64,000 nt of DNA from Glandiceps talaboti (taxonomy: Eukaryota; Hemichordata; Enteropneusta; Spengelidae), in NCBI RefSeq assembly GCF_964340395.1, contig NC_135564.1:1319001-1383000 (forward strand), written 5' to 3'. How positions within the stretch are numbered: position 1 is the stretch's first letter; the number at the start of each line of letters is the position of its first letter. Below, piece by piece: positions 1 through 64,000 of this stretch. Both the position numbers and the translations under genes were made by a program. The notes beneath the pieces are model-generated. The model was not told the origin of the DNA. It made no database searches and worked only from the letters and a program-made list of their open reading frames with translations.

Positions 1-110
1 CAGCTATACAATACACAACACAAATATACATGTACATTAATACCAAGCGATCATAAAATATTCTCTGAAATTCACTTTATGTATATCATTTTTGTCTACG
101 TAATAATATG

Positions 111-449
111 CATTATACAATGCAGGAGCCAAGTGGAACAAAAAAATATGGAATATATACTCTGGTCATTCTACGTTTTTTCGTCATGACAATGCATGTT
201 TACGTTACTATTTCTGCTGTGTTTGAAACAAAACGTTCAAAATTACCATTACTTTCCCCGATTTTTCTTTGATATTATTGGCGCTGGTATAATTATGTTA
301 TTCTCCAATACTTTTCTTCATTCAGCCGGAAAATACTCATGACCTAAGGATTGTCACTACTCGTCCATCGACTCATATAGTGACAGAGACCCCTTAGGTC
401 ACTCATATTTTCCTTGGCTGAACCAAGAAAAATATTGGGGAATAACATC
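111..449 (+). repeat. Hairpin-ended dispersed repeat, copy 1
   Basis: A repeat of about 340 bp found four times in the window (also near 13964, 28703 and, reversed, 60027). A unique head of about 190 bp is followed by a long imperfect palindrome at about 290-449, whose arms contain the motif GTGACCTAAG and its complement. No coding capacity is visible. It looks like a non-autonomous (MITE or foldback-like) element; the class is inferred from the palindrome and copy number. Confidence 0.75.
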
Positions 450-814
450 TACTTATCTACTGTATGGAATGTAATAACATAAACGTGTGAATGACAGCAT
501 CTGATGTACAATTTTATAATAATAATGGGGACATCTTTTCCTTCAATTGGTCTAATTTGTATCTATACAACAGTTTATTATAGTAAATGGTATACTAACT
601 AGATCGTATCTCTCGTTTCTCTATCTAGGTATTTTACCAGGGTTCCCCACTAAAATTAGGCTGTAATGTATCGTATGTATCCCAAATGTTGAATATTAAC
701 GAAGGTTAAAACTATAGTATAAGCCTGAGTAGCCTGATATGGCATTACTCATAGCTGATATATTTGTCTGCTCATCATTGACAGTGTATGCTGAAATTGA
801 TGTCTGTATGTAAA
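450..814. other. Unremarkable AT-rich intergenic DNA
   Basis: I see no gene, repeat or regulatory motif that I can support here. Confidence 0.5.
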
Positions 815-2160
815 GACTAGTGAATTAGGTGAGGTCCTGTGTATATACTGACTTGATGTCCATTTGTAAACAGTGGACTGGTGAATGAGTATGGTCCTGT
901 GTATATACTGACTTGATGTCCATTTGTAAACAGTGGTAGATGGGTATGGTCCTGTGTATATACTGATTTGATGTCCATTTGTAAACAGTGGTAAATGGGT
1001 ATGGTCCTGTGTATATACTGACTTGATGTCCATATGTAAACAGTGGACTGGTGAATGGGTATGGTCCTGTGTATATACTGACTTGATATCCATATGTAAA
1101 CAGTGGTGAATTAGGTATGGTCCTGTGTATATACTGACTTGATGACCATTTGTAAACAGTGGTACATGGGTATGGTCCTGTCTATATACTGACTTGATGT
1201 CCATTTGTAAACAGTGGTGAATGGGTATGGTCCTGTGTATATACTGACTTGATGTCCATTTGTAAACAGTGGTAAATGGGTATGGTCCTGTCTATATACT
1301 GACTTGATGTCTATATATAAACAGTGGTAAATGGGTATGGTCCTGTGTATAAATGTATAGACTTGATGTCCATATGTAACAGTGGACTGGTGAATGGGTA
1401 TGGTCCTGTGTATATACTGACTTGATGACCATTTGTAAACAGTGGTAAACGGGTATGGTCCTGTGTATATACTGACTGACTTGATGTCCATATATAAACA
1501 GTGGTAAATGGGTATGGTCCTGTGTATATACTGACTTGATGACCATTTGTAAACAATGGTAAACGGGTATGGTCCTGTGTATATACTGACTGACTTGATG
1601 TCCATATGTAAACAGTGGACTGGTGAATGAGTATGGTCCTGTGTATATACTGACTTGATGTCCATTTGTAAACAGTGGTGAATGGGTATGGCACAGTGTA
1701 TATACTGACTTGATGTCCATATGTGAACAGTGGACTGGTGAATGAGTATGGTCCTGTGTATATACTGACGTGATGTCCATTTGTAAACAGTGGTAAATGG
1801 GTATGGTCCTGTGTATATACTGACTTGATGTCCATATGTGAACAGTGGTGATTGGGTATGGTCCTGTGTATATACTGACTTGATGTCAATATGTAAACAG
1901 TGGACTGGTGAATGAGTATGGTCCTGTGTATATACTGACTTGATGTCCATTTGTAAACAGTGGTGAATGGGTATGGCCCAGTGTATATACTGACTTGATG
2001 TCCATTTGTAAAGACTAGTGAATTAGGTGTGGTCCTATGTATACACTGACTTGATGTCCATATGTAAAGACTAGTGAATTAGGTGTGTATGTACTGTGAG
2101 TATACTGACTTCATAACCATATGTACACAGTGGTAAATTGGATATGGCCCTGTGTGTACG
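815..2160. repeat. Minisatellite with 55/60-bp units, about 23 copies
   Basis: The array repeats a core containing TATACTGACTTGATGTCCAT. Units come in a 55-bp form and a form about 5 bp longer, with an extra GACTG near the end. Copies diverge more towards 2000-2160. The long reading frames across this stretch on the minus strand are repeat artefacts with a periodic peptide, not genes. Confidence 0.93.
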
Positions 2161-2814
2161 ACACTGATGACCCCCATATACTTGTTTGTCAAGTATACAG
2201 TACCTTGATGTATTGCTCAGAGAGTTTGATCACCAAGTGCTGAGTATTAATTCTGGGTTTAATATTAGTTCCACACCTAAGCAGGCTTTTTTGTGCATCT
2301 TTCAACAGTTAGTCTTAGTTTTAGTTTTACCAGAGTGGGAAATCATACAATCTTGCATTAATTTTACCAGGTTCTCAGCACGCACAGCAATCAACAAATC
2401 AACAGTACAAATACAAATTATGGACAAAAATCGTTCCTGTTATATCCACTGATTTGAAGGCCAAAAAAAATGAAACGTATAAATTTTGCATTTGAAAAAA
2501 ATCTCCCCTCCCGATGTATTTTCCGAAACACAAGCAATAGCACAGAACACTGCAATGTCAGCTAGTAGTACACAATGTATGATTTATATCCCACTGTTAT
2601 AATGACAGAAGTCATAAAAATCACTGAATTAGATTTTATAGACCTCTTCACACATGGCCAGTCCTATTTTGACATTACTAAAGCAGTAATAAATACTTCA
2701 ATATTCCACATAGCTGATAGTATTGTGACATAGATAAATATAGCCTTGCAAATAATTATGCCTCAATTTGACTACTTAAATGAAAATGTATCATATTTGA
2801 TTACTACCTGTATT
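2161..2814. other. Intergenic, no feature recognised
   Basis: AT-rich DNA between a minisatellite and a G-run. No coding signal, homology or repeat was recognised. Confidence 0.5.
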
Positions 2815-3135
2815 GGGGGGGGGGGGGGGGGGGTTTACCAGTGGCCAGCTCTGGTAGGAGTGTGTGGCCAGTGCTGGAAACCCCAGGCCCCATTTTAGAC
2901 CCACTTTGACCAAAATCAATACCCCATTTTAGACCATTACAGGTTTTTAAAAGATGAAAGTTTAGACCTAAATACAGTTTGGAGCAATTAATGGCAATTA
3001 TGATTTGGTAAAGGACAATGGACCACATTTTAAACCAAGCAAAATAAAAAATAATGCAAAGTGGACCCCATTTTAGACCCTTCAGCTTGAAAAAACACCC
3101 CATTATGGACCAAAGGGCTGCACCTATACATATCC
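2815..3135. repeat. G-run plus CCCATTTTAGACC-type low-complexity repeat
   Basis: A run of about 19 G opens the stretch. It is followed by several spaced variants of CCCATTTTAGACC (around 2890, 2921, 3020 and 3069). The reading frame through it on the minus strand ends in a proline run made by the G tract and is not credible as a gene. It may be a decayed retroelement 3' part; the family is unknown. Confidence 0.45.
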
Positions 3136-3591
3136 TCAAATAGGAGAGAAGCTATCTATTATTATTGCTATCTTCCACAGTTACTTTTTATCACAGACAC
3201 ATACTTTAATATGGCATACACAGCAAAGTACATTATTCATTTCCTCTGAACACTAACATAAATATAGTGAGTCAAATTATCATACGCTAACAATTCCGGA
3301 TGAAACTTTATGTCTGATTCCAATCTCTAAGGCATGTTCTCAGGAGAATATGTCCTTTCAGGTAGTAAAACTTTACTACTAAAACATGTCAGTGGAAATG
3401 GCTACGAGATACAGGTGCCATCATGTCACAGATGCCATGATTAACAGTATTTGCTACTACATATGCATCTATGCATAGTTTGGACATTGAAAATTAAACA
3501 AAACTGCCACATGTCCTGACCAAACACTTGTCTCTTAGGCCATTCAGATAATCTACATCTTACTGTAAATGCGTTTCCCTCTTATTTGTTA

Positions 3592-3843
3592 ATAGGGAAC
3601 TTGCAATCCAGACTGAGCATGCTCAGACGCAAAGGACTATGGGATTATCTGTGGTTATCATAATACTTAATCTGGAGCTACTGATAAAATTAACCTCCCA
3701 CAATTGTCACGGTAACTATGAATTGATTATTTGTGGTTACAAACAATGTATCAACATTGTTTACAAACTAATTGATTAGTATTTATCATCACATTTCCCA
3801 TGATGCAACATTCAACATGGCAGGTTTGCAAGTTCCCTATTCA
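3592..3843. mobile_element. Candidate MITE with about 20-bp terminal inverted repeats
   Basis: The left end reads AATAGGGAACTTGCAA and the right end carries its complement (TTGCAAGTTCCCTATT), about 250 bp apart. There is no open frame. The short length and matching inverted ends are what a non-autonomous DNA transposon would show. I could not find a convincing target-site duplication, so the class is open. Confidence 0.5.
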
Positions 3844-4063
3844 ATACTAAGATGCTGTTCCTCAACTGTTACCAAGCTGTATTTCCTACAGGCTGCAGGG
3901 TGTCAAGTTATCTATATGAGCTAAACATTCATACAGATACAGTAATCCTCAACATAATCCATGTAGATCATTATTTCTAAGAATTTCACGCCGTGAAAAA
4001 TATTAAAACTTGATATATGTAAGTAATATGTCGTCTGTGTATTATCCTATATTTAGTACTCTA

Positions 4064-4829
4064 TGTAAACCACTGGATTAGCCAGTTGGGCTTTCTTGTT
4101 AGTCTGTCTGACATGGCTATTATGGCTGTAGTGAACCACTTCATTAGCCAGCCAGGCTTTCTTGTTAGTCTGTCTGGCATGGCTATTGTAGCTGTAGTGA
4201 ACCACTTCATTAGCCAGCCAGGCTTTCTTGTTAGTCTGTCTGACATGGCTATTATGGCTGTAGTGAACCACTTCATTAGCCAGCCAGGCTTTCTTGTTAG
4301 TCTGTCTGGCATGGCTATTGTAGCTGTAGTGAACCACTTCATTAGCCAGCCAGGCTTTCTTGTTAGTCTGTCTGACATGGCTATTATGGCTGTAGTGAAC
4401 CACTTCATTAGCCAGCCAGGCTTTCTTGTTAGTCTGTCTGGCATGGCTATTGTAGCTGTAGTGAACCACTTCATTAGCCAGCCAGGCTTTCTTGTTAGTC
4501 TGTCTGGCATGGCTATTATAGCTGTAGTGAACCACTTCATTAGCCAGCCAGGCTTTCTTGTTAGTCTGTCTGCCTGGCATGGCTATTTTAGCTGTAGTGA
4601 ACCACTTGATTAACCAGCCAGGCTTTCTTGTTAGTCTGTCTGGCATGGCTATTTTAGCTGTAGTGAACCACTTGATTAGCCAGCCAGGCTTTCTTGTTAG
4701 TCTGTCTGACATGGCTATTGTAGCTGTAGTGAACCACTTGATTAGCCAGCCAAGCTTTCTTGTTAGTCTGTCTGGCATGGCTATTGTACCTGCAGTGAAC
4801 CACTTTATTAACCAGTTGGGCTTTCTTGT
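4064..4829. repeat. 66-bp minisatellite, about 11.6 copies, dimeric order
   Basis: The unit is 66 bp and includes CCAGGCTTTCTTGTTAGTCTG. In the left half two unit types alternate (GACATGGCTATTATGGCT and GGCATGGCTATTGTAGCT), giving a 132-bp higher-order repeat; the right part is less ordered. Because 66 is a multiple of three, long frames stay open on both strands with 22-residue periodicity. I treat these as artefacts: there is no start context, domain or splice structure. Confidence 0.93.
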
Positions 4830-6180
4830 ACACATTTGCATTGTTCAAAAAAAATTCAAAAAAAATTCAAAAAAAATGTTAAAATTAATTCTTTATCATG
4901 AAATATCATGTCCCACACTTGGTCCTGAATATTTTCAACATACAATGACACTTTCTATTTCATTGTACATGCTATCATGACCTATGAATACATTTCTATA
5001 ATATCTTACTTGATTCCTGTCCACATTTTGCAAACTTTAATATTAGAGTCAGACAAATAGAACTTTATATTGACCAATAAGCCTAGAGCACCTAGTAAAT
5101 GTATGCAACAAGCATACATCAAAAGGTATTTCCTAAATGTATATTTCATCGTAGTACTCTTACTTCTCTTTACTTGTTATGATTATGCTCTTTCCAATTT
5201 TGCGTTTCTTTAGAGTAGTTGTTTAATTTCAAGGTGACAAATAAGCCCAATGGACTGGGTGATGTATTAACTTTTTGTTCTTTTTATTGGGCAATAAACT
5301 GTACATTCACATGTCACAATAATAAAACATTCTCACTACAAACATCACTATGTTTGCCTGCTTGGGTGATAAGAATAATGTAATTTACCAGCCATATCAA
5401 AGGTATTTATTATGGCAAGGTTTGAAGAAATATTGCCGACGATATCTGCTGAATGTGAGGTTCTAAGAAAAATTGCCACTAGAGGGCGCTGTCACCATGT
5501 CCTTCTTTCATCATGTACCATATATTATCTATTTGATGGCAATGCCACTTTTAATATGATAACAAAAAACATGCAATTTCATGTTTTCTATTCATGAATT
5601 TAAAAGGTGGCGATGTCAATTATTTGTTAACCACAATTATAGTATAGTAATCTTTGCTGAAGACTAAAAATTTATTAATAATTCTGATTCCTATAATCAA
5701 ATAGATGTTTCATGAAAAAGGCCCTGGAGCATGTCTATGGTTGAATATTGCATGTATTTCAATAAATCATTTGTACATGGACTGACAATGACAATGCCCT
5801 GGAAAACAGGCAACATAAAAACTTGGATGCTTGGAGATAAATCATACATTCCCTTATGTGCATTGTGTATGAAATAGGGCACACATTCTCCAGTCACCTT
5901 CAGGTGACCTTACCCATCATATGACCTATCACTGGGCAAGTCATTTACCTTTGAATATCGGTCATGCATTTCTATTCTACGTGTCATCCTTAGTTGCTGA
6001 CATACTTTAATACTTGGTTCATTATATTGACTAAGCCAACATACAATGGAGTTCACAATAAACAAGACACACCTGTTGAGCTTTAAAAAGCTCTGACTTG
6101 CAGAATCCTAGAGGGTCGTAGTACTCGTACAGAAGATTAGCTTTGGCAGCTGGGCTTCCCTCTTTATATACAGTTTAATA
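4830..6180. other. Intergenic; one CTCF-like 15-mer, otherwise plain
   Basis: No gene is visible. Positions 5476-5490 (CCACTAGAGGGCGCT) fit the vertebrate CTCF core consensus. The rest is AT-rich unique DNA. Confidence 0.45.
5476..5490 (+). promoter_or_regulatory. CTCF-motif-like sequence
   Basis: CCACTAGAGGGCGCT agrees with the CTCF core consensus known from vertebrates. Such motifs also ride in transposons, and binding in this organism is unproven. Confidence 0.3.
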
Positions 6181-6182
6181 GA

Positions 6183-6272
6183 GGGATGGAGGGAGGATGG
6201 GTGGACAAATGGTTGGAATGAATGAATTGAATGAAGGAAGGAATGAAGGAACGAAGGAACGAAGGAACAAAT
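6183..6272. repeat. Purine-rich GGAA/GAATG simple repeat
   Basis: Degenerate runs of GGAGGGA, GAATGAATT and GAAGGAACGAAGG make a low-complexity purine tract. Confidence 0.7.
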
Positions 6273-6485
6273 GATCTTGAATACCTTTGTGCCTATTTTT
6301 GAGATTTGGGAGAAGAGAAAAGGCTAATTTCAATGTCCATGTGTGTATGTGTTTAATATTTTATTATATAAACATGTCAGAGAATGTTCCAATGTTGATG
6401 GCATGCATATCATATGCTGATCACTATGCCAACAATATGCAAATTACCATGTTATTTATATGTACATTAATATTTAAATTAGCCA

Positions 6486-7690
6486 TGCATGGCAATGTTT
6501 CAATGTATGGTGAGACAATTGTATGCATGCAGAGTCTGGAAAGGTGACATAGGACTTGCAATCTATCCTGGAGAGAGATTGCTGCTCAGTATTTTTCTGT
6601 GAATGGAATTTATTTTCATGCTTTTTGTTTTTATTTTCAACGTTATGATCTTTTTTACTTACTGAAGCATGTGATTACCTTCATGTAATCAAATACTAAA
6701 AGCAATGATTATTTAATATGCACAACATAATTTCAAAATCAACTACAGGATTGTATAAACCAAATATCTTTAATATATTTTTCTACTAGAAAAAGACCAT
6801 GTGAAATAACAAAGATCAAGTTCATTTTTTATAATAAAAAAAAACTACTGAAAAATGACGGCCGTGTAAAACAGCTTCAGATTTTAGTTTCCCACTTTAT
6901 AATAAGGTCTAAAAAAGTAATTGTTCGGTTCCAGTTACCTGACCCCACCTAGTTTTTCACTGCTGACACTAAACTTTTTTTTACGTATTCAAGAAAAAAA
7001 TAATAAAATTGCAAACATTGTGAAGTCTCACAAAAAATAGCAAAAGCAGAAACTGACATCAACTTTAAAAGATAATATCAAATTATTTTTCCAATCTGTA
7101 ATGGCTGTACATCTGATAGGAACACAGGCCATTTGGAAAATAATGGAAAACCTGATCTAGACACTCACACATGAAAAAAAAATATAATAACATATAATAA
7201 AAAAAATCTACCTACCCCACCTAATCAAAAATTTTAGCGTAATCGGAACCACACAATTTTTTTTTAATTAGGCCTAATTGTACATGTAATGAGTACAGAT
7301 ATTCCAAGTTCTTGATCTCCATCATAATTATGTTAACATTAAGTTAATTTAGTGAAGGGACACCAATGCATATGCCTAGTATTGACCCAGCTCTATTCCC
7401 CTCACAATCACAACAGGTATGAGTAGGGCGCCCTCTATGGTACATTATGTAAAGCCTGTACATGAGTAAACTTTCCATTCTGATTATCATTCCACATTAT
7501 AGGTTGTGCATGTGTGCACAATTACTAACAAAAAAATTAATATTCTAGAAACATTTTTAAGGAGTATGACAAAATTTAAATTCTGCATCTGATTACAGCC
7601 TACACATGTGTACAGTAGACACAAGTCCTATGTCACCTTTCCAGACTCACATACATTTGTCTCACCATACATTGAAACATTGCCATGCAT
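6486..7690. mobile_element. 1.2-kb inverted-repeat element (about 71-bp arms)
   Basis: The left arm (6486-6556, containing GGCAATGTTTCAATGTATGG and AAAGGTGACATAGGACTTG) reappears as its reverse complement at 7620-7690, with few mismatches. The roughly 1.06 kb between is AT-rich and has no open frame. This could be a decayed DNA transposon with long inverted ends or an inverted duplication. No target-site duplication was identified. Confidence 0.6.
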
Positions 7691-9499
7691 TGTTTGTTTA
7701 CTTTTGTGTAAAAATCGACTATTTACCATTGCTGAAACAATTATCAATTTTGGTCAATTAAGTTAGAAGGGGTGTTGGGGAGTCTAAGACCTTACTAAAA
7801 GAATTCAGTTTTTGATCCTACATTCAACTAAGCTTATTGATCTCACCACTAAAATTTAGCCACATTTCCAAAATGTCTGCCAAAATGTGTCAAGTCATCA
7901 TGTTTTACACTGTAAATATTTCTTTTGTGCTGAGCCTTTAGTCTACTCACTTACATGGTAGCACTGACCATTGTTAACTCAACCTAATTATACTTTCATT
8001 AATTTGACTAATTCTTTTAGTGCATCAGGTGAGCAACAAAATGTATGCAGTTTCTCTCAATTGTAAGCAAAGTACGTTTGTTTGTTTGTTTGTTTGTTTG
8101 TTTGTTTTTTTGTTTGTTCAGAATATTACTAGCTCACTGTATTTCATTTAAGAACAAAATTACTTCCGGCTTTCAGCATTTTACCAAACTTTAAATGTCG
8201 TCTGCTATACAAACAAGGAAAATTCACTTCTTTATTCAGAAGACACCATGATGTACAAACGCAAAATAAAACTTTTATATATTTATTTTAGAAGATCCTT
8301 CATTCATTTACGACGGTCACACTTTGTTCATTTCACTGTACTATGTAAAGTACAATGCAAACGTGACTAACGTACACTGTGGCGTTACGTTCGTCCATGC
8401 ACAGTCGTCCCCTCTCGCTCTATCACGTGATAGAGACTGTGGTTCGTATCTTTCCTTGACCTCAACACAGTCCCTCTATCCTTCTATAAAGACAAGGACT
8501 GTGACTTGATTGAGGAGCATATTTCAGGTATTATTTATACTTACCATTGTCACGTATACAGCAATGAAAGTTTTCAGTAGGAAGGCAAGTGCGCCGTACG
8601 GTTCAATAACCAGCAACTTTATTTATACTTGAAGTCCATGACCGCGAGACGGACAAATTGACAGAAGCATTAATTCCGCTGCCGTGCAAGCATAAGGTTA
8701 GTCCTCCATGCGCACTTCAAGCACAACCCCTCCCTTGTTTAGTTTTTTTTATGAATAACCTACAAAGGCTTACCTTATGTGCCCATTTTACGAGTTTTGT
8801 GTCACTTCTCCTGAAGACACGCAAGTCAGCTTGCTTGTATTTGTGTTCGTAATTCCCAGGCTCTTCGGGGGTAACACGCCTATGTTATCTAAGTTCTTAT
8901 CTATCTTCAGATCATGTCATATCACCTTCATCTAGTACATTACAAAGAGTTTAAAGATAACAGATAATCACTGTTTTTTCTTTTTATGAAATTCTATATA
9001 AGTTTGGTTATTCCATTTATTCAAGTGTAGTGTCAAACCAGAAATAGGAGCACGACCCGTACAGACGACGTACTTGGTGCATGATGGGTAATATATAAAC
9101 AAATGTTAGGTTGACGTACTCTGAACGTACGTTCCGTCTAGGCTGTTTATTCAGACGGATAAAATTTTGTTTGTTTCTGAAATATTATTTTTACAGTCGC
9201 TATCATAAATGCTTTAGTGTTCGAGACACACACAATACTTCTTTAGTTACTCATAATTGCTTAGCACACACATTTGAGGGTTTATACATCAAAAGATGCG
9301 TCAGTGCAGTCTGGGCAAGGGTACGAGGCACAGGCATTTGTTTCCCCGAGTTAGAATATTTCTATCAGAATACAATAAAATGTCGATAATATCGTTGATA
9401 TTGACGTATTTAGCCAACTACATAGGAAAGGGGTAAAATTACACTTGTTTCTGTGATCGGGCAGGTTCACCCACTGCGAAAGAAGACATGAGGGGATGT
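7691..9499. other. Intergenic; (TTTG)n and no gene
   Basis: A TTTG microsatellite lies at about 8076-8117. Around 8330-8560 the sequence is somewhat richer in CpG, but I find no coding or promoter structure to support a call. Otherwise I see nothing. Confidence 0.5.
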
Positions 9500-9504
9500 C
9501 ATGA

Positions 9505-9730
9505 CCGTGTGTCATGATCGAATGCTGCTGATAAGTCGAAGAGAGTGAGAATGTTAATTTTGCCAGGGTCCAAGGAAGTCAGAATCATGTCATTTACTAT
9601 TTTCAGGAGTTTCAGTACTATGGTGCGGTTTGTGAGCAGACTGAAGAGGTTCAAGAGATTTTTTGAAGTGAGATGATCATTTACATTTTAATTTTGAGAG
9701 AGTTTTCTTTCAAGTACTTTAGACAGAAAT
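9505..9730 (-). pseudogene. LINE reverse-transcriptase fragment
   Basis: Read on the minus strand from about 9728 to 9512, the translation contains FLSKVLERKLSQ, then HLTSKNLL, KLLKIVNDMI and LTLFDLSAAFDHD. These are the successive RT blocks of CR1/L2-like non-LTR retrotransposons, ending in the first catalytic-aspartate region (F-D-L-S-A-A-F-D). An in-frame stop follows the first block, and the rest of the element is missing on both sides. It is a dead scrap. Confidence 0.8.
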
Positions 9731-10597
9731 TAAAGGTAGCTAAGCTGTGACCATTTTGAACAGATGACAATGATAAATTGAAGAATTTAAGGTATTTACT
9801 ATCGCTAGACATTATTTGTTTGACCTCTGACGTTTATTTTTGTATATTTCCAACCTCGTAAATGTAACTCTCATAAATTCTATGTCGTTCCTTTCACTCG
9901 TGCTTCGCACTCGCTACGCAACCTGTAGTTGTGAACTTGTTATCAACAACGCCAGCTCCTGTGTACCAAGCAGACGAGATTTCACACACTGTGACACATA
10001 GCTGAACATTTTAGTAGTGACAGGTACATTGTATATTGCATTTACGAGTGTTTATTTGTTTACTAACATTGAAGTTTCGTGTCGTTCCCTGAGGTTGCAG
10101 TGTTTGTATACCTTGGGTTGTCTTCTATCACAGGACAGATCAGTGACAAGGCGCAACCATTGTTTATAGTGGTTTCCTGTACTGTTCGTATTACATTGTA
10201 TTAGGAAATATGAAGTTAATTTAATTACGTTTGAATGATCTACCTTTGTAACTGCACATATGCAAATTACATGTAATGGTACCGATAATAACATTACTGT
10301 AACAAGTGCTGGTTGTCTGAATACCAATGTCATATACTAGCTGATATCGGACGAATGAGTTGGGGGGGTTAAAGTTTTTTCATCGAAACGACAAAATTCC
10401 TATATAAAAAAAGAAGTTCGAAGTCAATGTTATGAATGTTGTGTAATTCAATGTCATGAATGTTGTGTAATAATCATTTGATGTACTATAATGCTGTCAT
10501 TGTTATGTGTATTGACACAAGGTCATTTGTTATTTATCTGGGATCAAAGGTCAGACCGACAGGGACTTAGATTCTAGCACAGAGTAACAACTACATC
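9731..10597. other. Upstream region of the AGMO gene
   Basis: No TATA box or clear core promoter is recognisable. A 26-bp direct duplication lies near 10424-10472. A possible splice acceptor precedes the start codon (TCTAGCACAG at about 10571-10580), so a non-coding upstream exon may exist outside what I can define. Confidence 0.35.
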
Positions 10598-11071
10598 ATG
10601 GCTGCCACTAACGTATCTGTTAACCCAGGTATCTTTAAAGTAGATGCCTTGACGGGTTTTAGAAGACTCTTTTACATGATAACTCCAAATGAGTCGTCTT
10701 TTGCTACAATGGAAGAAGTACCTGAGTATATGGTTGAAGTAAGTGACAGTAAACTAACATTATGATCTGTGAACCTACCTATCTATGTCATTTAAACTGT
10801 AGTTATTGCTCCATAATTGTATTTGTCAAGGTTTGAGAACCCCAGTGGCATTGGAAGGAAATATGCCTGTTTGATGTGTCACTTTGTTACAACTATGCAA
10901 TCTAATACATGACCACATTCTCTCAGAGAAAGATAACCACCAAACTTTTACTACTAAACCTGGCAGAGAGACTATAGAGCCAGCAGTGTTTTCATGTCTC
11001 GCTCAATGTTTAGCACAACTGAACTGATGTTCTGTAGTGCTATAGGGATCGCCCAGCATCTGTCTGTGTGG

Positions 11072-11122
<51 letters not shown>

Positions 11123-12157
11123 CAACTTAAAGTCAAAAACCGTTGAAGCGATTGCCATGATATTCGGTGGGCCCGTGACCTTGGGTGTCTAGTTGGGAAA
11201 TTGTTCAAATCAAAATGATCTTACCACCCTTTTGTGATTTGGGTCAAAAAATGTGATTTTTGGTCAAAAAATTATATGGGGCATATTGGACTGAAATTTG
11301 GGTGAAACATTCTTCAGGGTGTTTTTACTAAGAATTGTTCATGATATAATGGTCCCATCAGTGATATGCAAATTTAAAGGGTTAAAAATGTGTCTTTTTG
11401 GTCAAAAATCTATAATTCCATGATTCCATGAGTGCAAATTAGGTGTAAAAATGTTCATTTTTGGTCAAAAACTTATATCTCAAAAAGTGCTTGGTCAATG
11501 AGTCTGAAACTTGATGAGCTGTTTCTAGAAGTGTTATTCTGCAGATTTTCTTCAAAACATCTTGACAAACTTGGCCCTAGCAACCATGACCACGCCCTTA
11601 GCAACAACCAAATGGCAGTATATTTTGGTCAAATAACATCATCTGATAGGCAAGTGGGTAAACATTCAAAAAATGTATGCAAATACCCTAGCAACCATGA
11701 CTGCCCATAGCAACAGCCAAATGGTGTATTTCACAAAGAGAACAGGGATTCTTATAGACAATCGAATAAACATTCAAAAAATGTATGTAAATTAGCCTAG
11801 CAACAAGACCATACCCATAGCAACAGCCAAATAATCGCGTATATCGCAAAGATAGCAACATAGTTGGATAGGCAACTGGATAGTCATTCAGCAAATGAAC
11901 ACCTATTGTTAGCATGGACTAGCATATGGATAAACGTTTTAAAAAACTACAGTTGTGCTACAATGCCATTGGCGGTATTTTTAGTAACAAATTACATGAA
12001 ACAAAATACAGAGCCTGATAGCATGCAAACATATGAAATGATACATTTTATCTCACTGTGAACACAAATCAACATCACTGTTGGATAAAACAAGAAAGAT
12101 TCTGTTTCAAACACAAACTGTTTATTTTTGTTTACAGTGAGATAAAATGTAACATTT

Positions 12158-12195
<38 letters not shown>

Positions 12196-15100
12196 TGTGT
12201 GTGTGTCTGTCTGTGTTTGTGTGTGTGTTTGTGTGTGTGTGTGTGTATGTGTGTGTGTTTGTGTGTGTGTCTGTGTGTGTCGGTGTGTGTGTGTGTGTGT
12301 GTGTTTGCTAGCTATCAATGCCTGTATTTTGTTTGTGTAATGTTTACTAAAAAAGTTGTGTAACATGTAAAAAACATTGTACCATAGTACATAGAGTATA
12401 CAAGATAGTATGCAATTAACCATTGTAAGCCCAAATGACAATCAAACATTGTTGTCATACACACATTTCAAACCAGTGTTCATCATATTTCAACAATATC
12501 ATACTTTACATTGTTACAAAATGATAAAAATTGCAAGTAATTATTAGACTGTTTGCAGTCACTAATATGTGTGGGTTTTTTTTGTCCAAAATTAGTAATA
12601 ATTTTATATTGCCATGGAAGTTTGCGTGCCAAATGTGCAATTTGAGAGATGGTGTGCCACTAAAAACAGCACAATCAATTGTCAACAGTCTAGGAATTAC
12701 CCCTCTGTAGTATATGTATTTTTGTCTGCTTTTGTCATTTTATCAAACTAATTATTGTTGACAATTCAAATCAAAGTTACCAACATATACAAATGCTTTA
12801 TCTACATCCAAATATGTTTACCAAACGTACAAAAATAATGGTTCAACCAAAGTTAGGTCCATAGTACAGTATATTTATAGTGCTCTCGTTAAATTGGTAT
12901 GTGATGTACCTTTGTATAAAGTCCACAGACCTAGTCTATGGGTCAACACAACAAACACATAATGTAGGGCAAGGTCCTGTAGAATTAATACTTGTCATAG
13001 TCAAGTTAGACTGTAATGACATCATCAGTCGGGCTTATCAGTCTGTCCTAATATTTGGGGAAAGGGAGATTAGACCACATGCTTAGATGCAACCATAATG
13101 GCTAATCTGTCAGTCAATTTTAAGGCCTTTGCCTGATATGCACAGTGCCCTCTATAGATCATGTGAGTAATGAAATATATGTCTTATATTTTGGAGAAAA
13201 AAAACTGTGTCCTGTAAAAAAAACCACTAAATACTAACTACTAATAACAATATCACAATGTTTCATCATTCTCTTTCAGTCAGGTCCATTCTTCTTGGTT
13301 GCCATAGTGCTGGAGATGATTATTGGACATCTCCAAGGCAACCACAAGATGTATAGAGTAAATGATAGTCTCAGTTCTATTGGTGCTGGAATGTTTATGA
13401 CTCTGTTAGCTGGTGTATCCAAGTATGACTCATTATCATATATTTATGTCAGTCTGACAATAGACTTCAATCACTTGTATAAAATATACCAATTTTGGAC
13501 ATCATACATCCAAGTTTATTGCCGATGTATGAAGATAAATACAAATTGTATCTTTTAGATCCAATGTTAAAATCATCTTTACCTGTTTATAGATTCATGA
13601 TTGTTGACATTGGTTTATTCTTTTAGAACATTGTACTTTATGACATCTCTACAAAATAATTGGACTATACATGTAGTCAAGAGACAATGTGCCAAATGTA
13701 CCAAGTTTATTGCAAATTTGGAACCAGTTTCCCTGAAAATCAAGGTTTTTGGTTCCTCTTTAGACTTTGCCATATAGAAGTTTGTTCCTGATCCTTTTAA
13801 AATAAGAAAAGAGATTTGGGGTTCACACATCTTATTGGAATTTGAAATCATCATGCTTTTATTTTGCAAGATGATATTTGGTGTTTCACTCCAAGGAAAT
13901 ATATGAAATTATATTCCAAGTATACAATGATGTGTGTATGTGTGTGTGGTGTGAGCATTATCAAAATTATACTATGCATAAGCCAAGTTGAACAAAAAAA
14001 TATGGAATTTATACCCTGGTTGTACATCACAACAACATGTGTCTATGTCATGACGACGTGCATCTACGTCACTGGATCTGCTGTGTTTGAAATACGAGTC
14101 AAAACATTTAAAATTATCATTACTTTCCTCTGTTTTTCTTTGTTATTACTGGTACTGGTATAATTATGTTATACTCCAATATTTTTCATCTTTCAGCCAG
14201 AAAATACTCGTGACCTAAGGGTTGTCACTACGAGTCGTGACTTTTAGTGACAATTAAAGCTCCTTAGACCAGTAGCATTTTCCTTGGCTCCCTTAGGTCA
14301 CTCATATTTTCCTTGGCTAAACAAAGACAAATATGAGAATAACATGTAAATATTCTCATATTTTACCTGTGGTATTTCTTAGTGAATAAGCTCTTGATAT
14401 AATTTCTGATAATCTAAAAGTTTTTGTACTTATGATCTCCATTGCCATGTTTTTTCCATTCCAGGGTATTTTTTCACACAGCTGAATTCTTAGTTTATAT
14501 CTGGGTACATGAAAATCACCGTTTAGCAGATTTAGCCTGGGATTCTCCTTGGACATGGCTGCTGTGTTTTCTTGGAGTTGATATCGGGTACTATTGGTTT
14601 CACAGGTATGCACATGGTAAGTTGGGGGTATACAGATCTCAGTAGCAATGTTTTCACATGGTATGTTGGACAAAAATAGACCAAATTGGAATACATGGAT
14701 ATCCCATAGTCAAGAATCCCTAACATTTCTCCCTTTATCAGTATATAAATACTGCATAACTTTCTAAGTTTATTGTTTAGCTGTGTTGGTGGATACTAAA
14801 AGCCTTTTATACAATTTTGTCTTTAAACTTTTTTGTTCTGATTTCCAGAAATCAACTTTATGTGGGCAGCACATCAAGTTCATCACAGCTCTGAAGAGTA
14901 TAATTTAAGTACAGCATTACGACAATCTATTGTGCAGAGGTACACATCATGGGTAAGTTACCCCTACCGTCTTTCCAAATAGACTCAACTACTATAATAC
15001 CAAACATAGGGACATACCAAATGGTCAGTAGTAATGGGAATAATTGCCTTGGTACAATTTATGCAGTACTTTGTCTGACTATTGTGTTTCTGTTTTCATC

Positions 15101-18100
15101 TCAGGTATTCTATGTACCACTAGCCTTCTTTATACCACCGTCCGTTGCCCTGGTACATATCCAGTTCAATACACTATATCAGTTCTGGATACATACAGAA
15201 GTAAGTACTACATATCAAATGTAATATGTCGATAAGATCATGGAATTGAAGATTATTCAGTTTGCCACTTTTCTGCCAAAAAAAAGGATAAGATAATGGA
15301 GAATATAGAGTACTGCTATTTAAAAGGAATGCCGCTCAAGGAAATAGACATTTTCATGGTTTACATCACCTACATAATACTTGTGATTTCATAGAAACAT
15401 CAAGTTGATCTTATACATTTAGAGGGTAGTGTTCCATTCCTGATTATGGCATTCCATTCCTGATTATGGAATTCCATTCCTGATGAACTCAAAGACCTTT
15501 CAGAACTTGAACTTTTTAAACGAAAACTTAAAACACACCTCTTTAAAATGTATCATGAATTGTGATTTGTTTATTTGACTCAGAGTACAAAATTTATATT
15601 ATCTTAGTGGTCATTTACGTTCGTTTTAATATTTGACATTTTTAAGGCTTTTATAACAAGTCTCAGTCTATAATTTTAATGACCATTCACTATCCTTTTA
15701 ACATTTGACATTTTAAGGGTGTTAACGGTATACTTGTTTTTGTAGCATTCACCTTATTTATGTTTTTGTATTTTATGTGCAGCGCTTTTGAATATTTTAA
15801 ATAGAAAAGGCGCTTTAGAAAATAAATAAACTTAAACTTAAACTTAAACTTAAACTTAGTGTTGCTATGGGCTATTGCATCATGGGAGATAGAAGAAATT
15901 ATATGTTCATGGTTGCTTAATGAATATTCCTTCAGTGTAAAACATCCCTCATGAATATTCATTTCTGCTTATACCCATCATGCATTAGCCCACACCAAAG
16001 AGAGGCTGTAAAGGCACAAAATCAACTAGATGTTATTCTGAAATCACTAGTAATTGTAGGTGATGTAAAATCATGAAATGACTCTCCAGTTTATGAAAAG
16101 TCCTTTATTTCCTGGAGTGGTGTTCCTCTTTAATGTTTTTGTGTATCTCCTCAATACAGTGAAAATAAAATCCAGATGGGAGGGATAAGTTTACTTTTCA
16201 TTGAAAATAAAATCCTCAGAAAATAAAATATTCTAGTTGTAAGCTTACACATTATAGAGTTAGAGTTCATGAACCTTACATGTACCGGGGTAGTACTGAT
16301 ATGGCTATTAATACCGTTTTATAACATTTGCTTGTATGTGTTCTAAAAATGTTAAATATATTATGTTTGTATGTTTATTGGCCTTTCTTGAACAAATTAC
16401 ACACAGAAAAATTGATAACACAACAAGAAAATATGACAGTAATAATATTATAATAACTACAGCCTGAATTATTTTCATTAATTGTAAAAAGTAAAGAGAT
16501 GAGAAAATTCATGATAATTTTTTAAAAATCAACAAGTTGCTCTTATTTCCTCAAAGTAAAGACATTGGCAACCATCTTCATCTACATTTTGGATATTAAA
16601 TTTTATGAATTTAGTTCTCTATTCCAAACATTTTAGTACCTTGTTTGTTTGCTCGTGATTTGTTTTCCTGTGATTAAAAATTTCAGTGGATGTGAAGTTT
16701 ACTCACATTTTTTGAAATTTCTATGAACGACAGATTTTTGTCTTTGTATCATTGAAGAAAGAAAATATATTTCTCACGTTGAAATTTTTGCTGAATATAA
16801 TTTCAGTTGATAAAGACTATTGGACCATTGGAGTACATATTAAACACACCCAGTCATCACAGAGTTCATCATGGTAAGTACTTAGTACATAGAGTACATA
16901 TTAAACACACCCAGCCATCACAGAGTTCATCATGGTAAGTACTTAGTACATAGAGTACATATTAAACACACCCAGTCATCACAGAGTTCATCATGGTAAG
17001 TACTTAGTACATAGAGTACATATTAAACACACCCTGTCACCACAGAGTTCATCATGGTAAGTACTTAGTACATAGAGAACATATTAAACACACCCAGTCA
17101 TCACAGAGTTCATCATGGTAAGTACTTAGTACGTAGAGTACATATTAAACACACCCAGTCATCACAGAGTTCATCATGGTAAGTACTTAGTACATAGAGT
17201 ACATATTAAACACACCCAGTCATCACAGAGTTCATCATGGTAAGTACTTAGTACATAGAGTACATATTAAACACACCCAGCCATCACAGAGTTCATCATG
17301 GTAAGTACTTAGTACATAGAGTACATATTAAACACACCCAGTCATCACAGAGTTCATCATGGTAAGTACTTAGTACATAGAGTACATATTAAACACACCC
17401 TGTCACCACAGAGTTCATCATGGTAAGTACTTAGTACATAGAGAACATATTAAACACACCCAGTCATCACAGAGTTCATCATGGTAAGTACTTAGTACAT
17501 AGAGTACATATTAAACACACCCAGTCATCACAGAGTTCATCATGGTAAGTACTTAGTACATAGAGTACATATTAAACACACCCAGACATCACAGAGTTCA
17601 TCATGGTAAGTACTTAGTACGTAGAGTACATATTAAACACACCCTGTCACCACAGAGTTCATCATGGTAAGTACTTAGTACATAGAGAACATATTAAACA
17701 CACCCAGTCATCACAGAGTTCATCATGGTAAGTACTTAGTACATAGAGTACATATTAAACACACCCAGTCATCACAGAGTTCACCATGGTAAGTACTTAG
17801 TACATAGAGTACATATTAAACACACCCAGTCATCACAGAGTTCACCATGGTAAGTACTTAGTACATAGAGTACATATTAAACACACCCAGACATCACAGA
17901 GTTCATCATGGTAAGTACTTAGTACATAGAGTACATATTAAACACACCCAGACATCACAGAGTTCATCATGGTAAGTACTTAGTACATAGAGTACATATT
18001 AAACACACCCAGTCATCACAGAGTTCATCATGGTAAGTACTTAGTACATAGAGTACATATTAAACACACCCAGTCATCACAGAGTTCATCATGGTAAGTA

Positions 18101-21100
18101 CTTAGTACATAGAGTACATATTAAACACACCCTGTCACCACAGAGTTCATCATGGTAAGTACTTAGTACATAGAGTACATATTAAACACACCCAGTCATC
18201 ACAGAGTTCATCATGGTAAGTACTTAGTACATAGAGTACATATTAAACACACCCAGTCATCACAGAGTTCATCATGGTAAGTACTTAGTACATAGAGTAC
18301 ATATTAAACACACCCTGTCACCACAGAGTTCATCATGGTAAGTACTTAGTACATAGAGTACATATTAAACACACCCAGTCATCACAGAGTTCATCATGGT
18401 AAGTACTTAGTACATAGAGTACATATTAAACACACCCAGACATCACAGAGTTCATCATGGTAAGTACTTAGTACATAGAGTACATATTAAACACACCCAG
18501 ACATCACAGAGTTCATCATGGTAAGTACTTAGTACATAGAGTACATATTAAACACACCCAGTCATCACAGAGTTCATCATGGTAAGTACTTAGTACATAG
18601 AGTACATATTAAACACACCCAGACATCACAGAGTTCATCATGGTAAGTACTTAGTACATAGAGTACATATTAAACACACCCAGACATCACAGAGTTCATC
18701 ATGGTAAGTACTTAGTACATAGAGTACATATTAAACACACCCAGTCATCACAGAGTTCATCATGGTAAGTACTTAGTACATAGAGTACATATTAAACACA
18801 CCCAGACATCACAGAGTTCATCATGGTAAGTACTTAGTACATAGAGTACATATTAAACACACCCAGACATCACAGAGTTCATCATGGTAAGTACTTAGTA
18901 CATAGAGTACATATTAAACACACCCAGTCATCACAGAGTTCATCATGGTAAGTACTTAGTACGTAGAGTACATATTAAACACACCCAGACATCACAGAGT
19001 TCATCATGGTAAGTACTTAGTACATAGAGTACATATTAAACACACCCAGTCATCACAGAGTTCATCATGGTAAGTACTTAGTACATAGAGTACATATTAA
19101 ACACACCCAGACATCACAGAGTTCATCATGGTAAGTACTTAGTACATACAGTACATATTAAACACACCCAGACATCACAGAGTTCATCATGGTAAGTACT
19201 TAGTACATAGAGTACAAATTAAACACACCCAATCATCACAGAGTTCATCATGGTAAGTACTTAGTACATAGAGAACATATTAAACACACCCAGTCATCAC
19301 AGAGTTCATCGTGGTAAGTACTTAGTACATAGAGTACATATTAAACACACCCAGACATCACAGAGTTCACCATGGTAAGTACTTAGTACATAGGGTACAA
19401 ATTAAACACACCCAGTCATCACAGAGTTCATCATGGTAAGTACTTAGTACATAGAGTACATATTAAACACACCCAGTCATCACAGAGTTCATCATGGTAA
19501 GTACTTAGTACATAGAGTACATATTAAACACACCCAGTCATCACAGAGTTCATCATGGTAAGTACTTAGTACATAGAGAACATATTAAACACACCCAGTC
19601 ATCACAGAGTTCATCGTGGTAAGTACTTAGTACATGGAGTACATATTAAACACACCCAGCCATCACAGAGTTCATCATGGTAAGTACTTAGTACATAGAG
19701 AACATATTAAACACACCCAGACATCACAGAGTTCATCATGGTAAGTACTTAGTACATAGAGTACATATTAAACACACCCAGTCATCACAGAGTTCATCAT
19801 GGTAAGTACTTAGTACATAGAGTACATATTAAACACATCCAGACATCACAGAGTTCATCATGGTAAGTACTTAGTACATAGAGTACATATTAAACACACC
19901 CAGTCATCACAGAGTTCATCATGGTAAGTACTTAGTACATACAGTACATATTAAACACACCCAGCCATCACAGAGTTCATCATGGTAAGTACTTAGTACA
20001 TAGAGTACATATTAAACACACCCAGTCATCACAGAGTTCATCATGGTAAGTACTTAGTACATAGAGAACATATTAAACACACCCAGACATCACAGAGTTC
20101 ATCATGGTAAGTACTTAGTACATAGAGAACATATTAAACACACCCAGACATCACAGAGTTCATCATGGTAAGTACTTAGTACATAGAGAACATATTAAAC
20201 ACACCCAGACATCACAGAGTTCATCATGGTAAGTACTTAGTACATAGAGTACATATTAAACACACCCAGTCATCACAGAGTTCATCATGGTAAGTACTTA
20301 GTACATAGAGAACATATTAAACACACCCAGACATCACAGAGTTCATCATGGTAAGTACTTAGTACATAGAGTACATATTAAACACATCCAGACATCACAG
20401 AGTTCATCATGGTAAGTACTTAGTACATAGAGTACATATTAAACACACCCAGTCATCACAGAGTTCATCATGGTAAGTACTTAGTACATACAGTACATAT
20501 TAAACACACCCAGCCATCACAGAGTTCATCGTGGTAAGTACTTAGTACGTAGAGTACATATTAAACACACCCAGTCATCACAGAGTTCATCATGGTAAGT
20601 ACTTAGTACAGAGTACATATTAAACACACCCAGTCATCACAGAGTTCATCATGGTAAGTACTTAGTACATAGAGTACATATTAAACACACCCAGCCATCA
20701 CAGAGTTCATCATGGTAAGTACTTAGTACATAGAGTACATATTAAACACACCCAGTCATCACAGAGTTCATCATGGTAAGTACTTAGTACATAGAGTACA
20801 TATTAAACACACCCAGCCATCACAGAGTTCATCATGGTAAGTACTTAGTACATAGAGTACATATTAAACACACCCAGTCATCACAGAGTTCATCATGGTA
20901 AGTACTTAGTACATAGAGTACATATTAAACACACCCAGTCATCACAGAGTTCATCATGGTAAGTACTTAGTACATACAGTACATATTAAACACACCCAGT
21001 CATCACAGAGTTCATCATGGTAAGTACTTAGTACATAGAGTACATATTAAACACACCCAGTCATCACAGAGTTCATCATGGTAAGTACTTAGTACATAGA

Positions 21101-24100
21101 GTACATATTAAACACACCCAGTCATCACAGAGTTCATCATGGTAAGTACTTAGTACATAGAGTACATATTAAACACACCCAGTCATCACAGAGTTCATCA
21201 TGGTAAGTACTTAGTACATAGAGTACATATTAAACACACCCAGTCATCACAGAGTTCATCATGGTAAGTACTTAGTACGTAGAGTACATATTAAACACAC
21301 CCAGTCATCACAGAGTTCATCATGGTAAGTACTTAGTACATAGAGTACATATTAAACACACCCAGTCATCACAGAGTTCATCATGGTAAGTACTTAGTAC
21401 GTAGAGTACATATTAAACACACCCAGTCATCACAGAGTTCATCATGGTAAGTACTTAGTACGTAGAGTACATATTAAACACACCCAGTCATCACAGAGTT
21501 CATCATGGTAAGTACTTAGTACGTAGAGTACATATTAAACACACCCAGTCATCACAGAGTTCATCATGGTAAGTACTTAGTACGTAGAGTACATATTAAA
21601 CACACCCAGTCATCACAGAGTTCATCATGGTAAGTACTTAGTACATAGAGTACATATTAAACACACCCAGTCATCACAGAGTTCATCATGGTAAGTACTT
21701 AGTACATAGAGTACATATTAAACACACCCAGTCATCACAGAGTTCATCATGGTAAGTACTTAGTACGTAGAGTACATATTAAACACACCCAGACATCACA
21801 GAGTTCATCATGGTAAGTACTTAGTACATAGAGTACATATTAAACACACCCAGTCATCACAGAGTTCATCATGGTAAGTACTTAGTACATAGAGTACATA
21901 TTAAACACACCCAGTCATCACAGAGTTCATCATGGTAAGTACTTAGTACGTAGAGTACATATTAAACACACCCTGTCATCACAGAGTTCATCATGGTAAG
22001 TACTTAGTACATAGAGTACATATTAAACACACCCAGCCATCACAGAGTTCATCAAGTACATATTAAACACACCCAGTCATCACAGAGTTCATCATGGTAA
22101 GTACTTAGTACATAGAGTACATATTAAACACACCCTGTCACCACAGAGTTCATCATGGTAAGTACTTAGTACATAGAGTACATATTAAACACACCCTGTC
22201 ACCACAGAGTTCATCATGGTAAGTACTTAGTACGTAGAGTACATATTAAACACACCCTGTCACCACAGAGTTCATCATGGTAAGTACTTAGTACATAGAG
22301 TACATATTAAACACACCCTGTCACCACAGAGTTCATCATGGTAAGTACTTAGTACATAGAGTACATATTAAACACACCCAGTCATCACAGAGTTCATCAT
22401 GGTAAGTACTTAGTACATAGGTACAAATTACTTGGATTACATTTATGTATCAGTGCTTTGATAGTTAGATAAGTAATTCAATCTGTAGAATTGGTAATAT
22501 TTTTCTCTGAGCTGTAGCTGATTGCAGCTTACTAAATACCATACTTCCCACAATTCACCATTCAAGATGGCGTCTTTGGTCATTCCCTAGTGTATGTATT
22601 TGGGACATATGAAATTTATCATTTTTCCATTTTAGGTCGTAACAGATATTGTATTGACAAGAACTATGCAGGGACCTTGATTATTTGGGATAGAATGTTT
22701 GGTAAGTGTTTTTTGAATTTAAGGTATACAAAGAGTGGGGTCGAAAATCAAAGAGTGAAAAGTCTACACAAGTCAAAAAGGGGGTCAATTTAAACCTAAT
22801 ACTGTATATGTATATACCCTGTTACTGACTGTGGGTAACCCCAACCCCCACCCCACCCTCCGAGGTTTGACAAACATATAAATAGGTTCGAGGCAAGTTT
22901 CAAGTATTTTGAATGTAGCTTTAGGCAAAATGTTTATACTTACTGTTACGAAGTAGCCCAATTACCATATGACTCAACAAGTGCACAAATAAACACTAAC
23001 AAGACATTCTCTTATCCAATCTGCTTTTCTTTTTCGAATATTAAAAAAATAATTTAATTTTACAGGTACATTTGAACCTGAAAGTGAACGTGTAGTGTAT
23101 GGTGTAACACATCCTATAAACACTTGGGATCCAATTTACACTCAGGTAAAATTATCATATCTTCAAAAATGTTGATTTCCCCCTCACCAATCTCTCTGTA
23201 TGCCCCTTTTGATACAGCTAGTTTCAAGTTACAGTTCACTGGCTCTGTTTGATACAACCATGCCGAAACCAATAAGAAACTGAACATTCTACACTGAGCT
23301 AGCAAGATCACAATTTCTTGCTACAACTAGACACTGACACACACATTTTGATGTCTGCAGACATTTATTCATTTTATTTTAAGACAATATGAAACAAAAA
23401 AACTATATTCGTTTAATCTTGCTATCTTAAAGCATAGCATGTGCAGTTTCTTATTGGTTTTTGCATGGTTGTATCGAAGAGATCAAAGCAGTGGAATCAA
23501 TCAATCAATCAGTTTATTTCAGAACAATAAGGCAACAGGCCCAAAGAGCAAATAGAATCAGTGAACACTCGCTTAAAACGGGCTATAACAGTGTTTTTGT
23601 TCCAGGAAAAGTCAAGTCACATCTTGCCTAATACAAAATGTGTCAAGATAGGTATTATTAACAATGTCATATTAAACCTGAGAGTTCCCAAAAAACTGAA
23701 CACATGTCAAGTGCAGTACATGTATCACTTCTTTACACAATAAGATTAGAGTGTTCAATGATGAGGTCATTACCAGAGGTTTCCCATAAATCCTTGCAGG
23801 AAATCCTCAAAATGACTAAACACATGTCAAGTGCAGTATCACTTCTTTACACAATGAGATTAGAGTGTTCAATGATATGATGAGGTCATTACCAGAGGTT
23901 TTCCCATAAACCCTTGCAGGAAATCCTCAAAATGACTGAACACATGTCAAGAGCAGTAGAGCTTCTTTACAAGATTTTAATAACATTACCAAAGTGCATT
24001 TTGATCACTCAAAGTCATACGAATATTAGTAGTTATTTGATACAAGTGTTAAAAAAAGCAGCATAATTTAGAACACTGAGTGGCACATTGATGTATTTCT

Positions 24101-24795
24101 ATGTTGATTTCAGATGTGTCACTTTATTCATATTTGGAAGACATTCTGGAGTACACCTGGAATAGGTAATAAGCTATCTGTACTGTTTAAAGGACCAGGC
24201 TGGGAACCAGGAAAGCCAAGACTGGGTTGCATTGAAGATATTCCTATGGTAGAGTATATACTTGTAGCATCATTTATAAACAAAATGACACTTTCTCTAT
24301 CATTTATACCACATGTAAACTGAAAACCTTCCATAAGGCAATGCTTTGACGGAATGCAACATTTTGAGCTATAGCTAGCAATATATATTGTACCTTAATG
24401 GGCAAAACAGTTATACCAAGCTATATGAAATTTGAAGCTTGCAAACTTCCGATATTGCCTAATTACCGAAAATCATCATTTATGCAAATGATCATTAAGA
24501 GAATAAGCTCCACCAATAACAGGACACATACATAATGTAACTTAACAAAACTTATTACAGTTACAATGCTGATAGAAACTCTGCAGTCGACAATATGTTT
24601 AAGAGAAATTGCCTTGCAAGTCTCATATGTCACTTCTACATATATAAGTTTGGATCTATGCCAGCTCAGTACTGATAATGGAAGTTATTGAGAACAATGC
24701 ATTTTATCTTCTTAGTGGCAAAGTGTTTATCAAACAATATGAACAGTCATGATTTCATGGGTTATCTTTTCCCTTTGGATCAGATTTTTAATCAG

Positions 24796-24833
<38 letters not shown>

Positions 24834-27800
24834 TATCAGCGATCTGTTTTTCAGGTGAAATATCCAGAGAAGAAATACAATAGTAGATACTCAGCATGGG
24901 CAGACGCCTATGTGGTGTTGCATTTCTTATTGATTTACTTTGCATTTGACGATATCGCTAAGCAAATCAACGTAAGTAATTAAAATATACTGGACTCTGG
25001 TTTTAAACAAATATGATTACATTAATTACTGTTAAAACAGGACAATACACTCAGATACAGACAGACAGACAGACAGACGTATGCTGATAGTGTATGGAAA
25101 GTAGCATAAAGCTGTGTAATGTAAAATTCAATATTTACTCGGGTACACTAAATTGAAAATAAGGAGAGTTCCACCCAAAAGTGAAAAACTAATAGTTCCA
25201 ACTCAAATTACCATGGTAACCATTTGACAGTTTGGATTCCACACCAGTTACAATACCACTCCCTTTACACTATTTTAAACAATTTCATTTAGAGATGTTG
25301 TCATCAATGATGTCATTATTTTTGTGGTCTCTTTCAGGTGATGTCATAGTTTGTTACATTGTGTGGTATGACACACATTTTAATGATGTCATTATTTTTG
25401 TGGTCTCTTTCAGGTGATGTCACAGGTTGTTGTATTGTGTGGTATGGCATACATTGTATTGACACTGACAACTATTGGAACGATCTGTGACAAAAAGTAA
25501 GTCTAAGTATAATCTAGGAAATGTTTTGTGACATCAATATTTTATTTTCTTGTCCATTTGATACCCTGTACTGATGAACAAGATTTACATACCTCTTAAT
25601 TGTAGCTCCACCCACAGCTTACAAATGTATATAGCGATAAGTCTATGCCCATAGCAACAAGACTGTGCCCTTAGCAACAATCAAATTGTTTACATCATTC
25701 TAACAGTTGGGTATTTGCTCATTTACATGAACAACATTTGGTATATGTTTTCTCATAAATGAGCTAGACGGTGGTAAATAGATGATAACACCCTCAGATG
25801 GCATCTAGACCATCATTAATGATAAAGACAGTTTACACACTTCCTGATGATAACACCCTCAGATGGCATCTAGACCATCATTAATGATGAAGACAGTTTA
25901 TACATTTCCTGATGATAACACCCTCAGATGGCATCTAGACCATCATTAATGATGAAGACAGTTTATACATTTCCTGATGATAACACCCTCAGATGGCATC
26001 TAGACCATCATTAATGATGAAGACAGTTTATACACTTCCTGATGATAACACCCTCAGATGGCATCTAGACCATCATTAATGATAAAGACAGTTTATACAC
26101 TTCCTGATGATAACACCCTCAGATGGCATCTAGACCATCATTAATGATAAAGACAGTTTATACACTTCCTGATGATAACACCCTCAGATGGCATCTAGAC
26201 CATCATTAATGATGAAGACAGTTTATACACTTCCTGATGATAACACCCTCAGATGGCATCTAGACCATCATTAATGATAAAGACAGTTTATACACCTCCT
26301 GATGATAACACCCTCAGATGGCATCTAGACCATCATTAATGATGAAGACAGTTTATACACTTCCTGATGATAACACCCTCAGATGGCATCTAGACCATCA
26401 TTAATGATAAAGACAGTTTATACACCTCCTGATGATAACACCCTCAGATGGCATCTAGACCATCATTAATGATAAAGACAGTTTATACATTTCCTGATGA
26501 TAACACCCTCAGATGGCATCTAGACCATCATTAATGATAAAGACAGTTTATACACCTCCTGATGATAACACCCTCAGATGGCATCTAGACCATCATTAAT
26601 GATAAAGACAGTTTATACATTTCCTGATGATAACACCCTCAGATGGCATCTAGACCATCATTAATGATAAAGACAGTTTATACACTTCCTGATGATAACA
26701 CCCTCAGATGGCATTTAGACCATCATTAATGATGAAGACAGTTTATACACTTCCTGATGATAACACCCTCAGATGGCATCTAGACCATCATTAATGATAA
26801 AGACAGTTTATACACTTCCTGATGATAACACCCTCAGATGGCATCTAGACCATCATTAATGATAAAGACAGTTTATACACTTCCTGATGATAACACCCTC
26901 AGATGGCATCTAGACCATCATTAATGATGAAGACAGTTTATACACCTCCTGATGATAACACCCTCAGATGGCATCTAGACCATCATTAATGATAAAGACA
27001 GTTTATACATTTCCTGATGATAACACCCTCAGATGGCATCTAGACCATCATTAATGATAAAGACAGTTTATACACCTCCTGATGATAACACCCTCAGATG
27101 GCATCTAGACCATCATTAATGATAAAGACAGTTTATACACTTCCTGATGATAACACCCTCAGATGGCATCTAGACCATCATTAATGATGAAGACAGTTTA
27201 TACACTTCCTGATGATAACACCCTCAGATGGCATCTAGACCATTATTAATGATAAAGACAGTTTATACACCTCCTGATGATAACACCCTCAGATGGCATC
27301 TAGACCATTATTAATGATAAAGACAGTTTATACACTTCCTGATGATAACACCCTCAGATGGCATCTAGACCATTATTAATGATAAAGACAGTTTATACAC
27401 TTCCTGATGATAACACCCTCAGATGGCATCTAGACCATCATTAATGATAAAGACAGTTTATACACCTCCTGATGATAACACCCTCAGATGGCATCTAGAC
27501 CATCATTAATGATGAAGACAGTTTATACATTTCCTGATGATAACACCCTCAGATGGCATCTAGACCATCATTAATGATGAAGACAGTTTATACATTTCCT
27601 GATGATAACACCCTCAGATGGCATCTAGACCATCATTAATGATAAAGACAGTTTATACATTTCCTGATGATAACAGGTTTAGGTAGAGTGACCTTTGGGG
27701 ACAAATTTTCCTGAAAATCAAACTCCTTCAAGTTTCACCAATCTTTGACGTATGGAAGCTTCCTTCTGATTCTTTTGAAATAGTTAAGAAATTTTGGGTT

Positions 27801-28507
27801 CACCATCTTTTTTTTCAAGAAAATTTACAATCTTTTATATGCCTACATGAATATTCGGCAGCCATATTGGAATCTAAAATTGGTAAATTTTGATATTTGA
27901 CCTCTATTTCAAAAATTTGTGTGGTGACCCCTGATCTTTATTCTTGATTTTAACTGAGAATGGGCTGGAGTTTTCTTGAGTAACAGGAAATGTTTTAAGA
28001 GTTTATTTTTGACTTGTATTTCACATTAAAACTTCTATACAATACAATGTAGCCAAAATAATCACTTGATGCAAACTAATGACGATAGACTGACACTACA
28101 TGGACTATGTCAGTAACAAATTATACCTAAAGTTCGATGTTCATTATCTCTCATTTCAGGTCATACGCCCCATTGTTTGAGTTCAGTTGTTGTGCACAGT
28201 ATCTAATATTAGACATTCTCTAATTTCAGGTCATATGCTCCATTGTTTGAGTTCAGTCGTTGTGCCCTGTATCTAATATTAGACATTCTCTTATTTCAGG
28301 TCATATGCTCCATTGTTTGAGTTCAGTCGTTGTGCACTGTATCTAATATTAGATGCTACATTGTCTGCAACGTATGTACCAATCCTTGGCATTGGTCAGG
28401 TATCAACCAAAGCACAGGTATTCCGTGGACTATTCACATTATCGGCAACAATCTGGTTGGTAGAGGGCATCAGAAACATGAATGGGAAGAAGACAAAGGC
28501 CGAGTAG
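10598..28507 (+). CDS. AGMO: Alkylglycerol monooxygenase (AGMO/TMEM195-like), 12 coding exons
   Basis: AGMO is a tetrahydrobiopterin-dependent, di-iron, multi-pass ER membrane enzyme that cleaves the ether bond of alkylglycerols. Exons: 10598-10738, 13280-about 13414, 14465-14616, 14849-14952, 15105-15200, 16807-16873, 22636-22701, 23066-23145, 24114-24248, 24855-24971, 25414-25496, 28300-28507, about 460 aa (human 445). The fatty-acid-hydroxylase histidine boxes are present: HRYAH (about residues 138-142, exon 3), HQVHH (about 151-155, exon 4) and HRVHH (about 227-231, end of exon 6). A THPIN motif lies in exon 8. The start was chosen because MAATNVS leads directly into the family N-terminus ([24 protein letters not shown]). 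All junctions join in phase except exon 2 to exon 3. Introns carry large arrays, one derived from exon 6 itself. Identity is secure; details of the exon 2 boundary are not. Confidence 0.95.
11050..11410. repeat. (GT)n plus dispersed repeat in AGMO intron 1
   Basis: A GT microsatellite at about 11073-11118 is followed by a low-complexity segment with repeated TTTTGGTCAAAAA. This layout (GT run, then a 'cause-neutral' AT-rich tail) recurs elsewhere in the window, for example near 37150-37360 and 58870-59060, so it is probably a dispersed repeat family. Confidence 0.5.
11560..11860. repeat. CCTAGCAAC / CCCATAGCAAC tandem-like repeat, intron 1
   Basis: Three degenerate units of about 110 bp (starting near 11576, 11689 and 11797) share CTAGCAACCATGAC, GCCCATAGCAACAGCCAAAT and ATTCAAAAAATGTATG. 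The same family occurs at about 31670-31865 and as a fragment at about 25645-25690. Confidence 0.7.
12160..12305. repeat. Interrupted (GT)n microsatellite, about 145 bp
   Basis: GT repeats are broken by TTTGT, CTGT and ATGT variants. Runs of Cys/Val or Thr/His frames across it are artefacts. Confidence 0.95.
12306..13279. other. Remainder of AGMO intron 1
   Basis: Unique AT-rich intron sequence up to the exon 2 acceptor (CTCTTTCAG at 13271-13279). No other feature is seen. Confidence 0.5.
13690..13870. repeat. Dispersed repeat (CCTGAAAATCAA family), partial copy
   Basis: This resembles 27676-28015 (shared pieces include CCTGAAAATCAA, TTTGGGTTCA-like and TTTTGAAAT-like blocks) and more weakly 61135-61445. 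It is non-coding and its class is unknown. Confidence 0.45.
13964..14346 (+). repeat. Hairpin-ended dispersed repeat, copy 2 (AGMO intron 2)
   Basis: Same family and orientation as the copy at 111-449. The head contains AATATGGAATTTATACC and the palindromic tail lies at about 14170-14346. An extra duplicated piece (CATTTTCCTTGGCT, then CATATTTTCCTTGGCT) distorts the palindrome. It sits about 120 bp before AGMO exon 3. Confidence 0.75.
15470..15858 (+). pseudogene. 5'-truncated LINE 3' end (AGMO intron 5)
   Basis: 15472-15565 translates as [20 protein letters not shown] and HLFKMYHEL then stop, the typical C-terminus of CR1/L2-like LINE reverse transcriptases. A 3'UTR of about 270 bp follows, with GCGCTTTAGAAAATAAATAA and a terminal (AAACTT)n tail to 15858. 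The element is truncated just upstream and sits in the sense orientation in the intron. Shortly before it a 25-bp segment with CATTCCTGATTATGG is repeated. Confidence 0.8.
15859..16806. other. Remainder of AGMO intron 5
   Basis: AT-rich unique sequence up to the exon 6 acceptor (ATAATTTCAG ending at 16806). Nothing else is recognised. Confidence 0.5.
16831..22420 (+). repeat. 61-bp satellite derived from AGMO exon 6 and its splice donor, about 92 copies
   Basis: The unit begins GAGTACATATTAAACACACC and ends GTAAGTACTTAGTACATA; period 61 bp, about 5.59 kb. The first unit is the real exon: 16831-16873 are its last 43 coding bases ([14 protein letters not shown] plus one base) and 16874 onward is its donor. 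Every later unit repeats those coding bases and the ATG|GTAAGT donor. Units vary mainly at one codon (AGT, AGC or AGA before CATCAC, or TGTCACCAC). One unit is shortened near 22050, and another lost two bases near 20609. An in-frame TAG in each intronic part means that use of any later donor would truncate the protein. Confidence 0.97.
22421..22635. other. End of AGMO intron 6
   Basis: Unique sequence between the satellite and exon 7. It includes CACCATTCAAGATGGCGTC at about 22556, weakly like the right end of the candidate MITE near 3805. The exon 7 acceptor is TTTTAG ending at 22635. Confidence 0.5.
22702..23065. other. AGMO intron 7
   Basis: 364 bp of intron with a C-rich patch near 22840. 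No feature is supported. Confidence 0.5.
23495..23975 (-). repeat. Retroposon-like tail and 120-bp tandem repeat (AGMO intron 8)
   Basis: CAATCAATCAATCAGTTTATTTC near 23497 looks like the reversed 3' tail of a retroposon ending in (GATT)n. A tandem repeat follows from about 23693, with a unit near 120-125 bp (marker: AACACATGTCAAGTGCAGTA), two copies and a partial third. Confidence 0.6.
24797..24832. repeat. (GATT)n microsatellite near the exon 10 acceptor
   Basis: About nine GATT units end roughly 20 bp before the exon 10 acceptor (24854). They lie within the branch-point and polypyrimidine region. Confidence 0.9.
25306..25457 (+). repeat. 76-bp duplication of the exon 11 acceptor and 5' exon part
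   Basis: Two adjacent copies start at 25306 and 25382, each with AATGATGTCATTATTTTTG, the acceptor CTCTTTCAG and the exon start GTGATGTCA. The second copy is the real exon (from 25414). In the first copy, translation from its acceptor (25338) reads V-M-S-stop. The decoy acceptor lies 76 bp upstream of the real one and would be non-productive. Confidence 0.92.
25781..27675. repeat. 65-bp minisatellite in AGMO intron 11, about 29 copies
   Basis: The unit contains GATGATAACACCCTCAGATG, CTAGACCATCATTAATGAT and AGACAGTTTATACA. Units differ mainly at GATAAAG/GATGAAG and CACTTCC/CATTTCC/CACCTCC. The period is strictly 65 bp and there is no coding content. Confidence 0.97.
27676..28015. repeat. Dispersed repeat (CGGCAGCCATATTGGAATCT family)
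   Basis: It shares blocks with 61135-61445: GCAGCCATATTGGA, ATTTTGATAT, TTGACCTCTATTT-like, AACTGAGAAT, TTCTTGA and AGTAACAG. Non-coding; class unknown. Confidence 0.6.
28143..28352 (+). repeat. 70-bp triplication of the exon 12 acceptor and exon start
   Basis: Three copies, with exon-like starts at 28160, 28230 and 28300, carry ATTTCAG followed by GTCATATGCTCCATTGTTTG. Only the third continues into the terminal exon to the stop at 28507. From the first acceptor the frame hits a stop (ATTCTCTAA) within the unit. The period of 70 is not a multiple of three, so extra copies cannot be tolerated in frame. Confidence 0.93.
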
Positions 28508-28625
28508 GATGAAGAAACAAACAAATATAATATTAAATTGAAATATTGAGACCAAGACTCTATGATATATATGTCACTAGTTTGATTGTGTCATACCTTT
28601 AAACCTGCATTAGCTGTTACTGGGT

Positions 28626-28702
28626 TTTTTTTGTTTTGTTTTTGTTTTGTTTTTTTTTGTTGTTGTTTTTTTGGGGGGGGGGGGGGTTGATCAGACAACC
28701 AG
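28626..28702. repeat. T-rich and poly-G low-complexity run
   Basis: TTTTGTTTT-type repeats are followed by about 14 G, just downstream of the AGMO stop codon. No canonical AATAAA is seen close to the stop; the nearest candidates are variants such as AATATA at about 28527. Confidence 0.7.
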
Positions 28703-28996
28703 CATTATACCATGTACGAGCCAGGTTCAACAAAAAATATGGAATATATACTAAGGTCATTCTATGTCACAACAACACATGTCTACATCAATGGTTCTGC
28801 TGTGTTCAAAATATGAGTCAAAACTTTTAAAATTGCCATAACTTTCCCATTTTTTATATTACTGGTGATGGTATAATTATATTATTCCCCAATATTTTCT
28901 TCATTCAGTTGTCACTACGAGTCTAGCAACTCGTGGTGACAAAGGCCACTCGTATTTTCCTTGGCTGAATAAAGAAAAATATTGGGGAATATATAA
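28703..28996 (+). repeat. Hairpin-ended dispersed repeat, copy 3
   Basis: Same family as 111-449, same orientation, with a shorter palindrome at about 28880-28985 (arms TCACTACGAGTC... and ...ACTCGTGGTGA). Confidence 0.75.
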
Positions 28997-29098
28997 ATAT
29001 ACTCGCTGAAAATTGTTTAAAAAAACAATAATTAGACATTGTACATATCATTTAGAGGACTATTTTATCAATAAGTAGTAAAGTAATAAGTTGAAATT

Positions 29099-29400
29099 GT
29101 GATTCAGTGGGGTGCTGATTTTTGGATACAAATCCAAAAATTAATGAGATTGAAAAAGAAACGGACAGATACCAAAGATGGATTAGAGGCGATTTGCATA
29201 AAGAAGAGGGGATCCACCATGAACAGGGATGAGGGGGCTTACAACCTGAGTACCGTGTGGACTGGTCTACTTTCGTCGATACCACTGCGAGGCAAACAGT
29301 TCTGAAGATGGCTGCCGATGGTAGTCGAAACGTCAACGTTCTCTGGGATGAAAAATTACCTTGGTTGTGAAATATAACTTTTTCTCAAGACATTGTCCAA
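29099..29400 (+). pseudogene. Penelope-like retroelement 3' fragment
   Basis: 29160-29305 encodes EAICIKKRGSTMNRDEGAYN followed by LSTVWTGLL and then a stop. I recognise this as the C-terminal signature (AI-x-I-+-+-RG ... MNRDEG-x-Y-x-L) found at the end of Penelope-like elements. The downstream sequence (GAAGATGGCTGCCGATGG, TCGAAACGTCAACG) is the usual 3' region of such elements. Most of the element is absent. Confidence 0.65.
29302..29334 (+). ncRNA. Hammerhead-ribozyme-like motif
   Basis: CTGAAGA (29302-29308) matches the CUGANGA core. GGCTGCC/GGTAGTC (29310-29316 and 29320-29326) can form a 7-bp stem II with loop GAT. GAAAC-GTC (29327-29334) matches the second core half and the cleavage triplet, with a minimal stem III. 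GTT/AAC outside gives a short stem I. One extra U between core and stem II weakens the case. Penelope-like elements are known to carry minimal hammerheads. Activity is doubtful. Confidence 0.4.
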
Positions 29401-29423
29401 CCTGATGAAACTATTCACGGATA

Positions 29424-29945
29424 ATAACAGCTGATTCAGTACTGTGCTGAGGTACTTTATTACAATTAAGTCAACAGCTGATTCAGTACTGTGCTGGGGT
29501 ACTATATTATAATGAAGTCAACAGCTGATTCAGTACTGTGCTGGGGTACTATATTACAATTAAGTCAACAACTGATTCAGTACTGTGCTGGGGTACTATA
29601 TTACAATTAAGTCAACAGCTGATTCAGTACTGTGCTGGGTACTATATTATAATGAAGTCAACAGCTGATTCAGTACTGTGCTGGGTACTATATTATAATG
29701 AAGTCAACAGCTGATTCAGTACTGTGCTGGGGGTACTATATTACAATTAAGTCAACAGCTGATTCAGTACTGTGCTGGGGTACTATATTACAATTAAGTC
29801 AACAGCTGATTCAGTACTGTGCTGGGGTACTATATTACAATTAAGTCAACAGCTGATTCAGTACTGTGCTGGGGTACTATATTATAATTAAGTCAACAGC
29901 TGATTCAGTACTGTGATGGGGTACTATATTATACTGAAGAAGTCA
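29424..29945. repeat. 47-bp minisatellite, about 11 copies
   Basis: The unit contains AACAGCTGATTCAGTACTGT, GCTGGGGTACTATATTA and CAATTAAGTC. Length jitter comes from 2-4 G in the GGGG run. The array starts just after the Penelope-like 3' fragment. Confidence 0.95.
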
Positions 29946-30985
29946 TTATATCTAACATATCAGTTTTAAAAAAAGCTCCAGTTGCAGCTAGTGCAGCTTT
30001 TAACAGAATGAATACCACTTGCTTTGATTTTTCAGTTTCATAACTTTACTGTATGTTAATATATAGATCCTTCATACATTCAACAACTATTCATTTACAA
30101 CTGTTTATAAATTGAGTTAAAATTTTATCATGGGTGCTTTTGCTTGAATTTTTCTCCATTTACATTTTGAAATAAATTGCCAAATCAATGCAAGTACTTT
30201 TGATATTTTACCATGTTTACATATTACCTTTATGTACTATCAACTTCTGAGTTCTATGTTTCCAATTGTAATACCGTAAAAATGATGGCTGGTTGGTTGG
30301 TTAAAAATAAAAAACAAGAATTAAAAAACGTAGTGTATGAGTTTTAACAAAATTCCCACATTTCAGTAATAAAGTGTAATTTTCATTCATATATGCACTA
30401 ATGGAGGTCGCCATAGTGCTGTTAGTGTAAAGTGTGATTCTTTCTAATCCTGGAATCAACATTTTTTTTCTTATTTTGCCAGATTGAACAAATATAAGTG
30501 AGGCCACCCATATGAATGAATATTATAAAGTATGCAGATTGAATATTTATTTGATTATTAAGAATTGAGTGATAGACACAGTTGAAATGGCTTTGTCATA
30601 AATCTAACAAAAACAATGGGGGGGACATTTTAATCGAGTGATATAAGTATACCTGCAGTAGGTATAGTAAGGTAAAATGTCAACAATAGAATACAAACAA
30701 CAACAAATTTACTGATAAAGACAATTGTAAATAAATCTAGAAGTATGACACAAGTATAATATAAATGTATCAAGAATCTTTCATTCTTATTTTAAACTTT
30801 AGTGTTGAATGTACTACAATAGGATAGGTTTCTGGGTACTAATATTTTAATAAAATATTGAATGGTGTTATTTTGAATAAACATCAAAGTTATTACTCAC
30901 TTGCAGTTCTTTAATCTAGCTTCTGTGATTTCCTTTTCTAGCACCACTTAACAAAGGTTCAGTTGCACTATTGGCATGGAGAAGC
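29946..30985. other. Intergenic, AT-rich, nothing recognised
   Basis: No coding, RNA or repeat signal that I can support. Confidence 0.5.
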
Positions 30986-31026
<41 letters not shown>

Positions 31027-31272
31027 TGTGAGTGTGTGTGTGTGTGTGTATGTGTCTTGCCAAGCAAAGCGACCTGTGACCAGAGTCACTTGTGGGTCAA
31101 GTCAATCTGTGCATGTTCAAGTGCAAAATATTTGAACATCTATAAAACACTGACAGCTGTATATAAAGACATCTTTGCTCATTTTTGAGGTGTGTTCAAG
31201 TTCCATCACATGTATATAAAGACATCTTTGCTCATTTTTGAGGCGTGTTCAAGTTCCATCACATGTATATAG
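30986..31272. repeat. (GT)n and a 53-bp tandem duplication
   Basis: A GT microsatellite spans about 30988-31052. A 53-bp unit (GTATATAAAGACATCTTTGC) is present twice from 31159 to 31264, with the start of a third. Confidence 0.85.
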
Positions 31273-31664
31273 GTAGGGTAGGTAAGTGAATAAATATTCA
31301 AAACAGATTAAAACTGAAAGCCTCCTGTAAGGGCAAACCATAGGTTTTTGCTCCTACACATATTGTTGGAATGCATTCTTATTAAGATAAAGCCTTGTTA
31401 CCAAAAATGCACATTAATTGAAAAACTATGCCAACAGGCTTTGTAGAATATGTGTGCTTTCTTATGGTTGATGTCTGTGCCAAATTATATTGAATTTGAA
31501 ACTTGCATTCTTAATATATAACCTTATAGTTCCAAACCCATTAATTATGCAAATTGCTCATTAAAACTAAATACTAAGTCAAGAGACTTTAGAAGACATG
31601 CTTGCTTACTATAGTTGCTATATGTACCAAATTTTGAGGAATTTGAAATATGTATTCTGTAGAT

Positions 31665-31865
31665 AGGACTTAAGTAGGCACATGAATAAAGATTTGTAAA
31701 ATGTGGGCAAATATGCCTAGCAACAAAACAACGCCCATAGCAACAACCAAATGATGCATAGTGCAAAGATGAAACCTGGGATGGGTAGGCAAGTGAATAA
31801 AGATGCCAAACGTAAGCAAATATGCCTAGCAACAAGACCACGCCCATAGCAACAGTCAAATACAG
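31665..31865. repeat. CCTAGCAAC / CCCATAGCAAC dispersed repeat
   Basis: Two units share ATATGCCTAGCAACAA and GCCCATAGCAAC with the family in AGMO intron 1 (11560-11860). Confidence 0.65.
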
Positions 31866-32900
31866 TTGTGCTACAACGCTATAATATTCCTAAGATCAGC
31901 CAGTCTTGGTCAACCAGTCTTGTAGTGAAAGGATAAACTGCATACGAGACGATGTATGTTGTATAACTGGAACATAGACTTTATTTATCTGCGACCAAAT
32001 CTGCGACATATTTGAATAAATATATAGAAATGGAAGAGAAAAAAAATACAACGTCTAAGGACAAAATAAAATTCTGGTGAGGACCAAGGACAGTTTATTT
32101 TGATTATTATGATAATTTATTTACAGATACATATTATAATGTAAAGCTTTCTGTATGCCCCTAGCCTGGAATCCATGCCGATGGGGGATTTGAATTCGTT
32201 ATTTCCCCATCATTTGAAATCAAAATTCAAAATCCCCAATCGCCTGGCTGGATTCTAGGCTAATACGAGTGTCCACCTATGTGCACTATTGTGGAAGCTA
32301 GCAGACACTTTCAGCAGACACTTTGTCTGGATCTGGATCTGGATCTGGACACACCTTAGGAGTAACACGCCTATGGAGAGTAACACGCCGATGGTACTTT
32401 ATTCTGGCAGAGAGAGACAGATGATACTTCTCGCAACCTGAAAATTTTTAAACAGGCGTGACCTTTGACAAGGTACCGATTTTTGCATGACTATTTACTT
32501 TGTCTAGGCACAGGGCTTGGAATGGCCACACTTGTTTACAATTATTTGTTTACAAATATTTACTTTTGTTTATTGTTTACTTTTACATCTGTTTCCGCTT
32601 TTTACAAATGCATTTTCCCTACAAGGTGCCATGTAATAAAGTAATGCTGGTGTGGGGTTTTTTCTTGAGTAATGATAATATGTAATGATAATGTTGTTTC
32701 CCATTTATGATTCCTGATTCTAGGGTATCGATGATACCTGTATACATTATAGGAATATAATAATCATGTTAATACACGTTTTCATCACAATTTGAATGCT
32801 TGACAGGCAATATTGAATTATTCCTCTGACTTAGTCAAGCCGAGATATTTTTAACTCACAATAAATATGGTAATGTGAACCATTCTCGCAGCTTTCAAAA
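31866..32900. other. Intergenic, no gene recognised
   Basis: A short imperfect palindrome lies near 32170-32260 (ATCCATGCCGATGGGGGATT and its near complement CCCAATCGCCTGGCTGGATT), with a GGATCT trinucleotide-pair run near 32330. No gene is seen. Confidence 0.45.
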
Positions 32901-32904
32901 GGCA

Positions 32905-33690
32905 GTTCTGTATCTGTATCTGTATAAATACTGGAAACTAGCTCACTAGTGAGCAAAATTTTTCCAGGGTAAGTGAGTGCGCTCAGTCATTAGTCCCTGT
33001 GGGCTGCTAGTGCAGTCTTAAATTGTTCTGTTGTTGCTAATGACAATGTTTTTCGGTAACCGGTTCCAGTCTACAATAGTTAATGGTATGAATGAATGTT
33101 TGCATGTTTCAGTTTTACACACATGTATTTTAATTGCCTTTGAATGTGATTGCCTAGATGGTCTAGTGTTAAATGAAAATAGCGTGCCGGCAGGAATGGC
33201 TACAAGGCCTTGTACAATCTTGCAGAGGAGCACTAAACGCTGATCTCTCCTGCGTTCTACTAAGGGTTGCTAGTGAAGATCATGTATCATTTTAGTAACA
33301 CTGCTGTGTCTGCTGTAGTTATTATAAACGAACCTGGCTGCGCGACGTTGTATCCCTTCAAGTCGATCAATATCCTTCTTAAGGTAGGGGTCCCTAAACC
33401 ACTGACGAGTAGTCTAGGATAGAGTGGACTAGTGATATGTAGGCTGTTACTTTGAGATTTTTTAACAATGTTTCAGGTTGCGACGGATAAGTCCTAAAAC
33501 CGCATTTGAACGATTTGAAATGTTATTTATGTGTGTGGACCACTTTAAGTTTTCACTAATGGTGATTCCGAGGTATGGATTGTCCCTCACTTGTTCTAAG
33601 ATATGGTTGTCCAACATGTAATTATTAATTACAGTTACAAAATGATTGCTGACCATAAACAGATGCATGTAGTGTTAACGACATTGGCTT
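32905..33690 (-). pseudogene. 5'-truncated LINE fragment (RT C-terminal region)
   Basis: The minus-strand translation has DNPYLGITISENLKWSTHIN then GLIRRNLKHC (33462-33668) and, in another frame, LLCKIVQGLVAIPAG ... SFIPLTIVDWNRLP (33018-33233). These are the post-catalytic and C-terminal blocks of CR1/L2-like LINE reverse transcriptases. The frames are broken between the two blocks. The 3' end carries a (GATACA)n-like tail at about 32905-32930. Non-functional. Confidence 0.82.
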
Positions 33691-34270
33691 GCATATGATG
33701 CTATAGCATCTACTCTACCTATTAATAGACCTGTGGAATATTTCCACATATCGACATCTTTCTATAATTATGACACACTATTTTTCCATTAATATCTTTT
33801 CCATGAAAGTAACTAAAAGATATAAAAAATATGTTCGTTAGCTTGGGAGATCAAACACCAATTATAAAGGTAATGTTAGTAATTGATTGCTACAACTACA
33901 TTGTCAGATCACCGTTAAGTAAGGGAGTCATCATAAATTTACGGCTGGGGGCGGACTATAAATTCTACATAGAGAAGTAACTTCACTGCCAAAATGTGAA
34001 ACAGGTAACAAGAACTAGAACATATACAAATATCATTCTACGGTAGTTACATTAGAATTACTGAAAATGACAGGTTTTCTTTTTTTTAAATATCATACGG
34101 CCTTGTCTCTGAGTATACTGATAATGTTCCTAATTACGATTCCGGATTTCACATTCCAGATTCCAGGGAATCCATGCTATGGTTTACACTGAACGAGGAC
34201 GTTCTCATTTATAATTATATTGCAGAGTAAAACAGTTCTAGGGATATATTTACTTCTCGTTTGCAGCATC

Positions 34271-34756
34271 ATGGACAAAGAGATGATACCCATAACTGAC
34301 GATAGAGATCATTACCATAGATGTCAAATTGTTCATACAAATCACACTGACAGGGTCCAGAAATTAAAGCAAGCTTGTTCCACTACAATTCCACAGGCTA
34401 TTTGTGACAGTGTCCTGTCTGATCCTAAAACCAAACGATCGGACAAACTCCGATTACTATCATTGGGCAGTGGCAGTGGTAAGAAATTATTTTTGTATAA
34501 TCCACTTGATGTTCTCTTTATAGCATAGCCAAACCATACTCGCAAACCAGGGCTTATTTTGCCGGGTACGTTGTGAACGGTACCATAAAAAGGTCCATCC
34601 TTTACGCCGATGAAATGTGTAAGGGTAAATTGTATGATATAATTGTGTGATTCACCAAATAACAAGTATTTTTTAGGAGTGTATGTATTCTAATTTTCTG
34701 TTAGTGCTGCTTCTAACATGCTTAGTTAGACCCTGATACAAAAGGGATGCAATGAA

Positions 34757-34799
<43 letters not shown>

Positions 34800-36934
34800 C
34801 AAATAAACATAAACAAACAAACAAACAAACAAACAAACAAATAAATAAATAAATAAATAAATAAATAACTATGTAAATTGTTTTGGGGTTCCGTTACAGG
34901 AGAGGCGGAACTACAAGCTCTGATTCACCTTAGAAAAACATTCCCAAATATCCATGCCACAATTGTTGAACCTGCAGCAGAAAGTCTAGCTGAATTCAAG
35001 GGAAATGTTGGTGAGAATCACGCTAGTCTGGATGGTGTTATGTTTGAATGGCAACAGATGACATGGGAGGACTATGTAGGTGATAAAGAGACAGTTGGTC
35101 CATTTGATTGCATTCTACTCCTTGGTGTGATAACTTACTTATCTGAACCTATGACAACAATGCGATACCTTTATACACAACTTGCTGAGCATGGTGTTAT
35201 CGTTCTAAATATTCTTTCAGGTAAGTGTTAATATTCACACATATACCAGTAATTTATGTTGGTAAGGTATACATGTAGTTTCAATCCATGGATATTAAAG
35301 CATACTGCTGTGCAATCATTATACACAGTGCAAACCCAATCCAAGAATCATCATATTATTAATATCACCACAAGGGCTCCTTAATACCTTGATGGTATTA
35401 CCAAAGCGTGACCCTTGACTACGTATGAGACAACCAGTATTGGTGCTTGTACGTCTACGATACAGATACAGATATAACACATTGTTTTCATATAGCCTTC
35501 AGTGATTGGCTTAGACTGTATCACATGGTATTGACCTATAGTGACCTCAATTTGCATATAGGGGCACTAGTCACGTTTTATTTTCTCCAGGGCAATATTC
35601 ATGTTGCTCGAAAGTCATATCGAGATTTGCTTTGACTATGCAAAGAATATGTGCCCGGGAATGTGATGTGTTATGAAACACTTATTGCCTGGCCTTATTT
35701 GGGCACTAGTAGAGGTCATATTACAACCTCGGGAAATAGTTGCTACACAACAGCCCTTGTGGTAATAGACATCTACTTAATAGGGCCCTCATATCCAGGC
35801 AATACCGTTTATTTGCCATAGAAAGAATGAATTTGTCACAGTATGCCATACATATACAGAAATTGACAAACTAGAGAAATTGCACAACACAACTGTATAG
35901 AATACAATTGAGAGTTCTATGGCCGGAAAACAGGGAAAAGCTAAAGTGTAGCTTGTAAAAATCTGTTTCCCGAGTTTGGTACTTTACAATTCGTAGTACA
36001 ATGAGAAATAATGAGGGCTTTCTAAAAGAAGAATGTAAAATATCAATACAATGGCTCTACAGTAACTATGAAGTACGGAATAATTACAAAATACCGTATT
36101 TACACAAGAAAAAAAAACATTTGTTCAGTCAAAAGATATAAAACAGGTGGAAGGAAAACATATAATAAAACTATACATATACTTTGGAATGTTGCAACAT
36201 CTGGTATAGTTTGATGCATCCACAGGCCAAAATTTGATAAGACTGGTAATGTCTACAGAATATGCAAGTTTATTGTCTGATAAGAAAGTACTCTTTAATC
36301 GCTGATTTGAAAGCATTTCTGTTGGTGATGTTACGTATCGTGTGAGGTACGTCATTCCAGTATGTATGTAAGTATGTGGTGATGTTTCTCTTGGTATCAT
36401 TATAAGATTTAAACCTGACATCGACCTCTGACCTAGGGAATTAGAATGAGAATGGTACTCTACTTCTCCTGTACAAAAATACAGACGTGAATCTATAAAA
36501 GAGAGAGGTATGAATACAGCGTATTATTGAATCAACTGTCCTTATGTTCCTTTCTCACAGAGAACAATGGCTCCGACTACGTAAGGAAGAATTGCCATTT
36601 TCTGTGGAAGTTCACCCCTGCAAGGATAACTACAACTGAAGTAGTAGCATGCTTCAAGGGCATCAAGGCAAATGTAAAAGTCTCTGAAGTAAAAGGATCA
36701 CGTGATATAACACCTATCCTCCAACAAGATTCAGATACTGGTAGTCGACTGTTGGACCAAATTTGCCATGTTGTAAATTTTAGGCAGACAGCAGACAGAG
36801 AACATCTTGACACTGTCATGAAATTATTACAAGACCCAGAAATACGCGTACCTGGTCACAAAGACCAAATCAATGTTGTATACAATACAAATATCATCAT
36901 TGTAAGCAAAGATAGCAATATGTCTGAATCTTGA
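34271..36934 (+). CDS. HNMT-like methyltransferase, copy 1
   Basis: SAM-dependent methyltransferase of the histamine N-methyltransferase family, presumably cytosolic. Coding exons 34271-34478, 34900-35220 and 36561-36934 give 300 aa (human HNMT 292). Motif I is LSLGSGSGE (residues 63-71) and the acidic residue after strand 2 is in VEPAAESLAEF (E93). The start is the first ATG after an acceptor at 34265-34266 (GTTTGCAG|CATCATG). Against copies 2 and 3 it has I8, K59, L150 and W192. Aligned by eye to human HNMT, the positions I remember as histamine-binding Glu28 and Gln143 are Arg28 and Gly145, so the substrate may not be histamine. The 5' first exon seen for the other copies is not present upstream. 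Frame and splice sites are intact. Confidence 0.9.
34745..34868. repeat. (AAAT)n/(AAAC)n run, intron 1 of copy 1
   Basis: It follows TAGACCCTGATACAAAAGGG and ATGCAATGAATAAATAAA, which look like the 3' tail of a retroposon. Equivalent runs in copies 2 and 3 have different lengths. Confidence 0.9.
36270..36500 (-). pseudogene. LINE C-terminal remnant in intron 2 of copy 1
   Basis: The minus-strand translation ends RFKSYNDTKRNITTYLHTYW then NDVPHTIRNITNRNAFKSAI and KEYFLIRQ-stop (stop at 36270-36272), the WN-x-VP ... FK C-terminal signature of a non-LTR reverse transcriptase. It is present at the same place in the other two copies, so it predates the duplications. Confidence 0.7.
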
Positions 36935-37149
36935 CATTTTTATCCTTCCTTTCTGATAAATAATGATAAAATTACAGACATTCTTCACCATGACTTCGAC
37001 TCGCAATCTGCACAATCCAATTCATATAATTTGGTACATTAACCATAACAAAGCACACATGTCCTGTAGAGTTTCCTAATGTAGCTTATAGTTTTTAATG
37101 AGTAATTTCCATAATCAATGATTTTTAGTTATTATGGACGGATGCACAG

Positions 37150-37306
37150 AAGAAATCTATTAATAGTCCCCCCCCCCTTTTTTTTGGGGGGGGGGGGCGA
37201 CTGAGAAATGTATGCAAATATGCTTAGCAATCAAACCTCTCAAATAAAATTGTCATTACTCGATGCAGTAGTTTTAATTTTGAGATATTGTATCCACAGA
37301 GACAGA

Positions 37307-37365
<59 letters not shown>

Positions 37366-37400
37366 GTATGACATAACCTCCCCTTACAAGAGATAAAAAT
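37150..37400. repeat. C/G-run hairpin and (AC)n dispersed repeat downstream of copy 1
   Basis: CCCCCCCCCTTTTTTTTGGGGGGGG (about 37169-37197) forms a perfect hairpin. GATACAATATCTCAAAAT-type sequence (reverse complement) and (AC)n at about 37315-37363 follow, like the GT-run repeat in AGMO intron 1. Copy 2 has the same at 45663-45820 with a shorter (AC) run. Confidence 0.7.
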
Positions 37401-37558
37401 AATATTTCATTTTCTTTTAATACCATAAGAGATCATTTGTCATGACTGCGATTACTAAGAATCTGCGATCACTCCATGGGAGTGTCTCCCATATCGACAT
37501 TGATTATTACCTATCCCGTTCCTTGTCTTCCCAAAAATAAAACCAAAAGTCTGAAGCG

Positions 37559-37888
<330 letters not shown>

Positions 37889-38278
37889 CTTGAAAAGATA
37901 CTGAAGAACAAATCATACAGACTAACACGTGAAAGCTTCTGGACAAAAACAATGCATAGGGAGAAAATGGAATAAACTGCAAACAATAGCAACTGTTCTG
38001 ATTACCATTTTGCGTCACATAACTGGACATACGTGATAATTAGTAGATAAATTGATTGAGTAACTTTGTTGCAAGTGCATTTAAAGCTAAACTGTGTAGG
38101 GGAAATTTTATTGTACATACAATAAAAAACATTTCACACTCTTTTTTTCAATTTATTGAGTTACAAAAAAGGTATATGTTGTTTCAAGGAGAAGAATATG
38201 GGAAAGTTGTTTTATGTGAATGAATACCAAATTCTCATCGATATGGCCACTTAAACATGTCAATCCTGCAATATGTAA

Positions 38279-38372
38279 TAGATAGTCAACGAGTTCGGGA
38301 GGGTTATGAGCCAATAAACGAGGGGGCGTAGCCCCGAGTTTTTGGCACATATTAAACCCTACCGAACGAGTT
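38279..38372. repeat. Imperfect palindrome, 26-bp arms
   Basis: AGATAGTCAACGAGTTCGGG at the left is matched by the complement of CGAACGAGTTGTCTATCT at the right, with an inner GGGGGCGTAGCCCC hairpin. It starts at the exact point where homology with the second duplication unit ends. Confidence 0.8.
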
Positions 38373-38469
38373 GTCTATCTTACTTATACTACGGCGTGAT
38401 TGGCTCAAACGGATATTTTTCAAAATGTTTTGTAATTTGTTGCATGCGAATTGAGCGCTGAGCGTAGTA

Positions 38470-41400
38470 GTAAGGTTGTTTATTATAGTGACATGTGATA
38501 TACATTTTACAAATTGGCAATAACAATATCAGAAAGCAAACACATCACCCAGCCCACCAGGCTTATTAGTCACTACAAAACTGAATTGCTCGTATAAAGC
38601 ACTTAAAAATAAGGGGTGCAAAGAGGACAGTCATAACAAGTAAAGAAAAGTAACATACTACACTGTTATATAAAGATGATTACACCTTCTGGTGTAAGCT
38701 TTGTGAATAAATTTACAAGTTGCTCTAGGCATATTGATCGTTATAAAGTTCCATTTCTCAGTCTCATTAAAGTTTACAAAATTTGGATTAGACTCAAGTA
38801 TAATATTGTAAAAATGTGTTCTTAAATCATGATAGAATGAACAGTGAAATAAAAAGTGAGATTCATCCTCAGTTGAATCTGCATTACATAACACACAGAG
38901 GCGAGCATGTAACACCTCGCCCCTAAAACGACCTGTTTCAATCCTGAGTGGAAGTATTCCTACTCGTAACTGAACAAAAAGAGAACGTTCAGCTCTCGAC
39001 AAATCTAAATCTAAATAATTTTCACGGCGATATGTTCTTTTAAAGATACTGTACGTGCGTAATTTCGGTTTGTTACGAACATGCATATACCAGTTTTCAG
39101 TACAATTCGAATGTTTACTAATCTGACAATCCCAGTATTACATGGAATCAACTCATCAGTATCTAGACTTTCAAAGATGTCATACATTTCAGAAGACCAA
39201 TTGCCGACACACAGCGCATGGTCCCAAAAGAAAATCTTACTAGTTAACCTATCACTGTCAAGGTTACAAAGTCTGTTCCAATACCGGGCCATATTACCCA
39301 ACCTACTCGCAATACACGAGTCCCAACCAGTGTCTCCATTAATGGCGAGAGTAGGTGCGAATTTGTGAACACCCAAATAAAACCTTATTGCCCGATTCTG
39401 AATTAAATCACACGACGAGAAGTTTTGAAAACCCCAGATACCCGAGCAATATTCAAGAATTGGTACCACAGATGCGTTGAACAATTTAGTGAATGTATTA
39501 AAACCCATATTATTCAGTGACCTGAATTTGGAACAGACTGCACCTAAAGCTCTACCAGCCAACTCAGCAAGCGCATTAGTGGTAATAGAAAAGTCAAGAA
39601 ATTCATGCAAAACAATACCCAAATATTTGTACTTAGTAACAATCTCTATTGTTTCAGTACTGATCATAAAGTTAAAACCAGTACAAACAGTGCCTTTCTT
39701 TCTAAAATGAATTACTTTTGACTTCACTATATTTGCTTTTAATCGCCATTTTTACACCAAGGAAAGAAAATATTTAACATTTCCTGAAGACCATCCTCGT
39801 TATCGGACAGAAGTACAATGTCATCTGCATATAATAATATATTCAACTTTATATCTCCAATTCTAATACCAGGAGGAGATTCCTTAATAATAACAGCTAA
39901 ATCATTTATAAACAGTGAAAATAGAGTAGGTGAAAGATTGTCTCCTTGTCTGACGCCACTATTCGTAGGGAAACTACTAGACAGGTGCCCATTCAGATTG
40001 GCGGCAGCACTAGTGTCAGTGTACATGGCCTTTATAGAGTTATAAAATTTACCGTTAACGCCACTAATTAATAACCTATATAGCAACGCCTCACGATTCA
40101 CACAATCAAACGCTTTCCGCAAATCTAAGAAGGCTGCAAAAGTGGGCAAGTTATTTACAAGTCTATTACGAATAACAGAAGTTAGAACAAAAATATGGTC
40201 TTCACATGAGTGACCTTTCCTGAAACCATTTTGCTCATCAACCAGGAGGTCATTATTTTCTAGATGAGTAATTAAACGAGCATTCAAAATTGAACAATAA
40301 AGCTTGCATATGACACTTTGTAAACTAATACCGCGATAGTTTAACGGAATACGTGGATCAGCTGAACGATCCTTAGGAATCGGTACGATTGTAGCAAAAC
40401 GCCAAACATCTGGTATCAAATCACTGTCAAAGCACAATTGAAACAGATTATGCAACACTGAAATAGATACATCGTTTTTTAGGACTTCACCTGGAATGCG
40501 ATCAATACCGACAGATTTTCCTCGCTTGACCTTGTTAACAACCTTTTCAACCTCTTCCAAGGAAATATTTTGATTTAATGCGACATTGCTCTCGTACAAT
40601 GGGTCGATCATGTTGTTTTCTAAAACACCCTTATGATGTATAATCTGATTTAAGAAATCTTCATCATAATCCCCATCCGGATTATTGTATAAAGATGAGA
40701 AGTCCCTTTTCCAGGCAGCAAGAACTATATCTTTATCTGTTAATAACTGACCATGATCATCGTAAACCTCCATTGGGATACAACTATTACGTTTTGGACC
40801 GAGCTTTTGAATATGATTCCAGAATCTACGTGGATCATCGGTGCAAACTGACTCAATCTTGCCAACAAGCCCTTTTCTATGCCTCCTTTCATGAAACCTT
40901 AACCTCCTATCAAAACTTCTTTGCGCCGTCTTAAAATCACAAAGAAGCCTTCGTTTTTCAGCAACTCTGACAGACCTACATCTAAGATAAAGCCTCTGCC
41001 TAATATGCATTACGTTCCACAATTCCTGTAGCTCATTATTCCAATACGGTTTTTGATGACATAATTTACTACACCTCCGACTTGCTTGACGATGGATGGG
41101 GACATGCATATTCATTTCATCTATAATACATTTACACAGCTGTTGATATACATTATTTACATTTAGTTGCGTCTCATTACAGGTTTGAATGACATCAATG
41201 ATATTACGAATTGCCCCACGTGCGATAGGCGAATTCAAAAATGACCCAGGAATGTTATCAAGCTTATATTTTCTTGACCGCTCATGCGAAACCGAAGAAC
41301 TACCATTGCAATTGATATTCAAATTCATACTATGAAAAGACCGAGCGTTGAAAACTATTTCAAGTAAGGAATGGTCAGGAATTTTACAACGCTCAGATAG

Positions 41401-41545
41401 CAGGTGCATTAAATTATAATCATTCAGAAAATCCGACATAGTGGTAACTCTAAAAGAATCACATTGCATAAAATATTCATGAGGCACAATCATATAGTCG
41501 ACTACTGCTCTACCCCGCGTAATATAGGTCACACCCCTTTATAGA
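38470..41545 (-). pseudogene. 5'-truncated, frameshifted LINE (APE-type non-LTR retrotransposon)
   Basis: Minus strand. From the 5' side: the end of the apurinic-like endonuclease (RGRAVVDYMIV ... PDHSLL, about 41395-41530), then reverse transcriptase with FRKGHSCEDH, FLDLRKAFDCVN, SGVRQGDNLSP and the catalytic YADD (39820-39831), in one frame from 41532 to 39739. The frame then breaks in an A-run at about 39750 and resumes at 39727-39011, then breaks again near 39086 and ends at 38658. A Cys-His cluster (C-x2-C ... H-x4-C) sits near 38855-38910. Most of the endonuclease and any first ORF are missing. It is recently dead, since the long frames are largely intact. It lies in the spacer between HNMT-like copies 1 and 2. 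Confidence 0.93.
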
Positions 41546-41592
41546 AAGAGTGGGTTATGGCTCCATATAACCAACCGAAATCAAGGCCTCTG

Positions 41593-41754
41593 ATTGGCCA
41601 AGTCGGTCTAGCAGTAGTATAAGTTCCTATTAAAATAAGCGATCGAGGCCTGTGATGTGCAGTGACCCATGACAACGCGTATATTAAACTTACTGGAAGT
41701 CCAGAGACTTGAAAGCTTAACAAAACTTGGACTTGTTGGGAACTGATAACTTTG
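41593..41754 (+). promoter_or_regulatory. Promoter and non-coding first exon of HNMT-like copy 2
   Basis: An inverted CCAAT box (TGATTGGCC, about 41591-41599) lies about 85 bp before a TATA-like GTATATTAAA (41679-41688). A donor TTTG|GTGAGT at 41754/41755 would end a short untranslated exon. It splices to the acceptor at 42757-42758 just before the ATG. Inferred from motif spacing and conservation in unit 3. Confidence 0.5.
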
Positions 41755-42762
41755 GTGAGTGGGCAAGTTTTTTTTATAAACAGTCTGGAGACAGATTAAT
41801 TAATTTTTGGCCAAGTCTATCTCAATATGCGCCTGTCACCAGTGTCCTCCAGCATTCCTCTGACTGGAGGCGTGAATTTTGCGAGCTCAGTTTCGTGTGT
41901 TTTGGGGGTTTTGGCACGATAGCTATCTTAGAAAATGATTGCTACTATCGATACCTCTACAAGTTTCAGTCACTTTTTGGTAATATTAGCAATTTTATAA
42001 CATTTCTTCCAAGTTCCTGCCGCTAAACGACTTGACCTCTGTGACCTGTAACTTTTATATGTCTACGCATGTGCAACAGTCTGCACATCTGGACTGATAG
42101 AGTGATAGCGTACGTTTGTTTCCCCTCGGGACTAGCCAGTCACACCAAAACAGTCTCTTTTCCCCGAGGGGAAACTAGTCCCTAGGGACTAGTTACATTA
42201 ATTAGTTCCTGGCGAATTGCTTCATGCGTCGCCCCATGTAAACAGGCCTTTAAGGGAGTCATCATTATTTACGGTTGGGAGGGACTAGAAATTCTACATA
42301 CGTGCAGAATCAAAGTTACTGCAAAAATGTGGAACAGGTAACAAGAACTAGAACAGATACAAATATCATTCTACGGTAGTTACATTAGAATTACTGAACA
42401 TGACAGGTTTTCTTTTAAGGTAGCAGTAAAGGCTATTTCCCCCCATTTCTTTGTTGTATTAAAAAAATCATTAAAAAATGCCAGAAAGATTTTGCAACCA
42501 AACTTGCAGGATGATTGTTTTAGGAGTATTATTATTTTGTGTTTCTTTATGATTAATGAAATATGACACCAGTAAATATGAAAACAAAACGGCCTTGTCT
42601 CTGAGTATACTGATAATGTTCCCAATTACGATTCCTGATTTCACATTCCAGATTCCGGGGAATCCATGCTATGGTTTACAGTGAACAAGGGCGTTCTCAT
42701 TTATAATTATATTGCAGAGTAAAACAGTTCTAGGGATATATTTATTTCTCGTTTGCAGCATC

Positions 42763-43326
42763 ATGGACAAAGAGATGATACCTCTAACCGACGATAGAGA
42801 TCATTACCATAGATGCCAAATTGTTCATACAAATCACACTGACAGGGTCCAGAAGTTAAAGCAAGCTTGTTCCACTACAATTCCACAGGCTATTTGTGAC
42901 AGTGTCCTGTCTGATCCTAAAACCAAACGATCGGACACACTCCGATTACTGTCATTGGGCAGTGGCAGTGGTAAGAAACTATTTTTGTATAATCCACTTG
43001 ATGTTCTCTTTATAGCATAGCCAAATCATACTCGCAAACCAGGGCTTATTTTGCCGGGTACGTTGTGAACGGTACCATACAAAGGTCCATCCTTTACGCC
43101 GATGAAATGTGTATAGGTAAATTGTATGATATAATTGTGTGATTCACCAAATAACAAGTATTTTTTAGGAGTGTATGTATTCTAATTTTCTGTTAGTGCT
43201 GCTTCTAACATGCTTAGTTAGACCCTGATACAAAAGGGATGCAATGAATAAATAAAAAATAAATAAAAAATAAACAAACAAACAAACAAACAAACAAACA
43301 AACAAACAAACAAACAAATAAACAAA

Positions 43327-43365
<39 letters not shown>

Positions 43366-45431
43366 GTAAGTAAGTAAGTAAGTAAATTGTTTTGGGGTTC
43401 CGTTATAGGAGAGGCGGAACTACAAGCTCTGATTCACCTTAGAAAAACATTCCCAAATATCCATGCCACAATTGTTGAACCTGCAGCTGAAAGTCTAGCT
43501 GAATTCAAGTTAAATGTTGGTGAGAATCACGCTAGTCTGGATGGTGTTATGTTTGAATGGCAACAGATGACATGGGAGGACTATGTAGGTGATAAAGAGA
43601 CAGTTGGTCCATTTGATTGCATTCTACTCTTTGGTGTGATAACTTACTTTTCTGAACCTATGACAACAATGCGATACCTTTATACACAACTTGCTGAGCA
43701 TGGTGTTATCGTTCTAAATATTCTTTCAGGTAAGTGTTAATATTCACACATATACCAGTAATTTATGTTGGTAAGGTATACATGTAGTTTCAATCCATGG
43801 ATATTAAAGCATACTGCTGTGCAATCATTATACACAGTACAGACCCAATCCAAGAATCATCATATTATTAATATCACCACTAGGGCTCCTTAATACCTTG
43901 ATGGTATTACCAAAGCGCGACCCTTGACTACGTATGAGACAACCAGTATTGGTGCTTGTACGTCTACGATACAGATACAGTTATAACACATTGTTTTCAT
44001 ATAGCCTTCAGTGATTGGCTTAGACTGTATCACATGGTATTGACCTATAGTGGCCTAAATTTGCATATAGGGGCACTCGTCACATTCTATTTTCCCCAGG
44101 GTAATATTCATGTTGCTCGAAAGTCATATCGAGATTTGCTTTGACTATGCAAAGAATATGTGCCCGGGAATGTGATGTGTTATGAAACACTTATTGCCTG
44201 GCCATATTTGGGCACTAGTAGAGGTCATATTACAGCCTCGGGAAATAGTTGCTACACAACAGCCCTTGTGGTAATAGACATCTACTTAATAGGTCCCTCA
44301 TATCCAGGCAATACCGTTTATTTGCCATAGAAAGAATGAATTTGTCACAGTATGCCATACATATACAGAAATTGACAAACTAGAGAAATTGCACAACACA
44401 TCTGTATAGAATACAATTGAGAGTTCTATGGCCGGAAAACAGGGAAAAGCTAAAGTGTAGCTTGTAAAAATCTGTTTCCCGAGTTTGGTACTTTACAATT
44501 CGTAGTACAATGAGAAATAATGAGGGCTTTCTAAAAGAAGAATGTAAAATATCAATACAATTGCTCTACAGTAACTATGAAGTACGGAATAATTACAAAA
44601 TACCGTATTTACACAAGAAAAAAAAACATTTGTTCAGTCAAAAGATATAAAACAGGTGGAAGGAAAACATATAATAAAAATATACATATACTTTGGAATG
44701 TTGCAACATCTGGTATAGTTTGATGCATCCACAGGCCAAAATTTGATAAGACTGGTAATGTCTACAGAATAAGCTAGTTTGTTGTCTGATAAGAAAGTAC
44801 GCTGATTTGAAAGCATTTCTGTTGGTGATGTTACGTATCGTGTGAGGTACGTCATTCCAGTATGTATGTAAGTATGTGGTGATGTTTCTCTTGGTATCAT
44901 AAGATTTAAACCTGACATCGACCTCTGACCTAGAGAATTAGAATGAGAATGATGCTCTACTTCTCCTGTACAAAAATACAGACGTGAATCTATAAAAGAG
45001 AGAGGTATGAATACAGCGTATTATTGAATCAACTGTCGTTATGTTCCTTTCTCACAGAGAACAATGGCTCCGACTACATAAGGAAGAATTGCCATTTTCT
45101 ACAGAAGTTCACCCCTGCAAGGATAACTACAACTGAAGTAGTAGCATGCTTCAAGGGCATCAAGGCAACTGTAAAAGTCTCTGAAGTAAAAGGATCACGT
45201 GATATAACACCTATCCTCCAACAAGATTCAGATACTGGTAGTCGACTGTTGGACCAAATTTGCCATGTTGTAAATTTTAGGCAGACAGCAGACAGAGAAC
45301 ATCTTGACACTGTCATGAAATTATTACAAGACCCAGAAATACGCGTACCTGGTCACAAAGACCAAGTCAATGTTGTATACAATACAAATATCATCATTGT
45401 AAGCAAAGATAGCAATATGTCTGAATCTTGA
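42763..45431 (+). CDS. HNMT-like methyltransferase, copy 2
   Basis: Coding exons 42763-42970, 43409-43729 and 45058-45431 give 300 aa with the same exon lengths as the other copies (208, 321 and 374 nt). Motif I LSLGSGSGE is at residues 63-71. Distinctive residues: L8, T59, L104 (Gly in the others), F144 (Leu in the others), F150, I184, Q192, T214 and V280. R28 and G145 stand where I expect the human histamine-binding Glu28 and Gln143. Intron 2 carries the shared LINE remnant with an 8-bp deletion. The gene keeps a plausible promoter and first exon. F144 lies beside the presumed substrate-pocket position, so a functional difference from copies 1 and 3 is possible but unproven. Confidence 0.9.
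43243..43384. repeat. (AAAT)n/(AAAC)n run, intron 1 of copy 2
   Basis: Tetranucleotide repeats ending in (AAGT)n, immediately before the exon 2 acceptor region. The length differs from copies 1 and 3. Confidence 0.9.
44770..45010 (-). pseudogene. LINE C-terminal remnant in intron 2 of copy 2
   Basis: Same remnant as in intron 2 of copy 1 (YWNDVPHTIRNI signature on the minus strand), shortened by 8 bp near 44800. Confidence 0.65.
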
Positions 45432-46024
45432 CATTTTTATCCTTCCTTTCTGATAAATAATGATAAAATTAAAGACATTCTTCACCATGACTTCGACTCG
45501 CAATCTGCACAATCCAATTCATATAATTTGGTACATTAACCATAACAAAGCGCACATGTCCTGTAGAGTTTCCTAATGTAGCTTATAGTTTTTATGAGTA
45601 ATTTCCATAATCAATGATTTTTAGTTATTATGGACGGATGCACAGAAGAAACATATTAATAGTCCCCCCCCCTTTTTTTTGGGGGGGGCGACTAAGAAAT
45701 GTATGCAAATATGCTTAGCAATCAAACCTCTCAAATAAAATTGTCATTACTCGATGCAGTAGTTTTTGAGATATTGTATCCACAGACACACACACACATG
45801 CACACATACACACACACAAGTATGACATAACCTCCCCTTACAAGAGATAAAAATGATATTTCATTTTCTTTTAATAACATAAGAGATCATTTGTCATGAC
45901 CGCGATTACTAAGAATCTGCGATCACTAAATGGGAGTGTCTCCCCCGGTGTCTCCCATATCGACATTGATTATTACCTATCCCCTTCCCTGTTTTCCCAA
46001 AAATAAACCAAAAGTCTGAAGCGT

Positions 46025-46128
46025 TCTCTCTCTCCCTCCATCCCTCCCTCTCTCTCTATATATATATATATATCTTTCCCTTCGCTCCCAACCTCCCTTC
46101 CTCTCTCTCTCCCCCTCCCTCCCTCCCC

Positions 46129-46174
<46 letters not shown>

Positions 46175-46190
46175 TATATATTTAGGACTT
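46025..46190. repeat. Compound (CT)n/(TA)n/(CCCT)n/(AC)n microsatellite
   Basis: Counterpart of 37559-37886 downstream of copy 2, shorter and with (TA)n inside rather than at the end. Confidence 0.9.
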
Positions 46191-46495
46191 GAAAAGATAC
46201 TGAAGAACAAATCATACAGACTAACACGTGAAAGCTTCTGGACAAAAACAATGCATACGGAAAAAATGGAATAAACTGCAAACAATAGCAGCTGTTCTGA
46301 TTACCATTTTGGGTCACGTAACTGGACATACCTGATAATTAGTATGATGTGTTGAGCCTACTGAGGTTGCTCTGCAAAGCCTGAGTGAAACGTCTTGGCC
46401 AGAAACACTTTACTGTTTAATCTATATATTTAAATGAAACTGGTTAGTGTATAAATTATACATATATATAAAAATGGTTATTTATTTTTTTGGAA

Positions 46496-46795
46496 CCATC
46501 CATACAATCAAGATGTACATTATATTCTATGTATGCACCCATACAATCAAGATGTACGTTATATTCTATGTATGCATCCATACAATCAAGATGTACGTTA
46601 TATTCTATGTATGCATCCATACAATCAAGATGTACGTTATATTCTATGTATGCGTCCATACAATCAAGATGTACGTTATGTTCTATGTATGCATCCATAC
46701 AATCAAGATGTACGTTATATTCTATGTATGCGTCCATACAATCAAGATGTACGTTATATTCTATGTATGCACCCATACGAGCAAGATTACGTGTC
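46496..46795. repeat. 39-bp minisatellite, about 7.5 copies
   Basis: The unit is CCATACAATCAAGATGTACG plus TTATATTCTATGTATGCAT. As 39 is a multiple of three, several frames remain open on both strands with 13-residue periodicity. This is treated as artefact. It is absent from the homologous site after copy 1. Confidence 0.95.
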
Positions 46796-47243
46796 CCTGT
46801 GGTTTTTATGTAGTGCTGCACTATGAAATTTGTGTCAATGGCAGAACAAAAAGATTTGCAATATCACATATTACAGTAGCCATATGGATAACACACACAC
46901 AAATGGTTATTTATTTCATTTATAAAACAACTCTTTCTGGACGCATAAATGTGAAACAATATCAATAAAGTAAATGTTTGTAATTCAATAAATTAGAAAA
47001 AGCTAAATTGATCGCATAACTTTGTTGCAAGTGCATTTAAAGCTAAAATGTGTAGGGGAAATGTTATTGTACATACAATAAAAAACATTTTACACACTTT
47101 TTTTGCAATTTATTGAGTTACAAACAAGGTATATGTTGTTTCAAGGAGAAGAATATGGGAAAGTTGTTTTATGTGAATAAATACCAAATTCTCATCGATA
47201 TGGCCACTTTAACACGTCAATCCTGCAATATGTAATAGATAGT

Positions 47244-47640
47244 GTTACGAACCGAAAATTTAGAGAAGCCAAATTAAATACTTTCCCCACAACTTCCAGT
47301 TGAAACAACAAACGGTCAAACACAGGACACTACACAGCATTACACTTAACAATTATCTTATTTAATTAAGTTGTAATGAAACAAAATATACTATATAATA
47401 AGTCTTGAATATATATTACAGGGTTTACAAACTTATAAACTAAAAGGGTTCCAAATGCTCTATATATCAAAATGTTCAGTTATCAAACTTGACTGGCGAC
47501 TTGACTCGCGACTTTTAGTCTTACCGGTGGTGCACACAAACTTTAACCGAGTACAGAGCTGAGGACGGCGAGTTCGTCGAGTGTTGAAGGCGGCTACGTG
47601 GAACAAACTTAGTCACGGTGGCACTGTATTCTTCGCTATG
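47244..47640. other. Unclassified insertion between duplication units 2 and 3
   Basis: About 400 bp starting GTTACGAACCG fills the place taken by the palindrome and LINE between copies 1 and 2. It could be a solo LTR fragment (a TGTTACG start is common in Gypsy-type LTRs), but no target duplication or internal signals are evident. Confidence 0.35.
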
Positions 47641-47663
47641 GCTCTTTCAACCGAAATCAAGGC

Positions 47664-47864
47664 CTCTGATTGGCCAAGTCGGTCTAGCAGTAGTATAAGT
47701 GCCTCTAAAAAGCGATCGAGCCAGTGATGTGCAGTGACCCATGACAACGCGTATATTAAACTGAATTGGAAGTACTCCGTTCAGGAAAGTAAAGACGCCA
47801 TATTGCTAGTCCAGAGACTTGAAAACTTAACAAAACTTGGACTTGTTCGGAACTGATAACTTTG
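47664..47864 (+). promoter_or_regulatory. Promoter and non-coding first exon of HNMT-like copy 3
   Basis: The inverted CCAAT box (TGATTGGCC) lies at about 47668-47676 and the TATA-like GTATATTAAA at 47751-47760. The donor TTTG|GTGAGT is at 47864/47865. An extra 30-bp segment (GAATTGGAAGTACTCCGTTC region) distinguishes it from copy 2. Confidence 0.5.
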
Positions 47865-48893
47865 GTGAGTGAGCAAGTTTTTTTTTTTTTTTTATAAACA
47901 GTCTGGAGACAGATTAATTAATTTTTGGCCCAAGTCTCAACAGGCGCCTGTCACCAGTGCCCTCCAGCATTCCTCTGACTGGAGGCGTGAATTTTGCGAG
48001 CTCAGTTTCGTGTGTTTTGGGGTTTTTGGCACGATAGCTATCTTAGAAAATGATTGCTACTATCGATACCTCTACAAGTTTCAGTCACTTTGTTGGTAAT
48101 ATTAGCAATTTTATAATGTTTCTTCCAAGTTCCTGCCGCTAAACGACTTGACCTCCGAGTCTGTGACCTTACAACTTTTATATGTCTACATATGTGCAAC
48201 AGTGTACATATGTTGACTGATACAGTGATAGCGTACGTTTGTTTCCCCTCGGGACTAACCAGTCACACCAAAACAGTCTCTCCCCCCCCCAGGGGAAACT
48301 AGTCCCCAGGGACTAGTTGCATTAATTAGTTCCTGGCGAATTGCTTCATGCGTCGCCCCGTGTAAACAGGCCTTTAAGGGGTCATCATTATTTACGGATG
48401 GGACTCTGGGAGGGACTAGAAATTCTACATACATAATCAAGGTTACTGCAAAAATGTGGAACAGGTAACACTAACAAGAACTAGAACATATACAAATATC
48501 ATTCTACGGTAGTTACATTAGAATTACTGACAATGACAGGTTTTCTTTTAAGGTAGCAGTAAAGGCTATTTTTCCCCCATTTCTTTGTTGTATTAAAAAA
48601 ATCATTAAAAATGCCAGAATAAAAATTTTGCAACCAAACTTGCAGGATGATTGGGAGTATTATTATTTTGTGTTTCTTTATGATTAATAAAATATGACAC
48701 CAATAAATATGAAAACAAAACGGCCTTGTCTCTGAGTATACTGATAATGTTCCCAATTACGATTCCGGATTTCACATTCCAGATTCCGGGGAATCCATGC
48801 TATGGTTTACACTGAACGAGGGTGTTCTCGTTTATAATTATATTGCAGAGTAAAACAGTTCTAGGGATATATTTATTTCTCGTTTGCAGCATC

Positions 48894-49375
48894 ATGGACA
48901 AAGAGATGATACCTCTAACCGACGATAGAGATCATTACCATAGATGCCAAATTGTTCATACAAATCACACTGACAGGGTCCAGAAATTAAAGCAAGCTTG
49001 TTCCACTACAATTCCACAGGCTATTTGTGACAGTGTCCTGTCTGATCCTAAAACCAAACGATCGGACACACTCCGATTACTGTCATTGGGCAGTGGCAGC
49101 GGTAAGAAACTATTTTTGTATAATCCGCTTGATGTTCTCTTTATAGCATAGCCAAACCATTCTAGCAAACCAGGGCTTATTTTGCCGGGTACGTTGTGAA
49201 CGGTACCATAAAAAGGTCCATCCTTTACGCCGATGAAATGTGTATAGGTAAATTGTATGATATAATTGTGTGATTCACCAAATAACAAGTATTTTTTAGG
49301 AGTGTATGTATTCTAATTTTCTGTTAGTGCTGCTTCTAACATGCTTAGTTAGACCCTGATACAAAAGGGATGCAA

Positions 49376-49406
<31 letters not shown>

Positions 49407-49480
49407 ATAGATAAAAAATAAACATAAACAAACAAACAAACAAACAAACAAACAAACAAACAAACAAACAAACAAACAAA

Positions 49481-49567
<87 letters not shown>

Positions 49568-51637
49568 CTATGTAAATTGTTTTGGGGTTCCGTTATAGGA
49601 GAGGCGGAACTACAAGCTCTGATTCACCTTAGAAAAACATTCCCAAATATCCATGCCACAATTGTTGAACCTGCAGCTGAAAGTCTAGCTGAATTCAAGG
49701 GAAATGTTGGTGAGAATCACACTAGTCTGGATGGTGTTATGTTTGAATGGCAACAGATGACATGGGAGGACTATGTAGGTGATAAAGAGACAGTTGGTCC
49801 ATTTGATTGCATTCTACTCCTTGGTGTGATAACTTACTTTTCTGAACCTATGACAACAATGCGATACCTTTATACACAACTTGCTGAGCATGGTGTTATC
49901 GTTCTAAATATTCTTTCAGGTAAGTGTTAATATTCACACATATACCAGTAATTTATGTTGGTAAGGTATACATGTAGTTTCAATCCATGGATATTAAAGC
50001 ATACTGCTGTGCAATCATTATACACAGTGCAAACCCAATCCAAGAATCATCATATTATTAATATCACCACTAGGGCTCCTTAATACCTTGATGGTATTAG
50101 CAAAGCGCGACCCTTGACTACGTATGAGACAACCAGTATTGGTGCTTGTACGTCTACGATACAGATACAGATATAACACATTGTTTTCATATAGCCTTTA
50201 GTGATTGGCTTAGACTGTATCACATGGTATTGACCTATGGTGACCTCAATTTGCATATAGGGGCACTAGTCACGTTCTATTTTCTCCAGGGCAATATTCA
50301 TGTTGCTCGAAAGTCATATCGAGATTTGCTTTGACTATGCAAAGAATATGTGCCCGGGAATGTGATGTGTTATGAAACACTTATTGCCTGGCCTTATTTG
50401 GGCACTAGTAGAGGTCATATTACAACCTCGGGAAATAGTTGCTACACAACAGCCCTTGTGGTAATAGACATCTACTTAATAGGGCCCTCATATCCAGGCA
50501 ATACCGTTTATTTGCCATAGAAAGAATGAATTTGTCACAGTATGCCATACATATACAGAAATTGACAAACTAGAGAAATTGCACAACACAACAGTATAGA
50601 ATACAATTGAGAGTTCTATGGCCGGAAAACAGGGAAAAGCTAAAGTGTAGCTTGTAAAAATCTGTTTCCCGAGTTTGGTACTTTACAATTCGTAGTACAA
50701 TGAGAAATAATGAGGGCTTTCTAAAAGAAGAATGTAAAATATCAATACAATGGCTCTACAGTAACTATGAAGTACGGAATAATTACAAAATACCGTATTT
50801 ACACAAGAAAAAAAAACATTTGTTCAGTCAAAAGATATAAAACAGGTGGAAGGAAAACATATAATAAAACTATACATATACTTTGGAATGTTGCAACATC
50901 TGGTATAGTTTGATGCATCCACAGGCCAAAATTTGATAAGACTGGTAATGTCTACAGAATATGCAAGTTTATTGTCTGATAAGAAAGTACTCTTTAATCG
51001 CTGATTTGAAAGCATTTCTGTTGGTGATGTTACGTATCGTGTGAGGTACGTCATTCCAGTATGTATGTATGTAAGTATGTGGTGATGTTTCTCTTGGTAT
51101 CATTATAAGATTTAAACCTGACATCGACCTCTGACCTAGGGAATTAGAATGAGAATGATACTCTACTTCTCCTGTACAAAAATACAGACGTGAATCTATA
51201 AAAGAGAGAGGTATGAATACAGCGTATTATTGAATCAACTGTCGTTATGTTCCTTTCTCACAGAGAACAATGGCTCCGACTACGTGAGGAAGAATTGCCA
51301 TTTTCTACAGAAGTTCACCCCTGCAAGGATAACTACAACTGAAGTAGTAGCATGCTTCAAGGGTATCAAGGCAAATGTAAAAGTCTCTGAAGTAAAAGGA
51401 TCACGTGATATAACACCTATCCTCCAACAAGATTCAGATACTGGTAGTCGACTGTTGGACAACATTTGCCATGTTGTAAATTTTAGGCAGACAGCAGACA
51501 GAGAACATCTTGACACTGTCATGAAATTATTACAAGACCCAGAAATACGCGTACCTGGTCACAAAGACCAAGTCAAAATTGTATACAATACAGATATCAT
51601 CATTGTAAGCAAAGATGGGAATATGTCTGAATCTTGA
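48894..51637 (+). CDS. HNMT-like methyltransferase, copy 3
   Basis: Coding exons 48894-49101, 49599-49919 and 51264-51637 give 300 aa. SAM motif LSLGSGSGE is at 63-71. Residues that set it apart: T111, N243, K281, I282, D287 and G295. It shares L8, T59, F150 and Q192 with copy 2, and G104, L144, V184 and N214 with copy 1. The replacements cluster in the C-terminal 60 residues, where the human enzyme contributes a histamine-contacting Asn. All splice sites are canonical and the frame is intact. The upstream promoter segment matches that of copy 2. Cytosolic methyltransferase; substrate unknown. Confidence 0.9.
49375..49567. repeat. (AAAT)n/(AAAC)n run, intron 1 of copy 3
   Basis: The longest of the three allelic-like runs (about 190 bp), ending about 30 bp before the exon acceptor at 49598. 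Confidence 0.9.
50970..51200 (-). pseudogene. LINE C-terminal remnant in intron 2 of copy 3
   Basis: Same remnant as in copies 1 and 2, with a 4-bp GTAT expansion that shifts its former frame. Confidence 0.65.
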
Positions 51638-51667
51638 CATTTTTATCCTTCCTGTCTGATAAGTAAT

Positions 51668-53300
51668 GTGTGATCATATAATCTAACTTTATATCTACTA
51701 GGTATGTGTTTCGTAAGATATCAATTATTGCTTCTCACTTTAATTAAGAATAGACATTGGCATGATAGGAAATTGTTTGAAAGTGAAGTACACATGGTAT
51801 TACTTATTATATTTTCATTTTACTTATGGTTATTTTACCAAAACAAATCGCCCCTTTTTCATTACAATGTTCTTGTTTAACAGTCAACAAGAACAAATAA
51901 TCTGACACACTCTTTGTATTATTGGTTGTGCTTTGAATTTAGTGACATCAACAGAATTACGTGACTCTGGTTTTCTTTCCTTACCCACCACAGCATGAAC
52001 CATCAACCCGCTTTCAAGACCAGTATCAGAACCCAATGCACATTGTAATATGATTAATTATAGACATCTATGAATTAATTAAGTTTACTTTGTTGTTGCT
52101 TTCCAAATTTAAAATTCATTTACTACTATTACTGGTATTTCAATATCACTCGTTTTACGTTATTACAGTTTTGTGTTATTTACATTAATATGTTTTTCAT
52201 AATTAAATGCCAAACGTTATTAATCGTACAAGCTTGCGACATATACTATACTACTTCATAACACTATCAATTCCACAGAGTAAAAACCTGATATAGTTAT
52301 TAAATTGTCACATTCCGTTTACTTACATACTATTTTCGGCTAAAGTCAACAGACAAAATACAAATTTCAAATTAAAGCAAATTGGCATCGACATAGTGTG
52401 ATAGTTGGTTTAGTATACAAGAGGTTGACGTTTTCATTCGAATTTTGGTACCCCAAGAATGTCTTAATGATGTCGTCATAGATCATATCTCACACACCCT
52501 ATTTACCCCATTAGGTAGTTTAGTTAACCTAATTCAATGTATCTTTAGATGGTGGAATGAAATAAGACGTTTCATCATAAAACAAAACTAACAACAAAAA
52601 GCCGCAAAGTTTATTAGTACAGCCTTGCCCTATAATGTACCTACCATTTCAATAAATGTATAATTCTTGCCTTCCTATTTTGTAACTCTTATCAGCTAAA
52701 TTTCGTCTCCTTTTTTTGAAAAACCTTTTAGTGTATCTGGATATATAACGTAAACAAAAACGTAGGTATTATTTGTTTTATATACAAACAGGCATGAAGT
52801 ATTCAGGAGAAACCATGTGTTGTTAGTTAGAATCGAACCGTTCGGTGGTCAAATTGTATAAGTGGGCTCGAACTCGACAGCAGTGGTAATATATATTCAT
52901 TGCTGATGTATTTACTATGAAACTAATTCCTTTCCTCACTTGATATGTCAATTTTCTTTTCTTTTCGACTTCTGGCAAATAAATAAATATGTAAGATGCA
53001 AGTGGTTTAACCACTCAGCAAAGAACAAGCCATTACTGTGTTACTGTATACTTTGATGTGTAAATGAAAAAAAGATTTATGTATTTCACTGAAGAAATGC
53101 CATGTAAAGTAAATTAATTTAAATTAACATAAAATAAACGGAAAGAGTCAAATGCTACACGGGATAGATATCCAGACATTGAAAACATGGTGTGGAGAAA
53201 ATTGTTAACGTGGGTAGGGCGTTTCCTGTGCTGGTATAAACCGCATCGTAGTTGATTAGGAAATAGATGTTATTTGTTTAAATGAAATGAAACAGTTGGC
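51668..53300. other. Intergenic between HNMT-like copy 3 and the FReD gene
   Basis: AT-rich unique DNA. No gene, RNA or repeat family recognised. AATAAATG at about 52652 could serve as a distal poly(A) signal for copy 3, but this is speculative. Confidence 0.45.
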
Positions 53301-53302
53301 AT

Positions 53303-53351
53303 CACGTGATTGGACGAAAGATCACGTAGGTGTAATAAGAAAGGTATATAT
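53303..53351 (+). promoter_or_regulatory. Core promoter of the fibrinogen-related gene
   Basis: CACGTG E-box (53303-53308) is directly followed by an inverted CCAAT box (ATTGG, 53309-53313). A second ATCACGT lies at 53321-53327 and a TATA box GGTATATATTT at about 53343-53353. Transcription would start near 53375. Confidence 0.6.
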
Positions 53352-53374
53352 TTTGTTGCCTACCACTGCAAAGT

Positions 53375-53458
53375 AATCTGGTTTGCAAAGAAGTGCAGTG
53401 TTACAGTTGTTCGACGTACCGTAATTCCGTTTTATAATTTGTCTGGTTCTTCAATTCG
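53375..53458 (+). other. Non-coding first exon of the fibrinogen-related gene
   Basis: The start is inferred from TATA spacing. The end is a strong donor CAATTCG|GTAAGT at 53458/53459. It would splice to the acceptor at 54422-54423 (TTTAATTTCAG), 27 bp before the start codon. Confidence 0.55.
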
Positions 53459-54423
53459 GTAAGTATTCATATATTTCACTGAACCATTTCTCACCATATT
53501 TTGAAAAAAAAATCTGCCGAGGGAAATCTTCCTCTGTTATATTATATGGCCCAACACAAAGGTCCCAAATCAAGCGATTTTTAACATACGAAGCAGTTAG
53601 TTTTTTTAATGTTTTTTTGGGGGGAGGGGGGATTTATCTGATCTATTTTACACTATTAAACCACTCCGAAACCAAATTCATTATCCATGATTCTTGTAAC
53701 TTGGTGTCATATATTTGTTGTAATTTAAAAAAAAACACCAACATATTGTGAATAGTAATATTTATTTATTTTCTTTCTCCTTTTGTCTAATATTGCCTGT
53801 CACGTTTATGAAATAAAAGACTAAACACGTTGCTTCTTTTTTATTGTTTGCACGGTAATATAAGCATAATTGACACTGGTTATTATAAACGGCGGAGTTG
53901 TGTGTGTGTGTGTGTGTGTGTGTGACGCTTACTTGTTAAAACAACAGTTAAGTGAATTTGGCTTTTTGGCGGCTGTCAATAGCGCCCTAAGAGGTTAGTT
54001 AGTTAGTTTGCATATCTGGTTTATTTTGGTGTTTCATTTACATGTCTTCTTTCTGTTGGTGTTTCATTTGCATATCTTGTGCCATTTCTTACTCATACAA
54101 GACCTAAAGTCATATCTGTAGGACTCGTAAGAATTGATAACAAATGGTAAATGTTGGTTACAAGGTTGTTTAATGTTATTCTCTCGGCCCAATGCGTCTG
54201 TGCATGCGACGATATTAAAAGTTGCCTTCATTTTAATGCAATTTCTGACTACTGGTTACAAAGTGTGTTTCATAATGTACACACTTTTTCATACCAACGA
54301 ATCAGCTTCATAACAGAAAATAAACGTCAATGTTACAAATTCGTGTTAGAGGATGTGACACTGAGTATCTCAGTGAGATGTACCCTATGTTTATCTATCC
54401 CTTTGTCTTGCGTTTAATTTCAG
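53459..54423. other. First intron of the fibrinogen-related gene
   Basis: It holds a (GT)n run at about 53898-53923 and two similar segments with TTGGTGTTTCATTT near 54028 and 54057. No other feature is seen. Confidence 0.5.
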
Positions 54424-54450
54424 ACAAACGAAATAAAATTCGTTGGCATA

Positions 54451-55331
54451 ATGACACCGTACATTCTACTGTTAGCTTCCCTCGTTTTCTCGCTTGGTCA
54501 CACTGGGACTGATGGGCGAGACAACACTGTTGACGTGAACAGACGAGCTTTGACTAAACAAGATCTCCAAGACCAGATAGATTCCCTGAAGGAGACGGTA
54601 GATGAATGTTGTCACTGCACTGAAGGTCAGTGATTATTTTTTTTTATTTTTTTTAGAGAGGGGTACGTGCGCATGCATGTGTTCGTGTATGTATATATGA
54701 CATAGTGCCCGGATGTAGCTAGGCAATAGTGTTTTTTTAAAAACTGTGACATTACATTTGCTTAGAAGTAAAATATCGTTCTTTGACCTTAACATAAACC
54801 TGCATCAAATTTCTTCACGATGTCTGTGAACATTGTGCCAAACCAGACTGCTATTTTCTGTTTTGAATGTAAAATATTGACATATCATGAGACAACTGTC
54901 CCACGTTTAGACTGTCTGACTCTGTACTCAGTCAGAGCCTCCTCGGTCTATAAGAATCTATGTGCAGCAATTTTTACGTTCAGACTACAGACTGTAGACA
55001 GCGTTTGACTCGGTACAAATTATAGTCTAAGAGTAGAACAACACAAAACTCCTCACCTTACGTACGCGTATTAGCATCTCCAGAGGCCACAAAATAAAAC
55101 TGGCAACTGTTGCTGACTTCCGACATACTGAGACGTCATCACACCAGGTATACAGAGGAGTAGAACTCGAATTATCCGTGGCTAACTTCTCCGCCATTAA
55201 ATCTAACTAGGGGTGATTTAAATGTGTTCACTGTACACGTGTCGAGACAAATTAAATCAAAGGGTAAACAGGTGTACGCGGATATACAGCCAATCACACA
55301 ACAGCTAGTATACAAATATTACATACATAAA

Positions 55332-55384
<53 letters not shown>

Positions 55385-58300
55385 TACATACAAATTCATA
55401 CTTGTAAAAGCGTGTGCACGCAAATTTGCACGCTCAAACAAACAAAAAAGGTTTGAAAATTGTATTACACTGTTTAATAGTATCTCAGAGAATCAACGCA
55501 GTTGCCTGAGCTAGTATGTGTGTATTGATAAATAGTTTATTTATATTTGTAGATTTGAAACCTATTGGAAAGGACTGTGCAGATATCCTGAAAACTACAT
55601 CCCAAACAAGTGGTGTTTACGCCATTCAACCAGAAGGCAGTGATGAAGCTTTCAATGTATATTGTGACATGGACACAGGGTCTGGAGGATGGACTGTGAG
55701 TATCACGTCCTGCATATGAAAATGTACTAAAACAATTTGAAAGAAACAAAAATCGAAATCAAAGCGGAAACATTGTTACAAACCAGAGCTGTTATTTCTT
55801 CCGCGACACTGCGAAATACAAAGTGCGTCTTGGATGATGCCGTAAAAGAGGGTGTTGTTTACGACGATGAGCGAAAAGAAATAACGACTAGACTATTAAA
55901 GTATCAGGATTTTATATATTATGATAATTTCCACTTGATTATCTTAGCATTAATGAGGGTTTGACGCCCCCCTTCCCCCGCCCCCTCCTTTGGACACATG
56001 TATATTTTGATTGTATAGTGATTTTCGGGTCACTGGAGTCCTGATTAATAACGTTGGTGGCGCTGTTAAAACTGCATACTCGTAGTCACTCGAATCATAA
56101 CCCTATCATTTGTTGGCCAAAATGTACCGATTTGATTCCCGGTTTTTGAATCGTGATAGTGTTTGTGCTTTTGTTTTGAATCCCTCAGAGCACTACTCTG
56201 AATCCCATTTTCCTATCATGTACCCCCCCCCCCCCGATCATGGGTACTCCTGTACAATATTCTTCTACCAAACCCCCCCCCCCCCCAATCAAGAGTACTT
56301 TGAACAACATTTCTACCTAGGGAGCCGTCATTATTTACGACCGGGGGGTTGGGGGTTGGAGGAATTGCTTCGAAAATCCACAAAATTTGAGTGACCCCCC
56401 TGGCTTGAAATTTTTCGTAACCCCCCCCCCGACACATTTTTTTTCATACACCCCCCCCCACACCATTTTATCGTCATCATAACTCATTAACTACCTACCT
56501 ACATACATATACATACATACATACATACATTTTTGAATTTTAAGGACTAAAAGAATGCTTTCTGGTGCTCTTTTAACATGTAAAATTTTGAGCAGCCCCT
56601 CCCCTTTCACTCCCCAATCTTTGGGTAACCCCCCTTTCACTCCCCAGGTTTTGAGTTACCCCACCCTAAATCCCCCCCCCCACTGCGCCAGTCATAAATA
56701 ATGATGCCCCCCCCCCCTAGTACTCCCCATATCCCTCTCCCTCAATCCAAGGCACCCCTGTACAATTATTCTACCAAGTTCCCCTCCCTGATCACTCCTA
56801 GATCCTGTACCCATTCTCCTACCAAGCACCCCTCCCCTGATCCAGGGTACTCCTTGGGCTGAACAATTAAAAATGCAATATTCACTCATATTGGTACAGG
56901 TCTTCCAACGACGACAGGATGGCAGTGAGGAATTCTATAGAAATTGGGTCCAATATGAGCATGGTTTTGGTGACGTTACCGGGGAATTCTGGTTGGGTAA
57001 TAAAAAGATCCATCAACTAACCAATCAACCAGGTAGAACTTATCAGTTGAGAGTTGATCTGGAAGACTGGGAAGGCAATATGAAGTACGCCATTTATCAC
57101 AATTTCAAAGTTGGTGACAGTCGGAGCAAATACAAGCTCTCCATAGGAACCTATGCTGGAACTGCAGGTATGATAATAATGATGACTATGTTGTGGGCAC
57201 TGTCGTGGGGTGGGAAGAGGAGGGGGGACAGTTCAGGGAGAGACTAGTTTCACGAGTTCAGACAACCCATCTGTGCAGTTTCCATAGAGCCATAGACATT
57301 GCCCTTTGCAAAGACTAGAATTAACAAAATATGAAACTTATTGCTGCCTTTACTACACTTGTATTGACAACTGCTATCAATTTAAAGGAAAAGTGCAGTC
57401 AGACTTACTTCTGTCTTTAGTACACTTGTATTGATTACTGCTATCAACTTAAAGGAAAAAGTCCAGTCAGACTTACTTCTGTCTTTAGTACACTTGTATT
57501 GATTACTGCTATCAACTTAAAGGAAAAAGTCCAGTCAGACTTACTTCTGTCTTTAGTACACTTGTATTGATTACTGCTATCAACTTAAAGGAAAAAGTCC
57601 AGTCAGACTTATTTCTGTCTTTAGTACACTTGTATTGATTACTGCTATCAACTTAAAGGAAAAAGTCCAGTCAGACTTATTTCTGTCTTTAGTACACTTG
57701 TATTGATTACTGCTATCAACTTAAAGGAACAGTCCAGTCGGACTTATTTCTGTCTTTAGTACACTTGTATTGATTACTGCTATCAACTTAAAGGAACAGT
57801 CCAGTCGGACTTATTTCTGTCTTTAGTACACTTGTATTGATTACTGCTATCAACTTAAAGGAAAAGTCCAGTCAGACTTATTTCTGTCTTTAGTACACTT
57901 GTATTGATTACTGCTATCAACTTAAAGGAACAGTCCAGTCGGACTTATTTCTGTCTTTAGTACACTTGTATTGATTACTGCTATCAACTTAAAGGAAAAG
58001 TCCAGTCAGACTTATTTCTGTCTTTAGTACACTTGTATTGATTACTGCTATCAACTTAAAGGAAAAGTCCAGTCAGACTTATTTCTGTCTTTAGTACACT
58101 TGTATTGATTACTGCTATCAACTTAAAGGAACAGTCCAGTCGGACTTATTTCTGTCTTTAGTACACTTGTATTGATTACTGCTATCAACTTAAAGGAAAA
58201 GTCCAGTCAGACTTATTTCTGTCTTTAGTACACTTGTATTGATTACTGCTATCAACTTAAAGGAAAAGTCCAGTCAGACTTATTTCTGTCTTTAGTACAC

Positions 58301-58734
58301 TTGTATTGGTCAAACAGCATCTCTTTATCTTATTCAGCTTTGAAATCTTGTAAAGGAGCCCTATATGTACTTTATGACATGCAGATCTATGAATGTACAC
58401 AAGGTTTATATCTCTTTCCTGACCTTTTGTTATGTTAGCCAACCATTAATGGGTTGTATTACATTATTTTGTAACAGGTGACTCCCTATCTTATCACAAA
58501 AACATGGGCTTTACTACAATGGATGCTGACAATGATAGCTGGAGTAACAACTGTGCTGTGGCACGTCATGGTGGATGGTGGTACAAGGCATGTATTAATT
58601 CAAATCTGAACTCTAGCTATCGTCAGGGCAAAGTACCAGACAATGACGGCTGTGTTATGTGGGACAAGTTTACTAAAAACGGCCATTACTATTCCCTCAA
58701 AACAAGCGAGATGAAAGTTAAGCCTCTGGACTAA
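54451..58734 (+). CDS. Secreted fibrinogen-related (FReD) protein
   Basis: Coding exons 54451-54625, 55553-55695, 56900-57167 and 58478-58734, all in phase, give 280 aa. A signal peptide ([19 protein letters not shown]) is followed by a short amphipathic stretch ([19 protein letters not shown]) ending in Cys-Cys-x-Cys, suited to coiled-coil pairing and disulfide linkage. A complete fibrinogen C-terminal domain follows from about residue 60: [36 protein letters not shown] and the calcium-site-like [11 protein letters not shown], with the late disulfide pair C...GGWWYKAC. Such proteins act as extracellular lectins in innate immunity or adhesion. The ligand here is unknown, and ficolin, techylectin or FREP orthology cannot be decided. 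The stop overlaps an AATAAA. Confidence 0.93.
54626..55552. other. FReD intron with (AC)n microsatellite
   Basis: (AC)n lies at about 55334-55382. The rest is plain intron sequence; nothing else is supported. Confidence 0.6.
55965..56870. repeat. C-run-rich dispersed repeat cluster in FReD intron
   Basis: Many runs of 8-14 C are interleaved with repeats of TACTCCTGTACAAT-type and CAATC(AA/CA)GG-type blocks. GGGAGCCGTCATTATTTACG (56321-56340) resembles GGGAGTCATCATTATTTACG at about 42246 in the HNMT-like units, so a dispersed family spans both places. A TACATA run lies at 56490-56530. Proline/glycine reading frames are artefacts. Confidence 0.6.
57345..58308. repeat. 67/68-bp minisatellite in the last FReD intron, about 14 copies
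   Basis: The unit contains TACACTTGTATTGATTACTG, CTATCAACTTAAAGGAA and AGTCCAGTCAGACTTATTTC. Length varies with the A-run, and GTCGGAC replaces GTCAGAC in a subset. Confidence 0.96.
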
Positions 58735-58803
58735 ATAAAAGTAAATCATTATATGTCCATATTTCATATTTTGCATGCCCAGATATGAAATACAATGAAT
58801 AAA
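58734..58803 (+). terminator. Poly(A) signals of the fibrinogen-related gene
   Basis: AATAAA at 58734-58739 overlaps the stop codon. A second AATAAA at about 58798-58803 lies at a more usual distance and is the likelier signal. Confidence 0.6.
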
Positions 58804-58859
58804 AAAACCAGATTCAATCATTGATCATTGCATCATCATTTTTACCTGCTGTAAAGAAG

Positions 58860-59410
58860 GGTTATGTAATACTTTGTCTGTGTATGTTTGTCTATGTGTC
58901 AGTATGTCTGTATGTGTAGACGGTATCTCAAAAACTGCAGCATTGATTCCAATAAAATTTGGTACACAATTTCTTTGTGGGAATGGCAGAAACTGATTAG
59001 ATGTTGATAAATATCTATGTCCTTTGAGATTTAATGATTTCTTTGCATACTGTATTATTGACGGTGTCTCAAGAATTTTGCTTTAAAATTTCATACAATT
59101 GGCACATACATTGATAACAACAAAGTACACATGTACTAAACAGCTTGTTGATGTAGTTTTAGTTTTAATGAAAATATGTTGCAGTACTTCATGGTTTAAA
59201 GTTGGCACATGTGACACCAATGCCTACACACCTTCAAAGTATGGGTTTCCAAAATCAATCTATGAGGGAGTTATAACATGCATGTGCGTGCGTGTCTGTC
59301 TGCCTTCAAGTTTGCTGACAGAATTCAAATATCCCTCTTGCACAAGACATTTGAGTACCCCAAAGAACACAGACACACAATCGTACACATGCAGCTTATA
59401 AATCACTGCA
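58860..59410. repeat. GT-rich dispersed repeat
   Basis: TGTCTGTGTATGTTTGTC and GTAGACGGTATCTCAAAAAC are followed by sequence with a second ACGGTGTCTCAAGAA. This is the same style as the GT-run repeats at 11050 and 37200. The frame at 59099-59401 has no family resemblance and is not called. Confidence 0.45.
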
Positions 59411-60026
59411 ACTTTCTAATTCATGTTTGAATATATTTTATTGCCATATTCTGTATGGACAAAACATTATTCTGAGTAAGTCTAAAGATATCGAATATCA
59501 TGAAAGAGGAACCGTTCAAATAAATGTATTGAATGGAATAGAGTCTATATAATTTCAACTGTTCACGATCAATTCTCACTGTCTACAAAACATGAATATG
59601 TCAATACTTTTGCTTAACTTGCAATCATGTGCATAGCAACAGTAGCAGTTACAGTAAAATACATACCTTATAATGCATTGAACAAAGCAAAGCAAACTTT
59701 GCAAATAATTGCATGGCAACTTTTTCGTTTTCTCTCAAACATACTGGATACAGAATAACATATATGAAAACACAAAAAAAAATGACGTAAACATAGAATT
59801 TTAGATAGATTTTATGAGATAACTATCATAATACCATTTTGTCAATTTGAAATAAATTGCACTTCAGCTGTAAAAATTCTTATAACAGAGTAGAAATCCA
59901 TGATCCCATGTTGTTGTTGTTGTAATTTTCTGGAGACTCAAATCAAATGATCCCAATTTCAAATACAAATGGCATGTATAATAAAGTATATAATACAGTA
60001 CTATTATTTACTATTTTAATTACATA
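59411..60026. other. Intergenic, nothing recognised
   Basis: AT-rich unique DNA without supported features. Confidence 0.5.
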
Positions 60027-60380
60027 TTACTATTCCAAATATTTTTCTTCATTCAGCCAAGGAAAATATGAGTGACCTAAGGGGCTTTGTCACTACAAGT
60101 CACTCGATGAGTAGTGACAAATCCATAGGTCATGTGAAATTTCGGGCTGAATGAAGAAAAGTACTGGGAATAACATAATTATACCAGCACCAGTAATATC
60201 AAAGAAACATCCGGGAAAGTACTTACAAGTTTGAACATTTTAACTCACATTTTTAACACAGCAGAATCAGTGATGTAGACTTGCGTTGTGGTGACATAGA
60301 CGCGCATTGTTGTGACATAGAACGACCAGAGTATATATTCCATATTTTTTGTTCAACTTGGCTTGTGCATGGTATAATAT
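60027..60380 (-). repeat. Hairpin-ended dispersed repeat, copy 4 (reverse)
   Basis: Reverse complement of the family at 111-449. The palindrome at about 60035-60180 is the best preserved of the four (arms with TTCTTCATTCAGCC / GGCTGAATGAAGAA). The head lies at 60181-60380. Confidence 0.78.
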
Positions 60381-61130
60381 ATTATACACTATTATTACTA
60401 CTATAATACTTCTTAATGTTCATTGATTTCATCAGGTGTTTTTAATCAAAATTACCAGTTAACTATTTTCCTTATACAATCAGCGACAGGCAAGCACTTA
60501 CAAGTAGAACCTGCTACAAACAGGGAAAGTAAATGAATTGGATTAATAACACTTGGCAGGTATATTGGAAGAAGGAAGACGTGTATCACATTTCATGGTT
60601 TGATAAGAACAGTTGTATGGCCTTTTTACACAATACCTCACATTCACAGATGAATTTCAATTACCCCTGGCATTTCATGTACATGTAAAGAGGCCATAAA
60701 TCTATTCTTATCAAGCCATACTTGTCTCTGAACTTTCAACATGCTGGGCCAAGTGTTATAAATCCATTTCAACTGTTTACTTTCCAAGTTTGTATAAGTT
60801 TCACTTGTAAATGCTTGCATGTCATTGGATGTATTACCTCTCCCCAAATTTGCTAACAGAGTTTGTACTCTACAAGGATAATTTAAATTAATATGAAAGT
60901 ACAAGAGAAGGCTACCTCATTTGCATCCCCCCCCCCCCCCCCCTAAGTTTGCTATGGTTGATGACAGCAGCACAATACTGACCATTTGCTTAAAGAGGAA
61001 TGAATTCAGAGATGTACTTTTATGGAATGGAAAATATTTCAAATCTTTTTCACAGTTATACAAATATTTTGTTTTTCTCCATTAACGTCAAAGCATTACT
61101 TTGGATAAGTCAAGCACAAACACGTTACCC
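60381..61130. other. Intergenic with a poly-C run
   Basis: A run of about 17 C lies at 60927-60943. No gene seen. Confidence 0.5.
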
Positions 61131-61134
61131 ATTT

Positions 61135-61445
61135 TAAGGTAGAATGCACCTCACTGACAAAATTCCAAATTCTGCCATGTGAAAGCTTGTTCAGCATATT
61201 GTTTGCAAGGAAACCAACAATCTTTTATTTCTTCTCGAGCAGTCAGCGGCAGCCATATTGGATTTGGCAGCCATAATGGATTCTAAAATGGTGGCCATAT
61301 TGGATTCTAAAATGGATGAATTTTGATATCATTTCACCTCTATTTATACAGCCTGTACATAAATTTGTTTGGGAGACCCCACATATTTTTCATTCATTTG
61401 AACTGAGAATAGTTCTCTTGATCAAAAAGTAACAGAAATTATTTA
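61135..61445. repeat. Dispersed repeat (GGCAGCCATATTGGAT family)
   Basis: Related to 27676-28015. It has an internal duplication of CATATTGGATTCTAAAATGG-like blocks (61255-61320). Confidence 0.6.
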
Positions 61446-62030
61446 ATTAACTGTAACTGTAACTGTTAAAACGAAATAACTATTATAGCACTAAGATTAC
61501 AATATGTAAATTATAAATGAAAACCAATCCAGGCAGTGGCATTTTCTACATTCTTCATGTTCTCTGCAGTAGTAGATATTTCCCCTCTTTAAACATTGTA
61601 CTTCGTATGTTTTGAAAAAATACAACAGAAGAATAGATTGAAAAGAAAATATACCCCAAATTATGTCACATGCAAATGTACCAGAGTAATTCATTGAAAA
61701 TACTGTAACACAAATCACAATACAACTTTTATTATGTAATATGCATACATTAATAGGGTTTTCTGACTAATATAACCATATCATATTTATATAAAATGGT
61801 GTTTTAATAATTCTCTATAATTTACATGCAACAAAACAAAATGGCTACAATACTCTGAAAAGTGTAAATTTGTTGGAAGTTTGTTATTGTTGTTGTCCAC
61901 TCCTGATAGTGTATCTGAAAATTATAGAGTATACAACTACTGAGGAATAATACATGGCTGCTACCACTGTAGCACAGCAGGCTAACATATAAATCATCAT
62001 GAACAAAAATGCTAAGACTTATCTCTCCGA
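61446..62030. other. Intergenic, nothing recognised
   Basis: AT-rich DNA without supported features. Confidence 0.5.
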
Positions 62031-63010
62031 TGGACATTATCAACACAGCTATGAACATTATCACTGCAGTGCAGGGTGTTATTACTATAGATAGAGGCAT
62101 TATCACTGCTGCTAAAAGCATTATTACTACAGTTAAGTACATTATCACTGCAGCTCAAGGCAATGTTTTTATTGCCAAAGGTACAAGCATAATAGAGCAG
62201 GTATTTAGGAACTAAAGTGCATGTCATTAAACACATTGCAAAGGTTAAGGGCATTATTACTGCAACTCAGCATATTATCACTATAGACATTAGTATTATC
62301 ACTAGTACCAAGGACATTATCACTGCAGCATGGGATATTATCACCATTGATCAGGGCATTATCACTATTACCAAGGTTATTATCACAGCACCACTGGGTA
62401 CTATTAGTGCATTATCACTACATTTCAGTGCACCATCATTGCTGCCAAGGGAATTAGCATCACTGCAAAGGTATTACTACTACAGCTCAAGATATCACAG
62501 TAGGGGTATTATCATGGCACCTTTAGACATTATCACCTCAGCTCAAGGTATTTTATCATTACATTTCAAGGCACCACTATCACAGCAAAGGGTGGCTTTA
62601 TGACTGCTAAGGTTGTTATCACTACAGCTCATGGTATTATCACTTCAGTTTGAGGCATTGGCACTGCAGCTCAATGAATTAACACTAGAGCTCAGGGCAT
62701 TATCATTACAGTTCGAAACATTGTCACTACAGTTTGGGGAATTATCACTACAGTTCAAGGCATTATCACTACAGTTTGGAGCATTATCAGTACAGTTTGG
62801 AGCATTATCACTACAGTTCAAGGCATTTTCACTACAGTTTGGAGCATTATTGCAATAGTTCATGGCATTATCACTACAGTTTGGAGCAATATCACTACAG
62901 TTCAAGGCATTATCACTACAGTATGGAGCATTATTGCAATAGTTCACGGTATTTAATATCACTACCGTTCATGGCATTATCACTACAGTTGAGGGCATTA
63001 TTGTGACAAC
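62030..63010. repeat. Degenerate 21-bp minisatellite, about 46 copies
   Basis: The unit is GGCATTATCACTACAGTTCA plus one base. The left half is strongly diverged, while 62700-62990 is nearly regular with alternating TTCAAGGCA and TTTGGAGCA units. As 21 is a multiple of three, frames stay open on both strands with a 7-residue period. No start, splice or domain evidence supports a gene. Confidence 0.9.
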
Positions 63011-64000
63011 ATCATGTTCTACAGCTAATAGCATCGTGAAACAATTCAAAACCAATTGATTTGGCCAAAATAAATATGACATGTTAGATGCCTGTCATAT
63101 CTTTATCATAGTTTATTACACCTAAATGTTCTTACACAAGCTGTCATTGGTCAGAATCAAATCACATGATGTTCTTTAAATAGACTATTGTCCTCACTGG
63201 CATGTGTTATTATTTAAATATAATTAAAACAAACCCTGTACTTTGAAAACATTTCTGTTGTTGGATTGAACACCAACTTTCCAATCTTGTACCAATCTAA
63301 ATAAATATATATTGAGATACAATATGAAGTTTACTGAATTAGTATTGGTTCACAATTTACATGGAGTATATTTACAATCTTAACTTTCAATACATCGACA
63401 GAAAGTGAATAGAAAAAGATTAACTTACATGTAGTGTGGTCGGGAAATAGTAGTGGTGAGGGGTGGGTGGAGATAGTGGGGGAGGGGGGGGTCTATGGTG
63501 GGAAGAAGGTGACCAGATGTCTCTGGTTTATTTATGGTAGATATGAAAATACACTTATAGGCCCACAATTCAATCCCTGGTTCTTATATAATGCTATCTT
63601 GTCAGTGAAGATACTAACATTAGATTGGGTCACTCTTTTTGGCGACAACAAACAATTTCTGTATCTTTGACAGACAACTTTCTCATCCAAATATCCTTGT
63701 CTGACATGGGCCTTTAAGATAGTGAAACCTTGCATATGAAACAACTAAGCACACTCAACTTGTATCAATGGACAGGAAGTCTCATTATGGAAAGACACAC
63801 AAGTTAAACCAAACATTTTAAATCAACGATATATATGTGGTCACAAAAGACACATTTTCACTCATTACATGACATCAAAGTGGCACAAGCCAAGTTTATA
63901 AATTTTTCACTTGAGTAAAAATATTTCCATGAAACACAGTAATGTAAATATTGATGTATGCTTTCAATGGCATCAAAACTATAATAATCTAGTGTTGTTA
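63011..64000. other. Intergenic, nothing recognised
   Basis: Apart from a G-rich patch at about 63440-63492, no feature can be supported. Confidence 0.5.

Follow-up and report, generated by a model that had tools for sequence, protein, structure and literature searches.

The alkylglycerol monooxygenase gene (AGMO) of the hemichordate Glandiceps talaboti carries a tandem array in which the end of coding exon 6, complete with its splice donor, is repeated some ninety times downstream of a single acceptor. Only the first of these donors yields AGMO in the gene model. We consider it likely that the array is a minisatellite of the type known in amphioxus as a mirage, with donor 1 normally used and the extra copies without a selected role. 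The window analysed here is a stretch of 64,000 nucleotides (assembly GCF_964340395.1, contig NC_135564.1), and positions refer to it unless stated otherwise. The features needed to follow the gene and its array are these:

10598..28507, + strand: AGMO gene model, 12 coding exons, 463 amino acids, no internal stop
16807..16873, + strand: AGMO exon 6, 67 nt, encoding 22 residues and the first base of a Gly codon; its last 43 nt are repeat unit 1
16874..16879, + strand: donor 1, ATG/GTAAGT, the sole one of 91 giving the full protein in the model
22636..22701, + strand: AGMO exon 7, 66 nt, the acceptor side of intron 6
16831..22430, + strand: 61-bp minisatellite with 92 exon-6 tails, 91 intact donors and 24 types among the 91 donor-bearing units
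22015..22054, + strand: donor-less unit, cut to 40 bp
22420..22430, + strand: array edge GGTACAAATTA, matching the unit start AGTACATATTA in 9 of 11 letters and one period downstream of the last unit

Judged by its predicted protein, the host gene is AGMO. The modelled protein matches PF04116 (FA_hydroxylase, E 1.7e-30) and PF24858 (AGMP_C, E 1.8e-17), and its best relative, among 120 listed of 8000 scored, is the NCBI G. talaboti AGMO-like protein, at 98% identity across the whole query. The histidines of the motifs are invariant in all eight AGMO proteins aligned, as is the HRVHH box encoded by exon 6. The NCBI protein has 457 residues against 463 in our model and differs from it at the exon 1/2 and 2/3 joins, both of which are uncertain in the model. 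Its exon 6/7 join, HHG-RNRYC, corresponds to donor 1 spliced to 22636, in a prediction that was possibly guided by homology. A genome search with PF04116 returned 15 matches from 18 candidates, none of them on the window's contig; having thus missed the window's own exon-split domain, it is uninformative on exon-split paralogues.

Tandem Repeats Finder reported the 61-bp array as two adjoining segments, 16831-22054 and 22055-22430, with 97% matches and a top score of 9888. In each unit, the final 43 nt of AGMO exon 6 are followed by the first 18 nt of intron 6, and the array therefore spans the exon-intron boundary. Direct counting across 16807-22440 gave 92 exon tails and 91 exact GTAAGTACTTAGTAC donors, with ATG/GTAAGT intact in 91 units. 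Of the 90 steps between successive donors, 88 measure 61 bp, one measures 59 bp, reflecting one unit of that length, and one measures 101 bp, at the donor-less unit. Upstream of the donor position, every one of the 92 exon tails within 16831-22430 contains ATTAAA, a polyadenylation-like hexamer.

An earlier, sequence-only reading of this DNA had identified AGMO as the host, set the exon 6 acceptor at 16806, the exon end at 16873 and the start of exon 7 at 22636, and described a 61-bp unit combining the 43-nt end of exon 6 with ATG/GTAAGT; the domain matches, the gene model and the direct count bear out each of these. It had also proposed an array of about 92 copies at 16831-22420, in which one acceptor is followed by about 92 near-identical donors. 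The number of exon tails and the arrangement hold, while the array extends to 22430 and the intact donors number 91.

Two rival accounts concern the nature of the array. Tandem arrays can be mis-assembled, and the true locus could hold one or a few units. We rate such an artefact as highly improbable on several indirect grounds: the assembly comprises 590 Mb in 47 contigs, with the locus on a contig of 24.1 Mb; the 24 unit types stand in a non-random order; and other arrays of many copies occur in the same assembly. In twenty 10-kb pieces of the same contig, 200 kb in all, Tandem Repeats Finder detected 32 arrays with a period of at least 25, of which two have 58 and 99 copies. Large minisatellites are thus not rare in this sample of the G. 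talaboti genome. The other account, a dispersed satellite inserted beside exon 6, could appeal to the many further tandem arrays within the window. We give it next to no credence, given that the unit is exon 6's own end with its own donor, and that a nucleotide search with a single unit as query against the assembly that holds the window gave at least 92 matches, with all those listed inside the AGMO intron-6 array.

Variation among the units bears on how the array arose and on what it preserves. Two units differ on average at 1.7 of 61 positions, and 33 of the 91 donor-bearing units, unit 1 among them, equal the consensus. Among 30 lags tried, the same unit type tends to return at lag 3 (z 4.6), lag 2 (z 2.9) and lag 8 (z 2.7). 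Such recurrence would fit local block duplication, and the lag-3 signal suggests turnover. We infer that the array started as a segment across the boundary of exon 6 and intron 6 and grew through replication slippage and unequal exchange; growth from such a segment would account for an exon end and a donor in nearly every unit. The edge GGTACAAATTA may have seeded the first slippage, or it may represent a partial unit that has since decayed. In the coding part, 10 nonsynonymous and 3 synonymous variant types were found, a ratio near the 103:23 among all possible changes, and hence the copies do not appear to be maintained for what they encode. No variant falls within GTAAGT; since only 14 of the 61 unit positions vary, this proves no constraint there.

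What each donor would encode was determined by joining all 91 in turn to exon 7 at 22636 and reading the frame. Donor 1 gives the full 463-aa AGMO, with the frame open through the 12 modelled exons. Donor 2 leads to a TAA at codon 257, and donors 3-91 to a TAA at codon 256. That only the first donor gives the protein, as had been claimed, is thus correct, and no AGMO arises from donors 2-91, although the in-frame stop is TAA throughout and not the TAG that had been named. Exon 6 would measure 67 nt with donor 1, 128, 189 and 250 nt with donors 2, 3 and 4, and more than 300 nt with donors 5-91.

These lengths suggest how the locus could remain functional. The minisatellite is probably neutral and would be tolerated through exon definition of donor 1. 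Intron 6 would normally be spliced from that donor, which would benefit from being transcribed before the others and from its distance of 67 nt to the exon 6 acceptor. Donors 5-91, needing exons of more than 300 nt, would be poor partners under exon definition, which could thereby exclude 87 of the 91 donors. Synthesis order and decay of stop-bearing mRNA could deal with donors 2-4, whose products, with their early stops, would be cleared by nonsense-mediated decay. The copies would have no selected role.

RNA structure was considered as a mark of donor 1 and ruled out: predicted accessibility is alike for donors 1-11 (0.21-0.23 for donor 1 against 0.13-0.26 for ten other array donors in the same folds). 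The fold of a two-unit RNA is ordinary (z -0.78). Set beside seven other AGMO donors tried (0.32-0.65), the exon 6 donor has a lower predicted accessibility, 0.22, which would count against the preference for donor 1 as far as the folding model goes. Its pairing with U1 is moderate, at -10.5 kcal/mol versus -14.6 kcal/mol for the full consensus. Of the ten other AGMO donors four were tried, and all four pair more weakly, at -5.6 to -8.4 kcal/mol; they do not include the donors of exons 3, 4 and 7, which have the same G/GTAAGT core. Eperon and colleagues reportedly found, in 1993 and 2000, that where U1 occupancy is high, the winning donor can be the one closest to the downstream acceptor; that rule would favour donor 91 and so speaks against the use of donor 1. 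The amphioxus globin paper likewise raises the possibility that decoy signals act as cryptic splice sites (PMC3087553, available in part), a further point against donor 1.

If some transcripts used donors 2-4 and were then removed by nonsense-mediated decay, array length could tune AGMO dose. Donors 2-4 have the features that such regulated unproductive splicing would call for, namely the GTAAGT core shared with donor 1 and exons of 128-250 nt that all contain an early TAA. We nonetheless find it unlikely, as coding constraint is not apparent in the units and regular splicing is reported for the amphioxus mirage genes (PMC3087553 and PMC3902484, in the parts available).

U1 suppresses intronic polyadenylation (PMC3826338, available in part), and some 90 U1 sites, each with an upstream ATTAAA, might affect elongation through intron 6 or premature polyadenylation within it. 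The composition of the array region, with 92 ATTAAA, 0 AATAAA and 91 GTAAGT, lends itself to this idea, but the ATTAAA is merely repeated exon 6 coding sequence (ATA TTA AAC), and we judge such an action of U1 very unlikely. A joint claim would make the array a rheostat: donors 2-4 would compete with donor 1, ATTAAA/U1 pairs would shape the choice of 3' end, and copy number, variable and differing between animals or tissues, would set AGMO output. This combination seems to us quite improbable. We continue to favour a mirage-type minisatellite spliced from donor 1.

Repeats also overlap exon boundaries elsewhere, both in AGMO and in the genome sample:

25306..25462, + strand: AGMO exon 11 acceptor region, 76 bp x 2.1, with a decoy at 25338 and the real exon start at 25414
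28147..28353, + strand: AGMO exon 12 acceptor region, 70 bp x 3.0, with decoys at 28160 and 28230 and the real exon start at 28300
5071-5442 of sampled piece L018: donor end of a C-type lectin exon, present three times, 141 and 142 bp apart

An AGMO exon begun at the exon 11 decoy acceptor 25338 runs into a stop at codon 371, and exons begun at the exon 12 decoys 28160 and 28230 do so at codons 416 and 425. In the lectin gene, copies 2 and 3 of the donor repeat contain stop codons. The first lectin peptide alone has no Pfam match; a Lectin_C match (E 2.6e-17) emerges once copy 1 is linked to the exon that follows. Repeats thus affect donor boundaries (AGMO exon 6 and the lectin) as well as acceptor boundaries (AGMO exons 11 and 12), and in all four cases the frame-keeping copy is the one that adjoins the rest of the exon. 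Of the 32 sampled arrays, the lectin one alone was examined for exons by homology, and it stands as a single case and not as a rate. A genome search with Lectin_C for tandem exon copies showed, by eye, no two listed matches closer than about 550 bp; with 150 matches listed and 150 of 897 candidates scored, it is too coarse for boundary pieces.

Within the AGMO model, 3 of 22 internal exon boundaries lie within arrays. At the level of loci, three of five arrays meet a boundary (simulated P 0.034), and the other four loci, without the array that drew attention to the gene, give P 0.14; a preference of the arrays for exon boundaries is therefore not established. The window also holds a 65-bp array of 29 copies at 25781-27675, wholly within AGMO intron 11, and a 66-bp array of 11.5 copies at 4068-4829, which, repeating every 22 aa in translation, keeps a long frame open upstream of AGMO exon 1. 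A further array, at 57336-58308, was considered as a boundary repeat and rejected, for it sits within an intron and reaches neither boundary; it has 14.5 copies of 67 bp, and its host gene is fibrinogen-like by eye.

One acceptor followed by 91 near-identical donors amounts to a natural experiment in splice-site choice, in which the predictions are opposed: exon definition together with first-made-first-used points to donor 1, and the nearest-acceptor rule for occupied donors to donor 91. Structures of this sort are already known, so the novelty of the G. talaboti array is modest and its value lies in the sharp test of donor choice that it offers. The founding paper on mirages is said to be that of Canestro in 2002, on Adh3.

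Amphioxus mirage minisatellites have been described in Adh3, the globins BflGb6 and BflGb9, troponin C and PGBD5, the last two in PMC3902484 (PMC3087553 and PMC3902484, both available in part). They are the same sort of structure as the array in AGMO, which does not support a view of it as undescribed in kind; the sequence-only reading had known of no described case of this scale. In both animals, tandem repeats lie across exon-intron boundaries of intact genes, and donor and acceptor sides are both affected. Many amphioxus units retain AG/GT signals, as 91 donors do here, and their unit lengths of 10-160 bp bracket the 61-76 bp of G. talaboti (same sources, in the parts available). Adh3 data and RT-PCR of the globins suggest that mirages leave regular splicing undisturbed (PMC3087553, in part); such RT-PCR backs the globin cases, whereas the G. 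talaboti array is known from the DNA of one assembly.

A model of intron gain through tandem duplication of AGGT-bearing segments (PMC3087553, in part) offers another parallel. In the potato RdRp intron gain (PMC4974935, available in part), tandem duplication of AGGT segments copied splice signals, as here; unlike intron gain, the G. talaboti case shows no new intron, the extra copies sitting in the existing intron 6. Our literature search, thin on subscription journals, found no hemichordate case and no larger array spanning a boundary.

The available parts of PMC3087553 and PMC3902484 name boundary-spanning repeats only from lancelets, whereas the present case, with about 90 copies, comes from a hemichordate. 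Its 91 donors compare with 6 units in one haplotype of BflGb6 and 3 in the other, with a duplicate in BflGb9 and with three units in PGBD5, the genes to which this comparison is limited (same sources, in part); the unmatched scale once claimed for the array accordingly holds against BflGb6 and PGBD5 only. Taken together, the array looks like a very large example of the known mirage kind, and in phylum and copy number it goes beyond the described mirages compared here, those of BflGb6, BflGb9 and PGBD5.
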